A stretch of 64,000 nt of DNA, from the NCBI RefSeq assembly GCF_029240175.1, contig NZ_JARBTM010000003.1, forward strand, positions 124,001-188,000, written 5' to 3'. The translations under genes and the position numbers were made by a program. This DNA is from Anaerosolibacter sp. (GTDB taxonomy: Bacteria; Bacillota; Clostridia; Peptostreptococcales; Thermotaleaceae). Positions 1-64,000 of the stretch are shown here, piece after piece (the stretch's first letter is position 1; each line of letters starts with the position of its first letter). Under the pieces are notes generated by a model. That model was not told the origin of the DNA, ran no database searches, and was given only the letters and a program-made list of their open reading frames with translations.

Positions 1-1
1 T

Positions 2-682
2 TATTTGAGTTTTCTAAGTATACCTGTAACAATCTTTTGGATTGTGGGTATTACCAATACGGTAAACCTCATCGACGGATTGGATGGATTGGCAGCAGGC
101 GTGTCTATGATTGCGGCTCTTTCTCTATCCTATGTAGCCCATATCAATGATCTTCACTGGATTCCTTGGGTTGTTGAAGCCAATGGAGGCTCCAGTGCTG
201 CGATTATGACCTTGGCCATCGCTGGGGCATGTTTAGGATTTTTGCCCTATAACTTTAACCCTGCCAAAATTTTCATGGGAGATACAGGGTCTCTATTTTT
301 AGGATATATGCTTTCTGCAATTTCTATTTATGGTGCGATCAAGGGGGCAACAGCTTTAGCCACGTTTGTACCAGTATTGGCATTAGGTCTTCCCATTTTT
401 GATACTGCTTTTGCAATTTTAAGAAGAGCCTTGAATGGTAAACCGATTATGGAACCAGATAAGGGACATTTGCATCATAGACTGCTTTCTACAGGCATGG
501 GACAGAAGAGAACGGTATTGGTACTGTATACGATTAGTGCTACATTGGGGCTAAGTGCAGGCTTTATGTCCAGCAGTAAGATGATCGATGCATTGGCTAT
601 TTTACTTGTGGCCAGTGGCATGATGTATATGACCATTGGTATTCCAAGATTCCAGAAACAAAAAAGTACATTGAAAGAATAA
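2..682 (+). CDS. wecA: Undecaprenyl-phosphate GlcNAc-1-phosphate transferase, 5' end outside window
   Basis: Membrane enzyme of the MraY/WecA/TagO family, which moves GlcNAc-1-phosphate (or a related sugar phosphate) from the UDP-sugar onto undecaprenyl phosphate to start wall glycopolymers. About 226 C-terminal residues are visible; the family is usually 320-370 residues, so the first third lies upstream. The open frame runs to the window edge, so the TTG at 5 is not a real start. Visible marks are the NLIDGLDGLAAG motif, the MGDTGSLFLGY motif about 70 residues later, HHRLL near the cytoplasmic end, and several hydrophobic segments. wecB follows, as expected for polymers using UDP-ManNAc. 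The family is certain; the exact polymer is not. Confidence 0.93.
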   Translation, partial: YLSFLSIPVTIFWIVGITNTVNLIDGLDGLAAGVSMIAALSLSYVAHINDLHWIPWVVEANGGSSAAIMTLAIAGACLGFLPYNFNPAKIFMGDTGSLFLGYMLSAISIYGAIKGATALATFVPVLALGLPIFDTAFAILRRALNGKPIMEPDKGHLHHRLLSTGMGQKRTVLVLYTISATLGLSAGFMSSSKMIDALAILLVASGMMYMTIGIPRFQKQKSTLKE

Positions 683-683
683 T

Positions 684-712
684 ACCAGGAAGCCTATTCC
701 TGGTTGTTTTTT
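684..712 (+). terminator. Intrinsic terminator after wecA
   Basis: Perfect 7-bp stem ACCAGGA/TCCTGGT with a 7-nt loop, followed by TG and six T. It starts one base after the wecA stop codon. Confidence 0.85.
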
Positions 713-718
713 AGGGAA

Positions 719-893
719 AAGCGAATCCGCTTCTCGCTGCTAGCTACTGGCTACTCGCTAAAACCTTTTGAGTTAGTCTATGTATGTAATCTTTTTAGCA
801 TACTCTTTTGATATAGTCGTAAGTAAGACGATTAGTACTTTCTATAGGTTTGATTTTAAAAGTGAGCGGCGAGTAGCGAATAGCGAGCAGCAA
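719..893. repeat. Heptamer array, family A (GCGAGTA), inverted pair
   Basis: The left arm at 721-759 is rich in CTACTCGCT-type units. The right arm at 861-891 is rich in GCGAGTAGC-type units, so the two arms are reverse complements with about 100 bp of AT-rich sequence between them. Within an arm the units recur every 7 nt. The same design recurs at 5275, 21679 and 22871. The right arm ends just before the wecB ribosome-binding site. Confidence 0.8.
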
Positions 894-912
894 AAACAGT
901 GAGGTGTAAAAT

Positions 913-2040
913 ATGAAGAAAATAAAAATCATGTCCATTTTTGGGACAAGGCCCGAGGCCATTAAGATGGCACCTGTGGTGAAAGAGCTGGAGAAGCATG
1001 AGGAGATTGAATCCATTGTATGCGTCACAGCCCAGCACCGAGAAATGCTGGACCAAGTATTGGATTTGTTTGAGATCAAGCCTGATTATGATTTGAATAT
1101 CATGAAGGCAGGACAAACCCTAAGTGAGATAACTTCTCGCGTGTTGTTGGGGCTTGAAGAAGTAATCAAAGAAGTAAAACCCCACATGGTGTTGGTTCAT
1201 GGGGATACGACGACAACCTTTGCAGGGGCGTTAGCATCTTTTTATCAGCAGGTGAAGGTAGGGCATGTGGAAGCAGGATTACGAAGCGGGAATATCTATT
1301 CTCCTTATCCAGAGGAAGCCAACCGCATGCTGACAGGGAGATTGACCCATCTCCACTTTGCACCTACCCAAGGGAATAAAAGAAATCTTTTGTCCGAGGG
1401 AATCAAGGAAGAGAATATCGTATTGACGGGAAATACGGTTATCGATGCGCTATTGCAGGTGATTAAAGAAGATTATCATTTTGAAAATGATTTGTTAAAT
1501 CAGTTGGATTATAAGAATAAGAAAGTTATTCTTATGACAGCCCATAGAAGAGAAAACCTAGGTGATCCTATGGTGAATATCTTTTCTGCCATCAGAGAAG
1601 TGGCGGAGAAGAATGAGGATATTGAAATTGTATTCCCAATCCATTTAAATCCCCAAGTGAGAAATCTAGCTGCTGAGATTTTAGGAAGTGTAAAGAACGT
1701 ACATATCATAGAGCCTTTGGATTATGAACCTTTTGCGAATCTGCAAGGAAGAGCCTATATGTTGTTAACGGATTCAGGAGGCATTCAGGAAGAGGCACCT
1801 GCCCTAGGTAAGCCTGTTTTGGTCTTAAGAACAGAAACGGAGCGCCCCGAGGCAGTGGAGGCAGGGACCGTAAAAATCGCTGGCGTTGAGAAGGAAAGAA
1901 TTGTAGCGCTCATGGAAGAATTGATCCACGACAAAGAAGCCTACGACCAAATGGCCAATGCTGTAAATCCCTACGGCGATGGCACCGCCGCCAAAAGGAC
2001 TGTAGAGGCGATCTTAGAGTATTTTAAGGAAGAATGTTGA
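913..2040 (+). CDS. wecB: UDP-N-acetylglucosamine 2-epimerase (non-hydrolysing)
   Basis: Interconverts UDP-GlcNAc and UDP-ManNAc in the cytoplasm, supplying ManNAc for wall teichoic acid-type polymers. The 375-residue length matches the family. FGTRPEAIKMAP near residue 10, GHVEAGLRS near 117 and TDSGGIQEEAP near 286 are the usual nucleotide- and sugar-binding motifs. The ATG is preceded by GAGGTG about 8 nt upstream. It follows wecA but is separated from it by a terminator and a repeat, so it probably has its own promoter. A second, more distant member of this fold (FnlC-like, 41132) and a hydrolysing one (LegG, 54649) lie in the glycan locus. Confidence 0.95.
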   Translation: MKKIKIMSIFGTRPEAIKMAPVVKELEKHEEIESIVCVTAQHREMLDQVLDLFEIKPDYDLNIMKAGQTLSEITSRVLLGLEEVIKEVKPHMVLVHGDTTTTFAGALASFYQQVKVGHVEAGLRSGNIYSPYPEEANRMLTGRLTHLHFAPTQGNKRNLLSEGIKEENIVLTGNTVIDALLQVIKEDYHFENDLLNQLDYKNKKVILMTAHRRENLGDPMVNIFSAIREVAEKNEDIEIVFPIHLNPQVRNLAAEILGSVKNVHIIEPLDYEPFANLQGRAYMLLTDSGGIQEEAPALGKPVLVLRTETERPEAVEAGTVKIAGVEKERIVALMEELIHDKEAYDQMANAVNPYGDGTAAKRTVEAILEYFKEEC

Positions 2041-2082
2041 TATTTTATGATGGGATGAAAAATGTTTCTATGTGAGATAAAA

Positions 2083-2160
2083 TGTAGGGAGCGCCCTCTG
2101 TGGCGGTCCGTCAATGATAGGGATTCGAACCAATGGAACGGCACAGGGGCCGTTCCCTAC
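2083..2160. repeat. Two GTAG-hairpin (REP-like) elements, opposite orientation
   Basis: TGTAGGGAGCGCC with a complementary downstream arm lies at 2083-2109, and GGAACGGC...GCCGTTCC followed by CTAC at 2135-2160. The second is the reverse orientation of the TGTAGGG-plus-palindrome element found about ten times in this window. Confidence 0.7.
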
Positions 2161-2247
2161 GAATATCTAGAAAATTTATGCAAATCTATTGAAATAGCTT
2201 TTCAAAGATAATAAAATAGAAGTGTAAATTAATGACATATTCAAAGT

Positions 2248-2275
2248 CCGTGACACCGTAAACCGTGAACCTGAC
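2248..2275. repeat. Heptamer array fragment, family B (CCGNGTA)
   Basis: GTGACACCGTAAACCGTGAACC, a short copy of the family-B array seen at 4391, 10662, 18953, 19403 and 24161. The rest of the 2041-2291 gap shows no gene. Confidence 0.6.
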
Positions 2276-2291
2276 TTAAGGGGGTAACCCT

Positions 2292-2630
2292 ATGAGAACA
2301 TATAGTGATGATACAGTGTATTTTATCTCCTATGCAAAGCTGCCAGGGGAGATGCCGGCGGCTAACCTTCATAAGGTCGTGGGCGTGGGGTTGATTATTC
2401 ATAAAGATACAGGTATCATTGAGGATTCTTCTTGTACTTTGATTACAGAAGAAGCTAGGAGTTTTCTAAAACAAGTTCTTGTCGGTCATAATCTTCACAC
2501 AGAGGGAATCGATGCCCTGATTGAAAAGGTAAAGTATCGATTTCATGGCTTGTCTCAAAAGGCCATCTGTGTAGCCCTTAAGGCCACCTATGATCGTTAT
2601 ATGACTTGGCGAAATGAAATGAATATCTAA
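2292..2630 (+). CDS. DUF3870 domain-containing protein
   Basis: A 112-residue soluble protein that I recognise as the DUF3870 family; its biochemical role is unknown. The sequence has a YFISYAKLP segment near residue 11, a central VVGVGLIIHKDTG strand pair, and a helical C-terminal half ending in YDRYMTWRNEMN. There is no signal peptide or membrane segment. The start follows AAGGGGGTAACCCT, a good ribosome-binding site. In clostridia this family tends to sit near amino-acid degradation genes (from memory), and here it precedes an aminotransferase and a beta-keto acid cleavage enzyme. A helper or regulatory role in that pathway is inference. Confidence 0.8.
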   Translation: MRTYSDDTVYFISYAKLPGEMPAANLHKVVGVGLIIHKDTGIIEDSSCTLITEEARSFLKQVLVGHNLHTEGIDALIEKVKYRFHGLSQKAICVALKATYDRYMTWRNEMNI

Positions 2631-2682
2631 AAAAGACTGCTTTCCTTGCAGTGATTGTGCAACCCACAATGACTAAGTGAGT

Positions 2683-2746
2683 AAAATCCAGTACGAAACA
2701 TTTAAGGGAAAACCTTAAGCTGTTTTTGTGCTGGATTTCTTATTTT
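2683..2746 (+). terminator. Probable terminator after the DUF3870 gene
   Basis: Outer stem AAATCCAG/CTGGATTT with an inner TTAAGGG/CCTTAA stem, followed by CTTATTTTG. The structure is long and imperfect but the T-rich tail is in the right place. Confidence 0.55.
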
Positions 2747-2836
2747 GTTAGCAGTTAGCGGTTAGCAGCAAAACCAACCCTATCCAGACTACAGAGCACC
2801 TACCCCAAATACGGCTAACCGCTAACTGCTAACCAG
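2745..2836. repeat. Heptamer array, family C (GTTAGCN), empty inverted pair
   Basis: GTTAGCAGTTAGCGGTTAGC at 2747-2766 is the exact reverse complement of 2814-2833, a perfect 20-bp inverted repeat with 47 bp between. Units are 7 nt long. The same arms flank a four-helix-bundle gene at 27365-27826, so this looks like the same element without its gene. Confidence 0.85.
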
Positions 2837-2906
2837 AGATGCAAGATCTTAATGAGAAAATAGAAAACGATTGTAAAATTACAACTTAAAGGAGGTACAC
2901 ATCAAC

Positions 2907-4265
2907 ATGAGTCAAAACAAAGCGCCAAAGAATAATGTTTTTTATCGAAATCAGAACTGGCACTATCCAAAGATAGACCGGGGAGAGGGCATCTATCTAT
3001 ATGATGTAAACGGAAAGCAGTATATCGATGCATGTTCAGGTTCGGCTGTAGCCAACATTGGTCATGGAAATGAAGAAATAGCAGCCTATACTGAAGAACA
3101 GATGAAAAAGATTGCCTTTACCCATTTATCAAGATGGACCGTGGATACCATTGAAGAATGTGCAGCGAAGGTAGCTGACTGGACACCGGGGGATTTGAAT
3201 CATGTGTATTTTGTTTCTGGCGGCTCAGAGGCTACAGAAACAGCCATCAAGATGGCAAGACAGTACTTTATCGAAAGGGATGGAAAAGGGTCAACGAAAT
3301 GGAAGGTGATTTCAAAATGGCATGCTTTCCATGGCAATACCATGGGTGCCCTTTCCATGACAGGCATCCCTGAAAGAAGAAGAATCTACGAACCTATGCT
3401 GCTGGATTTCCCAAAGATTCCACAGTTTTATCATTATCGAAATCCCTGGGGATGTGAAACCCTAGAGGAGACCAGTGTAAAAGCTGCGGAGGCACTTGAG
3501 GCTGAGATATTAAAACAAGGCGCAGAAAAAATTGCAGCCTTTATCACAGAGCCAGTAGTAGGGGCAGCTTGCCCAGGAATTCATTCAACCAAGATATACT
3601 TTGAAATGGTACGAGAAATCTGCGATCAATATGACATACTGCTGATTGTAGATGAGGTAATGGCTGGTTTTGGAAGGACTGGAAAAAAGTTTGGTGTAAA
3701 TCATTATGGTATAGTGCCGGACATCATTACTGCTGCTAAGGGAATGAGCTGTGGCTATACACCGATTGGGGCTGCCATCGCCTCCCAAAAGGTGTTCAAT
3801 AGGATTATGGTAGAAGGCTCGGGCCAATTTATCCATGGGCATACCTATGCAGGGAATCCTTTGTCTTGTGGCATTGCAGCTAAGGTAATAGAAATACTGG
3901 AGCGGGATCATGTGGTGAAAAACGCAGAGCTCCAAGGAGAATACCTCTTAGAGAAGCTTCGTAGTTTGTATCAGTATCCAATCATAGGGGACATCCGGGG
4001 CAAAGGCTTGATGATAGGTATAGAGCTAGTCAAAAATCAGAAGACAAAAGAACCTTTTGAAGCCCAGCAGAATGTCAGAGGAAAGCTCACGGTAAACTGT
4101 ATGGAGGAAGGTATCGTCCCATATCCAGGCGGCGGTGCTGTAGATGGTACCCACGGAGATCACATTCTCATCGCCCCACCACTAAACATCACCAAAGAAC
4201 AGGTTGACGAGTTGTTTGAAGGGTTAGAGAGAGGGATTAGAAGAACGATTAGGGATATAGGTTAA
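2907..4265 (+). CDS. Class III (aspartate aminotransferase family) PLP aminotransferase
   Basis: PLP-dependent fold type I transaminase of the omega-amino-acid/beta-alanine group, acting in the cytoplasm. The 452 residues are typical for the family. GGSEATETAIKMAR lies near residue 106, HAFHGNTMGALSMTG in the middle binds cofactor phosphate, D249 in DEVMAGFGRTG contacts the pyridine nitrogen, and K278 in AAKGMSCGYTP is the expected Schiff-base lysine. The start follows AAAGGAGGTACACATCAAC. The gene lies between a DUF3870 gene and a beta-keto acid cleavage enzyme, so it probably converts an amino acid to the keto acid used by that enzyme. The substrate cannot be read from the sequence. Confidence 0.88.
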   Translation: MSQNKAPKNNVFYRNQNWHYPKIDRGEGIYLYDVNGKQYIDACSGSAVANIGHGNEEIAAYTEEQMKKIAFTHLSRWTVDTIEECAAKVADWTPGDLNHVYFVSGGSEATETAIKMARQYFIERDGKGSTKWKVISKWHAFHGNTMGALSMTGIPERRRIYEPMLLDFPKIPQFYHYRNPWGCETLEETSVKAAEALEAEILKQGAEKIAAFITEPVVGAACPGIHSTKIYFEMVREICDQYDILLIVDEVMAGFGRTGKKFGVNHYGIVPDIITAAKGMSCGYTPIGAAIASQKVFNRIMVEGSGQFIHGHTYAGNPLSCGIAAKVIEILERDHVVKNAELQGEYLLEKLRSLYQYPIIGDIRGKGLMIGIELVKNQKTKEPFEAQQNVRGKLTVNCMEEGIVPYPGGGAVDGTHGDHILIAPPLNITKEQVDELFEGLERGIRRTIRDIG

Positions 4266-4289
4266 GGTTGAGGCTAAGGTTAAGTTTAA
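4260..4289. repeat. Five-unit hexamer array (GGTTAA-like)
   Basis: GGTTAA, GGTTGA, GGCTAA, GGTTAA and GTTTAA follow each other with a 6-nt period, overlapping the aminotransferase stop codon. It is the only 6-nt-period array seen outside coding sequence here. Confidence 0.6.
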
Positions 4290-4349
4290 GAGCGAGACCA
4301 GGGCAAAACCCTTTGCGGGTGGACATTAATTTGTAATAGGTTTTTAAAA

Positions 4350-4424
4350 AGCGAATAGCCAGCAGCGAGTAGCGAGAGGCGAAAATAACTCCGTGACACC
4401 ACGTACCGTGTACCGCGCACCGAA
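4350..4424. repeat. Heptamer arrays, families A and B side by side
   Basis: Positions 4350-4381 hold GCGAATAGCCAGCAGCGAG-type family A units. Positions 4391-4422 hold family B units (GTGACACCACGTACCGTG, then CCGCGCACCG). Two unlike families adjoin in one 190-bp gap before the cleavage enzyme gene. Confidence 0.75.
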
Positions 4425-4454
4425 GTTTTCATATCAAAAAGGGGGAATTAATCC

Positions 4455-5270
4455 ATGGATAAACTAATAATAACCATCGCACCCACAGGGAATGTGCCGA
4501 CGAAGGCAATGAATCCCAGTGTACCTATAACAGTGGATGAAATCGTAAAGGATATAAAGGCATGTCACGAAAGAGGGGCAGCTGTTGCCCACATCCATGT
4601 GAGGGATGCACAAGGGCAGCCTACCAGTGATAGAACATTGTTCAAGGAAGTGCTGGATCGGCTGGATCAGGAAAGGGTGGATATAATCAAGCAAGTATCC
4701 ACTGGAGCCAGAGGTGGAGATAACACCGTGGCGTGGAGAGGCCAAATGCTGGATCTCAATGCTCATATGGCAAGTTTGTCTACGGGGTCATCGAACTTTC
4801 CCAGTGCTGTAAATGCTAACGCACCAGATCTAATCAATGCTTTGGCTGTCAAGATGTATGCCCATGGAATCAAGCCCGAGATTGAAGCCTTCGATGTAGC
4901 AATGATCTCCAATGCAAAACAACTTCTGAAGAAAGGCGTATTGAAAGGACCCTTGCATTTCAACCTGGTAATGAATGTACCTGGATCGATTGAAGGAACA
5001 ACCAAAAACCTCCTTTTCATGGTGGAGAGCCTGCCACAGGGTTCTACTTGGACAGTGTCTGGCATTGGGCGATCCCAAGTCACCATGCTGACCATGGCGA
5101 TCCTCATGGGTGGTCACGTGAGAACGGGATTAGAGGATGTATTAGAACTGGAAAGAGGGATTCCAGCCACTAACCCATTATTGGTGGAGCGTATCATTAA
5201 GATTGCCAAGGCAGTGGGACGAGAAATCGCATCGGTGGAGGAAGCGAAGAGGATTTTGGGGATCATGTAA
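4455..5270 (+). CDS. Beta-keto acid cleavage enzyme (BKACE, DUF849; Kce-like)
   Basis: Member of the family whose founding enzyme, Kce, cleaves 3-keto-5-aminohexanoate with acetyl-CoA to acetoacetate and an acyl-CoA in lysine fermentation. The 271-residue protein has the TIAPTGNVPTK start, the metal-binding AHIHVRD (H46, H48), and GGHVRTGLED near residue 220 with the conserved Glu. The start follows AAAGGGGGAATTAATCC. No lysine aminomutase, dehydrogenase or CoA-transferase genes are in view, so another beta-keto substrate fed by the upstream aminotransferase is just as likely. Family assignment is firm; the substrate is open. Confidence 0.88.
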   Translation: MDKLIITIAPTGNVPTKAMNPSVPITVDEIVKDIKACHERGAAVAHIHVRDAQGQPTSDRTLFKEVLDRLDQERVDIIKQVSTGARGGDNTVAWRGQMLDLNAHMASLSTGSSNFPSAVNANAPDLINALAVKMYAHGIKPEIEAFDVAMISNAKQLLKKGVLKGPLHFNLVMNVPGSIEGTTKNLLFMVESLPQGSTWTVSGIGRSQVTMLTMAILMGGHVRTGLEDVLELERGIPATNPLLVERIIKIAKAVGREIASVEEAKRILGIM

Positions 5271-5274
5271 GGGC

Positions 5275-5374
5275 TGTTGGCTACTCGCTGCTCGCCACTG
5301 GCCTCTCGCTTAAAATCTTACAGAACATCCCAGAAGTCTTTAGCTAGTAGCCAGTAGCGAAAAGCTAGGAGCGG
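5275..5374. repeat. Heptamer array, family A, inverted pair
   Basis: The left arm at 5277-5311 (GGCTACTCGCTGCTCGCC) and right arm at 5341-5374 (CTAGTAGCCAGTAGCG) are inverted relative to each other around about 30 bp. The 344-bp gap between the cleavage enzyme and atpZ otherwise holds a terminator and a promoter. Confidence 0.78.
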
Positions 5375-5404
5375 ATTGAATAATTCCACATAATGGTGAA
5401 ATAC

Positions 5405-5450
5405 TAAACACAGTCATTGCAAGGAACAATGACTGTGCTTGGTATTTTTT
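5405..5450 (+). terminator. Intrinsic terminator upstream of the ATP synthase operon
   Basis: An 11-bp stem CACAGTCATTG/CAATGACTGTG (5409-5419 and 5427-5437) with a short loop, ending in a TATTTTTT tail. Confidence 0.85.
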
Positions 5451-5567
5451 AAATTTACGTAATAGAAAAGAAGGAAATTTGAAAAAAAAGTCGAAATTTC
5501 TATAGGTGTGTTCTGATAAAATCGTTAATTTATTATCAAAAAAATCTTCATAAATATTCGTAATTGG

Positions 5568-5595
5568 TTGTATATTTAGATAGTAATGCTATAAT
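5568..5595 (+). promoter_or_regulatory. Candidate sigma-A promoter of the atp operon
   Basis: TTGTAT at 5568-5573, 16-nt spacer and consensus TATAAT at 5590-5595. It lies 20 bp before the atpZ ATG, which leaves a very short leader. A weaker upstream pair (TTGAAA at 5479) cannot be excluded. Confidence 0.5.
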
Positions 5596-5614
5596 GAGAA
5601 AGAAGGGAATTCTC

Positions 5615-5836
5615 ATGGAAAATAAAAATTTGAACTTCCTAAAAAACCTTTCTCTTTTAACATATATAGGATTGGCAATGTCGATCCCTATTTTCACGGG
5701 TGTATATATAGGCAATAAAATGGATCAGTACGCTAGTACGGGAAACCGTTTCCTGATTATTTGTACCATTGCTGGTGTTGGTGCTTCCTTTGTCAGTGTA
5801 TACAAAATTGTCATGAATTCCATTCAAAAGAAATAA
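5615..5836 (+). CDS. atpZ: AtpZ/AtpI-family ATP synthase accessory membrane protein
   Basis: A 73-residue protein with two membrane segments (about residues 13-33 and 46-64) joined by a short loop with GVYIGNKMDQ. It resembles the small AtpZ-like proteins that precede atpI in many Firmicutes and are linked to Mg2+/cation handling or assembly of the Fo sector. The chosen ATG follows AGAAGGGA at a good distance. Longer in-frame starts upstream would run through the -10 element and are rejected. It is the first gene of the operon, 41 nt before atpI. Confidence 0.75.
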   Translation: MENKNLNFLKNLSLLTYIGLAMSIPIFTGVYIGNKMDQYASTGNRFLIICTIAGVGASFVSVYKIVMNSIQKK

Positions 5837-5877
5837 ATATAGAGTTATAACCCTACAGAAGGAAGTGCTTCGAGCTT

Positions 5878-6285
5878 ATGCTAGGATATACATGGGACAT
5901 ACAGGTAAAGATTGTTAAGTACACACTTATCATCATGATATTGATTGCTGCTGCTGCTTTTATGTCTTTCCAAGAGCCGAGGCCTTTTATTTATGCTTTG
6001 ATTTTTGGCACGCTGATCAGCATATTGAACTTTAGAAATCTGGCGTTAACCTTGGAAAAGGCGGTAACCATGAATCCAGGGCATGCCCAGGTGTATACAA
6101 GTTCTAAATACTTTATTCGTTTTTTCATCAATGCAGTGGTGATCTTTGTTTGTATCAAAGCGAATTATTTAAATGTATTGGGGGCAGTACTAGGTTTGTT
6201 CACCATTAAGTTTGTCATTATTGGTACAAACCTATTTACTATATTATTTTCAAAAAGAATCTTTAAAAGAAAGGAGGAAGAATAG
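5878..6285 (+). CDS. atpI: ATP synthase subunit I (AtpI)
   Basis: Membrane protein of 135 residues with about four hydrophobic segments, matching AtpI in size and place. In Na+ synthases AtpI helps assemble the c-ring; in Acetobacterium woodii it is needed for the mixed ring (family knowledge). Here atpI sits directly before atpB and two unlike atpE genes. The ribosome-binding site AGAAGGAAG lies 12 nt upstream. The stop codon shares a base with the atpB GTG start, so translation is probably coupled. Confidence 0.85.
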   Translation: MLGYTWDIQVKIVKYTLIIMILIAAAAFMSFQEPRPFIYALIFGTLISILNFRNLALTLEKAVTMNPGHAQVYTSSKYFIRFFINAVVIFVCIKANYLNVLGAVLGLFTIKFVIIGTNLFTILFSKRIFKRKEEE

Positions 6286-6983
6286 TGGAAGGAGGATTTG
6301 GCCCAAGAGTCATATTTGAGTTGCCAGGAGGCATTCCGGTTACGGAAACTGTAACTACTACTTGGATCATTATGGCGGTCCTAACCATTTTTGCACTTGT
6401 TGCAACTAGACGGTTTGACAAAGTGCCCAAGGGACTACAAAATGTGATCGAACTATTAGTAGACATGGTATACAAACTCACTGCTCAGACCATGGGAGAA
6501 GACAAAAAGGCATTTGCACCTTATATCGGTACTATGATGATGTACCTCATATGCGCAAACCTTGCAGGCTTGTTTGGTTTTAGACCACCGACAGCCGATG
6601 TAAACACCACCATGGCCTTGGCCCTATTAACATTTTTCATGATCCATTTCTTCGGTATGAAGCGAAAAGGAGTTGGCACTTATTTAAAGGGTTTCTTACA
6701 ACCTTTCCCGGTAATGCTCCCACTGAACATTATTGGTGAACTTGCAACGCCTATTTCACTATCATTCCGTCTCTTCGGTAACATTGTTGGAGGGCTTATC
6801 ATCATGAACTTGCTTTATGGTGCCCTAGGAGGCCTAAGTACAAACTTAGGAATCTCAATTCCTGTTTTACAAACCGGAATTCCAGCGGTGTTACACTTGT
6901 ACTTTGACGTGTTTGCAGGTGTTTTACAATCCTTTATTTTCGCCATGCTGACGATGGTATTCGTTTCAGGGGCAATGGATTAG
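6285..6983 (+). CDS. atpB: ATP synthase Fo subunit a
   Basis: Stator membrane subunit that forms the two ion half-channels next to the c-ring. The 232-residue protein has at least five hydrophobic segments, with the conserved helix ISLSFRLFGNIVGG carrying the essential Arg (R162). The preceding PLNIIGELATP motif and the C-terminal VFAGVLQSFIFAML helix are also typical. The start is GTG, one base inside the atpI stop, with AGGAGGAAG upstream. Ion specificity cannot be read from this subunit alone; the c subunits point to Na+. Confidence 0.95.
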   Translation: MEGGFGPRVIFELPGGIPVTETVTTTWIIMAVLTIFALVATRRFDKVPKGLQNVIELLVDMVYKLTAQTMGEDKKAFAPYIGTMMMYLICANLAGLFGFRPPTADVNTTMALALLTFFMIHFFGMKRKGVGTYLKGFLQPFPVMLPLNIIGELATPISLSFRLFGNIVGGLIIMNLLYGALGGLSTNLGISIPVLQTGIPAVLHLYFDVFAGVLQSFIFAMLTMVFVSGAMD

Positions 6984-7012
6984 TAAATTCTGCAAGAAGG
7001 AGGATGCAATAA

Positions 7013-7588
<576 letters not shown>

Positions 7589-7671
7589 ATATAATGGAGG
7601 AACGGCGGTTTTTCAAAATAAAACCCTGTTCTATATGTGAAACATGCAGTGATGCATAATGACAATCATAG

Positions 7672-8007
<336 letters not shown>

Positions 8008-8083
8008 TTCGATAGAAGAGGTGGAGATGGTAAAGCCCATCTCCTGCTCATGATTATCCCTTGGGAAAGGAGGCAGTATCCAG

Positions 8084-8596
8084 ATGGAATTAAAAGCAGG
8101 ATTAGTAGAAATAAGCTGGACCTTAGTGTTTCAGCTGGCAAATACACTTATACTATTTTTGATATTAAGAAAATTATTGTTTAAGCCTGTTTCAGAAATG
8201 ATGGCAGGCAGACAAAATGCTATCGTTGAATCGATCAAAGAGGCAGAAGACAAAAATGCGGAAGCAGAGCAACTAAAGCTGGAGTACCAAAGAAGACTTG
8301 AGGGTGCCCAAGCAGAGGGAAGAGAACTCATCAAGGATGCTTCCAAAAGAGCTGAGACCAGGGCCGATGAAATTGTAGCCCAAGCCCAGCAAGAAGCAAT
8401 GAAAATAAAGGACAGAGCCGAAGCAGATATCCAAAGAGAAAAGCAAAAGGCTGCGAACATGATGAAGGAAGAGTTGGCTGCCCTAGCAGTGATGGCTGCT
8501 GGTAAAATTATAGGTAAGGATCTTGATGAGAAGGGACATGACAAGCTCATCAAAGACTTTATCGATGAGGTAGGGGAAACAACATGGTCGAATTAG
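8084..8596 (+). CDS. atpF: ATP synthase Fo subunit b
   Basis: Peripheral stalk subunit of 170 residues: one N-terminal membrane helix (about residues 12-30), then a long charged, Ala/Glu/Lys-rich coiled-coil that reaches to F1, and a short tail that contacts delta. LLFKPVSEMMAGRQNAI just after the membrane helix is typical. The start follows AAAGGAGGCAGTATCCAG. The end overlaps the start of atpH by 13 nt, so the two are translationally coupled. Confidence 0.95.
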   Translation: MELKAGLVEISWTLVFQLANTLILFLILRKLLFKPVSEMMAGRQNAIVESIKEAEDKNAEAEQLKLEYQRRLEGAQAEGRELIKDASKRAETRADEIVAQAQQEAMKIKDRAEADIQREKQKAANMMKEELAALAVMAAGKIIGKDLDEKGHDKLIKDFIDEVGETTWSN

Positions 8597-9126
8597 TTGC
8601 AAAAACCTATGCAGGGGCTTTGTTTAGTGTTGCCCTGGAGCTGAACCAGTTGAATCAGTACGGGGAAGAGTTAGACTTTGTCATGGAAAGCTTTAAAAAT
8701 CATACTGATTTTTACGAACTCTACAAAACACCAAGGATCAGCAGTGATGAAAAAAAGCAGATTATAGAAGCTGTTTTCCAAGGAAAGCTGAGCGCCGAAA
8801 TCATGAATTTCTTAAAAATTCTTTCTGACAAGAGAAGAACCAACGCCTTTGAGGCGATTGTAAAGGGCTATCACAAGCTGGCCAATGAGCACCAAAATAT
8901 ACTGGAAGCTGTGGCCGTTACAACGGTGCCATTGAAGAATGAAGATAAGACTGCGCTGGAAATGAAGCTTTCGAAGATGACAGGCAAGAAGATTAGCCTT
9001 AGAAATGAAATGGATCCAACCATCATCGGCGGAATGCTGATCAGAATGGGCGATAAGGTAATAGATGGCACAGTGCAGGGTCGTCTAAGCAAAATGAAGG
9101 AAAGCCTTGCGCAAATAATAGTTTAG
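8584..9126 (+). CDS. atpH: ATP synthase F1 subunit delta
   Basis: A 180-residue subunit linking the b stalk to the top of F1. It has the helical N-terminal domain beginning with AKTYAGALFSVALE and the C-terminal TIIGGMLIRMGDKVIDGTV motif near residue 150, both family hallmarks. The ATG lies inside the end of atpF. Length and position between b and alpha are standard. Confidence 0.95.
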   Translation: MVELVAKTYAGALFSVALELNQLNQYGEELDFVMESFKNHTDFYELYKTPRISSDEKKQIIEAVFQGKLSAEIMNFLKILSDKRRTNAFEAIVKGYHKLANEHQNILEAVAVTTVPLKNEDKTALEMKLSKMTGKKISLRNEMDPTIIGGMLIRMGDKVIDGTVQGRLSKMKESLAQIIV

Positions 9127-9139
9127 GTGATAGGGGTGA

Positions 9140-10660
<1,521 letters not shown>

Positions 10661-10661
10661 G

Positions 10662-10863
10662 AAGACACGGTGTCTCGGTACATGGTGCAAGTGCTCGGTA
10701 CACGGTACACGGTGCGCGGTGTCACGGCAACAACTAATTCTTGAATACGACCCAGTGTATTATAGATGCTAGGCTTACTGGGTTCAAAACGACCGCTTAG
10801 GGTATGGCGAGAGGTCTTGGTTTTACGGTTTTAACGGACACCGCGAACCGGACACCGCGTACC
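10662..10863. repeat. Heptamer array, family B, inverted pair inside the atp operon
   Basis: The left arm at 10665-10728 repeats CGGTACACGGTGCGCGGTG-type units. The right arm at 10834-10863 has GGACACCGCGAACCGGACACC units in the opposite sense. About 105 bp lie between. This is the only large gap in the F1 part of the operon; no terminator is evident in it, so alpha-gamma co-transcription is still expected. Confidence 0.82.
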
Positions 10864-10892
10864 TGCCTTTAAGCATGGAGGTGAGCAACGAA

Positions 10893-11756
10893 GTGGCAGG
10901 AATGGGAATGCGCGATATAAAGCGTAGAATCAAAAGTGTAAACAGCACAAAACAAATTACAAAGGCAATGGAGATGGTTTCTTCTGCAAAGCTTAGGCGT
11001 GCCCGGGAGCGAGTAGAGAAGACCAGACCCTATTTCGATACAATCAAAGCCACGGTACAGGATATTTTCTCCAGTTCCGGAGGTGTCAAACATCCTTATG
11101 TCAGTCAGCGAGAGATAAAAAAGACATGTTATATCGTCATTACTGCTGATAGAGGCCTTGCAGGAGGCTACAATACCAATGCGATCAAGGCAGCTGTATC
11201 TCATATGCAGGAAAAAGAGGCTGTGTCAGTGATTACAGTTGGCAAGAAGGCAAGGAGTTACTTCAAAAAAAGAAGCTATGATTTCGATGGAGAATTTGTA
11301 CAAATCTCAGAAAATCCTAGTTATTCAGACGCCAAGCAAATTGGCAGCTTAATCATGCAGCTATATGAAAAGGGCATGATTGATGAAGTAAATCTGGTAT
11401 ATACACAGTTTGTAAGTACAATTTCTCAAAAGCCTGAAGTGATCAGACTACTTCCTCTAGCTGGTGAGAAAAAGGAAAAGGATGCAAATAAGAAGTTTGA
11501 ATACGTATCCTATGAACCCTCTCCAGAAGAGGTGTTGGATTATTTGATTCCAAAGTATATCGAGAGTACGATCTATGGTGCTTTGGTGGAATCTGCAGCA
11601 TCCTATCAAGGTGCTACAAAGGTAGCCATGGAAAATGCTACGAATAGTGCGGAAGATATGATTGGTAACTTGACATTAAGCTATAACAGAGCGCGTCAAG
11701 CGGCCATCACCCAAGAGATCGCTGAAATTGTAGGCGGCGCAGAAGCCTTAAAATAG
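10893..11756 (+). CDS. atpG: ATP synthase F1 subunit gamma
   Basis: Central rotor shaft, 287 residues from the GTG at 10893 (MAGMGMRDIKRRI, as in homologues). That start has GGAGGTG 9 nt upstream; the ATG at 10875 lies before this ribosome-binding site and is rejected. The N-terminal coiled-coil with STKQITKAMEMVSSAKL and the C-terminal NLTLSYNRARQAAITQEI helix, which form the shaft, are both clear. Confidence 0.96.
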   Translation: MAGMGMRDIKRRIKSVNSTKQITKAMEMVSSAKLRRARERVEKTRPYFDTIKATVQDIFSSSGGVKHPYVSQREIKKTCYIVITADRGLAGGYNTNAIKAAVSHMQEKEAVSVITVGKKARSYFKKRSYDFDGEFVQISENPSYSDAKQIGSLIMQLYEKGMIDEVNLVYTQFVSTISQKPEVIRLLPLAGEKKEKDANKKFEYVSYEPSPEEVLDYLIPKYIESTIYGALVESAASYQGATKVAMENATNSAEDMIGNLTLSYNRARQAAITQEIAEIVGGAEALK

Positions 11757-11786
11757 CGCAGTGATCAGCAAAACGAAAGGATGTGA

Positions 11787-13187
<1,401 letters not shown>

Positions 13188-13200
13188 TGGAGGTGGAGAC

Positions 13201-13605
13201 ATGGCTTCAGCCTTTCAACTGGAAATTGTAACCCCAGATAGAAAGTTTTACGAGGATGACGTAGATATGGTAGTCGTGAGAACGACTGCGGGTGATCTAG
13301 GAATCCTGAAAAACCATATGTCTCTTGTGAGTCCCTTGGCTGTAGGCACTATCAAGATAAAGAAAAATGGTGAGCAGTTAGAGGCGACTTGTGCTGGTGG
13401 TTTTGTCCAAGTTAGACAGGACAAGACAACGATCATCACCGACTCTGCTGAGTGGCCAGAAGAGATTGATGTGGAAAGAGCAAAAAAAGCTGCAGAAAGA
13501 GCAGAAGATAGACTGAAGATGAAATCATCTGAACTTGATATGATCCGTGCCCAAGCAGCATTGGAGCGTGCCCTCAACAGATTGAGAGTGGCAAGAAGAG
13601 ATTAG
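13201..13605 (+). CDS. atpC: ATP synthase F1 subunit epsilon
   Basis: A 134-residue subunit with an N-terminal beta-sandwich (FQLEIVTPDRKFYEDDVDMV, then GDLGILKNHMSLV) and a C-terminal two-helix region rich in Ala/Glu/Arg, the part that in relatives can inhibit ATP hydrolysis. It starts 13 nt after atpD behind GGAGGTGGAGAC and ends just before a strong terminator, so it closes the operon. Confidence 0.95.
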   Translation: MASAFQLEIVTPDRKFYEDDVDMVVVRTTAGDLGILKNHMSLVSPLAVGTIKIKKNGEQLEATCAGGFVQVRQDKTTIITDSAEWPEEIDVERAKKAAERAEDRLKMKSSELDMIRAQAALERALNRLRVARRD

Positions 13606-13610
13606 ATTTT

Positions 13611-13654
13611 AAACCCTCGAACAGGAATGTGTTCGAGGGTTTATTTTTTATTTT
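13611..13654 (+). terminator. Intrinsic terminator of the atp operon
   Basis: A 12-bp stem AAACCCTCGAAC/GTTCGAGGGTTT with an 8-nt loop, followed by a TATTTTTTATTTT tail directly after atpC. Confidence 0.93.
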
Positions 13655-13719
13655 TACCACACTTGAGCAGCTAACTTTTGTAAAATCATAGAATGATATG
13701 TCGGAATATTTAATAAAAA

Positions 13720-13748
13720 TGTTTGAACCAAAGTTTAGTAGGTATAAT
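13720..13748 (+). promoter_or_regulatory. Candidate promoter of the first surface-protein gene
   Basis: Perfect TATAAT at 13743-13748, about 50 bp before the aptamer. The -35 is poor (TGTTTG at the 17-nt spacing; a TTGAAC is only 14 nt away), so the exact boxes are uncertain. Confidence 0.4.
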
Positions 13749-13793
13749 ATGAATAACCAACAATCATTATTAAATAAATATCTTTCCAATATG

Positions 13794-13879
13794 CAAATAG
13801 CAAACCATCCGAAAGGATGGGACGCAAAGCCAGGTATCTAAGGTATATCCTAGATGTACTAAGATCGACCGACTGCCAT
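13794..13879 (+). ncRNA. c-di-GMP-I (GEMM-I) riboswitch 1
   Basis: It contains the core AGCAAACCATCCGAAAGGATGG followed by GGACGCAAAGCC, i.e. a GAAA-capped hairpin and the invariant linker of GEMM-I, then a second stem ending in GACCGACTGCC. The first base of the usual GGCAAACC is A here. The 3' strand CGACCGACTGCCAT is also the 5' strand of the terminator at 13866-13909. Aptamer and terminator therefore exclude each other, and ligand binding should favour read-through into the LPKTG gene. Confidence 0.92.
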
Positions 13880-13909
13880 GCAAATGATGGCAGTCGGTCG
13901 TTGTTTTTT
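13866..13909 (+). terminator. Riboswitch-controlled terminator 1
   Basis: A 14-bp perfect stem (13866-13879 with 13887-13900), 7-nt loop, then TTGTTTTTT. Its left strand overlaps the aptamer 3' end. Confidence 0.9.
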
Positions 13910-13948
13910 ACATATAAAATTTTAAAAATAATCGAAAGAGGTGAGATT

Positions 13949-15115
13949 ATGAAAGGGTTCAGAAACAAAGCATCGATGTACATGATTATTATTGCACTTG
14001 TAACCTTCTATGCTACGCCAAACATGAATACAATAGCTTTCGCAGAAGCAATAGAGGACTTTGAACAAGGGGACGAGACATTAAAGACAGTCATAGAAGA
14101 AGTGTATTTGCTTGAGGATACAGTGCCCGAATCAGGAAATGGCATCATACCTACTGAAATCGAAGGTAATGACCCAGCTATTTCAGGTTATGAAAAGTAC
14201 AAAATTGATCCACCTAGTGATGGAACATATACATCAGGAGATTTTGAAGTAATCGTAGATTTTTATGATGGTGATATCTTCGCAAGTTTTGAATCAAATA
14301 TGGATGTTAAATATGTATTTGTAAAGGGAGGAAACGGAGGATATCTATACGAATATGAGCCAGGTACTACAGCAGATAGTGACCTAAGGGCACCAGGCGT
14401 AGGAAAAAAAGATAACCAACCAGAAATCAGTCATATATCCTTCTATTATGAAATCGTAACAGACCCAGACCCTGATCCAGACCCAGACCCAGACCCAGAC
14501 CCAGATCCAGACCCAGACCCAGACCCTGATCCAGACCCTGATCCAGACCCAGACCCAGATCCAGACCCAGATCCAGACCCAGACCCAGACCCAGATCCAG
14601 ATCCAGACCCAGATCCAGACCCAGATCCAGACCCAGACCCAGACCCAGACCCAGATCCAGATCCAGACCCAGATCCAGATCCCGATCCAGACCCAGATCC
14701 AGACCCTGACCCAGATCCAGACCCAGATCCAGATCCAGACCCAGATCCAGACCCTGACCCAGATCCAGACCCAGATCCAGATCCAGACCCAGATCCAGAT
14801 CCAGATCCAGACCCAGACCCAGATCCAATTGATCCACCCGATGATGATGACGATGATGACGATATAGTAGATATTATCGATGAAGAAATTCCATTGGCTC
14901 CAGTGGATATAGATACCATAGAAACAAATCAGATTCCTGAAGCTACAACAGAGGTCATCGAAGAAACACCTATCGATATTGTCGATGAAGAAATACCATT
15001 AGGTATTGCTTCACTACCTAAAACAGGAGAACTACCCCCAGAATTATTCTATGGATTAGGCGGATTGATTACCTTAACAGGAGTTATAAGTAGAAAGAAA
15101 ACAAAAAATAAGTAG
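13949..15115 (+). CDS. LPKTG wall-anchored protein with 61 Asp-Pro repeats
   Basis: A 388-residue surface protein. A signal peptide (MKGFRNKASMY, hydrophobic core, cut near AFA-EA) is followed by a 140-residue region of unknown fold containing GTYTSGDFEVIVDFYDG, then 61 consecutive Asp-Pro dipeptides (14462-14827), an eight-Asp stretch, and a DEEIPLAP...DEEIPLG pair. It ends with LPKTG (356-360), a hydrophobic helix and a basic tail, a sortase signal. The Asp-Pro region is probably a rigid, negatively charged stalk, perhaps Ca2+-binding (inference). The ATG follows GAAAGAGGTGAG; in-frame starts inside the riboswitch are rejected. A sortase lies 1.4 kb downstream. Confidence 0.9.
   Translation: MKGFRNKASMYMIIIALVTFYATPNMNTIAFAEAIEDFEQGDETLKTVIEEVYLLEDTVPESGNGIIPTEIEGNDPAISGYEKYKIDPPSDGTYTSGDFEVIVDFYDGDIFASFESNMDVKYVFVKGGNGGYLYEYEPGTTADSDLRAPGVGKKDNQPEISHISFYYEIVTDPDPDPDPDPDPDPDPDPDPDPDPDPDPDPDPDPDPDPDPDPDPDPDPDPDPDPDPDPDPDPDPDPDPDPDPDPDPDPDPDPDPDPDPDPDPDPDPDPDPDPDPDPDPDPDPDPDPDPDPDPIDPPDDDDDDDDIVDIIDEEIPLAPVDIDTIETNQIPEATTEVIEETPIDIVDEEIPLGIASLPKTGELPPELFYGLGGLITLTGVISRKKTKNK
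14462..14827 (+). repeat. Coding microsatellite, 61 x Asp-Pro (6-nt unit)
   Basis: 366 nt of GAY-CCN codons. Synonymous third-base differences (gac/gat; cca/cct/ccc) are spread through it, so it is not a perfect repeat, but stretches are uniform enough for slippage. On the other strand it reads as spurious Gly-Ser and Leu-Asp/Gly open frames. Confidence 0.95.
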
Positions 15116-15125
15116 GACAAAAATT

Positions 15126-15164
15126 AAGAGTTGAAGGAACGATCCTTCAACTCTTATATTATTT
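15126..15164 (+). terminator. Terminator after the Asp-Pro protein gene
   Basis: A 13-bp stem AAGAGTTGAAGGA/TCCTTCAACTCTT with a 4-nt loop; the tail ATATTATTT is only moderately T-rich. Confidence 0.7.
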
Positions 15165-15206
15165 ATCTGAAAAAATGAATAAGTCAAATGATTCTGATAA
15201 AAATAA

Positions 15207-15235
15207 TTGACGAGAAAAAGTGTATATGGTAACAT
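15207..15235 (+). promoter_or_regulatory. Sigma-A promoter of the second surface-protein gene
   Basis: TTGACG at 15207-15212, 17-nt spacer, TAACAT at 15230-15235 with an extended-10 TGG. The promoter before the third riboswitch (17304) has the same design. Confidence 0.75.
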
Positions 15236-15261
15236 GTACATATATATCTAAATATTACCAA

Positions 15262-15349
15262 TGATAAAGGCAAACCATCTGAAAGGGTGGGACGCAAAGT
15301 AAGGTATCTAAAGCATATCCTTGTATGCTATGATTGACCAACTGCCATG
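15262..15349 (+). ncRNA. c-di-GMP-I (GEMM-I) riboswitch 2
   Basis: GATAAAGGCAAACCATCTGAAA followed by GGGTGGGACGCAAAGT is the GEMM-I core; a second stem follows and ends in GACCAACTGCC. As in riboswitch 1, the 3' strand AACTGCCAT also forms the left arm of a terminator (15340-15377), so c-di-GMP is expected to raise expression of the GGGNEQP-repeat protein. Confidence 0.93.
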
Positions 15350-15377
15350 AAATAAAAGTTATGGCAGTTTTTTTATT
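15340..15377 (+). terminator. Riboswitch-controlled terminator 2
   Basis: A 9-bp stem AACTGCCAT/ATGGCAGTT with a 12-nt loop and a run of T ending in TTTTTATTT. Its left arm is shared with the aptamer. Confidence 0.88.
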
Positions 15378-15439
15378 TATCAAAAACATATGTAAAAAAT
15401 GAAAATCGGTATAAAAGAGAAAAGGGAAGAGGGGAAAGA

Positions 15440-16459
15440 ATGAAGAGGTTTGTAAGAAGTTCATGTCGATATCTTTGTGTTGGTTTGATGGCAACAGCGA
15501 TTGCTGTGCCAAGCACAACGATTTTATCCTCAGCTGAGGTTGGACAAACCTATCTGATAGATGGGGAAAGTATTGGGAATTATAGCCTGTTGTATTATGC
15601 ATTGGGACAAGGAAATGATAAGGACAAAGCAACAAAAGAGAATAAGTCAAATGCAAATGAGAATGCACCTGGACAGAATGGTGAAGCACTTCCACCGGGG
15701 CACATAGGAAATACGCCTCCAGGACATGTTGATAAAGACAACCATGGACATAATAACCAAGACACTCGGCATGGGGATGATTTAGCACCAGGTCATAGAG
15801 TGGGTGATCAAACCGATGGAGGAGGCGACCAACCTGGCGGAGGAAACGAGCAACCTGGCGGAGGAGGCGAGCAACCTGGCGGAGGAAACGAGCAACCTGG
15901 CGGAGGAAACGAGCAACCTGGCGGAGGAAACGAGCAACCTGGCGGAGGAAATGAGCAACCCGGCGGAGGAAACGAGCAACCTGGCGGAGGAAATGAGCAA
16001 CCTGGTGGAGGAAATGAGCAACCCGGCGGAGGAAACGAGCAACCTGGCGGAGGAAATGAGCAACCCGGCGGAGGAAATGAGCAACCTGGCGGAGGAAATG
16101 AGCAACCTGGCGGAGGAAACGAGCAACCCGGCGGAGGAAATGAGCAACCTGGCGGAGGAAATGAGCAACCTGGCGGAGGAAATGAGCAGCCTGGCGGAGG
16201 AAATGAGCAACCTAGCGGAGGCGATATAGGAACCAACCTGGAAGTTATCATGGATGAAGCAATTCCGCAGGGCCCAGTAAATCTCATACCAGTAGAAAAT
16301 CCACCAGCACAAGGAGAAATGACTACCTTGTTAGATGAAGAAATACCTCTGGGTATTGCAGCCCTTCCGAAGACCGGAGAGCTACCACCAGAAATGTTCT
16401 ACGGACTGGGAAGTATCCTGACAACAGTTGGTGTTATGATTGGAAGAAAAAAGAAATAA
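15440..16459 (+). CDS. LPKTG wall-anchored protein with GGGNEQP repeats
   Basis: A 339-residue surface protein. A signal peptide (hydrophobic to about residue 30) is followed by a His/Asn/Gly-rich region with PPGHIGNTPPGHV, then 18 seven-residue units GGGNEQP (15835-16213; one is GGGGEQP), a DEAIPQGPV and a DEEIPLG motif, LPKTG (309-313), a hydrophobic helix and RKKK. The Gly-rich repeat should be flexible, and every unit carries a Gln. AGAGGGGAAAGA precedes the ATG. It has its own riboswitch and is followed by a terminator and the sortase gene. Function is unknown; a surface adhesin or matrix component is likely. Confidence 0.9.
   Translation: MKRFVRSSCRYLCVGLMATAIAVPSTTILSSAEVGQTYLIDGESIGNYSLLYYALGQGNDKDKATKENKSNANENAPGQNGEALPPGHIGNTPPGHVDKDNHGHNNQDTRHGDDLAPGHRVGDQTDGGGDQPGGGNEQPGGGGEQPGGGNEQPGGGNEQPGGGNEQPGGGNEQPGGGNEQPGGGNEQPGGGNEQPGGGNEQPGGGNEQPGGGNEQPGGGNEQPGGGNEQPGGGNEQPGGGNEQPGGGNEQPGGGNEQPSGGDIGTNLEVIMDEAIPQGPVNLIPVENPPAQGEMTTLLDEEIPLGIAALPKTGELPPEMFYGLGSILTTVGVMIGRKKK
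15835..16213 (+). repeat. Coding tandem repeat, 18 x 21 nt (GGGNEQP)
   Basis: Units follow GGCGGAGGAAAYGAGCAACC-T with few third-base changes (AAC/AAT, CCT/CCC, GGC/GGT). The high DNA identity suggests recent expansion and variable copy number. Confidence 0.95.
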
Positions 16460-16472
16460 TGTATGATATAAT

Positions 16473-16507
16473 AAAGCTGAGGGAATAATCTCTCGGCTTT
16501 ATTTTTG
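16473..16507 (+). terminator. Terminator between the repeat-protein gene and sortase
   Basis: AAAGCTGAGGGA pairs imperfectly (with G-U pairs) with TCTCTCGGCTTT across a 4-nt loop, followed by ATTTTTGG. Partial read-through to the sortase is possible because no clear promoter lies in the short gap. Confidence 0.75.
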
Positions 16508-16534
16508 GTATTTTACTTTAGGTAGGTGATTTTG

Positions 16535-17227
16535 ATGAAACGAATTTCTATGTTTCTCATTTTTGTTGGTATTCTTACGGCAGCTTATCCCTTGATGGAT
16601 CGGTTGTATACCTGGTATTGGCAGCAAAAAGCTTTAGAAGGTTATCAGACACTGAATGACGTTTTTATTTCAGAGATAGAGAACCCCGACGGCGATGATG
16701 AAGCAAGAGAATCTGCGGTATATGTGGATGAAGATATAAATATCGATAGGAGAACCAATGAAAACAGTAATCCTGCTCCAGATAATGATGCGAGTCCATC
16801 ACCCAATGAAGGAGAACAAGTTGGAAAAGAGAAAGTAACACCTATCGGGGTGATGATGATTCCAAAGATTAATCTCAAACAGCCCCTATTCTCTGGTGCC
16901 AGTCAGAAAAACCTCAAAATCGGATTAGGTCATATGGTAGAGACATCCAAAATAGGAGAAGTGGGAAATGCATCAATTGCAGGTCACCGAAGCCATACCT
17001 TTGGCAGGTTTTTCAATCGACTAGATGAGGTAGATGTAAATGATGAAATTGAAATCCTTATAGATGGGAAAACACTGAAATATATTGTCTATGAGAAAGT
17101 AATTGTAGAACCTACGGATATTTCTGTTCTGAAACGAAATAAGAAAGATAGAATACTTACACTCATTACCTGCCACCCCTTATATACCTCAACCCATCGA
17201 CTAATCATTCATGCGAAAATGCCTTAG
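16535..17227 (+). CDS. Sortase (class D-like)
   Basis: Membrane-anchored cysteine transpeptidase, 230 residues, that should cut LPKTG proteins between Thr and Gly and join them to the wall. An N-terminal hydrophobic anchor (about residues 7-25) is followed by a variable acidic/Asn-rich linker to about residue 100. The catalytic domain then has H151 in AGHRSHTFGRFF, C213 in LITCHPLYTS and R222 in THRLIIHA, the His-Cys-Arg triad. The ATG follows TAGGTGATTTT. Its place directly after two LPKTG genes makes them its likely substrates. The class is judged only from the TLITC motif and size. Confidence 0.9.
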   Translation: MKRISMFLIFVGILTAAYPLMDRLYTWYWQQKALEGYQTLNDVFISEIENPDGDDEARESAVYVDEDINIDRRTNENSNPAPDNDASPSPNEGEQVGKEKVTPIGVMMIPKINLKQPLFSGASQKNLKIGLGHMVETSKIGEVGNASIAGHRSHTFGRFFNRLDEVDVNDEIEILIDGKTLKYIVYEKVIVEPTDISVLKRNKKDRILTLITCHPLYTSTHRLIIHAKMP

Positions 17228-17303
17228 GAAGTTTTAAAGCATCTGATTGATTAGGATGATTAAGGGTAGAAATGAGTATGAAAAATAATGTTTTCAGAAT
17301 ATC

Positions 17304-17332
17304 TTGACGATTTATGTAAAGAATGGTAAGAT
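17304..17332 (+). promoter_or_regulatory. Sigma-A promoter of the transglutaminase-like gene
   Basis: TTGACG at 17304-17309, 17-nt spacer, TAAGAT at 17327-17332 with an extended-10 TGG. Confidence 0.75.
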
Positions 17333-17375
17333 GATGTTAAATAAATAAAGATGTATCTGTTGAGAACTTTTCAAC

Positions 17376-17452
17376 GATAAAGGCAAACCATCCGAAAGGG
17401 TGGGACGCAAAGCCATAGGGCCTTTCAAGAAATTGAATGGCAGCCGAGCCAC
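17376..17452 (+). ncRNA. c-di-GMP-I (GEMM-I) riboswitch 3
   Basis: GATAAAGGCAAACCATCCGAAA and GGGTGGGACGCAAAGCC are followed by a second stem (GGGCCTTTCAA...TTGAATGGCAGCC) closing with GAGCCACC: a textbook GEMM-I aptamer. No terminator follows. The ribosome-binding site GAGGAG begins a few bases after the aptamer, so control here is more likely at translation. The sign of control cannot be read directly. Confidence 0.94.
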
Positions 17453-17471
17453 CGAAAGAGGAGTTTTTATT

Positions 17472-18269
17472 ATGAAAAAAATGCTCGTTTTTATAACTGC
17501 ATTTATTATATTATTTACAAACCTTGGATATGCAGCAGAGAAGACTTATGTTGCAATGTTCGATAATTCCAAAAGCAGCATGGGCGTCATCGGTGTAAAC
17601 TATGGCGTAGGAGAGAAAAAGGTCAAGTTGGTTGTTGAAAAAGGACAAGCTAGATATACATACAATCTTAAAGGTGATGACCAAACAGAAAGCTTTCCTC
17701 TTCAATTAAATGATGGTAGCTATAAAGTGAGCATATTAGAAAATGTCAGCGGTAACTCCTATAAAACTGTAGCAGTGACAAATCTTGATGTAAAGATGGA
17801 GAATGAGCAAAAGGTATTTCTTAATTCCATACAGCTAATCGAATGGAACGATTCTATGAAGGCAATAGAAAAAGCAAAGGAACTGACAAAGGATATTACT
17901 ACAGATGAGGAAAAGATTGCTGCAATCCATAAATATGTTGTTGAGAATGTTCGTTATGATTATGATAAGATTAAGAACTTAAACTACGATTACCTACCCA
18001 ATATCGAAAACACATTTGAAACGAACCTTGGTATCTGCTATGATTATTCTTCAATGTTTGCAGGTATGCTTCGCAGTATAGACATTCCTACAAAGTTAAT
18101 CAAAGGATATACAAAAAATGCACAAGGCTACCATGCATGGAATGAAGTGTATGTAAATGGAAAATGGATGATCGTTGATACAACCTATGATGCACAAATG
18201 AAAGAGAACAAGCTTAAGTATACAATCAGCAAGAACAGTACAGATTATGAAAAAACATACGAATACTAA
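17472..18269 (+). CDS. Secreted transglutaminase-like protein
   Basis: A 265-residue protein with a signal peptide (MKKMLVF, hydrophobic core, cut near GYA-AE), an N-terminal beta-rich region of about 110 residues, and a C-terminal transglutaminase/cysteine-protease fold. C189 in LGICYDYSSMF, H221 in GYHAWNEVYV and D236 in WMIVDTTYD form the Cys-His-Asp triad. Members cross-link or cleave proteins at the cell surface. The start follows GAAAGAGGAG just after riboswitch 3; an in-frame start inside the aptamer is rejected. Its neighbour carries a Gln in each of 18 repeats, a possible acyl donor, but that link is speculation. Confidence 0.88.
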   Translation: MKKMLVFITAFIILFTNLGYAAEKTYVAMFDNSKSSMGVIGVNYGVGEKKVKLVVEKGQARYTYNLKGDDQTESFPLQLNDGSYKVSILENVSGNSYKTVAVTNLDVKMENEQKVFLNSIQLIEWNDSMKAIEKAKELTKDITTDEEKIAAIHKYVVENVRYDYDKIKNLNYDYLPNIENTFETNLGICYDYSSMFAGMLRSIDIPTKLIKGYTKNAQGYHAWNEVYVNGKWMIVDTTYDAQMKENKLKYTISKNSTDYEKTYEY

Positions 18270-18274
18270 AAATG

Positions 18275-18302
18275 AACCGCTCAATATGAGCGGTTTTATT
18301 TT
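18275..18302 (+). terminator. Terminator after the transglutaminase-like gene
   Basis: A 9-bp stem AACCGCTCA/TGAGCGGTT with a 3-nt loop and a TTATTTTA tail. Confidence 0.88.
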
Positions 18303-18385
18303 AGTTCATTAGTAGCCACGAAAATGGGTATACTGAGGTAAGAAGATATTTCATAACAGATAGAAAGCATCAAGGAGATGATAAA

Positions 18386-18946
18386 ATGGATGAAAAAAAT
18401 CAATTGGACAGATATATAGATTTTGCATTATCAGGGATACCTGAACTCAAAACAGCCGAAAGACGAAACTGGCTGGGTGAATTCAGAGAGAAGATTGTGC
18501 TGGCACTAACCAGTGAACAAATACAACGTGATGATGCTTTGCAGCTCGTAGAGGAAAAAATGAAAGACCATAGGGTGGATGCTTTAATTGTAAAAGGGCA
18601 AGTGAATCAAGAAATTGCTGGTAAGCTTATGACGATCTGTCAGCGGACTGGAAAAGACTACCGGAGTATCAACCGCCCTGATTTAAAAGGGGATATTGCC
18701 ATGGTACTGGTGAGTAATGATGCTGTGGATGAAGAGAATGTTTTGCTGGATGCTTCAGCTCTTTTATCAGATACATTTTATCATGCTAGAAGCAACAAAC
18801 TGTGCAAAAAACATATGGAGGAACTAAAAAAGCAGTATCCTCAATTCGAAAATCGTTTCGAAGAAATAGGACTACTAGACAAAATGATCGGCACCAAATG
18901 CGGTGTATGTGAAGGTGGAGAGGAAGATTTGGGGCCGTTGTATTAG
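18386..18946 (+). CDS. YueI family protein (DUF1694)
   Basis: A 186-residue soluble protein of the YueI/DUF1694 family, function unknown. GIPELKTAERRNWLGEFREKIVLALT near the start (residues 17-42) is the family signature; a central Rossmann-like part (DALIVKGQVNQEIAGKLMTICQ) follows, and the tail has CGVC. It has no signal peptide, unlike the surface genes before it. AAGGAGATGATAAA precedes the ATG. It stands alone between a terminator and a long repeat-filled gap. Confidence 0.8.
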   Translation: MDEKNQLDRYIDFALSGIPELKTAERRNWLGEFREKIVLALTSEQIQRDDALQLVEEKMKDHRVDALIVKGQVNQEIAGKLMTICQRTGKDYRSINRPDLKGDIAMVLVSNDAVDEENVLLDASALLSDTFYHARSNKLCKKHMEELKKQYPQFENRFEEIGLLDKMIGTKCGVCEGGEEDLGPLY

Positions 18947-18952
18947 GCGGTG

Positions 18953-19191
18953 GGATAGAAACGGTGCACGGCGGGAGTGGATCGGTATACGGTGCGCGGT
19001 ACGCGGTGTCACGGAGTAGCTTTCTAGACATAAATTCGCATTAACTCATAAAGAATAGATTTATATACAAGTAATGAGTAAGTATTAATACTTAGAGTTC
19101 TTTAGTTTTTTAAGTTTTTTCCGAACACCGGTCACCGAGCACCGTGTACCGTGTGTTGAAGGTTTTCCGGTCACCGCGAATCGCGTACCGA
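18953..19191. repeat. Heptamer array, family B, inverted pair
   Basis: The left arm at 18953-19018 has GGTGCGCGGTACGCGGTGTC-type units. The right arm at 19121-19191 has CACCGAGCACCGTGTACCG-type units in the opposite sense. About 100 bp of AT-rich sequence lies between. Confidence 0.82.
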
Positions 19192-19219
19192 AAAAATGAG
19201 CCAATCTCTAGAGTAAGAC

Positions 19220-19399
19220 ACATTTTTAAATGAAACTGATTACGAAAATTTAAGACCTAAAAATGTATATTCCCTTTTTGTACGGTCAATACTTTTAATA
19301 ACAAGGGAAGAGAGTAAGTAGAAAATATGTTTTCGTCCCCCTTTAACATATTTACTACATTTATAAAGTAGATATTTCTTTAGAATCTGAAATAGATTC
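19220..19399. other. Gene-free stretch with three short hairpins
   Basis: Part of the 523-bp gap before ywmB. Inverted repeats: ACATTTTTA (19220) with TAAAAATGT (19258); TTCCCTT (19270) with AAGGGAA (19313); GAATCT (19383) with AGATTC (19394). No reading frame of note. Whether this is transcribed cannot be told. Confidence 0.4.
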
Positions 19400-19402
19400 C
19401 TT

Positions 19403-19433
19403 GAGACCGTGTACCGAGCACCGCGTACCGAAA
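19403..19433. repeat. Heptamer array, family B, single arm
   Basis: GACCGTGTACCGAGCACCG then CGTACCG, units of 7 nt, close to the ywmB ribosome-binding site. Confidence 0.75.
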
Positions 19434-19469
19434 ATTAGGGAAAACTACTTAGGGGAGTTGTAGATTGTG

Positions 19470-20222
19470 ATGGATCGTAAATTGTTAACGAGAAGGAAAA
19501 CTGGTCTTTATTTATTAATTATGATGTATTTGGTACTAGTTCCTTTTTATCAGTCAAAGGCTGGGATGAAGGAGGTAGAACTAAAAGAAGTTTTAGAAGC
19601 ATCGGGCGCACAACTGGTGGAGTACAATGTCAATGCCCATGTAGGTATACTTGGTGAATCCAAGGATATACAAGAGGCAGAAAGCCTATGCTGGGATTTA
19701 TCCAGAAGGCTGGGTGTTAAAAAGGCAGTGATGGAGAGTAATCAATCATCAGAAAATGTACAGACCTGGGTTAATGGAAAGTATAAAGACGGACAAGATA
19801 TTACAATTATGGTCCAATCGTCCCAGTCTGAAGCAGGAAAAGAAAGCAACATTATTGTTGATTTGCAGGGGAATGAAAAACTAACCTCAATCCAAGGAAT
19901 AGGGAATGAATTAAAGGGTGTATTGGAGAAACATGGAGATGTGGCGTTGTCTTCCTGGATATCTGGCACCTTTCAAGGTCAGATGGCAAAAGAAGATCAA
20001 ATCCATATTGCCGACAGCGTGATGGCACAGGTAGAGGCCAAAGAAATAGAAGGTATCCGAGAGAACAATATTATTAGTATCGTGGGCTACAGCAAAATGA
20101 TTCCCCAGTGGATTCAATACGGAGGAAAAAAAGTTAACCTCAATATTGCCCTGAGATATAACGCTTATGAGGATAAAACCTATTTATGGATTGGGAATCC
20201 ATTGATTTCTATTGCCTATTAA
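19470..20222 (+). CDS. ywmB: YwmB family protein
   Basis: A 250-residue protein of the YwmB family (DUF1779, sometimes labelled TATA-box-binding-like by fold), function unknown. One N-terminal hydrophobic segment (about residues 10-28) acts as signal or anchor; the rest is a soluble alpha/beta region. The ATG at 19470 follows AGGGGAG about 12 nt upstream. Identification rests partly on position: in Bacillus subtilis ywmB lies between the atp operon and murAA-spoIID, exactly as here except for the inserted surface island. Confidence 0.78.
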   Translation: MDRKLLTRRKTGLYLLIMMYLVLVPFYQSKAGMKEVELKEVLEASGAQLVEYNVNAHVGILGESKDIQEAESLCWDLSRRLGVKKAVMESNQSSENVQTWVNGKYKDGQDITIMVQSSQSEAGKESNIIVDLQGNEKLTSIQGIGNELKGVLEKHGDVALSSWISGTFQGQMAKEDQIHIADSVMAQVEAKEIEGIRENNIISIVGYSKMIPQWIQYGGKKVNLNIALRYNAYEDKTYLWIGNPLISIAY

Positions 20223-20332
20223 TAATATACTACTTTTTTCCTAGAGGAAAATGAAAATAAATGTAGAAGTTTACAGAAAAAAGGTGTATATTAGAATGCG
20301 GCAGTAATAATCGAAACAAAGGAGGACCCAAT

Positions 20333-21586
20333 GTGGCAAAAATCATTGTCGAGAAAAGCGCTCCGCTAAAGGGGACCGTAAAAGTAAGTGGAGCTAAGAA
20401 TTCAGTATTGCCGATCATTGCTGCATCCCTGCTAGCTCAGGAGAATTGCGTATTAGAGGATATACCTGGGCTAAAAGATGTAGAAGTTATTTGCGATGTG
20501 TTAGGAGCTCTAGGAGCTAAAGTAAATAGCAATCATAAAGGAATTATTGAGATAAATGCATCAAAGCTTCATGATATAGAAGCACCTTATGAATTAATCA
20601 GAAAAATGAGAGCTTCATTTTTGGTAATGGGACCTTTGCTAGCTCGAAAAGGAAAAGCAAGAATCGCCCTGCCTGGTGGGTGCGCCATTGGAACAAGACC
20701 GATTGACCTTCACTTAAAAGGCTTTCAAGCCTTAGGGGCAAAAATAGAACTAGGACATGGATATGTGGAAGCATCGGCAGATCGTTTAATTGGAAGCAAA
20801 GTATATTTAGATTTCCCTAGTGTGGGAGCCACAGAGAATATCATGATGGCAGCAACCATGGCAGAAGGGACAACCATCATAGAAAATGTAGCAGAAGAAC
20901 CAGAAATCGTAGATTTAGCAAACTTCTTGAACAGCATAGGGGCAAAAATCAAAGGTGCTGGTACAGATACCATCAAGATCCAAGGTGTAAAGGAATTGGG
21001 TGGATCAAGACATACCGTCATACCTGATCGAATTGAAGCAGGGACGTTCATGATTGCTGCTGCCATAACAGGTGGAGATGTAACTGTTTTAAACGCATTG
21101 CCGGATCATCTTAAACCTATTACGGCGAAATTACGGGAATGCGGCATGACCATAGATGAATTTGATGACAATATCCGTGTAAGAGCCAATGGAAAATCCT
21201 TGTCTACAGATATCAAAACACTACCATACCCTGGATTTCCAACGGATATGCAAGCACAATTCATGTCTTTGCTTACAGTAGCTCAGGGCACTAGCGTGGT
21301 TATAGAAACAGTATTTGAGAATCGTTTTATGCATGTAGATGAATTGAAGCGCATGGGCGCCAATATCAAGATAGAGGGCAGAAGTGCAGTAGTTCAAGGC
21401 GTCGATAGGTTACAAGGCGCCCAAGTAAAGGCTACAGATTTAAGGGCAGGTGCAGCTTTGATCCTTGCAGGTATGGTTGCCGACGGACCTACAGAAATCA
21501 GTGACATTTACCATGTGGACCGTGGATATGTAGAGATCGAAGAAAAGCTAAGAGCTTTGGGTGCCAAAATCCAAAGAACTGAATAA
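20333..21586 (+). CDS. murA: UDP-N-acetylglucosamine 1-carboxyvinyltransferase
   Basis: First committed enzyme of peptidoglycan precursor synthesis: adds enolpyruvate from PEP to UDP-GlcNAc. 417 residues, normal length. Catalytic C117 in [14 protein letters not shown] makes the enzyme of the usual fosfomycin-sensitive type. [15 protein letters not shown] near the N-terminus and [15 protein letters not shown] in the second half are conserved. The start is GTG behind AAAGGAGGA. It sits between ywmB and spoIID as in Bacillus. Confidence 0.96.
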
Positions 21587-21600
21587 ACTTGTAAAACAAT

Positions 21601-21632
21601 AAAAATGTGTCGTTTCCTGGCACATTTTTTTA
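21601..21632 (+). terminator. Intrinsic terminator after murA
   Basis: A 9-bp stem AAAAATGTG/CACATTTTT with an 11-nt loop; the right arm runs into seven T. Confidence 0.85.
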
Positions 21633-21678
21633 TATGCCGCCAATTTCCCGGGAAATATGGAGAAAAAAGAAGAAAAGG

Positions 21679-21790
21679 CGGCTACTCGCTACTCGCCACT
21701 CGCTTTTCGCATAAGACGTCTAGGGTAATTCTTAAAAGTTTTTCAAAAGCTTTTAACCGAGTAGCCAGTAGCGAGCAGCGAGTAGCGAAT
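21679..21790. repeat. Heptamer array, family A, inverted pair
   Basis: The left arm at 21679-21710 (GGCTACTCGCTACTCGCC) and right arm at 21758-21790 (GAGTAGCCAGTAGCGAGCAG) are inverted around about 47 bp. It ends only 9 bp before the sigma-E -35 box of spoIID. Confidence 0.82.
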
Positions 21791-21798
21791 AACTCCCT

Positions 21799-21828
21799 GT
21801 CATATTCTCCTCTCCCCCAACATACAAT
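21799..21828 (+). promoter_or_regulatory. Sigma-E promoter of spoIID
   Basis: TCATATT at 21800-21806, 14-nt spacer, CATACAAT at 21821-21828. Both boxes match the sigma-E consensus (KMATATT / CATACAHT) known from Bacillus, and spoIID there is a sigma-E gene. Confidence 0.85.
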
Positions 21829-21879
21829 GTAAGGTCAATTTATGTTCAGCATTAAAAGGGACAAGGGGGAGGATAACAT

Positions 21880-22863
21880 ATGAGAAGTATTTTGATGCTG
21901 TTAGCAAGTGTACTGGTAACGATTATAATAATACCCATGGTATTGATATCAAGCTGCGATATCTCGGGACCTGAGATCGAAAAGGAACAAATTGTTGAGA
22001 ACAGTCAGATGGTAAAGGTATATATCAACAAAACCAAAGAGATTGTTGAGATGGATTTGGAAGAGTACGTAAAAGGTGTGATATCAGGTGAGATGCCTGC
22101 GAGCTTTGAAATGGAAGCCTTAAAGGCCCAAGCGGTGGCTGCAAGAAGCTATGCTGTCTCGAGAATGCTGAAATTCAAAGATGGAGGACAGTCAGCACAT
22201 CCAGGGGCAGCGTTGTGTGATGATGTCCACTGTCAAGTATGGTTATCGAAGGATAAGCTAAGGGAGGTAAAACCCAAGTATTGGATGCGGGATTACTGGC
22301 CTAAAATAGAGGAAGCCGTAGAAGAGACCCAAGGACTTATACTAACATATAAAGGTGAGCCCATCGGAGAGCCGTTGTTCCATTCGTCCAGCGGTGGAAG
22401 AACAGAAAATTCAGAAGATGTATTTGCATCAGCAGTGCCTTATCTAAGGAGTGTAGAGAGTCCCTATGAGGAAAACACACCACATTATTCCGATGTACAG
22501 GTTGTAACAGTTCAAAGCTTTATATCGAAATTTAAATCAAAATATAATGACAGTGACATCAACACATCTAATCTAAAAACTGCACTAAAAATCCTAGAAC
22601 GAAGTGCAGGTGGTAGAATACTGAAAATGCAAGTGGGAAACAAAGCTGTAACAGGTAGAGAAGTTAGAGATCTATTGGGCCTCAAATCCGCCAATTTCAA
22701 AATGACCATAGACAACAAGAATATAGAAATCACTACATTCGGCAATGGACACGGCGTAGGTATGAGTCAATATGGCGCCAATGGCATGGCTTTGAATGGC
22801 TATAACTTTGAAGAGATTTTGAAGCATTACTATGTAGGAACTGAAGTGATGAAGATGAGATAG
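21880..22863 (+). CDS. spoIID: Stage II sporulation protein D
   Basis: Mother-cell lytic transglycosylase that degrades septal peptidoglycan during engulfment, working with SpoIIM and SpoIIP. 327 residues, with an N-terminal membrane segment (about 5-22), then the SpoIID domain: YVKGVISGEMPASFEMEA (catalytic Glu in GEMP), ALKAQAVAARSYA, a CDDVHC cysteine pair, SSGGRTENSEDVF, and C-terminal GHGVGMSQYGANGMA. AAGGGGGAGGATAACAT precedes the ATG. It has a sigma-E promoter about 50 bp upstream and lies in the conserved murA-spoIID-spoIIQ order. Confidence 0.96.
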   Translation: MRSILMLLASVLVTIIIIPMVLISSCDISGPEIEKEQIVENSQMVKVYINKTKEIVEMDLEEYVKGVISGEMPASFEMEALKAQAVAARSYAVSRMLKFKDGGQSAHPGAALCDDVHCQVWLSKDKLREVKPKYWMRDYWPKIEEAVEETQGLILTYKGEPIGEPLFHSSSGGRTENSEDVFASAVPYLRSVESPYEENTPHYSDVQVVTVQSFISKFKSKYNDSDINTSNLKTALKILERSAGGRILKMQVGNKAVTGREVRDLLGLKSANFKMTIDNKNIEITTFGNGHGVGMSQYGANGMALNGYNFEEILKHYYVGTEVMKMR

Positions 22864-22870
22864 AGCGTTG

Positions 22871-23003
22871 GGCTACTCGCTGCTCGCCCTTCGCTTCTCG
22901 CTTAAAGGCCTTAAAATCCATAAAGAAACACAATAGATGGTTTTAGCGAGTAGCCAGTAGCGAGAGGCGAGTGGACAAAATGTGAGTAGCGAGTAGCCAA
23001 AAT
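22871..23003. repeat. Heptamer array, family A, inverted pair plus extra units
   Basis: The left arm at 22871-22902, right arm at 22944-22973, and a further GAGTAGCGAGTAGCC block at 22982-22998. It fills most of the 255-bp spoIID-spoIIQ gap, after which the sigma-F boxes begin. Confidence 0.8.
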
Positions 23004-23070
23004 GTGAGCAGCCAATACCCGTCACCCACTACCCAATACCTTCCACCTTAAAATTTTCCCATCCGCCCAT

Positions 23071-23099
23071 GTATGAATTCCTTCCAGGTGGTAACAATA
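23071..23099 (+). promoter_or_regulatory. Sigma-F-type promoter of the spoIIQ-like gene
   Basis: GTATG at 23071-23075, 14-nt spacer, GGTAACAATA at 23090-23099. The -10 fits the sigma-F/G pattern GGnnAnAHTR exactly; spoIIQ is a forespore sigma-F gene in Bacillus. Confidence 0.7.
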
Positions 23100-23118
23100 G
23101 GAAATGGAGGTGTCATAT

Positions 23119-23961
23119 ATGGGTATGAAAAAATGGTTTACACAAAAAACAAATAAAAGTATATTTAACAAAAAAGAAAACGGCATTTATAAATTTCTAG
23201 ATAAGGAAGGGTTTTATGTAATACTGTTTCTCTGTATTTGCATTGTAGCCACTTCAGCAGTTTGGGTAGCGAAGAGTAACATTGATCGTTTAGCGGTGGA
23301 TAATTTGAACAAGCCATGGCTGCCAGAGAAAAAAGATATGTCTGATCCACCATTAAATCAGGAGGCAGCGGAGAATTCCCAGCCACCTGTCATCACGTTA
23401 GAAGAAGATCCTGAGGATACGGCTCCTGCCATGGCAGCAGAAGCGCGCAAAATAGAAAAGCCATCCGCTGAAAAGCCTGTAGAAGTGAAAAAGGCCGAGG
23501 CAAAGCCAAAGGTTGAGAGTACAGCTAAGCCAGCCCAGAGCAGCAAGGCCAGTTCTATGAAAATGCCTGTCATGGGAACGGTAGGGATGAATTATGCAAC
23601 AGATACATTGGTATACTCAAAAACGCTTGATCAATATACTACCCATCATGGACTAGATATCGTTGCACCAGAGAATACCCCCGTTGTAGCAGCCCTATCA
23701 GGAGAAATAATTGAAGTAGTTACTGACTCTAGATTAGGGATAGTAGTTGCCATCGCCCACGAGGGAGATATGATCACTAGATATGCAAACCTAAGTACCA
23801 GTGAAATGGTAAAGATCGGAGATCAGATAGAAAAGGGACAAGCTATTGGGGGCGTAGGAAAAACAGCACTATTTGAAAGCATGGAAGAACCCCATTTACA
23901 CTTTGAAGTCTTGGTAGATGGTATGCCTGTAGATCCAAGCAAATATTTGCCGAAGAAGTAG
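23119..23961 (+). CDS. spoIIQ: M23 peptidase-domain protein, SpoIIQ-like
   Basis: Forespore membrane protein that in relatives pairs with SpoIIIAH across the septum. 280 residues from the ATG at 23119, which follows GGAGGTG. One membrane helix (about residues 31-51) is followed by a Pro/Lys/Ala/Glu-rich linker and a C-terminal LytM domain. H177 and D180 in THHGLDIVAP, and H259 and H261 in HLHFEV, are all present, so the zinc site looks intact, as in clostridial SpoIIQ and unlike the degenerate Bacillus protein. Placement after spoIID and a sigma-F promoter support the name. Confidence 0.85.
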   Translation: MGMKKWFTQKTNKSIFNKKENGIYKFLDKEGFYVILFLCICIVATSAVWVAKSNIDRLAVDNLNKPWLPEKKDMSDPPLNQEAAENSQPPVITLEEDPEDTAPAMAAEARKIEKPSAEKPVEVKKAEAKPKVESTAKPAQSSKASSMKMPVMGTVGMNYATDTLVYSKTLDQYTTHHGLDIVAPENTPVVAALSGEIIEVVTDSRLGIVVAIAHEGDMITRYANLSTSEMVKIGDQIEKGQAIGGVGKTALFESMEEPHLHFEVLVDGMPVDPSKYLPKK

Positions 23962-23962
23962 G

Positions 23963-24033
23963 GGTTAGTGGATAGTGGTTAGTAGTTAGTGGTTGAAAAA
24001 TATTTCTTGTAGGGAACAGACATGTCTGTTCCG
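23963..24033. repeat. Family C array and one GTAG-hairpin element
   Basis: 23963-23994 has GTTAGTG-like 7-nt units. 24008-24032 is TGTAGGGAACAGACATGTCTG followed by TTCC, a GTAG-plus-palindrome element. Confidence 0.7.
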
Positions 24034-24074
24034 TAAGAACGGAGTTAGAATTATATGTAGATTATATACAGCAA

Positions 24075-24105
24075 ATAGAAAACAGGGCCTAAGCCCTGTT
24101 TTGTC
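24075..24105. terminator. Bidirectional terminator between convergent spoIIQ and spoIIID
   Basis: A 10-bp stem AAAACAGGGC/GCCCTGTTTT with a 4-nt loop; the A and T ends provide tails on both strands, fitting the convergent genes. Confidence 0.8.
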
Positions 24106-24160
24106 ATTATGTACTCTTGTGTTTACTATGTTAAACGGAACTCTCGATAGCGTTATCACG

Positions 24161-24193
24161 GGTGACACCGCGTACCGAGCACCGTGTACCGTT
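24161..24193. repeat. Heptamer array, family B, single arm at the spoIIID 3' end
   Basis: GTGACACCGCGTACCGAGC then ACCGTGTACCG, ending three bases from the spoIIID stop codon. Confidence 0.75.
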
Positions 24194-24196
24194 CCT

Positions 24197-24445
24197 TTAT
24201 ACGCTTCTGTACTTCAATTTTGTGGCTTTTCCGCCTCTGATGTGTCTTTCCGCCTTGTTGTTATCAAGTATCCCTTTCACTTGATTTGCTACTAGAGGGT
24301 TTATCTTGGGAAGTCGTTCCGTAACATCTTTATGGACTGTACTTTTGCTTACTCCGAAAACTTTAGCTGTTTGTCGTACGGTTGCTTTCTTGTTTATTAT
24401 ATATTCAGCGATCTCTAGTGCCCTTTCTTCTATGTAATCTTTCAC
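24197..24445 (-). CDS. spoIIID: Sporulation transcription factor SpoIIID
   Basis: Mother-cell DNA-binding protein that adjusts the sigma-E regulon. 82 residues with MKDYIEERALEIAEYII, then a helix-turn-helix ATVRQTAKVFGVSKSTVHKD (about residues 21-40) and a basic tail, full length for the family. It starts with GTG, behind AAGGAGGGGGTTAACCT on the minus strand. Neighbours spoIID, spoIIQ-like and mbl are all on the plus strand, and in Bacillus spoIIID runs with them, so this gene has been inverted. No convincing sigma-E boxes were found upstream of it. Confidence 0.93.
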   Translation of the reverse strand: MKDYIEERALEIAEYIINKKATVRQTAKVFGVSKSTVHKDVTERLPKINPLVANQVKGILDNNKAERHIRGGKATKLKYRSV

Positions 24446-24813
24446 AGGTTAACCCCCTCCTTGATGATTCCTTTGTTAAATAATATGCACGAGCTATTCT
24501 CTGTAGAACAGAAAATGTCAACTTCCAGAATATACTTTAAAAAAGTTATAAAAAGAAAAAGGAATTATGTAATTTATCGCGAATACAAATACTGGTTAGA
24601 TATAAATTTGTTTTTCCATAAGATTTGTGTCATAGAAACCGAATAATTCAGTTTTCATGTGAAGACCTCTATGGACCTTTTTGTACCGTGTATCGAAGAA
24701 CGAGGGAATTAGAATGAGTCTAGAAGAAACCTGTTAGTATACATGATTGGAAAAAATAGAGAAGAACAAAAAATAGCCAGTGAAAACGTGGGCTAAATGG
24801 AAGGTGATAGCAA
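24446..24813. other. Divergent intergenic region between spoIIID and mbl
   Basis: 368 bp upstream of both genes. It holds a short family-B fragment near 24682 (TACCGTGTATCG) and no gene I can support. Promoters for both genes should be here, but none is clear enough to call. Confidence 0.4.
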
Positions 24814-25845
24814 ATGTTTGGTTTTGGAGCTGAAATTGGAATTGACCTTGGTACGGCCAGTGTACTTGTGTACATTAAAGGGAAAGGCATTGTACTGCAG
24901 GAGCCTTCGGTAGTTGCTATTGATAAGAATACAAATCAACTATTGGCTGTAGGGGTAGAAGCAAGGAAAATGCTTGGAAGAACACCTGGGAATATCGTCG
25001 CAATCAGACCGTTGAAAGATGGTGTGATCTCAGATTATGAAGTAACAGAAAGAATGTTGAGATACTTTATTAGCAAGACCTGTGGAAGAAGACGATTTTT
25101 CAAACCGAAAATTATCGTATGCGTTCCAAGTGGCGTAACAGAAGTAGAAAAAAGAGCAGTAATCGATGCCACTACGGAAGCTGGTGGTGGAACAACCTAT
25201 TTGATTGAAGAACCCATTGCAGCTGCCATAGGTGCAGGGATTGATATTTCCAAACCAGATGGTAATATGATCGTAGATATCGGCGGAGGTACTGCGGATA
25301 TTGCGGTAATCTCTTTAGGCGGTATCGTTGTCAGTGAATCCATTAAAGTAGCTGGAGATAAGTTTGATGAGGCTATCGTCCGCTATATGAGGAAACGACA
25401 CAATCTATTGATTGGAGAAAGAACTGCAGAAGACTTAAAGGTAAACATCGGAACAGCTTATCCAAGAAGTCAAAATCAGAAGATGGATTGTAGAGGAAGA
25501 GACTTGGTATCAGGTCTTCCGAAGACAATCAGTGTCACCTCTGAAGAAATGCAAGAGGCATTAGAAGAGCCAGTAACGGCCATCGCCGACGCGGTCCATT
25601 CTGTGCTTGAAAAAACACCACCAGAGCTTGCAGCAGATATTAGTGATCGAGGCATCGTCATGACTGGGGGCGGAGCATTACTTCACGGATTAAATATGTT
25701 GATTGAAAAGAGAACAGGAATACCTACCTACATCGCAGAAGATGCAGTCTCTTGCGTAGCCAAGGGTACAGGTATGTCTCTAGAATCTCTTCAAATACTA
25801 GAAAAGAGCATGACCAGTAGTAAGACTTTTAGTAGATTGAGATAG
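24814..25845 (+). CDS. mbl: Rod-shape actin homologue, MreB/Mbl family
   Basis: Cytoplasmic actin-like ATPase that guides lateral wall synthesis. 343 residues; nucleotide-site motifs GIDLGTASVLVY (from residue 9), IVDIGGGTADIAVISLGG and IVMTGGGALLHG are in place. AATGGAAGGTGATAGCAA precedes the ATG. The name mbl rather than mreB rests on position: spoIIID-mbl-flgG is the Bacillus order. The distinction cannot be made from sequence alone. Confidence 0.92.
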   Translation: MFGFGAEIGIDLGTASVLVYIKGKGIVLQEPSVVAIDKNTNQLLAVGVEARKMLGRTPGNIVAIRPLKDGVISDYEVTERMLRYFISKTCGRRRFFKPKIIVCVPSGVTEVEKRAVIDATTEAGGGTTYLIEEPIAAAIGAGIDISKPDGNMIVDIGGGTADIAVISLGGIVVSESIKVAGDKFDEAIVRYMRKRHNLLIGERTAEDLKVNIGTAYPRSQNQKMDCRGRDLVSGLPKTISVTSEEMQEALEEPVTAIADAVHSVLEKTPPELAADISDRGIVMTGGGALLHGLNMLIEKRTGIPTYIAEDAVSCVAKGTGMSLESLQILEKSMTSSKTFSRLR

Positions 25846-25851
25846 CTTTGG

Positions 25852-26122
25852 TGTTAGTCGTTAGTGGTTAGTAGTTAGTAGTATAAAGGAAATTATGCAA
25901 ATGTTGCTGTAGGGAACGACGCCTCGTCGTTCAGATATTTTAATATCTATAAAAAATATTTTTAGGGGAGACTTTCGTCTCCCTTATTATTATATGTAGG
26001 GGCGAACAATGTTCGCCAGCAGACCCAAGACCCTTCCCAGCACTTGTAGGGGCGATTCACGAATCGCCCGGTGACCCAGGACTCGGCGGTGAACATGTAG
26101 GGAACGACGCCTCTGTCGTTCC
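25852..26122. repeat. Cluster of one family C array and four GTAG-hairpin elements
   Basis: 25852-25884 has GTTAGTCGTTAGTGGTTAG-type 7-nt units. GTAG-hairpin elements lie near 25909, 25996, 26046 and 26096, each TGTAGGG followed by a different palindrome (arms GAACGACG, GGCGAAC, GGCGATTC and GAACGACG). They fill most of the 443-bp mbl-flgG gap. Confidence 0.78.
25965..25992 (+). terminator. Terminator after mbl
   Basis: GGGAGAC/GTCTCCC stem with a TTTC loop and a TTATTATTAT tail. Confidence 0.65.
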
Positions 26123-26216
26123 GAAAAAGACACACATCGGAATATCAATGTACGGGACATACGCGATCGCCCGTAAACTATAGGACTAAAAACCTATATA
26201 TTCCACAAAAAACATC

Positions 26217-26245
26217 CTAAACATTTCGTCAAAATATGCCGAAAA
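26217..26245 (+). promoter_or_regulatory. Sigma-D (flagellar) type promoter
   Basis: CTAAA at 26217-26221 and GCCGAAAA at 26238-26245, one base wider than the usual sigma-D spacing, 44 bp before a flagellar rod-type gene. Confidence 0.5.
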
Positions 26246-26288
26246 ATATAAATAGACTATGGACTAACCGTAAAGGGGTTGAAGCTTC

Positions 26289-27362
26289 ATGTTAAGAGGG
26301 CTCTATACAGCTACTTCTGCCATGACAACAAACAATAAAAAACTAGATGTTGTAACCAACAACATTGCCAATATCAATACTACAGGCTATAAGAAGGACC
26401 TTGTAGTATCTGAAACCTTTCCCGAAGTACTGATTAAAAAAATAGCAGGATCTAGAGACATGATGGATACAGACTTCTTCAAAGGCGTTGAGGTTGCACA
26501 AAACGGCAACACTTATGAGATGAAAACCGAAGGTGGATTCTTTCGAACCAAGACGCCATTGGGTATAAGCTACGAAAAGGCCCTCAACTTTGCAGTTAAC
26601 GAAGAAGGCTATCTGAGTACATATTATCGAGATCAGGACGGAAACGTAGATACCTCTGCAGGCTACCAAGTGCTAGGCAATAGGGGCCCTATCTTTGTAG
26701 GGGATGGACAACTAGAAGTAAACGATAGAGGCCAAGTACAGGTAAATGGGAATATTGTAGATAACCTTGTTATGATAGCACCACCAGGGATTATTGGTAC
26801 ATTAAACTCAGGGGTAAGACTAGATAAGATAGAAACAAACCATCACCAAGGACAGCTATACGAAACAGACAATAAGATGGATCTGGCCATCAAAGGAAGA
26901 GGCTTCTTCCAAGTGGAAACACCAGAAGGTGTCCGCTACACCAGAGACGGTTCTTTTAAGTTAAATACTGCAGGTGAACTAGTAACCAATGAAGGTTATC
27001 CCGTACTGGGATCACAGGGAACTATTCTGATCGAAGGCGCAGAACTGGCTGTATCAGAAAGAGGAGACATCCTGGTAGACGGAGAAACCATCGATTGGTT
27101 GGATATGATTGAGATTACCAACGTGAAAGACCTAAGAAAAGACGGAAACAACCTTTACCGTCTAGAAGAAGGTATGGAACTAGAAACTCAACCTTTCACC
27201 GGACAAGTACTGCAAGGCTTCCTAGAGAGCTCCAACGTCGACTCCGTAAAAGAAATGGTAGAAATGATCACCCTATTCCGAAACTACGAATCCAACCAAA
27301 GAATGATCAAAGCCTACGACGATACTTTACAAAGAACAGTGAATGATATAGGTAAAGTATAA
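26289..27362 (+). CDS. Flagellar hook-basal body protein (FlgF/FlgG family, FlhO-like)
   Basis: Distal or proximal rod protein of the flagellum, exported through the flagellar type III system. 357 residues, about 90 longer than a typical FlgG. The N-terminal rod motif MLRGLYTATSAMTTNNKKLDVVTNNIANINTTGYK is replaced here by its parts: LRGLYTATSAM and NNIANINTTGYKK; the C-terminal helix VKEMVEMITLFRNYESNQRM is also typical. GGGGTTGAAGCTTC precedes the ATG. In Bacillus the matching gene is flhO next to mbl. The extra length lies in the middle domain. Confidence 0.88.
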   Translation: MLRGLYTATSAMTTNNKKLDVVTNNIANINTTGYKKDLVVSETFPEVLIKKIAGSRDMMDTDFFKGVEVAQNGNTYEMKTEGGFFRTKTPLGISYEKALNFAVNEEGYLSTYYRDQDGNVDTSAGYQVLGNRGPIFVGDGQLEVNDRGQVQVNGNIVDNLVMIAPPGIIGTLNSGVRLDKIETNHHQGQLYETDNKMDLAIKGRGFFQVETPEGVRYTRDGSFKLNTAGELVTNEGYPVLGSQGTILIEGAELAVSERGDILVDGETIDWLDMIEITNVKDLRKDGNNLYRLEEGMELETQPFTGQVLQGFLESSNVDSVKEMVEMITLFRNYESNQRMIKAYDDTLQRTVNDIGKV

Positions 27363-27364
27363 TT

Positions 27365-27826
27365 GTGGTTAGCAGTTAGCCGTTAGCGGTTAGCAGCTTA
27401 AAACCAAAAGGTGGTTGATAGATATGAGTAAATTTAAAGAATTAGGTGTATGGGAAAAATCACATAACCTTACTCTACATATTTATAAACTCACTATGCG
27501 TTTCCCATCCGAAGAAAAATATGGATTAACTAGTCAGATTCGAAAAGCCGCATCCTCAATACCTGCAAATATTGCAGAAGGACAAGGCAGATCTAATAAT
27601 AAAGAGTTTATTAACTTTCTTAGAATAGCCAAAGGTTCAGCTACAGAGCTGGAATATTGGTTGCTATTATCACATGAATTACAGTATCTAGATATAAATG
27701 AGTACACAGATTTGTTGAAACAGAATCACAAGATATTAGCTATGCTTAATAACTTGATAACTTCACTAAGCAATTTCCCTAAGAAATAAATATCTTTTAG
27801 CTAACTGCTAACCGCTAACGGCTAAC
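27365..27826. mobile_element. Four-helix-bundle cassette flanked by inverted heptamer arrays (family C)
   Basis: The left arm has GTTAGC-N units; positions 27375-27395 are the exact reverse complement of 27806-27826 (21 bp). A single gene (27424-27789) fills the space between. Outside the arms lie two flagellar rod genes that are normally adjacent. The same arm sequence occurs without a gene at 2745-2836. It is reminiscent of 23S rRNA intervening sequences, which also carry this protein between inverted ends; calling it mobile is inference. Confidence 0.6.
27424..27789 (+). CDS. Four-helix bundle protein (23S rRNA intervening-sequence protein family)
   Basis: A 121-residue all-helical protein of the S23/IVP family (also the fold of the DGR accessory protein Avd). 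Its biochemical role is unknown. Family marks: LGVWEKSHNLTLHIYKLT at the start, FPSEEKYGLTSQIRKAASS (about residues 27-45), and PANIAEGQGR. The ATG follows AAAGGTGG. It is inserted between two rod-protein genes, in the same direction, and lies between perfectly matching inverted heptamer arms. It resembles the second copy at 28753 over its whole length, but the two are clearly diverged. Confidence 0.9.
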   Translation: MSKFKELGVWEKSHNLTLHIYKLTMRFPSEEKYGLTSQIRKAASSIPANIAEGQGRSNNKEFINFLRIAKGSATELEYWLLLSHELQYLDINEYTDLLKQNHKILAMLNNLITSLSNFPKK

Positions 27827-27900
27827 AAGGGAAAAGAAAAATCTCAGTGAGAACATTAAATACATTGTCACATAAAAACTCAATCAGAGGAGGAACACAA

Positions 27901-28692
27901 ATGCGCGCTCTATGGACAGCTGCATCGGGAATGAAGGCACAGCAATTAAATGTAGATACCATTGCGAATAACCTAGCCAATGTAAATACAACAGGGTTTA
28001 AAAAACAAAGAATTGAATTTAAGGATCTTCTATATGAGACATTAAGCAAAACTAACTTAGATCAAGGACAAGGTAAGCCTGTAAACCTAGAGATCGGTCA
28101 CGGGGTAATGCCTATGGCGACCACAAGATCCTTTACAAGAGGGAACTTAGAGCAAACAAATAACAACCTAGACTTTGCCATCGATGGAGATGGGTTCTTT
28201 GTGGTGCGAGATGAAAACGACAACCTATTCTATACAAAAGACGGCAGTTTTAAGTTAAGTGTAGAGGATGATGAGGCAAGACTAGTAACCTCAGAAGGTT
28301 ATTATGTTCAAGCTGATGGTGCCGATGTGGAACTTGGTTCCGATATCGAAGAGATCAATGTATCCGATCTAGGCATGATTACGATAAAAAGAAAAGGCGA
28401 AGAAGATATCGAAGAATTTGGTCAATTAACTTTGGCACGTTTCGTAAACCCAGCAGGTCTAGAATCCCTAGGGAAAAACCTATATGCACCAACAGCAGCA
28501 TCTGGTGAAGCCATCGAAGCCTTCGAAGGCGAAGCAGGAAGTATCATCCAAGGTTTCCTAGAAACCTCCAACGTACAAATCGTCGAAGAAATGATCAAAC
28601 TCATCACCGCTCAAAGAGCATACGAAATTAACTCGAAGTCAATTCAAACTGCAGACCAAATGCTAGAGCAAGCGAATAACTTGAGAAGGTAA
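27901..28692 (+). CDS. flgG: Flagellar basal-body rod protein FlgG
   Basis: Distal rod protein, 263 residues, the usual length. MRALWTAASGMKAQ and NNLANVNTTGFKKQRIEF at the N-terminus, LDFAIDGDGFFVV in the middle and VQIVEEMIKLITAQRAYE at the C-terminus are FlgG signatures. The ATG at 27901 follows AGAGGAGGAACACAA; a longer in-frame start at 27847 is unlikely. It is separated from its paralogue at 26289 by the four-helix-bundle cassette. Confidence 0.94.
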   Translation: MRALWTAASGMKAQQLNVDTIANNLANVNTTGFKKQRIEFKDLLYETLSKTNLDQGQGKPVNLEIGHGVMPMATTRSFTRGNLEQTNNNLDFAIDGDGFFVVRDENDNLFYTKDGSFKLSVEDDEARLVTSEGYYVQADGADVELGSDIEEINVSDLGMITIKRKGEEDIEEFGQLTLARFVNPAGLESLGKNLYAPTAASGEAIEAFEGEAGSIIQGFLETSNVQIVEEMIKLITAQRAYEINSKSIQTADQMLEQANNLRR

Positions 28693-28696
28693 GTTG

Positions 28697-29153
28697 AGTT
28701 ACTAGTTGCTGGTTACAAGTTACTAGTCTATAACCTTATTAAGGAGAATATGATGAGTGATTATAGAAACCTAGAGGTGTGGAAAAAGGCTCATAGCTTA
28801 ACTTTGGAGATATATAAGATAACAAATAACTTTCCAAGTGAAGAACGTTATGGACTAACTTCGCAGATTAGAAGAGCTTCTTCCTCTGTACCGATGAATA
28901 TTGCAGAGGGAAGCGGAAGTCTGTATGGAAAAGAGTTTATTAGGTTTTTAGATATTGCTAGGAGATCTACGTGTGAAGTAGAGTATCAGCTATTATTATG
29001 TAGAGATATAGGATATATTGATGAAGCAGAATATACTGAACTGAACGTGGCTTTGAGAGAAGTAGCTAGAATGCTTACTGGTTTAATTAAAAGCATGCTT
29101 GAAAGCAATAAATAGGTTTTTTTACTAGCAACTAGAAACTAGTAACTAGAAAC
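28697..29153. mobile_element. Second four-helix-bundle cassette, arms of family E (ACTAGNA)
   Basis: The left arm at 28697-28729 reads GTTACTA-GTTGCTG-GTTACAA, 7-nt units; the right arm at 29123-29153 reads ACTAGAA-ACTAGTA-ACTAGAA. AGCAACTAGTAACT in the reverse complement of the left arm matches 13 of 14 bases in the right arm. One gene (28753-29115) lies between. The architecture is the same as 27365-27826, with an unrelated arm sequence. Confidence 0.55.
28753..29115 (+). CDS. Four-helix bundle protein, second copy
   Basis: A 120-residue S23/IVP-family protein. LEVWKKAHSLTLEIYKIT, FPSEERYGLTSQIRRASSS and PMNIAEGSGS line up with the copy at 27424, but many other positions differ, so this is not a recent duplication. 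ATG at 28753 is preferred over 28750 because AAGGAG is then at normal distance. It lies between flgG and flgJ in the same direction, enclosed by inverted ACTAG arrays. Confidence 0.9.
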   Translation: MSDYRNLEVWKKAHSLTLEIYKITNNFPSEERYGLTSQIRRASSSVPMNIAEGSGSLYGKEFIRFLDIARRSTCEVEYQLLLCRDIGYIDEAEYTELNVALREVARMLTGLIKSMLESNK

Positions 29154-29170
29154 TACAAGGAGTGTTCCCC

Positions 29171-29536
29171 ATGCGAATAACACCAACAACACCCATCGAT
29201 TTAAATCAAATTAATATGAAGAAAGCTGAATCCCAGACAGAGCCGTTCAAGAGCATGTTGGCAAAGGCACAAGATGATACCAAAGACAAAAAACAAGATG
29301 CCCAAAAACTGATGCAAGCCTGCAAAGACCTTGAATCCGTCTTCGTAAACATGATGTTTAAAAACATGCGTGCCACAGTTCTAAGTGACGGATTCATTGA
29401 GAAGAGCTTTGGACGAGAGACATTTGAAGGCATGCTGGACGAGGAAATAGCAAAAACCATCGGAAAAGGTCAAGGTGTCGGCCTCGCCCAACAAATGTAC
29501 AAACAACTCTCGAGAAATATCAAAATAGAGGATTAG
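29171..29536 (+). CDS. flgJ: Rod-binding protein, FlgJ N-terminal domain only
   Basis: A 121-residue protein matching the rod-capping half of FlgJ; the muramidase half found in proteobacterial FlgJ is absent, as is common in Firmicutes. LMQACKDLESVFVNMMFKNMRATV (here quoted as ACKDLESVFVNMMFKNMR) and FEGMLDEEIAKTIGKGQGVGLAQQMY are family features. The ATG follows ACAAGGAG. It closes the flagellar group and is split from flgG by the second cassette. Confidence 0.88.
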   Translation: MRITPTTPIDLNQINMKKAESQTEPFKSMLAKAQDDTKDKKQDAQKLMQACKDLESVFVNMMFKNMRATVLSDGFIEKSFGRETFEGMLDEEIAKTIGKGQGVGLAQQMYKQLSRNIKIED

Positions 29537-29559
29537 TTCTAAGATGAACTATAATCTTT

Positions 29560-29626
29560 AGCGAATGGCGAGCAGCGAGAAGCGAGTAGCCAATAAGACG
29601 GGCCAGTAGCGAGAAGCGAGCAGCGC
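29560..29626. repeat. Heptamer array, family A, direct blocks
   Basis: GCGAATGGCGAGCAGCGAG, then GCGAGTAGCC, and after a short break CAGTAGCGAGAAGCGAGCAG. Both blocks are in the same sense, unlike the inverted pairs elsewhere. The rest of the 428-bp flgJ-fabZ gap is AT-rich and shows no gene. Confidence 0.75.
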
Positions 29627-29964
29627 CAAAATGAATTGTTACATTTTAAATAAATTTTGGAAAATAAAAAGGAATCATAGAGAAATATGTTGAATAGACA
29701 AGAGTTGGAGAAATCTAGCTCTTTTATTTTGTAAAATGTTCTATAAAGTGTATGATTTAACAAAAAACCATATTTTGTTGAAAATTGTGTATAATAGGGG
29801 TAAAATTAAAGAGAATATTTTATCAAAACTATTTTTGTAAAAATGTGCCGGTTAACGATATTCAAGATACTAAGAATTTTGTATTACATATATTTTAAAA
29901 TATGTGCTATTAGTCATTAGCTATAGGCAATGTGCTATGAGCTGAAAAATAAGGAGAGATAAAT

Positions 29965-30396
29965 ATGTTAAATAATGTTGAAATCCAAAAGATCATCCCC
30001 CATAGATATCCATTTCTGTTAGTTGATAGAATCGAAGAAGTAGAAGCTGGTAAAAGAGCTGTAGGAATAAAGAATGTAACTATCAATGAACCCTTCTTCC
30101 AAGGACACTTCCCAGGAAACCCGATTATGCCTGGAGTACTCATTGTTGAAGCCATGGCACAGGTAGGAGCTGTAGCCATGATGTCTTTAGAAGAAAATAA
30201 AGGTAAACTGGGTGTTTTCGCTGGAATCGATGAATTACGCTTCAAAAGACAAGTAGTACCTGGAGATACCTTAAGAATGGAAGTAGAAATGATTGCCCTC
30301 AAAAGAAACATCGGAAAAGCACAAGCTGTGGCATATGTGGGCGAAGAAATTGCCTGTAAAGGCATCCTTACCTTTGCATTAGTTGACCAGAAATAG
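29965..30396 (+). CDS. fabZ: 3-hydroxyacyl-ACP dehydratase
   Basis: Dehydrates beta-hydroxyacyl-ACP in fatty acid synthesis. 143 residues, hot-dog fold. Catalytic H48 in [11 protein letters not shown] and E62 in [12 protein letters not shown] are present; [13 protein letters not shown] opens the protein. AAGGAGAGATAAAT precedes the ATG. Its place next to flagellar rod genes matches ywpB (fabZ) beside flhOP in Bacillus. Confidence 0.95.
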
Positions 30397-30442
30397 CAAT
30401 AATAATATGATATTTCATTAAAATATGCTTCTGATATTCTTT

Positions 30443-30500
30443 CTGTCATTCTGAACGCAGTGAAGAATCTAAAGGAGTGGGGCTTCCCTTAGCATGACAG
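30443..30500. repeat. Dispersed CATTCTGAACGCAGTGAAGAATC-type repeat
   Basis: CTGTCATTCTGAACGCAGTG followed by AAGAATCT, ending with the inverted copy ATGACAG. Very similar sequences are scattered in many unrelated bacterial genomes (recalled, not searched). Confidence 0.6.
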
Positions 30501-30548
30501 ACGAAAAGATTAATTTATATAGCATAGATATTAGAGTATAGCCATAAA

Positions 30549-30575
30549 TGTAGGGGACAGACATGCCTGTTCCGC
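30549..30575. repeat. GTAG-hairpin element
   Basis: TGTAGGGGACAGACATGCCTG then TTCC, a variant of the AACAGGCATGCCTGTT palindrome. Confidence 0.7.
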
Positions 30576-30611
30576 AACAAAACACAAGATAACAGAAGGG
30601 TAGGAATCAAA

Positions 30612-31898
30612 ATGGAAGAAATCTCTTTACGAGAACTCATAGAAATATTATTAAGACAGAAAAAACTAATTATCGGAATCACACTAATCGCTCTGGTTAC
30701 AGCCTATATAGTGAGTTTCTTCGTGCTAGATCCAGTGTATGAATCAAAAGCTATCTTGATGGCTTCTGGGATTAATAGAAATACACCACAAGTAACAGGA
30801 CAGAATGAAGGCATACAAGCTCTACTAGATACCATGTCCCAATACCCAGAAATGACCATCGAAACCTATAAGGAACAATTGAGTAACCCACAAATCCTAC
30901 AACAAACCATCGATGAGCTAAAGCTTGGGGAGATAAATATCACGAGAAGAAGCTTAAAAAACATGATCTCATTAAGTACAATCAAAGATACAAACTTGAT
31001 AACAATAACTGTCCAATATCACGATAAAAAGGTTGCCACAAATATAGCCAATACCCTTGCAAAGAAATTTACAAACTTTGTATCCGATATGGCAAAAGAG
31101 CAGGCAACAAAATCATCAAACTTCATTATGCAGCAGATGGAAGTTGAAAAGGACAATTTAGAAGCAGCCCTATTAGAATATAAGAATTATCTGTCCCAGC
31201 CAAGAGGAAAGGGAGAATTAGAGAGTGAGCTTCAATCGAAGCTAGCATTGGTAACCCAATATAAAACCGATATCATAAACACGGAGCTCGAGATTCAAAA
31301 AAATAACTCAGCCCTTAAAGCAGCTGAGCAAGCTCTAAAGAACACATCAGATAAAATCACTCTGAATAAATCCCTATCTGATGAACCTTATCTATCTCAG
31401 ATTGCAGGAGAGAACACAGGAAAAACAACAAAAGAATTATACACCGTGAAAGTACAGTCAGAAGAAATCAATGACGCCTATATTGAGCTGAAGAAGCAAG
31501 CGGATTTATTGAAGATTGAGCTAGCAACAAATACTGCATTGAAGAGTAATTTGGAAAAACAAATCTTGAATACCCAAAAGGAATTAGAAGTCCTTCAAGT
31601 AGAATTAGCTGAAAAGCAATATGAAGATAGAATCATTAGTCAGAAAGTTGAATTTGCACAGAATACCTATGATTCTTTCCAAGAGAAATACGAAGAAACG
31701 AGAATCGCTAAGTCATCTGCCATTGGAGATGCAACTATCATTATTGTTTCACCAGCTGTAGAACCAATGCAGCCTGTTGGACCTAGAAAAGCATTAAATA
31801 TGGCCATTGCAGGGGTATTAGGCATTATGCTAGCTGTATTCATCGCATTTTTTAAAGACTACTGGAAAAGTTCAGCACCTGTAAAGGCTGAAAATTAG
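30612..31898 (+). CDS. Wzz-type polysaccharide chain-length / co-polymerase protein
   Basis: Inner-membrane protein that sets polymer length in Wzy-dependent pathways. 428 residues: short cytoplasmic start, membrane helix at about 17-37, a long extracytoplasmic region with coiled-coil stretches (about 170-350), and a second helix at about 395-416, ending in a short basic tail. Two membrane helices at the ends and the PVGPRKALNMAIAG segment before the second are typical. There is no tyrosine-kinase domain or Tyr-rich tail, and no BY-kinase gene nearby. It is followed after 56 nt by a ligase/polymerase. Confidence 0.85.
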   Translation: MEEISLRELIEILLRQKKLIIGITLIALVTAYIVSFFVLDPVYESKAILMASGINRNTPQVTGQNEGIQALLDTMSQYPEMTIETYKEQLSNPQILQQTIDELKLGEINITRRSLKNMISLSTIKDTNLITITVQYHDKKVATNIANTLAKKFTNFVSDMAKEQATKSSNFIMQQMEVEKDNLEAALLEYKNYLSQPRGKGELESELQSKLALVTQYKTDIINTELEIQKNNSALKAAEQALKNTSDKITLNKSLSDEPYLSQIAGENTGKTTKELYTVKVQSEEINDAYIELKKQADLLKIELATNTALKSNLEKQILNTQKELEVLQVELAEKQYEDRIISQKVEFAQNTYDSFQEKYEETRIAKSSAIGDATIIIVSPAVEPMQPVGPRKALNMAIAGVLGIMLAVFIAFFKDYWKSSAPVKAEN

Positions 31899-31911
31899 AA
31901 AAAAGATATCT

Positions 31912-31937
31912 TGTAGGGAACAGGCATGCCTGTTCCC
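31912..31937. repeat. GTAG-hairpin element between wzz and ligase genes
   Basis: TGTAGGGAACAGGCATGCC then TGTTCCCC. It occupies most of the short gap between two genes that otherwise look co-transcribed. Confidence 0.72.
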
Positions 31938-31954
31938 CATAATGGAGGCCACCT

Positions 31955-34891
31955 ATGACTACCAAAACAAAGAAAAAAATAGAAGATTTATATAGCATAT
32001 TGTCTCCTGGACAATATCTAATATTTATTTCCTTATGCATACTGCTCTTTTACCCGCCTTTCTTTAGGGGACTTTTTTTCCAAAAAGAACTTTTGATTAC
32101 CCATATATTAACCTTTTCTTTATTTACCATTTGGATGATTACAAAATTTAAATCTAGCACTTTTCAACTCATAGATTCTATAACAGATGTATTGGCTCTC
32201 GGAGTTTTATTCATGTATGGTATCTCCATATTTTATGGGGTCAATACACGACTAGCCATAGCAGAGTTTCTAAAATATGCAAACTATATCGCCATATTTT
32301 TCATGGTGAAGAAATTCAGTATGGAATACCCACAAACGAAAATCAGGATATTAAATGTGCTTTTACTAAGTGGTGCAGTGGTTGCAATCATCGGGGTTGG
32401 CAGTGCTATCGGCACCTTTAGTTATAAAGGTGCCTTTGTGGGTGGCAGGATCAACTCTACCTTCCAATACCCCAATGCCTTGGCAGCCTATCTCTTTGCA
32501 TTGTTTATCCTTGCATTAGGATTGTTGCAAACCAGTAAAAGTGATAAAGAAAAATATTTCTATGGAAGCCTAGCCAACCTATATTTCTTTACCTATATCC
32601 CTACCTTTTCACGGGGAATGTGGCTTATGTCACCAATCATTTATTTCATATACCTTATAGTTCTTCCAAAAGGCAATAAGTTGAAGATGTTGTACTATAG
32701 CATTATTACTGCCCTGCCAGCCCTTTTACTATCGATACTCTTCATCAGAGGAATAGCAAGTTCTAGTAGCTTTGTCCAGTGGTTGATCTTAATTGGGTCT
32801 ATGGGGCTCACAGCGGTCTTGATTTATGGATCGGGCAAATTAAATCTTAGTTTCGAAAAGATTTCTTATAAAAAGATGATGACTGCAGGTATCGTTCTAA
32901 TTGTAGCATTGGCGACAATAGGGACCATTGTACTGAATACTATCCAACCACTGGTTTTATCCAATATGGACAGCCAAGTAGATACTTCCAAAATTCTCAC
33001 AAGGGAAATACAGAATGTATTAAAGAATAAAGAGTATCGATTAGAAGTAAATGCAATCATTAAAAATCTTCAGAGCAAGGATTACGCTGGGAAAATAGAT
33101 ATTTATAGCATCAATGATAAGGGAGAAGCAGAGGCCCTTACAACGCAGAATGTTATAAAAAGTGAAAAAGTAATACTTCCTTTTGCCACCCTAGATACAA
33201 CGCAATCTATTAGAGTTCGATTTTTAAATCGATATACAGAAACTGAAGCAGTTTTTGATGAGGCTGCAATATATGATGCTACCACTGGGGAAAAGGTAAA
33301 GGACTTAAAACTAAGCTACAAGTTCATACCTGAAAGCATCATTGGAAGAATTAACAGCATCACCGCTGGAGAGAATAGCATGGAGGCTAGATTCTCCTTC
33401 TATAAGGATGCCTTTAAGATCCTAAAGGACTATCCCCTATTTGGAGCAGGGGGTGGCGCCTGGGCAACATTATACTTCAAATATCAATCCTATATGTATT
33501 GGTCTACCCAAGCCCACAACTTTTTCCTGCAGCTGTTGCTTGAGATTGGAACCATTGGGATGCTTATATTTTTAGCTTTTTTAGGAACTATAGGCTATCA
33601 CCTATTTAAGAACATAAGGAAAACAGAAGATAGTACACTACAGACAAATTTTCTTAGTATTGCCATGGGCTCTTTAGCCATACTTGTCCATAGTGTGATG
33701 GACTTTGATCTATCCCTGGGAGCTATGTCAATTCTGTTGTGGAGCTTATTGGCTATGCTCCCTCAAGATAAAGCTTTCAAAGGAAAAAAAGCTTTTCAAC
33801 CCAAGCTTTATTCCTATGTAGCAGTGGCATTGACGGTTATCTTTACATTGGGAAGCTTCTCCCTCAATATGGCGCAAGGCTTTGCAAGAGATGGTGTAGT
33901 AGCAGTTAATCAATCAGATGGACCAGCAGCCATATCTTATTTTGAAAAAGCCAAGAAATTTGATCCATTTTCAGCAGCTTATCCTTTAGATTTGGCTACG
34001 ATCTATAGGATGACTGAGAAGAATGAAACATTCTTTGCAAAGATACAAGAGTTAATAGAAGAAGCATCTCATTTAGAACCCTACAGTGCTAAGATTCTTG
34101 AAAAATCTGCTGAACTAAGCTTTAATACTGGAGATTATCTAAAAGGGCTGGATTATCTGGATCAGATGACCAGTGTACAGCCTATGAATGTGGACAACTA
34201 TCTATATAAATCTGAAAGTTATTTAAAAGTCATCAATAGGATGATAGAGGATCAAAACTATCAAGAATTGGAAAGCATCGTAAGAAGAGTACCAAATATA
34301 AAAAATCAGTTAGAAATTACAGCAAAAAACTCATTACAACCACTAAAAGCAAGTTCTCAGCTAGTACAGAGCTCTCAAAAACTAGGCTATGTGGTAGAAC
34401 ATCAAAAAAATCCTGAAAAACTTGGAAGGGTTAATGACGTTGAGTTGTATAATCGATTTCAACTGGATATAGACCGCAACCATATTCCTGATAATAGTTG
34501 GGTCACAAATAGCGAAAAGGGAAAAGCAGAAATTCAACAATATAAAGAGTACATTTCTTTCATCAATGGGGGAGCAGACTATGGAATGCTCTGGGTGGAT
34601 AATGTGACAATTCAATCCAACGAAAAGCATGTCTTAGAAATAGAGTACACCAGTACGTTAAAAGATGAAAACCTAGACCTATATGTTTATGACTATTCCA
34701 GTGGGAAAGAACAACTCATTGCTAGGTTGGATAATCTGAAACAAAGCAGTGAGTTTACAACCCAAAAGTTTGAGTTTATTGCACCTGATGGAATGGCAGG
34801 AGAAAAACAAAGGATAGGGATCGTTCATCGTGGAAATGATCATGGAGTCGTGAATATAAGATTGATGAGCTTGATGAGAGTAGTGGAATAA
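31955..34891 (+). CDS. O-antigen ligase/polymerase-like membrane protein with TPR region
   Basis: A 978-residue protein. About the first 640 residues hold a dozen hydrophobic segments with the Wzy_C/O-antigen ligase feature FGAGGGAWATLYFKYQS and, further on, a WSTQAHNFFLQLLLEIGT helix. A soluble insertion (about 340-460) interrupts the membrane part. Residues about 645-780 are helical with TPR-like spacing, and the last 150 residues form a beta-rich domain of unknown role. Such proteins join or polymerise lipid-linked glycans, or glycosylate protein. It is long for the family; the C-terminal domain is unusual. AATGGAGGCCACCT precedes the ATG. Confidence 0.8.
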   Translation: MTTKTKKKIEDLYSILSPGQYLIFISLCILLFYPPFFRGLFFQKELLITHILTFSLFTIWMITKFKSSTFQLIDSITDVLALGVLFMYGISIFYGVNTRLAIAEFLKYANYIAIFFMVKKFSMEYPQTKIRILNVLLLSGAVVAIIGVGSAIGTFSYKGAFVGGRINSTFQYPNALAAYLFALFILALGLLQTSKSDKEKYFYGSLANLYFFTYIPTFSRGMWLMSPIIYFIYLIVLPKGNKLKMLYYSIITALPALLLSILFIRGIASSSSFVQWLILIGSMGLTAVLIYGSGKLNLSFEKISYKKMMTAGIVLIVALATIGTIVLNTIQPLVLSNMDSQVDTSKILTREIQNVLKNKEYRLEVNAIIKNLQSKDYAGKIDIYSINDKGEAEALTTQNVIKSEKVILPFATLDTTQSIRVRFLNRYTETEAVFDEAAIYDATTGEKVKDLKLSYKFIPESIIGRINSITAGENSMEARFSFYKDAFKILKDYPLFGAGGGAWATLYFKYQSYMYWSTQAHNFFLQLLLEIGTIGMLIFLAFLGTIGYHLFKNIRKTEDSTLQTNFLSIAMGSLAILVHSVMDFDLSLGAMSILLWSLLAMLPQDKAFKGKKAFQPKLYSYVAVALTVIFTLGSFSLNMAQGFARDGVVAVNQSDGPAAISYFEKAKKFDPFSAAYPLDLATIYRMTEKNETFFAKIQELIEEASHLEPYSAKILEKSAELSFNTGDYLKGLDYLDQMTSVQPMNVDNYLYKSESYLKVINRMIEDQNYQELESIVRRVPNIKNQLEITAKNSLQPLKASSQLVQSSQKLGYVVEHQKNPEKLGRVNDVELYNRFQLDIDRNHIPDNSWVTNSEKGKAEIQQYKEYISFINGGADYGMLWVDNVTIQSNEKHVLEIEYTSTLKDENLDLYVYDYSSGKEQLIARLDNLKQSSEFTTQKFEFIAPDGMAGEKQRIGIVHRGNDHGVVNIRLMSLMRVVE

Positions 34892-35061
34892 AGATAGTTG
34901 GCAAAGCCTATTAACTTGTTGGCTTAGTCATAATAGGAGAAAGTATTGATAGAAAAATAGTAACAAGACTAAGTGATGACTTAAATGAAAATTATCTTGT
35001 TTCATACTTTTTGACATAGTATATTATAAAGACATTTCAATTTAAGAACTAATGAGACACA

Positions 35062-35090
35062 TTGACAGCGTAGGAAGTCCAATTTATAAA
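35062..35090 (+). promoter_or_regulatory. Sigma-A promoter of the glycan cluster
   Basis: Consensus TTGACA at 35062-35067, 17-nt spacer, TATAAA at 35085-35090. Transcription would start about 150 nt before the first gene. Confidence 0.8.
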
Positions 35091-35183
35091 AGACATTCAA
35101 AATAGTAAGGAATCATTATAAATATCAATTGTTTGGATTTTTCAGTTAATTAGATGTGGTTACTATGGAAGGATAATATATGC

Positions 35184-35230
35184 TTAACGATAGTTGAACG
35201 ATGGTTCATCAACTGTTTAACTATTGTTAA
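35184..35230 (+). promoter_or_regulatory. Nested inverted repeats in the glycan-cluster leader
   Basis: Outer arms TTAACGATAGTT (35184-35195) and AACTATTGTTAA (35219-35230) pair over 12 bp with one G-U; inside is GATG-GTT-CATC (35200-35210). It ends directly before the ribosome-binding site. It could be an RNA hairpin or an operator. Confidence 0.5.
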
Positions 35231-35250
35231 AATGAGGGGGTACGACTGAA

Positions 35251-36366
35251 ATGTTTAATAAAATTTGGCTTGCTTCACCTCATATGAGTGATGAAGGTTA
35301 TGAAATGCAATATGTACAAGAAGCGTTTGATTCTAACTGGATCGCTCCACTTGGACCGAACGTGAATGAGTTTGAAAAGGAACTTGCTGCAAAAGTAGGT
35401 TCAAAACATGCCGCAGCGATGTCTTCTGGAACAGGAGCCATTCATCTAGCGCTTAAAGCTGCTGGTGTTGGTGAGGGAGATGTCGTATTCTGCCCTACCC
35501 TTACTTTTTCTGCTACAGCCAATCCGATCATCTATCAGAATGCTACCCCGGTCTTTATTGACAGTGATCATAAAACGTGGAATATGGATCCTAAAGCATT
35601 AGAGGCGGCCTTCGAGAAGTACGGTGATAAGGTGAAGGCTGTTTTAGTTGTGCATTTATATGGTCTTTCAGCTGATATGGATAGGATCATGGAGATTTGC
35701 AGCAAATATGATGTGACAGTCATTGAGGACGCAGCTGAGTCTTTAGGTGCCTATTATAAAGGAAAACATACTGGAACCTTTGGAGAGTTTGGCGTGTTCT
35801 CGTTTAATGGGAACAAGATTATTACTACTTCAGGTGGAGGCATGCTTGTCTCTGATAATGAAGAGAAGATTAAAAAAGTTAGATTCTGGTCTACCCAATC
35901 TAGAGATGCAGCAAGGCACTACCAGCATAGCGAATTAGGGTTCAATTACCGTATGAGCAATGTCGTTGCTGGGATTGGTAGAGGGCAATTAAAAGTATTA
36001 GGTCAGAGAGTAGCTAAGAAGAAATATATCTTTGAGTTTTATAAGAGAGAACTTGGTCAGTTAGAGGATTTAGAGTTTATGCCTATTAATGACTGGAACG
36101 AGCCTAATTACTGGTTAAGTGTAATGACATTAAAAGGTAAGGTTAGACCTCTTGATGTTATGGAAGCACTTGAGAAAGAGAATATCGAATCAAGACCTGT
36201 GTGGAAGCCAATGCACATCCAGCCATTCTTTGCTGAGTATGATTATGTTGGCGGCGATGTGAGTGAGAAGCTGTTTGAGAATGGTGTGTGCTTGCCGAGT
36301 GATACCAAGATGACGGATGAAGATCTTGAGAGAATTTGTGGAATTATAAAGGGACTGTGGTCTTAA
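35251..36366 (+). CDS. DegT/DnrJ/EryC1-family sugar aminotransferase (PglE-like)
   Basis: PLP enzyme that aminates a UDP-4-keto-6-deoxy sugar. 371 residues; K189 in SFNGNKIITTSGGGM is the Schiff-base lysine, VIEDAAESLGAYYKGKHTGT is the cofactor segment, and SGTGAIHLALKAAGVG lies near residue 57. It starts 20 nt upstream of a PglC-like transferase and a PglD-like acetyltransferase, so the likely product is UDP-4-amino-sugar on the way to UDP-N,N'-diacetylbacillosamine, with the dehydratase encoded at 59966. GAGGGGG precedes the start. The sugar identity is inferred from context. Confidence 0.87.
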   Translation: MFNKIWLASPHMSDEGYEMQYVQEAFDSNWIAPLGPNVNEFEKELAAKVGSKHAAAMSSGTGAIHLALKAAGVGEGDVVFCPTLTFSATANPIIYQNATPVFIDSDHKTWNMDPKALEAAFEKYGDKVKAVLVVHLYGLSADMDRIMEICSKYDVTVIEDAAESLGAYYKGKHTGTFGEFGVFSFNGNKIITTSGGGMLVSDNEEKIKKVRFWSTQSRDAARHYQHSELGFNYRMSNVVAGIGRGQLKVLGQRVAKKKYIFEFYKRELGQLEDLEFMPINDWNEPNYWLSVMTLKGKVRPLDVMEALEKENIESRPVWKPMHIQPFFAEYDYVGGDVSEKLFENGVCLPSDTKMTDEDLERICGIIKGLWS

Positions 36367-36386
36367 TAAGAAGTAGGTGCTAATAG

Positions 36387-37043
36387 ATGCAGAGTGAAGT
36401 AAAGGAAGACGTTAAAGTTAAAAAAAGCATATACACAAGATTTCTTAAACGACCAATGGACTTCATTTTGTCTTTGATGACAATTATCGTTTTAAGTCCG
36501 GTGCTTATAATCGTTGCGGCTCTTGTAAGGTTGAAGCTGGGTAGCCCTGTACTTTTTAAACAGAAAAGGCCAGGGCTTAATGAGAAGATATTCACCATGT
36601 ATAAGTTTAGGACTATGACGGATGAGAAGGACGAGAATGGTGAGCAGCTTCCAGACAGTGATAGATTAACAAAGTTTGGTAGGATGCTGAGATCCACATC
36701 ATTAGATGAACTGCCTGAGCTGTTCAATATTCTTAAGGGTGATATGAGTATTGTAGGGCCAAGGCCGTTATTGATTCAGTATTTGGAACTATACAACGAG
36801 CATCAAAAGAGAAGACACGAAGTAAGACCCGGTCTTTCTGGACATGCACAGATCAATGGACGTAATTCTATTAGCTGGGAAGATAAGTTTAATCTAGATG
36901 TTGAGTATGTAGATAATGTTAGTTTTATTGGCGATTGGAAGATTATCCTTCTTACTATAAAGAAGGTTTTTGTTAAGGAAGGCATCAATTCAGATACATC
37001 GGTTACGATGGAGCCGTTTAGAGGAAGCAAGGTAGACAGTTAA
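36387..37043 (+). CDS. Initiating sugar-phosphate transferase (PglC-like)
   Basis: Monotopic phosphoglycosyl transferase that loads the first sugar-1-phosphate onto undecaprenyl phosphate. 218 residues: RPMDFILSLMTIIVLSPV hairpin membrane segment near residue 17, FKQKRPGLNEKIFTMYKFRTM, and the hallmark TSLDELPELFNILKGDMS with SIVGPRPLL. Short size without extra membrane helices is PglC-like rather than WbaP-like. It sits between the PglE-like and PglD-like genes, so a bacillosamine-type sugar is the likely donor. The ATG follows AAGTAGGTGC. Confidence 0.9.
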   Translation: MQSEVKEDVKVKKSIYTRFLKRPMDFILSLMTIIVLSPVLIIVAALVRLKLGSPVLFKQKRPGLNEKIFTMYKFRTMTDEKDENGEQLPDSDRLTKFGRMLRSTSLDELPELFNILKGDMSIVGPRPLLIQYLELYNEHQKRRHEVRPGLSGHAQINGRNSISWEDKFNLDVEYVDNVSFIGDWKIILLTIKKVFVKEGINSDTSVTMEPFRGSKVDS

Positions 37044-37091
37044 AAGAAACGGAATCATACATTTATTACTTCAGAGAGGAATGTGCTGTTC

Positions 37092-37715
37092 GTGAAAGAT
37101 ATATTGATCATTATTGGTGCAAGTGGACACGGAAAGGTCGTCGCTGACATCGCAATAAAAATGAATAAGTGGCAAAGTATCGCATTCTTCGATGATGACG
37201 AGTCAATTAAGGCATCTATGGGGTTAAAAGTCATCGGTAATACTACAGATGCTTATATATATATAGATAAAGCTGATTTCTTTGTTGCTATTGGAAATAA
37301 TGCAACGAGAGAAAAGGTACAAGAGAAATTGATGGATGAGGGAATGTCTGTAGTTAGTTTAATACATCCTAGTGCAGTTATTGGTACTGATGTTGAAATA
37401 GGTATTGGCACTGCTGTGATGGCGGGAGTTGTAATCAACAGCTCAAGCAAAATCGGTAAGGGTTGCATAATCAATACAAGTTCTAGCTTGGATCATGACA
37501 ATGTCATTGAAGATTATGTGCATATATCTCCTGGGGTTAATTTGGCTGGAACAGTGAAAATAGGCAAGGGAAGCTGGATTGGAATTGGAAGTGTTGTAAG
37601 CAATAACGTGAACCTCTGCAGTGGTTGTAAAGTAGGTGCAGGTGCTGTAGTGGTTAAGGATATTACTGAATCTGGGACATATGTTGGGGTTCCGGTGAGG
37701 AGAGTTGTTAGATGA
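37092..37715 (+). CDS. Sugar O/N-acyltransferase (PglD-like, left-handed beta-helix)
   Basis: A 207-residue NeuD/PglD-type acetyltransferase. The N-terminal Rossmann part begins IIIGASGHGKVVADI; from about residue 90 hexapeptide repeats (VIGTDVEIGIGTAVMAG and onward) form the beta-helix. The His in SSLDHDNVIEDYVHISPG corresponds to the catalytic base. GTG at 37092 is chosen for spacing from AGAGAGGA. It should acetylate the 4-amino group made by the PglE-like enzyme. It overlaps the next gene by 4 nt. Confidence 0.87.
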   Translation: MKDILIIIGASGHGKVVADIAIKMNKWQSIAFFDDDESIKASMGLKVIGNTTDAYIYIDKADFFVAIGNNATREKVQEKLMDEGMSVVSLIHPSAVIGTDVEIGIGTAVMAGVVINSSSKIGKGCIINTSSSLDHDNVIEDYVHISPGVNLAGTVKIGKGSWIGIGSVVSNNVNLCSGCKVGAGAVVVKDITESGTYVGVPVRRVVR

Positions 37716-38926
37716 ATGTATTATTTCTAACATTATTAGATTTTTCAACAATTAATGAAAATGGCATATATACAGATTTAATGCGTGAATTTGTCAAAGA
37801 TGATCACGATTTATATATTATTTCTCCAACAGAAAAAAGAAAAAATGAGCCAACAAGATTGATTGATAATGGCAAAGTGAAAATATTAAAACTTCAAATT
37901 GGAAATACACAAAAAACAAATCTAATAGAAAAGGGAATCTCGACATTAACGCTTGAGTCAAAGTTTAAGATAGGAATAAAAAAGTACTTTGATGATGTGA
38001 AATTTGATTTAGTTTTATACTCAACACCACCTATTACACTACAAAAATCAGTCGAGTTCATTAAAAAAAGAGATAATGCTAAAACGTATTTACTTCTTAA
38101 AGATATATTTCCTCAGAATGCAGTGGATTTGGGTATGTTCAAAACTTCAGGGGTTAAGAGCTTAATCTATAAGTTTTTTAGGAATAAAGAAGAGAGATTA
38201 TATAAAATTTCTGATTATATAGGATGCATGTCGAATGCAAATGTGGAGTTTCTTTTAAAACATAATCCATCAATACCTAATGAGACTGTGGAAGTATGTC
38301 CTAATAGCATTGAACCAATAGATATTGATATTTCTGAACACGAAAAAAAGCAAATTAGAGAGAAATACAATTTGCCGATTGATAAAACTATTTTTATATA
38401 TGGAGGCAACTTAGGGAAGCCACAAGGGATAAATTTTTTGATTGATTGTGTAAGAGCTAATGAATATAATGAGAATTCATATTTTTTCATTGTTGGTTCA
38501 GGAACTGAGTTTGTAAAGCTGCAGTATTTCTTTGAAAGAGAAAAGCCCAAGAATGCTATGTTGAGGAGCCAATTACCAAGAAATGATTACGAACTCTTAG
38601 CAAATTCTTGTGATGTAGGCTTAATATTTTTAGATAGTAGATTTACCATACCAAATTTTCCGTCTAGGCTTCTTTCGTATATGCAGTCATCCATGCCTGT
38701 TTTAGCTGCGACTGATATAAATACAGACATTGGAAAAGTGATAGAGAGTGGCAGTTTTGGATATTGGTGTGAAAGTGTTGATGTTGATAAATTTAATCAA
38801 CTAGTTAATAAATTATGTGATGTAGAATTAAAACTAAAGCTAGGTAAGAATGCAAGAAAATATCTAGAAAATTATTATAGCGCAAAGAATGCATATGAGA
38901 TAATTATAAAACATTTGAAAAAATAG
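37712..38926 (+). CDS. Glycosyltransferase, GT4-type (WbuB-like)
   Basis: A 404-residue GT-B enzyme likely to add the second sugar, probably FucNAc, since WbuB relatives occur beside fnlABC. LVLYSTPPITLQKSVEFIK and YLLLKDIFPQNAVDLG in the N-terminal half match the WbuB group; C-terminal FIYGGNLGKPQG is the donor-domain start. ATG overlaps the previous stop (ATGA). From here to about 48.6 kb the genes are more AT-rich than those around them, as is common in glycan loci moved between strains. Confidence 0.82.
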   Translation: MNVLFLTLLDFSTINENGIYTDLMREFVKDDHDLYIISPTEKRKNEPTRLIDNGKVKILKLQIGNTQKTNLIEKGISTLTLESKFKIGIKKYFDDVKFDLVLYSTPPITLQKSVEFIKKRDNAKTYLLLKDIFPQNAVDLGMFKTSGVKSLIYKFFRNKEERLYKISDYIGCMSNANVEFLLKHNPSIPNETVEVCPNSIEPIDIDISEHEKKQIREKYNLPIDKTIFIYGGNLGKPQGINFLIDCVRANEYNENSYFFIVGSGTEFVKLQYFFEREKPKNAMLRSQLPRNDYELLANSCDVGLIFLDSRFTIPNFPSRLLSYMQSSMPVLAATDINTDIGKVIESGSFGYWCESVDVDKFNQLVNKLCDVELKLKLGKNARKYLENYYSAKNAYEIIIKHLKK

Positions 38927-38941
38927 AAGAGAGGTAATCAG

Positions 38942-39997
38942 ATGTTTAATGGAAAGACTTTACTAATCACAGGTGGAACAGGATCTTTTGGGAATGCAGT
39001 AATGAAAAGATTCTTAGATATAGACATTAAAGAAATTAGAATTTTTTCTCGTGATGAGAAAAAACAGGATGATATGAGAAAACTCTACAAGAATGATAAA
39101 TTGAAGTTTTATATTGGGGATGTTAGAGATCTTGCAAGTGTTAAGAATGCAATGCATGGTGTAGATTATATTTTCCATGCAGCAGCCCTTAAACAAGTAC
39201 CTTCCTGTGAGTTCTTTCCACTTGAAGCAGTTAAAACAAATGTGTTAGGAACAGATAATGTATTATCTGGTGCTATTGAGATGGGAGTTAAGAAGGTTAT
39301 CTGTCTATCTACTGATAAGGCTGCTTATCCAATTAATGCGATGGGCATCTCAAAGGCGATGATGGAAAAAGTGTTCGTAGCAAAAGCAAAGACTGTTGAT
39401 CCTGAAAGAACGCTTATCTGTGGTACGAGATATGGAAATGTAATGGCATCTAGAGGATCAGTAATTCCATTATTTATAGATCAGATTAAGAACGGACAAC
39501 CTCTAACCGTTACAGATCCTAATATGACAAGATTCTTAATGAGTCTCGAAGAGGCTGTTGAGCTTGTTGTTTTTGCATTCCAAAATGCAGAAGCAGGAGA
39601 TATCATGGTTCAAAAATCACCTGCATCAACTATAGGGGACCTGGCTCAAGCAATTAAGGAGTTATTTAATGTAGATAATGATATAAAAATTATCGGTACG
39701 CGGCATGGTGAAAAAAGATATGAAACACTGCTTACTAAAGAAGAGTATATAGTAGCACATGATATGGGAGGATTTTTTAGAGTTCCAGCTGATAAAAGAG
39801 AGCTTAACTATGATAAATATTATACCAAGGGTGATCACGATCTATCTTGCGACAAAGAGTACAATTCCGATAATACAGAAAGGTTAAATGTTAGACAGAT
39901 TAAGGAAAAATTATTAACACTTGATTACGTTAGAAAAGAATTAGGATATACAGTAGATAAAAATGAGGCAGCGATGACAACTGTTGTATCTGAGTAA
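38942..39997 (+). CDS. fnlA: UDP-GlcNAc 4,6-dehydratase/5-epimerase (FnlA/CapE-like)
   Basis: First enzyme of UDP-N-acetyl-L-fucosamine synthesis. 351 residues, extended short-chain dehydrogenase fold: LLITGGTGSFGNAVM at the N-terminus (NAD site), AAALKQVPSCEFFP, LSTDKAAYPINAMGISKAMM and RYGNVMASRGSVIPLF are characteristic of the CapD/CapE group. As in that group the catalytic Tyr of the YxxxK motif is Met (MGISK). The next two genes are FnlB- and FnlC-like, which fixes the pathway. AGAGAGGTAATCAG precedes the ATG. Confidence 0.92.
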   Translation: MFNGKTLLITGGTGSFGNAVMKRFLDIDIKEIRIFSRDEKKQDDMRKLYKNDKLKFYIGDVRDLASVKNAMHGVDYIFHAAALKQVPSCEFFPLEAVKTNVLGTDNVLSGAIEMGVKKVICLSTDKAAYPINAMGISKAMMEKVFVAKAKTVDPERTLICGTRYGNVMASRGSVIPLFIDQIKNGQPLTVTDPNMTRFLMSLEEAVELVVFAFQNAEAGDIMVQKSPASTIGDLAQAIKELFNVDNDIKIIGTRHGEKRYETLLTKEEYIVAHDMGGFFRVPADKRELNYDKYYTKGDHDLSCDKEYNSDNTERLNVRQIKEKLLTLDYVRKELGYTVDKNEAAMTTVVSE

Positions 39998-40018
39998 AAC
40001 AGAAAGGCTGATTGATTG

Positions 40019-41128
40019 ATGAATATTCTAGTAACTGGTGCAAGAGGGTTCATAGGGAAGAATCTCATAGCTGAATTAAGAAATAGAGGGTATAAAAACA
40101 TTTTTGAATATGACAAAGAAACAGACCTAGCTTTACTTGACAAATACTGTAAGGAAGCTAACTATGTATTTCACCTAGCGGGTGTAAACCGCCCTAAAGA
40201 GCAGTCGGAGTTTACGGAAGGTAACGTTGGCTTTACTTCAATACTATTAGATACATTTAAGAAGCATAATAACACTTGTCCAGTCATGATTGCATCTTCT
40301 ATTCAAGCAGAACTGGACAATCCATATGGCAAAAGTAAAAGGGCAGGGGAAGAACTTCTATTTGCACATGGTAAAGAAACAGGAACTGAGGTACTTGTAT
40401 ATAGATTTCCTAATGTTTTTGGAAAGTGGTGCAGGCCAAATTACAATAGTGCCGTTGCCACGTTCTGTCATAATATCGCACATGACTTACCTATTCAAGT
40501 GAATGATCCAAGTGTAGTGATGAATCTTGTTTATATAGATGATGTGGTTGATGAGCTTATTAATGCTCTAGAAGGTAATGAAAATAAAGTAAATTCATTC
40601 TGTGAAGTACCCGTCGTATATGCTATTACTTTGGGTAAAATAGCAGACCTAATATACTCTTTCAAGAAAAGCAGAGAAGAACAGTCGGTTCCTGATATGT
40701 CTAATGCTTTTATAAAAAAACTCTACAGCACATATTTAAGTTATTTACCAGAAGATCAATTTGGCTATGATCTTAAAATGAATGTGGATCAAAGAGGCTC
40801 ATTTACAGAATTTATAAAAACTCCAGATAGAGGCCAAGTTTCTGTAAATATATCAAAGCCAGGTATTACAAAAGGTAATCATTGGCATCATACAAAAAAT
40901 GAGAAGTTTTTAGTTGTCAGCGGAAAAGGGGTCATTCGCTTTAGGAAAATAGACTGCGATGAAATAATAGAGTATTTTGTAAGTGGAGATAAGATGGAAG
41001 TAGTAGATATTCCAATAGGCTACACGCATAACATTCAAAATTTAGGAAATACAGATATGGTAACTATTATGTGGGCTAATGAGCCATTTGATCCTGAAAA
41101 ACCCGATACTTACTTTTTGGAGGTATAA
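40019..41128 (+). CDS. fnlB: UDP-4-keto sugar reductase with cupin domain (FnlB/CapF-like)
   Basis: A 369-residue bifunctional protein: N-terminal Rossmann reductase (NILVTGARGFIGKNL, then YGKSKRAGEE) and C-terminal cupin from about residue 250 with GNHWHHTKNEKFLVVSG, the two-domain CapF layout. It does 3-epimerisation and 4-reduction on the way to UDP-L-FucNAc. ATG at 40019 is chosen over TTG at 40016 because AAAGG is then better spaced. It lies between fnlA and fnlC. Confidence 0.92.
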   Translation: MNILVTGARGFIGKNLIAELRNRGYKNIFEYDKETDLALLDKYCKEANYVFHLAGVNRPKEQSEFTEGNVGFTSILLDTFKKHNNTCPVMIASSIQAELDNPYGKSKRAGEELLFAHGKETGTEVLVYRFPNVFGKWCRPNYNSAVATFCHNIAHDLPIQVNDPSVVMNLVYIDDVVDELINALEGNENKVNSFCEVPVVYAITLGKIADLIYSFKKSREEQSVPDMSNAFIKKLYSTYLSYLPEDQFGYDLKMNVDQRGSFTEFIKTPDRGQVSVNISKPGITKGNHWHHTKNEKFLVVSGKGVIRFRKIDCDEIIEYFVSGDKMEVVDIPIGYTHNIQNLGNTDMVTIMWANEPFDPEKPDTYFLEV

Positions 41129-41131
41129 CTG

Positions 41132-42256
41132 ATGAAGAAGCTAAAAGTCATGACGGTCATAGGTACAAGACCAGAGATTATTAGACTATCAGCTGTTATT
41201 AATAAATTAGATAAATCAAAAGCAATTGAGCATATACTTGTCCACACAGGCCAGAACTATGATTATGAGCTCAATGAAGTGTTTTTTAAAGACTTCAATT
41301 TGAAGAAGCCAGATTACTTCCTGAACGCTGCAACAGGTAAAGCAGTAGAAACAATAGGAAATATTCTTATTAAGATTGATCCTATATTAGAAGAAGTAAA
41401 ACCTGATGCGCTTCTTGTACTAGGAGATACGAACAGCTGTCTATGTGCCATTGCAGCTAAGAGAAGACATATCCCCATCTTCCATATGGAAGCAGGGAAT
41501 AGATGCTTTGACCAGAGAGTACCTGAAGAGACAAACAGAAAGATTGTAGACCATACAGCAGACATTAACTTAACCTATAGTGATATTGCTAGAGAGTATC
41601 TGTTAAAAGAAGGTCTTCCAGCAGATAGAGTCATTAAAACTGGTAGTCCGATGTTCGAAGTTCTTCATTCAAGAAAAGACGATATTGAGAAATCAGATGT
41701 ATTGGAAAGACTAGAGTTAGAAGAGGAAAAGTACTTTGTTATTTCAGCTCATAGAGAAGAGAATATTAGTTCTGAGCAAAACTTTATGGATCTAGTAGAT
41801 AGCTTAAATACGATTGCAGAAAAATATCAGATGCCATTAATTGTGAGTACCCATCCTAGAACGAGAAGAATGATTGAAGCGAAAGGTATTGAGTTTAACC
41901 CTCTAGTAATTACAATGAAGCCACTTGGATTTAATGACTATGTGAAGCTTCAGAAGTATGCTAAGGTGGTATTAAGTGATAGTGGTACTATTAGTGAAGA
42001 GTCATCAATTCTTGGATTTAGAGCACTGAATATTAGGCAATCCCATGAAAGGCCAGAAGCAATGGAGGAAACATCAGTAATGATGGTGGGGCTTAAGAAG
42101 GATAGAATTCTTCAAGGACTGGAAGTATTAGAAACTCAAGAGAAAAATTCTCTGAGATTGGTAGCAGATTATGGTATGCATAATGTGTCGGATAAAGTGT
42201 TGAGGATTATTTTATCTTATACAGATTACGTAAATAGAGTTGTTTGGGGGAAATAG
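41132..42256 (+). CDS. fnlC: UDP-sugar C2-epimerase (FnlC/CapG-like)
   Basis: Last step to UDP-L-FucNAc: C2 epimerisation. 374 residues, same fold as WecB, with VIGTRPEIIRLSAV at residue 10, FHMEAGNRCFDQRVPEE (the GNRCFD form is typical of CapG/FnlC rather than WecB), HPRTRRMIEAKG, and SDSGTISEESSILG. It follows fnlB by 3 nt and runs straight into the next glycosyltransferase. Confidence 0.92.
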   Translation: MKKLKVMTVIGTRPEIIRLSAVINKLDKSKAIEHILVHTGQNYDYELNEVFFKDFNLKKPDYFLNAATGKAVETIGNILIKIDPILEEVKPDALLVLGDTNSCLCAIAAKRRHIPIFHMEAGNRCFDQRVPEETNRKIVDHTADINLTYSDIAREYLLKEGLPADRVIKTGSPMFEVLHSRKDDIEKSDVLERLELEEEKYFVISAHREENISSEQNFMDLVDSLNTIAEKYQMPLIVSTHPRTRRMIEAKGIEFNPLVITMKPLGFNDYVKLQKYAKVVLSDSGTISEESSILGFRALNIRQSHERPEAMEETSVMMVGLKKDRILQGLEVLETQEKNSLRLVADYGMHNVSDKVLRIILSYTDYVNRVVWGK

Positions 42257-42257
42257 G

Positions 42258-43406
42258 ATGAAAAAAAAAGTCCTAATAATGGCGGGTTACTATTTACCAA
42301 GTATAAAAGGCGGAGGCCCTATACAGTCAATTAAAAACATTGTTGATAATTTGTCTGATAAATTTGATTTCTATATTGTCGCAGCTGACAGAGATCTTGG
42401 AGATGACAAGCCATTTGAAAATATTACTGTTGATCAATGGGTTCTGGTAGGAAAAGCTAATGTGTATTATACTGATATTTCAACATTAGGCTTTCAAAAA
42501 GCGAAGAAGATTATTGACAGCTCAAAGTGTAAAATCATGTATTTAAATAGCTTTTTTGATTATAAATTTACAACGATACCTCTTATATTAAACAAGATAA
42601 ATGAAATAAATGTTAATAAAATCATCGTTGCTCCGAGAGGGCAATTTTCTCCTGGCGCACTTGGATTAAAAAGCATAAAAAAGAAACTTTTTATAAAAAC
42701 AGTAAAAATGATAGGTCTGTACAGTAACCTATGTTGGCACTCAACAGCTGGTCTTGAAAAAGAGCATATCCGATCAATATTCAAAAATGAGATTAATATA
42801 GTTGTAGCAAATAATTTAACTGCTAACTACAAAAAATTAACTTATGAAAAGAATCTGAAAAAGGTAGAAGGAGAATTAAAAGTAGTTTTTGTATCCAGGA
42901 TTCACCCCAAAAAGAATTTAAACCAAGCATTAGATTTTTTTCGTGAAATAAAAGGAGAAGTCATTTTTAATATTTACGGTCCAATTGAGGATAAAGAATA
43001 CTGGGAAAAATGTAAAAGGTCAATTGCTTCTCTTCCATCAAACATTAGAGTGGAATATCAAGGTGTTGTTAAGCATGAAGAGATTATAAAAGTTTTCAAG
43101 AAACATCATATCTTTTTATTTCCTACTTTAGGAGAGAATTTTGGACATGTAATTTCGGAAGCAATGATTGGAGGTTGTCCAGTAATAGTTAGTGATCAGA
43201 CTCCGTGGAGAAATTTGGAGAAAATAGGCGTGGGTTGGGATGTAGAAATATCTAATGCAAAAAAATATGTACAAATATTGCAATATTTGGTAAATATAAA
43301 TGGAGATAAGTATAAAGAAATCTCAAGCCGAGCTTTTGAATATGGAAAACTAAATTCAACAAATTCAGAAAATATTAATGCATATATCAGTCTATTTGAC
43401 TTATAA
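42258..43406 (+). CDS. Glycosyltransferase family 4-like
   Basis: A 382-residue GT-B enzyme. KGGGPIQSIKNIVDNL near the N-terminus, APRGQFSPGALGLKS in the middle and KVVFVSRIHPKKNLNQAL at the donor-domain start are typical of GT4 transferases; EAMIGGCPVIVSD near the end includes the conserved acidic residue. The ATG at 42258 overlaps the ribosome-binding region GGGGGAAATAGG inside the end of fnlC. Donor and acceptor cannot be told. Confidence 0.82.
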   Translation: MKKKVLIMAGYYLPSIKGGGPIQSIKNIVDNLSDKFDFYIVAADRDLGDDKPFENITVDQWVLVGKANVYYTDISTLGFQKAKKIIDSSKCKIMYLNSFFDYKFTTIPLILNKINEINVNKIIVAPRGQFSPGALGLKSIKKKLFIKTVKMIGLYSNLCWHSTAGLEKEHIRSIFKNEINIVVANNLTANYKKLTYEKNLKKVEGELKVVFVSRIHPKKNLNQALDFFREIKGEVIFNIYGPIEDKEYWEKCKRSIASLPSNIRVEYQGVVKHEEIIKVFKKHHIFLFPTLGENFGHVISEAMIGGCPVIVSDQTPWRNLEKIGVGWDVEISNAKKYVQILQYLVNINGDKYKEISSRAFEYGKLNSTNSENINAYISLFDL

Positions 43407-43442
43407 GAAGTATCTGAAAAACTAAATCAAGAGGTGAGATTA

Positions 43443-44592
43443 ATGAAAATAACCATAGCAGGGACAGGTTATGTTGATCTGGCCAATGCAATACTCTTAG
43501 CTCAGCATAATGAGGTAATTGCGCTCGACATCATCTAAGAAAAAATAGACATGATTAACAATAAGAAGTCTCCGATAATTGATCCAGAGATGCAGGAGTA
43601 CCCAGCAACAAAGGATGTAAATCTAACAGCAACAACTGATGATTTCGAAGCTTCCAAAGATACAGAATATGCTGTCATTTCAACGCCTACAAATTACGAT
43701 CCAGAGAAAACTACTTTAATACAAAAACTGGTGAGGCAGTTATCGCAAATGTTCTTTCAATAAATCCTGATGCTGGAATGATTATTAAATCAACTGTTCC
43801 AGTGGGATATACTGAATCAATAAAAGAAAAATTTGATACAGAAAAAATCATCTTCTCACCTGAGTTCTTGAGGGAAGGAAAAGTGCTTTATGATAGTCTT
43901 TATCCGTCTAGGATTGTTGTAGGAGAGCAATCTGAAAGAGCAAAAGTGTTTGGTGAACTCCTAGCTCAAGGGGAGATCAAGAAAGATATTCCAATTCTTT
44001 ATACAGATGCTACAGAAGCGATTAAATTATTTGCTAATACTTATCTTGCCATGAGAGTCGCTTTTTTTAATGAACTTAATTCTTATGCTTAAGTAAGAGG
44101 GCTCAATACGCAGCAGATTATTGGAGGTGTTGGCCTTGATCCTCGTATAGGTGATCACTACAATAACCCTTCATTTAGTTATGGTGGATATTGCTTACCA
44201 AAGGATACGAAGCAACTTCTGGCAAATTATCAAGACATACCCCAGAATATTGTGACAGCTTTTGTAGATGCAAACAGAACAAGAAAAGATTATATTGCTG
44301 ATATGATAATAAAAAGGTAACCAAAGATTATCGGAATTTATAGACTTACCATGAAGATGGATTCCGACAACTTCCGTCAGTCCGCAATTCAAGGTGCTAT
44401 GAAGCGCATTAAAGCGAGGTCGTAGTGTATGAGCAAGCACTACATGAAGATGAGATCTATCATTCAAGGGTTATCAAAGATTTTGACGAATTCAAGAAAA
44501 TCTCTGATATGATCGTAGCAAATAGATTATCTGATGAGAGTAAAGATGTTGTGGACAAAATATATACTAGAGGTTCATTTAGTAAAGATTAG
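43443..44592 (+). pseudogene. Decayed UDP-glucose 6-dehydrogenase (ugd) copy
   Basis: Colinear over its whole length with the intact ugd at 57632. Damage: in-frame TAA at 43536-43538, a 1-nt deletion near 43711 (after GATCCAGAGAAA), loss of two codons near 44018 (ATEAEAIK becomes ATEAIK), TAA at 44090-44092 (GAA changed to TAA), TAA at 44318-44320, and a short deletion that shifts frame near 44425. The ribosome-binding site GAGGTGAGATTA is still present. Several independent lesions make sequencing error unlikely. It points to an older duplication or replacement of ugd within the locus. Confidence 0.93.
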
Positions 44593-44671
44593 TGTGAAAA
44601 ATCAACAATAATAACTGTTTTTTAAAACAAAATGATTGTTTAATACTAACGTCGTTAAGGGTGAATGTTAT

Positions 44672-45841
44672 ATGAATGTGACAAGACATAAGTTATTCAA
44701 GTATTTAATTGTATACTACTGGTTTTTATCAGTATTTGTTGATTATAATCCAGCTAGTTACACCAACTCTGGAATCAAGTATTATTTACTTGTAGTTCCT
44801 GTAGCCTTGTTTATCATTATGAATTTTGACCGTATAATTAAAAAAAAGATTCGGGTTGAATCTCTACTATTGATTCTGTTTGTATTAACAGCTATAGTAT
44901 TTAGTATTATCAAGATTGATATTGAATCAATTATTGATATTACAATATGGACTTTACCTTTAATTATTATTTTTAACTCTGACTATACTGTTGATTTGTG
45001 TTTATTAAATAGACTATTTATTCTAACTATTATCGCGGGAGTTATTTATTATCATCTTGGAATTAATGACTTTGGGTATCTCCCAGGTCAAACTTTTAGG
45101 AATTTACATCAAGGGCTATGGTGGAGAATATCCATATTTCCGTATCGAACTCCACCTGCGACGGGGATGTTTTCATTGGTTGTATTATTCGCCAATTACT
45201 ATAATAATAGCAATCAGAAGTCGAGATTATTTTTTATTGCAATAACACTTTATTTTCTTGTTTTAAGCGGATCAAGGACAAGTGTATTAATTTTATTAAT
45301 TATTATGGCAACATTTATTATTCGTAAAGCAATTGTAATTAAAGGATATGTATTTACAAAAGTTATGACGATAATACCAGTAGTTTTATTATTAATGATT
45401 TTTATTTTTCCAAACATTCTGTTAAAACTAAATTTTGAAAACAAATTATTAAATAGCTTAATTTTTAGAAGTACGAGTTCACTGCAAAATATTGAAGAAT
45501 TACAAAGCACTTTGAATAGACAAAATATTTGGCAGCAATATTTTGATTTATATAAAGAGAGTCCGATAATTGGAGTGCATAGTGATATGGTTTCAACTAT
45601 AGGTCAGACAGAAACTATGATTATGAAGTATTTAGCGCAATTTGGAATTTCTGTTTTTTTTCTTATAATATATTTCTATCGAAAAGCAAAAGTAGCAGTG
45701 ATTAATAAAAATGATTTTGCTTTCTCGATGATTAGCATGGCTGTTATTTTAATGATAGCTTATTCTAGTTTTTTACTTCCTTATAACATTATATATTTAT
45801 TAATATGGAGTCAAATTAATTATTCAAAAAATTATGTTTAA
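44672..45841 (+). CDS. wzy: Wzy-like polysaccharide polymerase / O-antigen ligase family protein
   Basis: A 389-residue integral membrane protein with roughly ten hydrophobic segments. LSGSRTSVLILLII near residue 195 and the loop with LQSTLNRQNIWQQYFDLYKESPIIG resemble the O-antigen polymerase/ligase family. As usual for Wzy there is no strong motif, so the call rests on topology, size and the adjacent flippase. The ATG follows AAGGGTGAATGTTAT. The gene is very AT-rich. Confidence 0.75.
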   Translation: MNVTRHKLFKYLIVYYWFLSVFVDYNPASYTNSGIKYYLLVVPVALFIIMNFDRIIKKKIRVESLLLILFVLTAIVFSIIKIDIESIIDITIWTLPLIIIFNSDYTVDLCLLNRLFILTIIAGVIYYHLGINDFGYLPGQTFRNLHQGLWWRISIFPYRTPPATGMFSLVVLFANYYNNSNQKSRLFFIAITLYFLVLSGSRTSVLILLIIMATFIIRKAIVIKGYVFTKVMTIIPVVLLLMIFIFPNILLKLNFENKLLNSLIFRSTSSLQNIEELQSTLNRQNIWQQYFDLYKESPIIGVHSDMVSTIGQTETMIMKYLAQFGISVFFLIIYFYRKAKVAVINKNDFAFSMISMAVILMIAYSSFLLPYNIIYLLIWSQINYSKNYV

Positions 45842-45875
45842 TAACGATACTTAAACATATGAAATGAGGGAACAA

Positions 45876-47327
45876 ATGCACATGTTGATCGATCAATTTT
45901 TAAGATTTGAACAAGATGAAGCACTTTATGATGCTAGAATCAAAGGTGTTAAGTTTTGGTCCATCATAAGAGAAAGAGTTTATAATTTAATTTTATATAA
46001 CAAAGAAAATATAGGCATAGCTCATACAAAATTCAGAGATAAACAAAATACTAAAAAGATTACTATTTTGATAAGCCTTATACTAAACTCAATAACTAGA
46101 AATCCTTATTTAGTAGGAAATAAAGAGATCCTTTTTATAAATCATCCAAGAAGAGTATATGACGGTAAATACTACAATTGTTTGTATACAGATAAAATAA
46201 TTGAGAGAATAAATTACTCATATTGTGTTTTAGAAATTGCTGATTCTGGTGAGCATAAAGTTCCAGTTAAGACTCAAAACTTAAAGTATGCAGATGCTTT
46301 AGATCTTAAGTTTTATTTTTTGTATTATATTAATCTGTTAATGAAGAAGCATAATTTAAATGATTCACATGTAGAATATCTTGTGCATTTAGTAATTAAA
46401 ATTAATAAATATTTCGATATTGAAATTAATCAGAAAGAATTTATTGACATTGTAGAAAAAAGTATTCTGATGCATGATATTTCATGTAAGATATATAGCA
46501 AATTATTAATAAAGATAAAACCAAAATTGATTATTGAAGTGAATGGATATGAGCGAAGAAGAAAAGCAATAAATTCAGTTGCTAAGTTATTAAACATTCC
46601 TACGATTGAACTTCAACATGGAACAATGGGTAAATATCATGAAGCCTATAACTTTGAAAAAAAGATGGATTTATCGACTTTTCCAGATTATATATTTTCA
46701 TATGGACAGCTTTGGAAGGATGATACAAGATTTCCCATTAGAGAAGATAGGTTTAAAGTTGTAGGATGGCCATATTACGAGAAGAAAGTAAAAGATTTTA
46801 AGAAAAACATTATAAAAGAGAAAAAAACAACAATCCTTTTCATATCACAAGGAACAATAGGCAAAGAGTTGAGCAAAAGAGCAGTAGAGTTATCTCGTAT
46901 TATGGATAAAGATGAGTATAAAATAATATATAAGCTGCATCCGGGAGAATATTCAAGATGGAAAAATGAGTATCCTTGGCTTGTTAATGATGATTTTCAA
47001 ATTGTTGATAACAATGATCATGATATGCACTATTATTTTGCTAAATCTGATATCCAAATTGGCGTATGTTCTACTGCATTATTTGAAGGATTAGGACATG
47101 AGCTAATAACAATTATTGTAAGACTGCACGGTTATGAAACTATGATGGCATTATATGAAAAAGCAGGAACTTATTTAGTTGATAGCGCAGATGAAATATT
47201 AAGTATCTGTGAGAATTCTAAAGGTCAAAAATGTGATTATGATGTGTCATATTTTTGGTCACAAAACAGTATGAACAATATTATTAATGAAATCGACAAA
47301 ATAATAAAAATGAGAGATGAAGAATGA
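45876..47327 (+). CDS. Uncharacterised GT-B glycosyltransferase with HP motif
   Basis: A 483-residue soluble protein that I cannot place in a named family. The C-terminal half looks like a GT-B donor domain: TTILFISQGTIGKEL, IIYKLHPGEYSRW (an HP motif) and, 55 residues on, QIGVCSTALFEGLG. The HP and later Ser/Thr motifs are shared by sialyltransferases of families GT38/52/80 and by CDP-glycerol transferases, which use CMP- or CDP-linked donors. As the locus makes a CMP-nonulosonic acid, this is a candidate for its transferase (inference). ELQHGTMGKYHEAYN lies between the domains. ATG 45876 is preferred to 45864 because of GAGGG upstream. It overlaps wzx by 4 nt. Confidence 0.6.
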   Translation: MHMLIDQFLRFEQDEALYDARIKGVKFWSIIRERVYNLILYNKENIGIAHTKFRDKQNTKKITILISLILNSITRNPYLVGNKEILFINHPRRVYDGKYYNCLYTDKIIERINYSYCVLEIADSGEHKVPVKTQNLKYADALDLKFYFLYYINLLMKKHNLNDSHVEYLVHLVIKINKYFDIEINQKEFIDIVEKSILMHDISCKIYSKLLIKIKPKLIIEVNGYERRRKAINSVAKLLNIPTIELQHGTMGKYHEAYNFEKKMDLSTFPDYIFSYGQLWKDDTRFPIREDRFKVVGWPYYEKKVKDFKKNIIKEKKTTILFISQGTIGKELSKRAVELSRIMDKDEYKIIYKLHPGEYSRWKNEYPWLVNDDFQIVDNNDHDMHYYFAKSDIQIGVCSTALFEGLGHELITIIVRLHGYETMMALYEKAGTYLVDSADEILSICENSKGQKCDYDVSYFWSQNSMNNIINEIDKIIKMRDEE

Positions 47328-48610
47328 GACTTAGAAATATAAGGAGTGTAATAGATCCTAAATTGTTACGATCCGCTGGAATTTATACCATGACCAGTGT
47401 GATAAATAGTGCAATGCCGTTTTTTCTTTTACCTATTTTGACGCGATATTTGACACCTGAAGACTATGGTGTCGTTTCAATGTTTGGTGTGTTAGTAAGT
47501 ATCATTGCACCTTTTACTGGATTAAGTATACACGGTGCAATTGGAAGAATATACTATGAGAAAGACACAGTAGATATTAAAGAATATATTGCGAATTGTT
47601 TATATATTTTAATGTTTAGCACTGCATTGGTATCAATTGTTTTCTATTTTTTTTCAGAATTAATTGCAAAGATTGCTTCTGTTCCGGTTAAAATGCTGTG
47701 GATGGTAATTGTAATTTCTTTTGCTCAATTTATAACTAGAATTGTATTAACGTTATGGCAGGTTCAAGTTAAGCCTGTTCAATATGGGATATACCAGATA
47801 TCACAAACAGCTTTGGATATGTTATTAAGTATAATACTAGTAGTTTTTATTGGATTGACATGGAAAGGAAGAATCTATGCGAACCTAATGACGTTTTTAA
47901 TTTTCACAATAGTAGGATTGATTACATTATCAAAGAACAAGTGGTTGGAATTTAGTTATAATCGCTCATATATAAAACACGCTTTGAGTTTTGGCATTCC
48001 TTTAATTCCCCATGCATTAGGGGGGGTAATAATGACCATGACAGATCGTGTGTTTATAACAAATATGGTAGGGATTGAGACTACAGGAGTTTATACAGTT
48101 GGATATCAAATTGGAATGATCATTAATCTTCTAGCAACATCTTTTAATCAAGCGTATATTCCATGGTTATATGCTAAGTTAAAAGAAAATATCATGTCGT
48201 CTAAAAGAAAAATTGTTAAATTAACATATACCTATTACATTATTATAATTTTAATGGCAATTTCGCTATCCATAATTGCACCTACGTTTTTAAACTATTT
48301 CGTTGGAAAGAAATTTAGTCAATCTAGCATATATGCCACTTGGATAGCTATAGGTTATGCTTTCAATGGAATGTATTTAATGGTAACAAATTATATGTTT
48401 TATGCTCAAAAGACATCATATCTTGCAGGAGTAACATTTATATCTGCGCTTCTTAACATTGTGTTAAATTATGTGTTGATTAGCAAGTATGGTGCAATTG
48501 GAGCAGCACAAGCTACTACAATTATTTATTTCATTAAGTTTATTTTTACGTGGATACTTTCGGCAAAAATTTATAAAATGCCTTGGAATTTAAAGCATTC
48601 AAATGATTGA
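47324..48610 (+). CDS. wzx: Polysaccharide flippase (Wzx, MOP superfamily)
   Basis: Moves lipid-linked repeat units across the membrane. 428 residues with about 12 hydrophobic segments; LLRSAGIYTMTSVINSAMPFFLLPILTRYL is the usual opening, here seen as SAMPFFLLPILTRYLTPEDY, and SFGIPLIPHALGG begins the second half. It overlaps the end of the preceding transferase (ATGA), so they are coupled. Together with Wzz and Wzy it defines a Wzx/Wzy pathway. Confidence 0.88.
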   Translation: MRLRNIRSVIDPKLLRSAGIYTMTSVINSAMPFFLLPILTRYLTPEDYGVVSMFGVLVSIIAPFTGLSIHGAIGRIYYEKDTVDIKEYIANCLYILMFSTALVSIVFYFFSELIAKIASVPVKMLWMVIVISFAQFITRIVLTLWQVQVKPVQYGIYQISQTALDMLLSIILVVFIGLTWKGRIYANLMTFLIFTIVGLITLSKNKWLEFSYNRSYIKHALSFGIPLIPHALGGVIMTMTDRVFITNMVGIETTGVYTVGYQIGMIINLLATSFNQAYIPWLYAKLKENIMSSKRKIVKLTYTYYIIIILMAISLSIIAPTFLNYFVGKKFSQSSIYATWIAIGYAFNGMYLMVTNYMFYAQKTSYLAGVTFISALLNIVLNYVLISKYGAIGAAQATTIIYFIKFIFTWILSAKIYKMPWNLKHSND

Positions 48611-48654
48611 TTGACTAAATAGATACTAAATAAAATGGATCAAGGGAGGATAAC

Positions 48655-49635
48655 ATGAGTAAAATTTTGGTCACTGGGGCAGATGGTTTCATCGGAAGCC
48701 ATTTAACAGAAGAATTAGTTGAACAGGGTCATAAAGTTAAAGCTTTTGCATATTACAACTCATTTAATACATGGGGATGGCTAGATACACTTCCTAAAAA
48801 TATAATGAAAGAAGTAGAAGTTTTTACTGGAGATGTTAGAGATCCGAATGGTGTGAGAGAAGCGATGAAAAGCATGGATGAAGTCTACCACCTTGCGGCA
48901 TTGATTGCTATACCATTTAGTTATCATTCTCCAGACACTTATGTAGACACAAATATAAAAGGTACTCTTAATGTCCTTCAAGCAGCCAGAGAATTGGATA
49001 CTTCAAGACTTTTAATCACTTCAACATCTGAAGTATATGGAACAGCTCAATATGTTCCAATTGATGAGAATCATCCTTTTCAGGGACAGTCTCCATACTC
49101 TGCTACTAAAATCGGTGCAGATCGTTTAGCGGAATCTTTTTACAGAAGTTTTAATATGCCAATCACAATCGTTCGTCCATTCAACACATACGGTCCTAGA
49201 CAATCTGCAAGAGCAGTGATTCCAACAATTATCACGCAGCTTCTTGCTGGTAAAGAAGAAATCGAGCTTGGTTCATTAACACCAACGAGAGATTTTAACT
49301 ACGTAAAAGATACAGCAAATGGATTTATTGAGATAGCAAAATCTTACAAGACAATTGGTGAAGAAATCAATATCGCGACCCAACAAGAGATTTCAATCGG
49401 TCAACTGGCTGAAGAATTGATTAGACAAATTAATCCAAAAGCAAAAATTGTTTGTGACGAACAGAGACTGAGACCTGAAAAAAGTGAAGTAAATAGACTT
49501 TTGGGGTCCAATGAGAAGATTATGAGACTAACCAATTGGAAACCAAACTATACTTTTGAGCGAGGGCTAGCAGAAACAATAAAGTTTTTTCAGGAAAATT
49601 TAGAAAAATATAAGGTTGATATTTACAACATATAA
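48655..49635 (+). CDS. legB: NAD-dependent 4,6-dehydratase LegB
   Basis: First committed step of legionaminic acid synthesis in the Campylobacter pathway: dehydrates a GDP-GlcNAc-type nucleotide sugar. 326 residues; KILVTGADGFIGSHL at the N-terminus, LITSTSEVYGTAQYVP, SPYSATKIGADRLAE (YxxxK) and RPFNTYGPRQSARAVIP are typical. It starts a run of eight leg-type genes in one direction. CAAGGGAGGATAAC precedes the ATG. The preference for a GDP-linked substrate is inferred from the PtmE-like guanylyltransferase downstream. Confidence 0.9.
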   Translation: MSKILVTGADGFIGSHLTEELVEQGHKVKAFAYYNSFNTWGWLDTLPKNIMKEVEVFTGDVRDPNGVREAMKSMDEVYHLAALIAIPFSYHSPDTYVDTNIKGTLNVLQAARELDTSRLLITSTSEVYGTAQYVPIDENHPFQGQSPYSATKIGADRLAESFYRSFNMPITIVRPFNTYGPRQSARAVIPTIITQLLAGKEEIELGSLTPTRDFNYVKDTANGFIEIAKSYKTIGEEINIATQQEISIGQLAEELIRQINPKAKIVCDEQRLRPEKSEVNRLLGSNEKIMRLTNWKPNYTFERGLAETIKFFQENLEKYKVDIYNI

Positions 49636-49658
49636 ATTAAACAATGGAGGTTAAGATT

Positions 49659-50777
49659 ATGAAGTATTGTAAAAAATGTGTTATGCCTAATACAAGACCG
49701 GGGATCAGTTTTAATGAAGAAGGAGTTTGCTCTGCATGTCAATCATTTGAAAGACGTAAAGAAATTGATTGGGATAACAGATACAAAGAATTAGAGAAAC
49801 TGTGTGATAAGTATAGAGGTATGAATGGTTCCTCATACGACTGTGCAATTGCAGTTAGTGGAGGAAAAGACAGCCATTATCAGGTTTTTTTGATGAAAGA
49901 AGTAATGAAAATGAATCCTATTCTTTTCAGTGTTGAAGATAATTTTGAAATGACGGAAGCAGGTAAACACAACCTAAAGAATATTTCTGAGGAATTCGGA
50001 TGTCCAATTATTAGTCTAAAGCCTGATAGAAAAGCTCAAAAACAACTTATGAAGTATACATTTGAAAAGTATGGGAAACCTACTTGGTTTATTGATAGAT
50101 TAATCTATACTTTTCCTATGAATATGGCATTAAAATTCAATACACCTTTATTAGTTTATGGCGAAAATGTTAGTTACGAGTATGGTGGTCTCGGTTATGA
50201 AGAAACATATTCTGCAAGAAATCAATTGAATAATGGCGTTGCTTCAGATATTGATATTAATGAACTGCTAGAAATTGATGGTATAACTGAACAAGTTTTA
50301 GAAATGACTAAGGCGCCTTCAAGCGAAAAATTAGAGAAACTAGATCCTATGTATGTTTCATATTTTATTCCATGGAATAGTTATTCGAACTACCAATTTG
50401 CGAAGAAGAGAGGATTTAAAGATTTAACACATGAATGGGATAGGACACATCATGTCGAGAATTTTGACCAAATTGATAGTAGAGCATATTTGGTTCACTC
50501 ATGGCTTAAATATCCAAAATTTGGACATGCCTCGGCAACTGATTATGCAGCGAGATTTGTAAGATACGGACTTCTAACTAGAGAAGAAGCAAAAGAGTTG
50601 GTTAAAAAACATGACCATGCACTAGATCCTAGAAGTGTTTCTGATTTCATAGAATTTGCTGGTTATACAGAGGCAGAATTCTGGGCTGTTATTGATAAAC
50701 TTTATAATAGAGAATTATTCGAAAAAGATAATTTTGGAAGATGGGTCCTAAAGAAACCAGTTTGGATAGAAGAGTAG
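49659..50777 (+). CDS. N-acetyl sugar amidotransferase (PseA/WbpG family)
   Basis: Predicted to turn an acetamido group of a nonulosonic acid or its precursor into an acetamidino group. 372 residues: N-terminal zinc-type cysteines CKKCVMPNTRPG...CSAC, then an ATP-pyrophosphatase loop AIAVSGGKDSHYQ near residue 65. In Pseudomonas, WbpG works with HisH/HisF-like partners that supply ammonia; none is in view, whereas Campylobacter PseA is reported to act without them. ATG 49659 follows GGAGGTTAAGATT. Lying between legB and legC, it suggests an amidinated legionaminic acid. Confidence 0.85.
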   Translation: MKYCKKCVMPNTRPGISFNEEGVCSACQSFERRKEIDWDNRYKELEKLCDKYRGMNGSSYDCAIAVSGGKDSHYQVFLMKEVMKMNPILFSVEDNFEMTEAGKHNLKNISEEFGCPIISLKPDRKAQKQLMKYTFEKYGKPTWFIDRLIYTFPMNMALKFNTPLLVYGENVSYEYGGLGYEETYSARNQLNNGVASDIDINELLEIDGITEQVLEMTKAPSSEKLEKLDPMYVSYFIPWNSYSNYQFAKKRGFKDLTHEWDRTHHVENFDQIDSRAYLVHSWLKYPKFGHASATDYAARFVRYGLLTREEAKELVKKHDHALDPRSVSDFIEFAGYTEAEFWAVIDKLYNRELFEKDNFGRWVLKKPVWIEE

Positions 50778-50786
50778 GTGAGTAGG

Positions 50787-51950
50787 ATGGATAAACTATT
50801 TATACCTCTATCTGTTCCAAATTTAAAGGGAAAAGAACTTGAGTATATAACCCGTGCTGTAGAAACAGCATGGGTATCAACTGGTGGACCGTACGTTAAT
50901 CAATTTGAGGAAAAGATAGCTGAGTATGCTAAATGCAAAGGTGCTGTTTCATGTCAAAATGGTACATCGGGACTTCATATAGCACTTGAAGTATGCGGGG
51001 TTACAAAAGAAGATGAAGTTATAGTTCCAACACTAACTTTTATAGCTGCAGTAAATCCAGTGAAGTATATAGGTGCAGAACCAATTTTTATGGATTGCGA
51101 TGATTCACTTACATTGGATGTCGATAAGTTAAAGGTTTTCTGTGAAAATGAATGTAGCTTTATAGATGGTAAGCTTATTAATAATACAACAAAAAAGCAC
51201 ATTAAAGCTCTGATTGTTGTTCATGTTTTTGGTAACATGGCTGACATGGAAGGCATCAATGATGTCGCTCAAATTTATAACTTGAAGGTTGTTGAAGATG
51301 CTACAGAAGCAATAGGAACTTATTATATCAAAGGGAAATACAAAGGTAAGCATGCTGGCACAATAGGTGATATAGGAGTATATTCTTTTAATGGGAACAA
51401 GATTATCACTACTGGTGGAGGAGGAATGATTGTTTCGGATAATGAGCATTTTCTTAAAAAGGCGAAGCATCTGACAACACAAGCAAAGAGTGATGAACTC
51501 TATTATACTCATGATGAGATAGGATATAACTATCGGATGACAAATCTTCAAGCTGCATTGGGGCTTGCACAACTAGAGCAATTAGAAGATTTTATTCAGA
51601 TAAAGAAAGAGAACTATCAACTTTATAAAGATAAAATTCAAAAGATACTAGGATTAAGACTTTTAGATTTTAAGGATAGTATTCGCCCAAATTATTGGTT
51701 TTATGCTTTGTATGTAGATCCAGAATACACATTAGATAGAGATCAAATCATTAAATATCTAGCGTCCCAAAATGTTCAAGCTAGACCCATATGGGGATTA
51801 ATCAGTGATCAAAAACCTTACAAGGACAGTCAATCCTATTCAATTGATAAAGCAATTCATTATTGGAAGCATGTTGTAAATATTCCGTGTAGCTCCAACT
51901 TGAGCAAAGAAGATGTGCTAACAGTTATTAATATCCTCAAAAATGCTTAA
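50787..51950 (+). CDS. legC: LegC-family sugar aminotransferase
   Basis: PLP enzyme that aminates the 4-keto sugar made by LegB. 387 residues; IPLSVPNLKGKELEYITRA then ETAWVSTGGPYVNQFE is the LegC-type opening, SCQNGTSGLHIALEVCGV binds cofactor, VVEDATEAIGTYYIKGKYKG and SFNGNKIITTGGGGM (Schiff-base Lys) follow. ATG 50787 is preferred, since the GTG at 50778 lies within the ribosome-binding site AGGTG. It resembles the PglE-like gene at 35251 in fold, but the two serve different branches. Confidence 0.9.
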   Translation: MDKLFIPLSVPNLKGKELEYITRAVETAWVSTGGPYVNQFEEKIAEYAKCKGAVSCQNGTSGLHIALEVCGVTKEDEVIVPTLTFIAAVNPVKYIGAEPIFMDCDDSLTLDVDKLKVFCENECSFIDGKLINNTTKKHIKALIVVHVFGNMADMEGINDVAQIYNLKVVEDATEAIGTYYIKGKYKGKHAGTIGDIGVYSFNGNKIITTGGGGMIVSDNEHFLKKAKHLTTQAKSDELYYTHDEIGYNYRMTNLQAALGLAQLEQLEDFIQIKKENYQLYKDKIQKILGLRLLDFKDSIRPNYWFYALYVDPEYTLDRDQIIKYLASQNVQARPIWGLISDQKPYKDSQSYSIDKAIHYWKHVVNIPCSSNLSKEDVLTVINILKNA

Positions 51951-51976
51951 TTCAAAAGAGGTGAGGAGGACAAGGT

Positions 51977-53023
51977 TTGAAAGTTAGTGATGTAATAATT
52001 GATGAAGACAATAGTATGATAGATGCAATGGAAAAATTGGATAAAACATCAAAGAAAGTTCTTTTTGTTCAAAATGAAGGTAAATTAACTGCTGCAATTA
52101 CGGATGGTGATATTCGGAGGTGGATTTTAAAGAAAGGTAATCTAGATGCAAAAGTTAAAGATATTGCTAATTATAATCCTTTATATTTAAAAGAGAACCA
52201 AAAATATGAAGCAAAAGAATTTATGAAGAAGAATTTTATTGATGCTGTTCCAATTGTAAATAAGAGTATGGAGATAATTTCAATAATTCTTTTAAATGAA
52301 GAAGATATTGACAAGAAAAAAGAGTTGGGAATTCCTATTGTTATTATGGCGGGCGGACTTGGCACTAGACTATACCCCTATACAAAGATACTTCCTAAGC
52401 CACTCATTCCTATTGGAGAAATACCAATTGTTGAGCATATCATAAATCGTTTTAATCAATATGGAAGCGATCAATTTTATCTTGTAGTCAATCACAAGAA
52501 GAACATGATTAAAGCGTATTTTAATGAAATTGAAAAAGCTTATAAAGTTGATTATGTAGATGAAGATAAGCCATTGGGCACTGGTGGTGGATTAAGTCTA
52601 CTTAAAGGCATGATTAATTCAACATTTATTTTATCTAATTGTGATATTTTAATCGAAGAGGATTATGAAAAGATCTATAATTATCATAAGAAGGGAAAAA
52701 ACTTAATTACAATGGTTTGTTCGCTAAAGAACATTAGAATTCCATATGGTGTTATAGAAATTAGTGAAACAGGCGAAATAGAGAATATGAAAGAAAAACC
52801 AGAACTATCTTTCTTCACAAACACTGGTATGTATATAGTAGAACCAAAAGTGATAGAAGAACTTGAGGAAGACAGGGTTATTGGCTTTCCTGATATAATA
52901 GAACAATATAAGTCTCAAGGTGAGAAAATCGGAATTTATCCTATCAGTGAAAACAGTTGGATGGATATGGGGCAAATAGATGAAATGGAAGAAATGCGAA
53001 GAAGGTTAGAGAGAGATGAATAA
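51977..53023 (+). CDS. ptmE: CBS-domain nucleotidyltransferase (PtmE-like, GlcN-1-P guanylyltransferase)
   Basis: A 348-residue two-domain protein: paired CBS domains (residues about 1-115) and a sugar-phosphate nucleotidyltransferase domain with IVIMAGGLGTRLYPYTKILPKPLIPIGEIPI, seen here as MAGGLGTRLYPYTKILPKP, plus a CDILIEEDY metal-binding region. In Campylobacter PtmE makes GDP-GlcN for the legionaminic branch. The start is TTG, supported by GAGGAGGACAAGG and by the CBS domain beginning right there. It overlaps the next gene by 8 nt. Confidence 0.87.
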   Translation: MKVSDVIIDEDNSMIDAMEKLDKTSKKVLFVQNEGKLTAAITDGDIRRWILKKGNLDAKVKDIANYNPLYLKENQKYEAKEFMKKNFIDAVPIVNKSMEIISIILLNEEDIDKKKELGIPIVIMAGGLGTRLYPYTKILPKPLIPIGEIPIVEHIINRFNQYGSDQFYLVVNHKKNMIKAYFNEIEKAYKVDYVDEDKPLGTGGGLSLLKGMINSTFILSNCDILIEEDYEKIYNYHKKGKNLITMVCSLKNIRIPYGVIEISETGEIENMKEKPELSFFTNTGMYIVEPKVIEELEEDRVIGFPDIIEQYKSQGEKIGIYPISENSWMDMGQIDEMEEMRRRLERDE

Positions 53024-53660
53024 AAAACTACTTTTAATTGGTGGCGGAGGTCACTGTAAAGCAGTATTAGATAGTCTTCTTGAACTAAATGAATATGCAG
53101 AGATAGGGGTTGTCGATAAGAAAGAGAATATTGGCAAGTCGATTATGGGTGTTCCTGTGGTGGGATGTGATGATGATCTAGGGTTTTTATTTAGCGATGG
53201 TTATAAATATGCCTTTGTCACAGTTGGAAGTATCGGCAATCCATTGCTTCGTATTAAGCTATTTAACATATTGATTAATATTGGATATGAGATTCCTGCC
53301 ATCGTTGATGATTCAGCTAAAGTTAGTAAGCATGCCAAAATCGAACAAGGCGTGTTTGTTGGGAAACAGTGTGTAGTCAATGCTGGTGCCCTGATTCAGA
53401 AAGGGAGTATCATTAATTCTGGATCGATTGTGGAGCACGACTGTCAAATTGGTGCCTTTTCTCACATTGCTCCAGGAGCCGTTTTAGCTGGAGAAGTAGT
53501 TGTTGGAGAGAGTTCTCACATTGGATTAAATGTTACGGTTAAACAACAAATTCACATAGGACCTAACTCAATAATTGGCATGGGAAGTGTCGTCTTACAT
53601 AATATTGATTCTCATATAATGGCTTACGGGAATCCATGTAGGGAGGTGAAGAAACTATGA
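53016..53660 (+). CDS. legH: Sugar N-acetyltransferase LegH (NeuD/PglD family)
   Basis: A 214-residue acyltransferase with an N-terminal LLIGGGGHCKAVLDSLL Rossmann part and hexapeptide repeats from about residue 95. SIVEHDCQIGAFSHIAPGAV carries the catalytic His. It should acetylate the 4-amino group set by LegC. It overlaps the genes on both sides (8 nt and 4 nt), so it is translated as part of the leg block. It is a paralogue of the PglD-like gene at 37092. Confidence 0.88.
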   Translation: MNKKLLLIGGGGHCKAVLDSLLELNEYAEIGVVDKKENIGKSIMGVPVVGCDDDLGFLFSDGYKYAFVTVGSIGNPLLRIKLFNILINIGYEIPAIVDDSAKVSKHAKIEQGVFVGKQCVVNAGALIQKGSIINSGSIVEHDCQIGAFSHIAPGAVLAGEVVVGESSHIGLNVTVKQQIHIGPNSIIGMGSVVLHNIDSHIMAYGNPCREVKKL

Positions 53661-54652
53661 GTGTATTCGTTATTGCAGAAGCTGGTGTAAACCATAATGG
53701 GAGTTTGGAATTGGCAAAAAAATTAGTCGATGCAGCTAAAGATGCAGGAGCTGATTGTGTAAAGTTTCAGACTTTTGTTTCTAAGAATATCGTTTCAAAA
53801 AATGCAGTAAAAGCTGAATATCAAAAACAGCAAACACAACCTGAAGAATCTCAACACGATATGCTTAAAAAGCTTGAGCTCTCTTTTCATGAATTTGTGG
53901 AGCTAAATGAATACTGTAAAGGTAAAGATATTGAATTTATGTCCACTGCTTTTGATTTTGATAGCATTAATTTTTTAAATAGTCTAGAGATGAGTACTTG
54001 GAAAATTCCATCTGGAGACATTACGAACCTACCTTATCTAATGAAGATTGCTAAACTTAATAAGCGTGTGATACTTTCCACTGGGATGAGTACAATGGAC
54101 GACATAAGAAGTGCCATCCAAGTGTTAAAAGATAATGGATCAGGAGAACTGACTGTTCTTCATTGTACAACAGAATATCCGACACCTTTTACTGATGTGA
54201 ACTTAAGAGCTATGCTAACAATAAAGGATGAATTTGGCGTCAAGGTTGGTTATTCTGATCATACAAGAGGTATAGAGGTTCCTATTGCGGCGGTTGCTTT
54301 AGGTGCTATGGTTATAGAGAAACATTTCACATTAGATAGAAACATGGAAGGACCTGATCATAAAGCAAGTCTAGAACCCGATGAGTTGAAAGCTATGTTA
54401 GATTCTATAAGACACATAGAGTTAGCCCTAGGTAACGGAATGAAGCAGCCAGCCGAATCAGAGAAGAAGAATATGGCTGTTGCCCGAAAGAGTATTATTG
54501 CAATGAAAGATATTAAGGCAGGAGAGCTTTTTACGGAAGAGAACCTTACAGTAAAAAGACCGGGTGATGGAATAAGTCCTATGAGATGGTTTGATGTTAT
54601 AGGTAAAGTTGCACGAAGAGATTTCGAAGAAGATGAGTTGATAGAGCTATGA
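53657..54652 (+). CDS. legI: Legionaminic acid synthase (NeuB family)
   Basis: Condenses a 6-deoxy-mannosamine derivative with PEP to give the nine-carbon acid. 331 residues; AEAGVNHNGSLELAKKLVDAA opens the NeuB TIM barrel, here EAGVNHNGSLELAKKL; KFQTF, STAFDFDSINFLN, IPSGDITNLPYL and EKHFTLDRNMEGPDHKASL are catalytic-site segments. Residues from about 275 form the C-terminal SAF antifreeze-like domain (RKSIIAMKDIKAGE). Legionaminate rather than sialate is inferred from LegB, LegC and LegH beside it. Confidence 0.9.
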   Translation: MSVFVIAEAGVNHNGSLELAKKLVDAAKDAGADCVKFQTFVSKNIVSKNAVKAEYQKQQTQPEESQHDMLKKLELSFHEFVELNEYCKGKDIEFMSTAFDFDSINFLNSLEMSTWKIPSGDITNLPYLMKIAKLNKRVILSTGMSTMDDIRSAIQVLKDNGSGELTVLHCTTEYPTPFTDVNLRAMLTIKDEFGVKVGYSDHTRGIEVPIAAVALGAMVIEKHFTLDRNMEGPDHKASLEPDELKAMLDSIRHIELALGNGMKQPAESEKKNMAVARKSIIAMKDIKAGELFTEENLTVKRPGDGISPMRWFDVIGKVARRDFEEDELIEL

Positions 54653-55818
54653 AGAAAATAATCAGTATACTAACAGCTACAAGGGCTGAATATGGTTTGT
54701 TAAAACCGATTATTGCAAAACTTAATAAGGTTGAGGAATTCGATGTGAGAATCGTAGCCACTGGAGCACATCTTTCTCCAGAGTTTGGCTTAACGTATCA
54801 AGAAATTGAAAAGGATGGTTTTATTATTGATGAGAAAATAGAGATCCTATTGAGCTCAGATACGCCATCCGCCATTTCCAAATCAATGGGCCTTGCTATG
54901 ATTAGCTTTGCTGAGTATTTTGAGAAGTTACATCCGGATTTATTGATTGTTCTTGGTGATCGATATGAAACACTTGCTGTAGCAACTACAGCTATGAATC
55001 AGAGAATTCCAATAGCCCATCTTTATGGCGGAGAAACTACAGAAGGTGCCATCGATGAGTCTATTCGTCATGCAATAACAAAACTAAGCTATCTTCATTT
55101 TACAAGTACAGATGAATATAGAAATAGAGTTATTCAATTAGGGGAGCATCCAGGTCGTGTATACAATGTTGGAGCAATCGGTATGGAAAATATCTTAAAT
55201 GAAAAATTGTTACTAAAAGAAGAACTAGAGAATGAGTTGGAAATTAGTTTATCAAAACCATATGCGATGGTTACATTCCATCCAGTAACACTTGAAAACA
55301 ACAGCTCTGAGAAGCAAATTGAATCCCTTCTTGAAGTCTGCAAAGAATATAGGAACTTAAGGTTTATTTTCACTAAAGCAAACGCAGATGCTGAAGGTCG
55401 CATAATAAATCAGTATATTGATAGATATGCCAGGGAAAATGAAAACATTGCATCTTTTACATCTCTCGGCATGAAACGTTACCTCAGTGCGCTTAAGTAT
55501 TGTTCAATGGTTATTGGGAATTCCTCTAGTGGGCTACTAGAAGCACCTAGTTTTGGTATCCCTACTATCAATATTGGAGACCGACAAAAGGGAAGGCTAC
55601 AAGCAAGTAGTGTCATTAACTGTGAACCAACACAGGGAAGTATTAGACAAGCAGTGAATTTAGCATTAAGCGAAGATTTCATACAGAAAGCTAATGAAAC
55701 CGTTAATCCATACGGTAATGGAGACACATCTAATAAAGTAGTCGAAGTAATAAAAGAATACATTATTAATGGTGAAATTGATCTTAAGAAAAAGTTCTAT
55801 GATTGTGAGGTGGAGTAA
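54649..55818 (+). CDS. legG: Hydrolysing UDP/GDP-sugar 2-epimerase (LegG/NeuC family)
   Basis: Removes the nucleotide and epimerises C2 to give the 2,4-diacetamido-6-deoxymannose substrate of LegI. 389 residues; ILTATRAEYGLLKPII at the N-terminus is the NeuC form of the fold, LIVLGDRYETLAVATTAM and LYGGETTEGAIDESIRHAI follow, and GNSSSGLLEAPSFGIPTINIG is near the end. ATG overlaps the legI stop and the gene end overlaps legF by 1 nt. Confidence 0.9.
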   Translation: MKKIISILTATRAEYGLLKPIIAKLNKVEEFDVRIVATGAHLSPEFGLTYQEIEKDGFIIDEKIEILLSSDTPSAISKSMGLAMISFAEYFEKLHPDLLIVLGDRYETLAVATTAMNQRIPIAHLYGGETTEGAIDESIRHAITKLSYLHFTSTDEYRNRVIQLGEHPGRVYNVGAIGMENILNEKLLLKEELENELEISLSKPYAMVTFHPVTLENNSSEKQIESLLEVCKEYRNLRFIFTKANADAEGRIINQYIDRYARENENIASFTSLGMKRYLSALKYCSMVIGNSSSGLLEAPSFGIPTINIGDRQKGRLQASSVINCEPTQGSIRQAVNLALSEDFIQKANETVNPYGNGDTSNKVVEVIKEYIINGEIDLKKKFYDCEVE

Positions 55819-56519
55819 TGAAAAATCTAGCGATTATTCCGGCACGGTCCGGGTCGAAAGGTCTTAAGAACAAGAACATTAAACTCTTAAATGGAAAGCC
55901 TTTATTGACTTATACAATTAAAGCTGCAGAAGAATCGGGTTTATTCGATGAAATAATGGTTTCTACTGATTCGGATGAGTATGCTAAGATTGCTAAACAG
56001 TGGGGTGCAAATGTCCCTTTCTTGAGGAGTGAAGAATTATCTAATGATACCGCCTCATCATGGGATGTTGTCAAAGTAGTTATTGAAAGATATAAGGATT
56101 CAGGAATTGAATTTGATACGGTTGCATTATTACAACCAACGTCACCACTTAGAACTTCAAATGATATTATTGAAGGTTACAAGGCTTTGAAAGAAAAGAC
56201 TGCCAATCTTGTTGTTGGTGTTTGTGAAATGGACCATTCACCGTTATGGGCAAATACATTGCCGGAGAATCATTCGATGGAAAACTTCATAAAACCAGAA
56301 GTCGTTTTGATGCCTAGACAGAGTATTCCTACATATTATCGAATAAATGGGGCTTTATATATAGTTAGAATTGAATACTTGATGAACTCCTCAAATATCT
56401 ATGCAGATAAAAGTTTTGCGACAGTTATGAGTAAAGAGAATTCTGTTGATATAGATGATCAAATGGACTTTGTTTTTGCCGAGACGTTATTACAATATAG
56501 AAATAGTCTAGAGTGGTAA
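55818..56519 (+). CDS. legF: CMP-legionaminic acid synthetase (NeuA family)
   Basis: Activates the nonulosonic acid with CTP. 233 residues; IIPARSGSKGLKNKNIKLLNGKPL is the CTP-binding start (seen as ARSGSKGLKNKNIKLLNGKP), LLQPTSPLRTSNDI and QSIPTYYRINGALYI follow, and DDQMDFVFAE ends the active site. It closes the leg block. With it, all enzymes from the GDP-sugar to the CMP-activated acid are encoded here. Confidence 0.91.
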   Translation: MKNLAIIPARSGSKGLKNKNIKLLNGKPLLTYTIKAAEESGLFDEIMVSTDSDEYAKIAKQWGANVPFLRSEELSNDTASSWDVVKVVIERYKDSGIEFDTVALLQPTSPLRTSNDIIEGYKALKEKTANLVVGVCEMDHSPLWANTLPENHSMENFIKPEVVLMPRQSIPTYYRINGALYIVRIEYLMNSSNIYADKSFATVMSKENSVDIDDQMDFVFAETLLQYRNSLEW

Positions 56520-56525
56520 ATAGCA

Positions 56526-57540
56526 ATGAAAATACTAATAACAGGTGTAGCCGGATTTATCTGATTTCACCTTTCAAGAAAATTACTAGATGATTCTTAT
56601 CAAATAATAGGAATTGACAACTTATATAATTATTATGATCCAAGCCTTAAACAGTCGAGAATTGAGGTCTTAGGGAAGTATACCAACTTTAACTTTCACA
56701 AAGTAGATTTAAAAAATAAATCCGTAGTTGATAATATCTTCGACACTTACCAATCTACTCATGTCATAAACTTAGCGGTTCAAACAGGAGTGCGATATTC
56801 AATTGAGAATCCCATGCTTATATAGATTCTAACCTGACTGGATTTATGATCATTTTAGAGGCATGTAGAAACTATCCAGTGAAGCATCTTCTTTATGCTT
56901 CTTCCAGTTCTGTCTATGGTGGCAACAAAGTAGTGCCATTTTCTACTAATCATAATGTGGATCATCCTGTTTCGCTTTATGCTGCGACGAAGAAATCTAA
57001 CGAGCTGATGGCTTATCATACATATAGCCATCTCTATGTTATCCTAACAAGTAGTTTAAGATTCTTCACAGTTTATGGACCATATGGAAAACCAGACATG
57101 GCTTACTTCTCATCTACAAAAGACATCCTAGCTGGAAAGCCTAACTAAGTTTTTAACCACGGTAAGATGGGAAGAGACTTCACATAAATTGATGACATTG
57201 TAGAAGGCATAGTGAAGCTGATCGTTAAAGCTCCAATTGCCAATAGAGAGTATAATGAAAGTAAGGCGATTTAAGTACAAGCTTTGCACCATACAAGATT
57301 TACAACATAGGAAATAATAATCCAGTGCAGCGTATGAGATTTATCAATGCTTTAGAACCTGCACTTGGAAAAGAAGCGGAGAAAGTCTATGTGGATATGC
57401 AACCTGGCGATGCTCTTAGAACATATGCTTATGTATCAGATCTTGAACAAGATATTAACTTTAAGCCAAGTACAAGCATAGAGGATGGTCTTCAGAAGTT
57501 CGTTGAATGGTATAAAGTGTATTATAAAGTTGGGAATTAA
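56526..57540 (+). pseudogene. Decayed nucleotide-sugar epimerase (UDP-glucuronate 4-epimerase type)
   Basis: Conceptual translation follows the GalE/UDP-glucuronate epimerase fold: ITGVAGFI, then LLYASSSSVYGGN, and SLYAATKKSNELMAY (YxxxK). Damage includes a TGA at 56562-56564 where GGA (Gly) is expected in the NAD-binding motif, a frame loss near 56820, stops near 57145 and 57185, and further breaks near 57270-57310. The last 70 codons from 57325 are readable. It lies directly upstream of intact ugd, its natural partner, so UDP-GalA production from this locus has probably been lost. Confidence 0.9.
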
Positions 57541-57631
57541 GCCAAACAATAATGAAAGCCACAATCAAATAACAAGTAAACTAGCAGGTCTTCAATTCTG
57601 AGACCTTACATAAACAAGGGGGTAAGAATCT

Positions 57632-58798
57632 ATGAAAATAACTATCGCTGGAACAGGTTATGTTGGCATGTCCAATGCTATACTTTTAGCACAACGCAAT
57701 GAAGTAATTGCACTAGACATCATCAAAGAAAAAGTTGATATGATCAACAACAAAAAGTCTCCAATCATCGATCCAGAGATTGAGGAGTATCTTGCCACGA
57801 AAGACCTAAATTTAAGGGCGACAACTGATAACTATGAAGCCTATAAAGATGCTGACTATGTCATCATTTCTACTCCAACAAACTACGATCCAGAGAAGAA
57901 CTACTTCAATACTAGATCAGTTGAAGCTGTTATAGCGAATGTATTATCGATCAATCCAGATGTTGTAATGGTTATTAAATCGACAGTACCAGTCGGATAT
58001 ACGGAAAAAGTTAGAGAAATGTTTGGTACAGAGAACATTATTTTCTCACCAGAGTTCTTGAGAGAAGGAAAAGCTCTTTATGACAATCTCTATCCTTCAA
58101 GAATAGTAGTTGGAGAGCAGTCTGAACGAGCAAAAGTATTTGCTGAACTTCTAGCTCAAGGAGCAATAAAGAAAGACATACCTATTCTTTATACAGATGC
58201 AACAGAAGCAGAAGCCATCAAACTCTTTGCAAATACTTATCTTGCTATGAGAGTTGCTTTCTTTAATGAACTTGACTCTTATGCAGAAGTCAGAGGTTTG
58301 GATACACATCAGATTATTGAGGGAGTTGGACTAGATCCACGTATTGGAAATCATTACAATAATCCCTCATTTGGGTATGGTGGCTATTGTTTACCGAAAG
58401 ATACAAAGCAGCTTCTAGCTAATTACCAGGATGTGCCTCAAAACATAATGGGGGCAATAGTTGATGCTAACCGCACAAGAAAAGACCATATCGCTGATAT
58501 GATTATTAAAAGAAACCCTAAAATTGTAGGGATTTATAAACTTACAATGAAGATGGACTCTGATAACTTTAGACAATCTGCAATTCAAGGTGTAATGAAG
58601 CGTATTAAAGCCAAAGGTATTGAAGTTGTTGTATTTGAGCCAGCACTTCATGAAGATGAGTTCTACCACTCAAGAGTTATAAAGGACTTTGATGAATTCA
58701 AGCAAATCTCTGATGTTATCGTAGCAAATAGACTATCAGATGAGATTAAAGATGTAGTGGACAAGGTCTACACAAGAGACTTATTTAGTAGAGACTAA
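57632..58798 (+). CDS. ugd: UDP-glucose 6-dehydrogenase
   Basis: Oxidises UDP-glucose twice to UDP-glucuronate. 388 residues, the short bacterial form. [19 protein letters not shown] binds [11 protein letters not shown] and [15 protein letters not shown] follow, and C253 in [12 protein letters not shown] is the catalytic cysteine. AAGGGGGTAAGAATCT precedes the ATG. galU, which makes UDP-glucose, comes next. A broken copy lies at 43443. Confidence 0.93.
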
Positions 58799-58806
58799 TT
58801 GAAAAA

Positions 58807-58866
58807 CCCTAACATTGTTTAGGGCTGTTCAGCATAAATGGGCTACTATACTATCATAGCCCATTT
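58807..58866 (+). other. Two hairpins between ugd and galU
   Basis: CCCTAA/TTAGGG (58807-58824) followed by a 10-bp perfect stem AAATGGGCTA/TAGCCCATTT (58836-58845 and 58857-58866). Neither has a T tail, so they are not standard terminators. The second ends just before the galU ribosome-binding site. Confidence 0.55.
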
Positions 58867-58890
58867 ATCAAGGGGGAGGTTCATCTCAAT

Positions 58891-59805
58891 ATGAAAGTAC
58901 GCAAAGCAGTCATACCAGCAGCTGGACTTGGAACGAGATTCTTACCAGCGACAAAAGCTATGCCAAAGGAAATGCTACCAATCGTTGATAAGCCAACGAT
59001 TCAATATATAATTGAAGAAGCAATCGCAAGTGGCATCGAGGAGATATTAATCATCACTGGAAAGAGCAAAAGAGCAATCGAGGATCATTTTGACCGTTCA
59101 TGTGAGCTAGAGCAAGAGCTTGAGAAGAAAAAAAACCAGGAATTATTAGATATAGTAAAGACGGTGTCCGAGATGGCGGATGTGCATTATATAAGACAAA
59201 AAGAAGCCAAAGGATTAGGACATGCCATCTACTGTGCTAAGACCTTTGTAGGAAACGAACCATTTGCCGTTATGCTTGGAGATGATGTAGTTCATAATGA
59301 AGAGGCTCCATGTCTTAAGCAGATGATAGATGCTTATGACCAGTATCAGACATCTGTATTAGGGGTTCAAACGGTAAAGGATGAAGATGTTTGTAAATAC
59401 GGTATAGTTGATGGTGAGAAGATAAGTGATAGAGTCTACACAGTTAAGGGACTTGTTGAGAAGCCTGCTGTGGATGAAGCACCATCTAATGTTGCAATTT
59501 TAGGAAGATATATCATCAATCCGACTATTTTTGAGATATTGGAGCATACAAAGCCTGGAAAAGGTGGAGAAATTCAATTAACTGATGCACTAAAAGAGTT
59601 GGCGCAGCGTGAAGCCATGTATGCCTATGATTTCGAGGGTAGAAGATATGATGTAGGAGATAAGCAAGGATTTTTAGAGGCTACGGTTGAGTTTGCATTA
59701 AGAAGAGATGATCTTAGAGACGAATTCAGAAATTATTTAGTGAAGCTTATAAATAATGAATTTGGTTCTAAAGCGTGTAAAGAAGCTGCGAAAACAATGG
59801 AATAG
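58891..59805 (+). CDS. galU: UTP-glucose-1-phosphate uridylyltransferase
   Basis: Makes UDP-glucose from glucose-1-phosphate. 304 residues; AAGLGTRFLPATKAMPKEM (nucleotide loop), KAIEDHFDRSCELE-like region seen as AIEDHFDRSCELE, FAVMLGDDVVHNE, and VEKPAVDEAPSN are family features. AAGGGGGAGGTTCATC precedes the ATG. With ugd upstream and phosphoglucomutase at 62044 it completes glucose-6-P to UDP-GlcA. Confidence 0.95.
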   Translation: MKVRKAVIPAAGLGTRFLPATKAMPKEMLPIVDKPTIQYIIEEAIASGIEEILIITGKSKRAIEDHFDRSCELEQELEKKKNQELLDIVKTVSEMADVHYIRQKEAKGLGHAIYCAKTFVGNEPFAVMLGDDVVHNEEAPCLKQMIDAYDQYQTSVLGVQTVKDEDVCKYGIVDGEKISDRVYTVKGLVEKPAVDEAPSNVAILGRYIINPTIFEILEHTKPGKGGEIQLTDALKELAQREAMYAYDFEGRRYDVGDKQGFLEATVEFALRRDDLRDEFRNYLVKLINNEFGSKACKEAAKTME

Positions 59806-59905
59806 GGATAAGCTGGAAACGGTGAGAAAAGGAATTTCTAGCCGCTTTCTTTTATTATCTAATAATGACTAAAGCTGAGAATTATTTGCAATCTTTTCGG
59901 TTCAA

Positions 59906-59934
59906 TTGACATAAAGGGTGTAAAATTGTATATT
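59906..59934 (+). promoter_or_regulatory. Strong sigma-A promoter before the PglF-like gene
   Basis: Consensus TTGACA at 59906-59911, 17-nt spacer, TATATT at 59929-59934, 31 bp before the ATG. This makes the dehydratase gene independent of the upstream cluster. Confidence 0.85.
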
Positions 59935-59965
59935 TAATATAGACTATACTATCGGAGTGGATAAA

Positions 59966-61807
59966 ATGAAGAATAAGATTTTGAACTTATTACTTGTATT
60001 TATAGATGCGGTATGTATCAACTTATCTTTTATCCTTGCCTTTGCCATCAGATTTGATGGGCAAGTATTGAGTCATCCAGTAGCAATGCAATACTTGCCT
60101 ATATATCTTAAGAGTATCATTACGTTGACACTGATTAAGTTGGTCATTTTTTACGGGTTAGGACTGTATAATAACCTATGGAAATATGCAAGTATTGAGG
60201 AGTTGGTGCAGATTGTAACCACATCTTTTTTTGCCACTGCAGGTACGGTCAGTTATATGTTCATTATGCAGCAGCAACTGCCACGAAGTATCTATATTTT
60301 GACATTCATGATTGATATTATCCTCATAGGGGGTGTCCGATTTAGCTATCGTGCATCTAGGAATATACGAGAAAACGGATTGAGTAACAGGAAGAGCTTT
60401 AAGCGGGTCATGATTATCGGTGCAGGACAGGCTGGAGCCATGGTGATCAAGGAGCTAAAAAACCATGAAGAGTTAAACAGTGTACCCGTTGCAATTATTG
60501 ATGACAATGATAGTAAGATCGGAAGAAAGATCAATGGAGTACCTGTTCTCGGAGATCGATATCATATACGGAAGGTAGCGGAGACGAAGAAAATTGATGA
60601 GATCATTATTACAATCCCCTCAGCCTCCCAGAGTGTAATTCGTGAAATCGTAGAGGAATGTAGTAAGACCAAGTGTAAGCTAAAGATATTGCCAGGTATG
60701 TATGAACTGATTGATGGCAGGGTAAGTATTAATCAGATTCGTGATGTAGATATTGAGGATTTGCTAGGAAGAGAAACTGTAAAGGTTGATTTGGAAGAAA
60801 TGAGCTCCTATTTGCAGAATAAGGTAGTACTGGTGACTGGTGGCGGCGGGTCCATCGGATCAGAGCTGTGCAGACAGGTAGCCCAGTTTAACCCTAAAAA
60901 ACTATTGATTTTAGATATCTATGAAAACAATGCTTATGATATTCAAAATGAGTTGGGTGCCAATTATCCTGAGTTAGACTTGACTGTTTTGATTGCTTCT
61001 GTGAGGGATAAACAAAGATTGCAAGAGATATTTAGCAAATATAAGCCCCAAGTGGTATTCCATGCAGCAGCCCATAAGCATGTGCCTTTGATGGAGGAGA
61101 GTCCAAAAGAAGCCATCAAGAACAATGTTTTTGGTACTTTAAATGTGGCAGAGGTTGCTAGTTCATTTGGAGCCGAAAAATTTGTGCTGATCTCTACAGA
61201 TAAAGCGGTCAATCCTACCAATGTGATGGGTGCTACGAAGCGTATTGCTGAGATGATTGTACAAGCCATGAGTAGAAATAGCAAAACAGAGTTTGTTGCT
61301 GTTCGATTTGGAAATGTTCTTGGAAGTAATGGTAGTGTGATCCCTTTATTTAAGAGACAAATTGCCAACGGTGGACCTGTTACGGTTACCCATGCAGAGG
61401 TGACCCGTTACTTTATGACGATTCCTGAAGCCGTGCAGCTGGTAATTCAAGCTGGGGCCATGGCCAAGGGTGGAGAAATTTTTGTGTTGGATATGGGAGA
61501 GCCTGTGAAGATCATTGATTTAGCCGAGAATCTGATTAGATTGTCTGGCTTTGAACCATACAAGGATATCGATGTTCAAGTCACAGGGCTAAGGCCTGGT
61601 GAGAAACTCTATGAGGAGCTATTGATGGATGAAGAGGGTTTAACAGAGACGAAGCATCATAAGATTTTTATCGGGAAACCAATATTTATTGACTACAAGG
61701 TTTTAATGGCGGAGCTTACTCATTTAAAAGGTATTTTATTGGATGAAAATAGTGATTTAAGGGATTATATTGAGCATATGGTACCCACATATAAAAGAAG
61801 TTGTTAA
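59966..61807 (+). CDS. Membrane UDP-GlcNAc 4,6-dehydratase (PglF/WbpM/CapD family)
   Basis: A 613-residue protein: four N-terminal membrane helices (to about residue 125), a CoA-binding-like Rossmann domain starting IIGAGQAGAMVIKEL near 150, and a dehydratase domain from about 288 with VTGGGGSIGSELCRQ, AAAHKHVPLMEE and STDKAVNPTNVMGATKR. PglF makes the 4-keto sugar used by PglE, and the PglE/C/D-like genes lie at 35-38 kb, so this is the missing first enzyme of that branch. The start ATG 59966 follows CGGAGTGG. Confidence 0.9.
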   Translation: MKNKILNLLLVFIDAVCINLSFILAFAIRFDGQVLSHPVAMQYLPIYLKSIITLTLIKLVIFYGLGLYNNLWKYASIEELVQIVTTSFFATAGTVSYMFIMQQQLPRSIYILTFMIDIILIGGVRFSYRASRNIRENGLSNRKSFKRVMIIGAGQAGAMVIKELKNHEELNSVPVAIIDDNDSKIGRKINGVPVLGDRYHIRKVAETKKIDEIIITIPSASQSVIREIVEECSKTKCKLKILPGMYELIDGRVSINQIRDVDIEDLLGRETVKVDLEEMSSYLQNKVVLVTGGGGSIGSELCRQVAQFNPKKLLILDIYENNAYDIQNELGANYPELDLTVLIASVRDKQRLQEIFSKYKPQVVFHAAAHKHVPLMEESPKEAIKNNVFGTLNVAEVASSFGAEKFVLISTDKAVNPTNVMGATKRIAEMIVQAMSRNSKTEFVAVRFGNVLGSNGSVIPLFKRQIANGGPVTVTHAEVTRYFMTIPEAVQLVIQAGAMAKGGEIFVLDMGEPVKIIDLAENLIRLSGFEPYKDIDVQVTGLRPGEKLYEELLMDEEGLTETKHHKIFIGKPIFIDYKVLMAELTHLKGILLDENSDLRDYIEHMVPTYKRSC

Positions 61808-61818
61808 TAATTGATGAA

Positions 61819-61865
61819 GGAGGACTGACTAAAGGGCATTTGGTCAGTCCTCCATGTTTTTGTTA
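61819..61865 (+). terminator. Intrinsic terminator after the PglF-like gene
   Basis: An 11-bp stem GGAGGACTGAC/GTCAGTCCTCC with a 13-nt loop, then ATGTTTTTGTT. Confidence 0.88.
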
Positions 61866-61981
61866 TGAAGTTTGTGAAAAATTGAAAGGAATTTCAACTG
61901 TAATTGATGAATAGTACTATGGAGATGAGCATATCGATATATATATAATCTGTCCACACGGAAATTTAATGTCCAGCCATC

Positions 61982-62006
61982 GGAATGGTCACTGACCATT
62001 CCCTAC
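61982..62006. repeat. GTAG-hairpin element, reverse orientation
   Basis: GGAATGGTCACTGACCATTC then CCTAC: palindrome arms GGAATGGTCA/TGACCATTCC followed by CTAC. Confidence 0.72.
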
Positions 62007-62043
62007 GGGTAAAGGCTAAAATGATAGATAAAGGAGAATGGGA

Positions 62044-63777
62044 ATGGCATATATGGAGAATTATTTGAAATGGATAAATAGTGATTATTTTGATGAAGAA
62101 ACAAAACGAGAGTTAGAATCCTTAGAAGGTAATGAAAAAGAGATTGAGGATCGCTTCTATAGAGATCTTGAGTTTGGTACCGGGGGACTTAGGGGTGTAA
62201 TCGGGGCAGGAACCAATCGAATGAACAAATACACAGTCCGTAGAGCAACTCAGGGCTTTGCAAGATACCTTTTAGAGGCTGTAGAAGGCACTAAGACAAA
62301 GGGGGTTGTTATTGCCTATGATTCTCGGCATATGTCCTCAGAATTTGCAGAGGAGGCAGCTTTGGTGATGAATGGCAATGGGATCAAAGCCTATCTCTTT
62401 GAATCCTTGAGAACGACACCTGAGCTGTCCTTTGCTGTACGGGATTTAGGCTGTGCTGGAGGGATGGTCATCACTGCTAGTCATAACCCGCCAGAATATA
62501 ACGGCTATAAGGTGTATGGGGAAGATGGGGGACAAATCATACCTGATGAGGCGGAAAAGATCATTGCTGAGATACAGAAGATTGAAGATTATAGTGCTGT
62601 AAGCTATATAGATAAAGGAGAGGCGCTGTCTACAGGATTACTAGAAATCATTGGGGAAGATATAGATAGAAGATATATAGATCGTGTAAAAGGTGTAGCA
62701 TTGAGAAAAGAATTTATCAAAGAAAAAGGACCTGCTGTGAAGATCGTCTACACACCTTTGCACGGTACTGGAAATATGCCTGTAAGAAGAGTACTGGCAG
62801 AGTTGGGATTTGACAAGGTATGGGTGGTGCAAGAGCAAGAGGAACCTGATGCCAATTTCTCTACGGTGAAATCTCCGAATCCTGAGGAGCATCAAGCGTT
62901 TACTCTAGCTTTGGCACTGGCAGATCAAGTGGATGCCGATGTGATCATCGGGACAGATCCTGACTGTGATCGGGTAGGTGCTGTAGTAAAAAATAAGGAT
63001 GGAGACTATCAGGTATTGACTGGCAACCAGACAGGGGCACTGCTGATTGACTATGTCCTATCTGCCATGAAAGAGGAAGGTAAGATACCAAATAATGGTG
63101 TGGTGATAAAGACCATCGTTACCAGTGAAATGGGGGCAAAGGTCGCCAAAAGCTATGGGGTAGACTCCTTGGATACATTAACAGGTTTTAAGTTTATTGG
63201 AGAGAAGATTAAAGAGTTTGAGATGAGTGGAGAAAAAGAATTTATATTTGGTTACGAAGAAAGCTACGGCTACCTAGCAGGGACCTTTGTCCGAGACAAG
63301 GATGCTGTGATTGCTTCCATGCTGATTTGTGAGATGGCAGCCTACTATAAAGAAAAGGACATGACTCTATATGATGGATTGATGGAACTGTTTGAGAAGC
63401 ATGGTTATTATCAAGAAGGACTAGAATCTATCACCCTAAAGGGTAAGGAAGGGATGGAGAAGATCGATGAGATCCTAAGCTACTTCCGTACAAATCCTCC
63501 AAGGGAGATAAGCAATCGGAAAGTTCAAATCTTAAAGGACTATGACCATGGAAAGCAAACAGATCTGTTAACAGGAGAGATTTCAAGGTTAACCTTGCCA
63601 AAATCCAATGTGCTCCATTTTACCTTAGAGGATGGTTCCTGGTTCTGCATCCGCCCATCGGGTACAGAGCCAAAGGTAAAGATATATTTTTCCGTGGTAG
63701 GAAACAGTTTGGAGAACGCCAAAGAAAAGCTAGAAAGTCTAAGAACTGAAGTTATGGGACAGATGGGCAACTTATAG
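62044..63777 (+). CDS. Phospho-sugar mutase (phosphoglucomutase/phosphomannomutase)
   Basis: Interconverts hexose-6-P and hexose-1-P. 577 residues, the long Firmicute form (PgcA-like). RDLEFGTGGLRGVIGAG near the N-terminus, phosphoserine S146 in TASHNPPEYNGYKVYG, the metal loop GTDPDCDRVG and the C-terminal RPSGTEPKVKIYF are all present. ATG 62044 is chosen because the ATG at 62038 is too close to AAAGGAG. It supplies glucose-1-P to galU, though it is a separate transcription unit. Confidence 0.92.
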   Translation: MAYMENYLKWINSDYFDEETKRELESLEGNEKEIEDRFYRDLEFGTGGLRGVIGAGTNRMNKYTVRRATQGFARYLLEAVEGTKTKGVVIAYDSRHMSSEFAEEAALVMNGNGIKAYLFESLRTTPELSFAVRDLGCAGGMVITASHNPPEYNGYKVYGEDGGQIIPDEAEKIIAEIQKIEDYSAVSYIDKGEALSTGLLEIIGEDIDRRYIDRVKGVALRKEFIKEKGPAVKIVYTPLHGTGNMPVRRVLAELGFDKVWVVQEQEEPDANFSTVKSPNPEEHQAFTLALALADQVDADVIIGTDPDCDRVGAVVKNKDGDYQVLTGNQTGALLIDYVLSAMKEEGKIPNNGVVIKTIVTSEMGAKVAKSYGVDSLDTLTGFKFIGEKIKEFEMSGEKEFIFGYEESYGYLAGTFVRDKDAVIASMLICEMAAYYKEKDMTLYDGLMELFEKHGYYQEGLESITLKGKEGMEKIDEILSYFRTNPPREISNRKVQILKDYDHGKQTDLLTGEISRLTLPKSNVLHFTLEDGSWFCIRPSGTEPKVKIYFSVVGNSLENAKEKLESLRTEVMGQMGNL

Positions 63778-63791
63778 GTTAGTTTTGCGGC

Positions 63792-63814
63792 GGAACAGGC
63801 ATGCCTGTTCCCTA
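63792..63814. repeat. GTAG-hairpin element, reverse orientation
   Basis: GGAACAGGCATGCCTGTTCC then CTA. The palindrome is the same as at 31912, on the other strand. Confidence 0.72.
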
Positions 63815-63822
63815 TATTTTGG

Positions 63823-63851
63823 TGTAACATAGGTACAGATTATGATATAAT
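63823..63851 (+). promoter_or_regulatory. Candidate promoter of the last gene
   Basis: TATAAT at 63846-63851 with a weak -35 (TGTAAC at 63823-63828, 17-nt spacer). Confidence 0.5.
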
Positions 63852-63904
63852 GGATATACACGAAGGAAACGGCATCTGGGAATAGAATATTTGGAGGTGC
63901 TGAT

Positions 63905-64000
63905 ATGGAACAAGAGATCAAAGATACCCTACATCTGCTTGTCGGTATGATTGATGAATTGGGAAAAAAGGTTGACAGATTAGACACGCGGGTGGAGCGG
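63905..64000 (+). CDS. Hypothetical protein, 3' end outside window
   Basis: The frame begins with ATG behind TTTGGAGGTGCTGAT, a strong ribosome-binding site, and runs 32 codons to the window edge. The visible part (MEQEIKDTLHLLVGMIDE, then KKVDRLDTRVE) is charged with hydrophobic residues at heptad spacing, suggesting a coiled coil. Not identifiable from this fragment. Confidence 0.7.
   Translation, partial: MEQEIKDTLHLLVGMIDELGKKVDRLDTRVER

Follow-up and report, generated by a model that had tools for sequence, protein, structure and literature searches.

Inverted Heptamer Arrays Flank Genes for the 23S rRNA Intervening-Sequence Protein and Suggest a Small Mobile Element

Introduction

Both the intervening-sequence protein (IVP) of 23S rRNA, a small four-helix bundle met with mainly in rRNA inserts, and the insertions in rRNA are already known. 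For the intervening sequence (IVS) of Coxiella, one study describes tandem heptamers (GACAGAT) ahead of the S23 open reading frame (ORF) together with an inverted stem of 28 bp, and it notes that mobility of the IVS had already been proposed (PMC4990558). A 23S rRNA IVS with an S23/IVP ORF, a kind of insert that RNase III cuts out of the RNA, shares its protein family and its inverted termini with the locus reported here, which lies in the window (the whole stretch of 64,000 nt of Anaerosolibacter sp. DNA that was analyzed). The cassette of the window differs from it in being placed between protein-coding genes and in having heptamers that vary freely; here, moreover, dispersed derivatives without the gene exist, and insertion polymorphism can be seen directly.

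Repeats of period 7, mostly intergenic like those of the window, have also been described as heptameric SSR/STRR in Nostoc, Calothrix, Xanthomonas, Beggiatoaceae, and Geobacter. One study reports 70 and 75 close convergent pairs for the GGGAATC repeats of Xanthomonas, and heptamer repeats generally without an association with mobile elements (PMC4692102). They differ from the elements described below in that the accessible parts of their literature mention no tie to an IVP gene. REPIN/RAYT systems combine dispersed, nonautonomous hairpins with one family of helper genes, and the IVP system would likewise join dispersed hairpins to a single helper family; unlike REPIN/RAYT, however, the cassettes of the window have no HUH tyrosine transposase, and what defines the ends of IVP elements is no fixed sequence but a period with an AG core.

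Results

IVP Cassettes in the Window

The gene in the first cassette belongs to PF05635/TIGR02436, the 23S rRNA intervening-sequence protein, and is enclosed by GTTAGC-N arrays (table 1). The original prediction had placed it between perfect inverted arms of 21 bp: the bracketing stands, whereas the length has to be corrected, as the arms form a perfect inverted repeat of 22 nt with a spacing of 408 nt. By simple arithmetic, about 1e-6 perfect inverted pairs of this length within ~450 nt are expected by chance per 64 kb. The cassette does split two rod-protein genes, as had been claimed, with a flgF-like gene and flgG on either side, and its site is this junction and not the inside of a 23S rRNA gene. 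A second IVP gene, overlooked in the original prediction, lies one gene downstream and has inverted heptamer arms of its own; both genes score well past the PF05635 cut-off of 33.8 bits. The third IVP gene (IVP-3, locus L003) has inverted hexamer arms of the AAGGTT type, and thus all three IVP genes found in this genome (assembly 96.5% complete) are bracketed, each by a different array sequence.

In the sister species (G001), the flgF–flgG junction also holds an IVP gene, with GTTAGT-N arms, and a second IVP gene elsewhere has AGTTGAA arms. The IVP proteins at this junction are 60% identical between the two species, compared with 92% for FlgG, which may indicate either fast evolution or independent insertions at one site.

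Table 1. Cassettes, gene-less elements, solo arrays, and host genes in the window (positions in the window)
Feature	Start	End	Strand	Remarks
Gene-less element, inverted CTACTCG-type arms	715	900		Missing from G001 (3-nt gap)
Gene-less element, GTTAGC-N arms	2747	2833		Arms 2747–2766 / 2814–2833
Solo hexamer array	4259	4284		26 nt identical to left arm of IVP-3 cassette, ~47 kb off on the same contig
Gene-less element, inverted GCTACTC-type arms	21681	21788		
Solo GTTAGT-N array	23959	23994		
Solo GTTAGT-N array	25853	25882		
flgF-like rod-protein gene of the host, preceding cassette 1	26289	27362	+	
Left heptamer array of cassette 1, GTTAGC-N	27368	27396		Inner perfect arm 27375–27396; array units 27368–27394
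IVP four-helix-bundle gene 1	27424	27789	+	PF05635, 141.7 bits
Right heptamer array of cassette 1, GTTAGC-N	27800	27826		Perfect arm 27805–27826
Host gene flgG between cassettes 1 and 2	27901	28692	+	
Left heptamer array of cassette 2, AGTTACT type	28697	28720		Arms 83% complementary
IVP four-helix-bundle gene 2	28750	29115	+	PF05635, 142 bits
Right heptamer array of cassette 2, ACTAGNN type	29124	29155		
Gene-less heptamer arrays, GCGAGNA type	29568	29626		

Gene-less Elements and Other Repeats

Arms of the first cassette had been reported to recur without the gene near 2745–2836, and the same heptamer was indeed confirmed there (table 1); at the corresponding site of the sister species, GTTAGT-N arms enclose a different loop. 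The element at 715–900, which the sister species lacks, sits directly after a stop codon. With 21681–21788, 22868–23012, and 29568–29626 it makes up a CTACTCG/GCGAGTA heptamer family that is C-rich when read inward, opposite to most IVP arms. CTACTCG-type arms occur on none of the three IVP genes found in the window's genome (G000). The pattern GCTACTNGCTACTNGC has 26 matches in G000, two each in G001 and G015, and one in G008, which has no IVP, with at most two in any genome of the family but G000.

Judging each array by its first match, 39 of 44 arrays in G000 are GTTAGC, four are GTTAGT, and one is mixed, compared with nine GTTAGT, one GTTAGC, and one mixed among the 11 of G001. This shift from GTTAGC to GTTAGT is visible at two orthologous sites. 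Near-identical GTTAGC-N arrays stand at the extreme ends of four contigs of G000 (bases 22–48 of C8, C22, and C34; bases 4–22 of C27), as if these arrays, or a longer repeat containing them, had broken the assembly. Long perfect heptamer arrays of ~10–13 units, exceeding the cassette arms, were seen at G000:C18:33091-33183, G001:C14:81956-82044, and G001:C8:62160-62234.

Repeats of other kinds are present in the window as well. Inverted GGGGACAGACATGCCTGTTCC-type repeats at 30553–30573 and 31917–31937 are REP-like, as is a palindrome (AACGACG...CGTCGTT) near 25905–25945 that is also present in G001, and long tandem repeats at 14460–14827 and 15830–16221 consist of a CAGACC-rich unit of 30 bp and a unit of 21 bp.

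Inverted Arms at IVP Loci of Many Phyla

Arms were sought as the best inverted local alignment between the 150 nt on either side of an IVP gene, with a threshold score of at least 24, and upstream and downstream flanks of mismatched loci served as the control. Inverted arms were found at 18 of 34 Bacillota loci (mismatched pairs, 30/1122); at 51 of the 78 loci of named genomes, which span many phyla (182/6006) and come from the best 80 of 584 confirmed stretches, so that they are the ones nearest to the protein of the window; and at 22 of 29 loci on viral contigs (38/812). Loci left out before this count were 4 of 38 in Bacillota (short contigs) and 2 of 80 named and 6 of 35 viral loci (short flanks or identical proteins). 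The mismatched background is thus 3–5%, and the three sets surpass it ~16- to 22-fold; homologous IVP genes usually do have inverted flanks, on which the original prediction depended. Ordinary ORFs at the same 80 named loci reach a score of at least 24 in 10 of 415 cases (length-matched ORFs, 6/273). By the same threshold a quarter to half of the IVP loci have no arms (7/29 viral, 27/78 named, 16/34 Bacillota). In an earlier version of the test, 26 of 38 Bacillota loci exceeded the 95th percentile of a control that was inflated by overlapping and rRNA loci.

Period 7 (counting a best shift of 14 as 7) characterizes 58 of the 75 arms scoring at least 28, namely 13 of 16 in Bacillota, 26 of 39 in named genomes, and 19 of 20 on viral contigs; the remaining strong arms have period 6, 8, 9, 11, or none. 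The IVP genes of L025 and L027 (genomes G030 and G110) have inverted arms of period 11. A search of 50,697 phage records for IVP gave one weak match.

The original prediction had regarded a version at protein-coding loci as distinct from the IVS of 23S rRNA. This distinction does not hold, as IVP elements inside 23S rRNA have inverted heptamer arms of the same kind: among three IVP loci placed inside bacterial 23S rRNA by an Rfam LSU check, two (L055 and L059) have inverted heptamer arms with scores of 34 and 35, and the third, with a broken gene, has an arm score of 21.

Shared Features and Placement of the Arms

Heptamers vary from locus to locus. Read inward, they lean to G in 44 of 55 loci and the other way in 8 (59 to 45 in the upstream control), and the 39 of 55 arms with a clear period have a common inward core, N-A-G-Y-K-R-W, of 3.63 bits (maximum of 60 column-permuted sets, 2.86), AG recurring in 31 of the 39. 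The 5′ arm has a median length of 31 nt, or ~4.4 heptamers. No protein-to-heptamer code could be recovered (Mantel r 0.04, p 0.24, 55 loci), and some of the closest pairs of IVP proteins have common heptamers, others not.

The two arms of a locus agree with each other better (mean 87.6%) than neighboring units do (65.8%), and do so in 51 of 54 loci, a comparison biased by the fact that the arms had been detected by their mutual agreement. An RNA hairpin was considered as the reason: a coding-strand transcript that has to fold should give an excess of G-U-compatible mismatches, but these number 50 against 74 others (p 0.04 in the opposite direction), and none of the Rfam families matched the window between 26000 and 30000. 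The RNA-hairpin reading was therefore rejected, and to judge from the mismatches the arms look as if they agree through copying of DNA and not through folding of RNA.

As a rule, a cassette lies directly behind the stop codon of a gene on its own strand. The upstream gene is co-oriented at 26 of 31 armed named-genome loci with clear neighbors, and at 18 of these 26 the arm lies at most 13 nt from its stop codon (both counts from the best 80 of 584). On the other side, the arm closely precedes the IVP start, at a median of 34 nt.

The IVP Protein

The AlphaFold model (29 sequences) has a mean pLDDT of 95.5. The closest solved structures are 2gsc, the product of xcc0516 of Xanthomonas campestris (Z 21.1, 0.9 Å over 115), and 2rld (Z 18.1), each of five chains, and the protein of 2gsc is described as a homopentamer (PMC4990558). 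Next comes Avd of the diversity-generating retroelements (DGRs), both within a DGR ribonucleoprotein (8ub7) and on its own (4dwl), with Z of 15.2 and 15.1, unrelated helical rows reaching at most 12.7; the likeness of IVP to Avd has already been published (PMC10053308). It is one of fold, the sequence match of the window's IVP to Avd being weak (31.5 bits, cut-off 80). In contrast to a DGR, the window's contig (C5) has no match to a reverse transcriptase (RT), the RT matches of this genome being on C14 and C25. We know of no nuclease activity of IVP. For one close pair of IVP genes, dN is 0.022 and dS 0.791, indicating that the protein is kept by selection in that pair.

Codistribution of Arrays and IVP Genes

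The sample of the window's family comprises 16 genomes, five with IVP (G000, G001, G011, G015, and G004) and 11 without. Overlapping matches to GTTAGYNGTTAGYNGTTAG (GTTAGY) number 68 in G000, 42 in G001, 10 in G011, 8 in G015, and 0 in G004, compared with a single match in total in the 11 genomes without IVP, and the reversed pattern has no matches; as the heptamer had been picked from G000, relatedness contributes to this contrast. Opposite outcomes were seen within one genus, with 10 GTTAGY matches in G011 (IVP present) and 0 in G010 (IVP absent). A scan blind to the heptamer, run on sampled stretches, found 37 period-7 arrays, 16 of them inverted, in the five IVP genomes (343 kb), a count in which 6 belong to IVP cassettes as their arms and the window itself had been chosen for its arrays, compared with four (none inverted) in 460 kb of nine of the 11 genomes without IVP, three of these four being A/T-rich low complexity. 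No arrays occurred in what was searched of G004, and periods 5, 6, 8, 9, and 10 gave no comparable excess in the IVP genomes of the family.

Outside the window's family, this link in trans is weak. In family f94, the genome lacking IVP (G219) has six period-7 arrays (none inverted) in 89 kb, compared with 46 (12 inverted) in 320 kb of seven genomes with IVP, a weak contrast, and the phylum sample shows no clear difference between ten genomes with IVP (16 arrays, four inverted, in 400 kb) and three without (four arrays, none inverted, in 120 kb). Two other candidates were examined within the family: Y1_Tnp matches occur in 15 of the 16 genomes, with and without arrays, disqualifying RAYT/Y1 as the driver, and RT matches, present in 11 of the 16, are not diagnostic as a marker.

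Filled and Empty Junctions

Within the family, the flgF–flgG junction is filled in both species of the genus (G000 and G001), holds an array without a gene in G015, and is an array-free gap of 15–28 nt in six relatives (G002, G006, G007, G008, G009, and G012), with longer gaps in the others, G003 aside. The comparison of filled and empty junctions proposed with the original prediction thus gave both states, and its suggestion of a mobile cassette finds its best support at filled and empty sites on Nostoc plasmids. Nine syntenic plasmid regions were compared at one junction: an IVP cassette is present in L112, L196, and L199, a 3-nt gap in L110, L194, L195, L197, and L198, and other sequence in L200; at the next junction, one gene on, L110 alone has a cassette. 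Empty junctions hold no arrays at all, and as arms and gene are missing jointly, their arrival was joint as well.

L112 and L199 have cassettes with 99.1% identity, compared with 92% for their flanking genes. The L196 cassette is in two parts, which match L112 at 99.6% and 96.8% identity; between the three carriers, the flanking genes are 90–95% identical. For each carrier the nearest relative in both flanking genes is an empty plasmid: L110 for L112 (0.939 and 0.997 in the two genes), L198 for L196 (0.937, 0.983), and, by small margins over the next carrier, for L199 either L110 or L197 in the upstream gene (0.927 each) and L197 in the downstream gene (0.934). Near-identical elements occupy one site on diverged backbones, a same-site spread that resembles homing. 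Homologous transfer of these copies is conceivable but would need a recombination tract ending near the edge of the element, L112 and L199 being 87% identical over the last 117 nt before the site.

In L196, the IVP gene is interrupted by a gene-less element of ~181 bp with inverted heptamers and 0–1 nt duplicated, and the 30-nt arm of this element has five further occurrences in the six stretches. Among the other heptamer insertions in Nostoc, some duplicate as many as 8 nt, some duplicate none, and some replace up to 7 nt, and their ends are not uniform (indels without heptamer ends, such as L207 44122 and 44874 and L211r 16125 and 37715, were set aside). A target-site duplication was looked for, as the original prediction had advised, but no constant one emerged among these insertions, and the window element at 715–900 faces a 3-nt gap; in this the IVP/heptamer elements differ from DDE transposons and MITEs. 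No transposase was found inside the IVP cassettes that were read, though a helper might be encoded elsewhere in a genome. In total, 299 kb of Nostoc plasmid stretches hold 45 period-7 arrays, of which 37 are paired with an inverted one. Under the definition of cyanobacterial STRR (tandem heptamers between genes in heterocystous cyanobacteria), the Nostoc elements qualify, and those of the window do not.

Discussion

An IVP gene with its two arms is probably a small mobile element, for which IVP would be the helper in cis and, for gene-less elements, in trans. Mobility of the cassettes is well supported; that IVP drives the movement, in what manner, and that it binds the heptamers, we infer. 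The element would measure ~0.4–0.5 kb and carry no known recombinase. The IVP ring, five-membered in relatives, would grip about one AG-heptamer per subunit on single-stranded DNA, an arm offering ~4–5 units, and would fold the element into a hairpin. This hairpin would be delivered to a gene junction that is being transcribed; the element would be copied in there by replication or repair or, with lower probability, by an RT in trans. One arm would be copied from the other, which would account for matching arms even though each element has its own heptamer, and the IVSs of 23S rRNA would be the same element in one niche. TRAP, the trp RNA-binding attenuation protein, is a ring that reads regularly spaced NAG triplets; the likeness concerns the proposed binding mode only, with different fold and spacing and no homology claimed. 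No transposon class known to us combines an Avd-like protein, the lack of a known recombinase, arms set by their period and an AG core, and the lack of a constant duplication.

Movement could instead proceed via cDNA, with IVP acting like Avd together with a host RT and insertion by retrohoming. The Avd fold, the same-strand insertion at 26 of 31 loci, and the RT matches in all four family genomes that have both IVP and GTTAGY arrays, G004 having IVP but neither an RT match nor arrays, would all suit such a route. However, RT matches also occur in 7 of the 11 family genomes without IVP, no RT stands beside the cassettes of the window, and the arm mismatches do not favor RNA pairing; we consider this route unlikely, yet it stays in contention.

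The placement of the arms, abutting stop codons (within 13 nt at 18 of 26 same-strand upstream genes) and preceding the IVP start by a median of 34 nt, together with the conserved AG core, would also be expected if IVP were a sequence-specific regulator with heptamer arrays, as RNA or DNA, for its operators, the arms controlling their own gene and the arrays having spread by other causes. This reading is distinctly improbable, as it leaves unexplained the inverted partner, the joint arrival of arms and gene, and the same-site spread on diverged plasmids.

Heptamer palindromes might also be made by the host, through replication slippage and template switching between arms, with IVP genes as passengers that landed inside them. 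Long perfect arrays do exist, and in 51 of 54 loci an arm is closer to its partner than its units are to one another, a result favored by the way the arms were selected; yet the empty Nostoc junctions are free of arrays, bracketing of ordinary ORFs is rare (10 of 415), and within the window's family arrays track the presence of IVP. The joint arrival of arms and gene leaves little to recommend this explanation. Chance or local composition, in favor of which only the loci without arms count, is already refuted by the excess of all three locus sets over their controls, and we give it next to no credence.

Returning to the mobile element, we tentatively extend it to a recombinase-free class present across many phyla, whose ends would consist of a 7-nt period and an AG core instead of a fixed sequence, read one heptamer per subunit by a ring-shaped Avd-like protein; this class may be a main source of prokaryotic intergenic heptamer repeats, with the 23S rRNA IVS as one niche, although we hold this wider proposal with some reserve. 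In the open-licence literature we found no publication that connects IVP genes with inverted heptamer arms, with derivatives lacking the gene, and with the heptamer repeats of genomes. The element would provide a first testable explanation for the heptamer repeats scattered through bacterial genomes, with a single protein of 121 amino acids as the helper in question, and if IVP reads period-7 arrays, this would be a new way of defining the ends of a mobile element.
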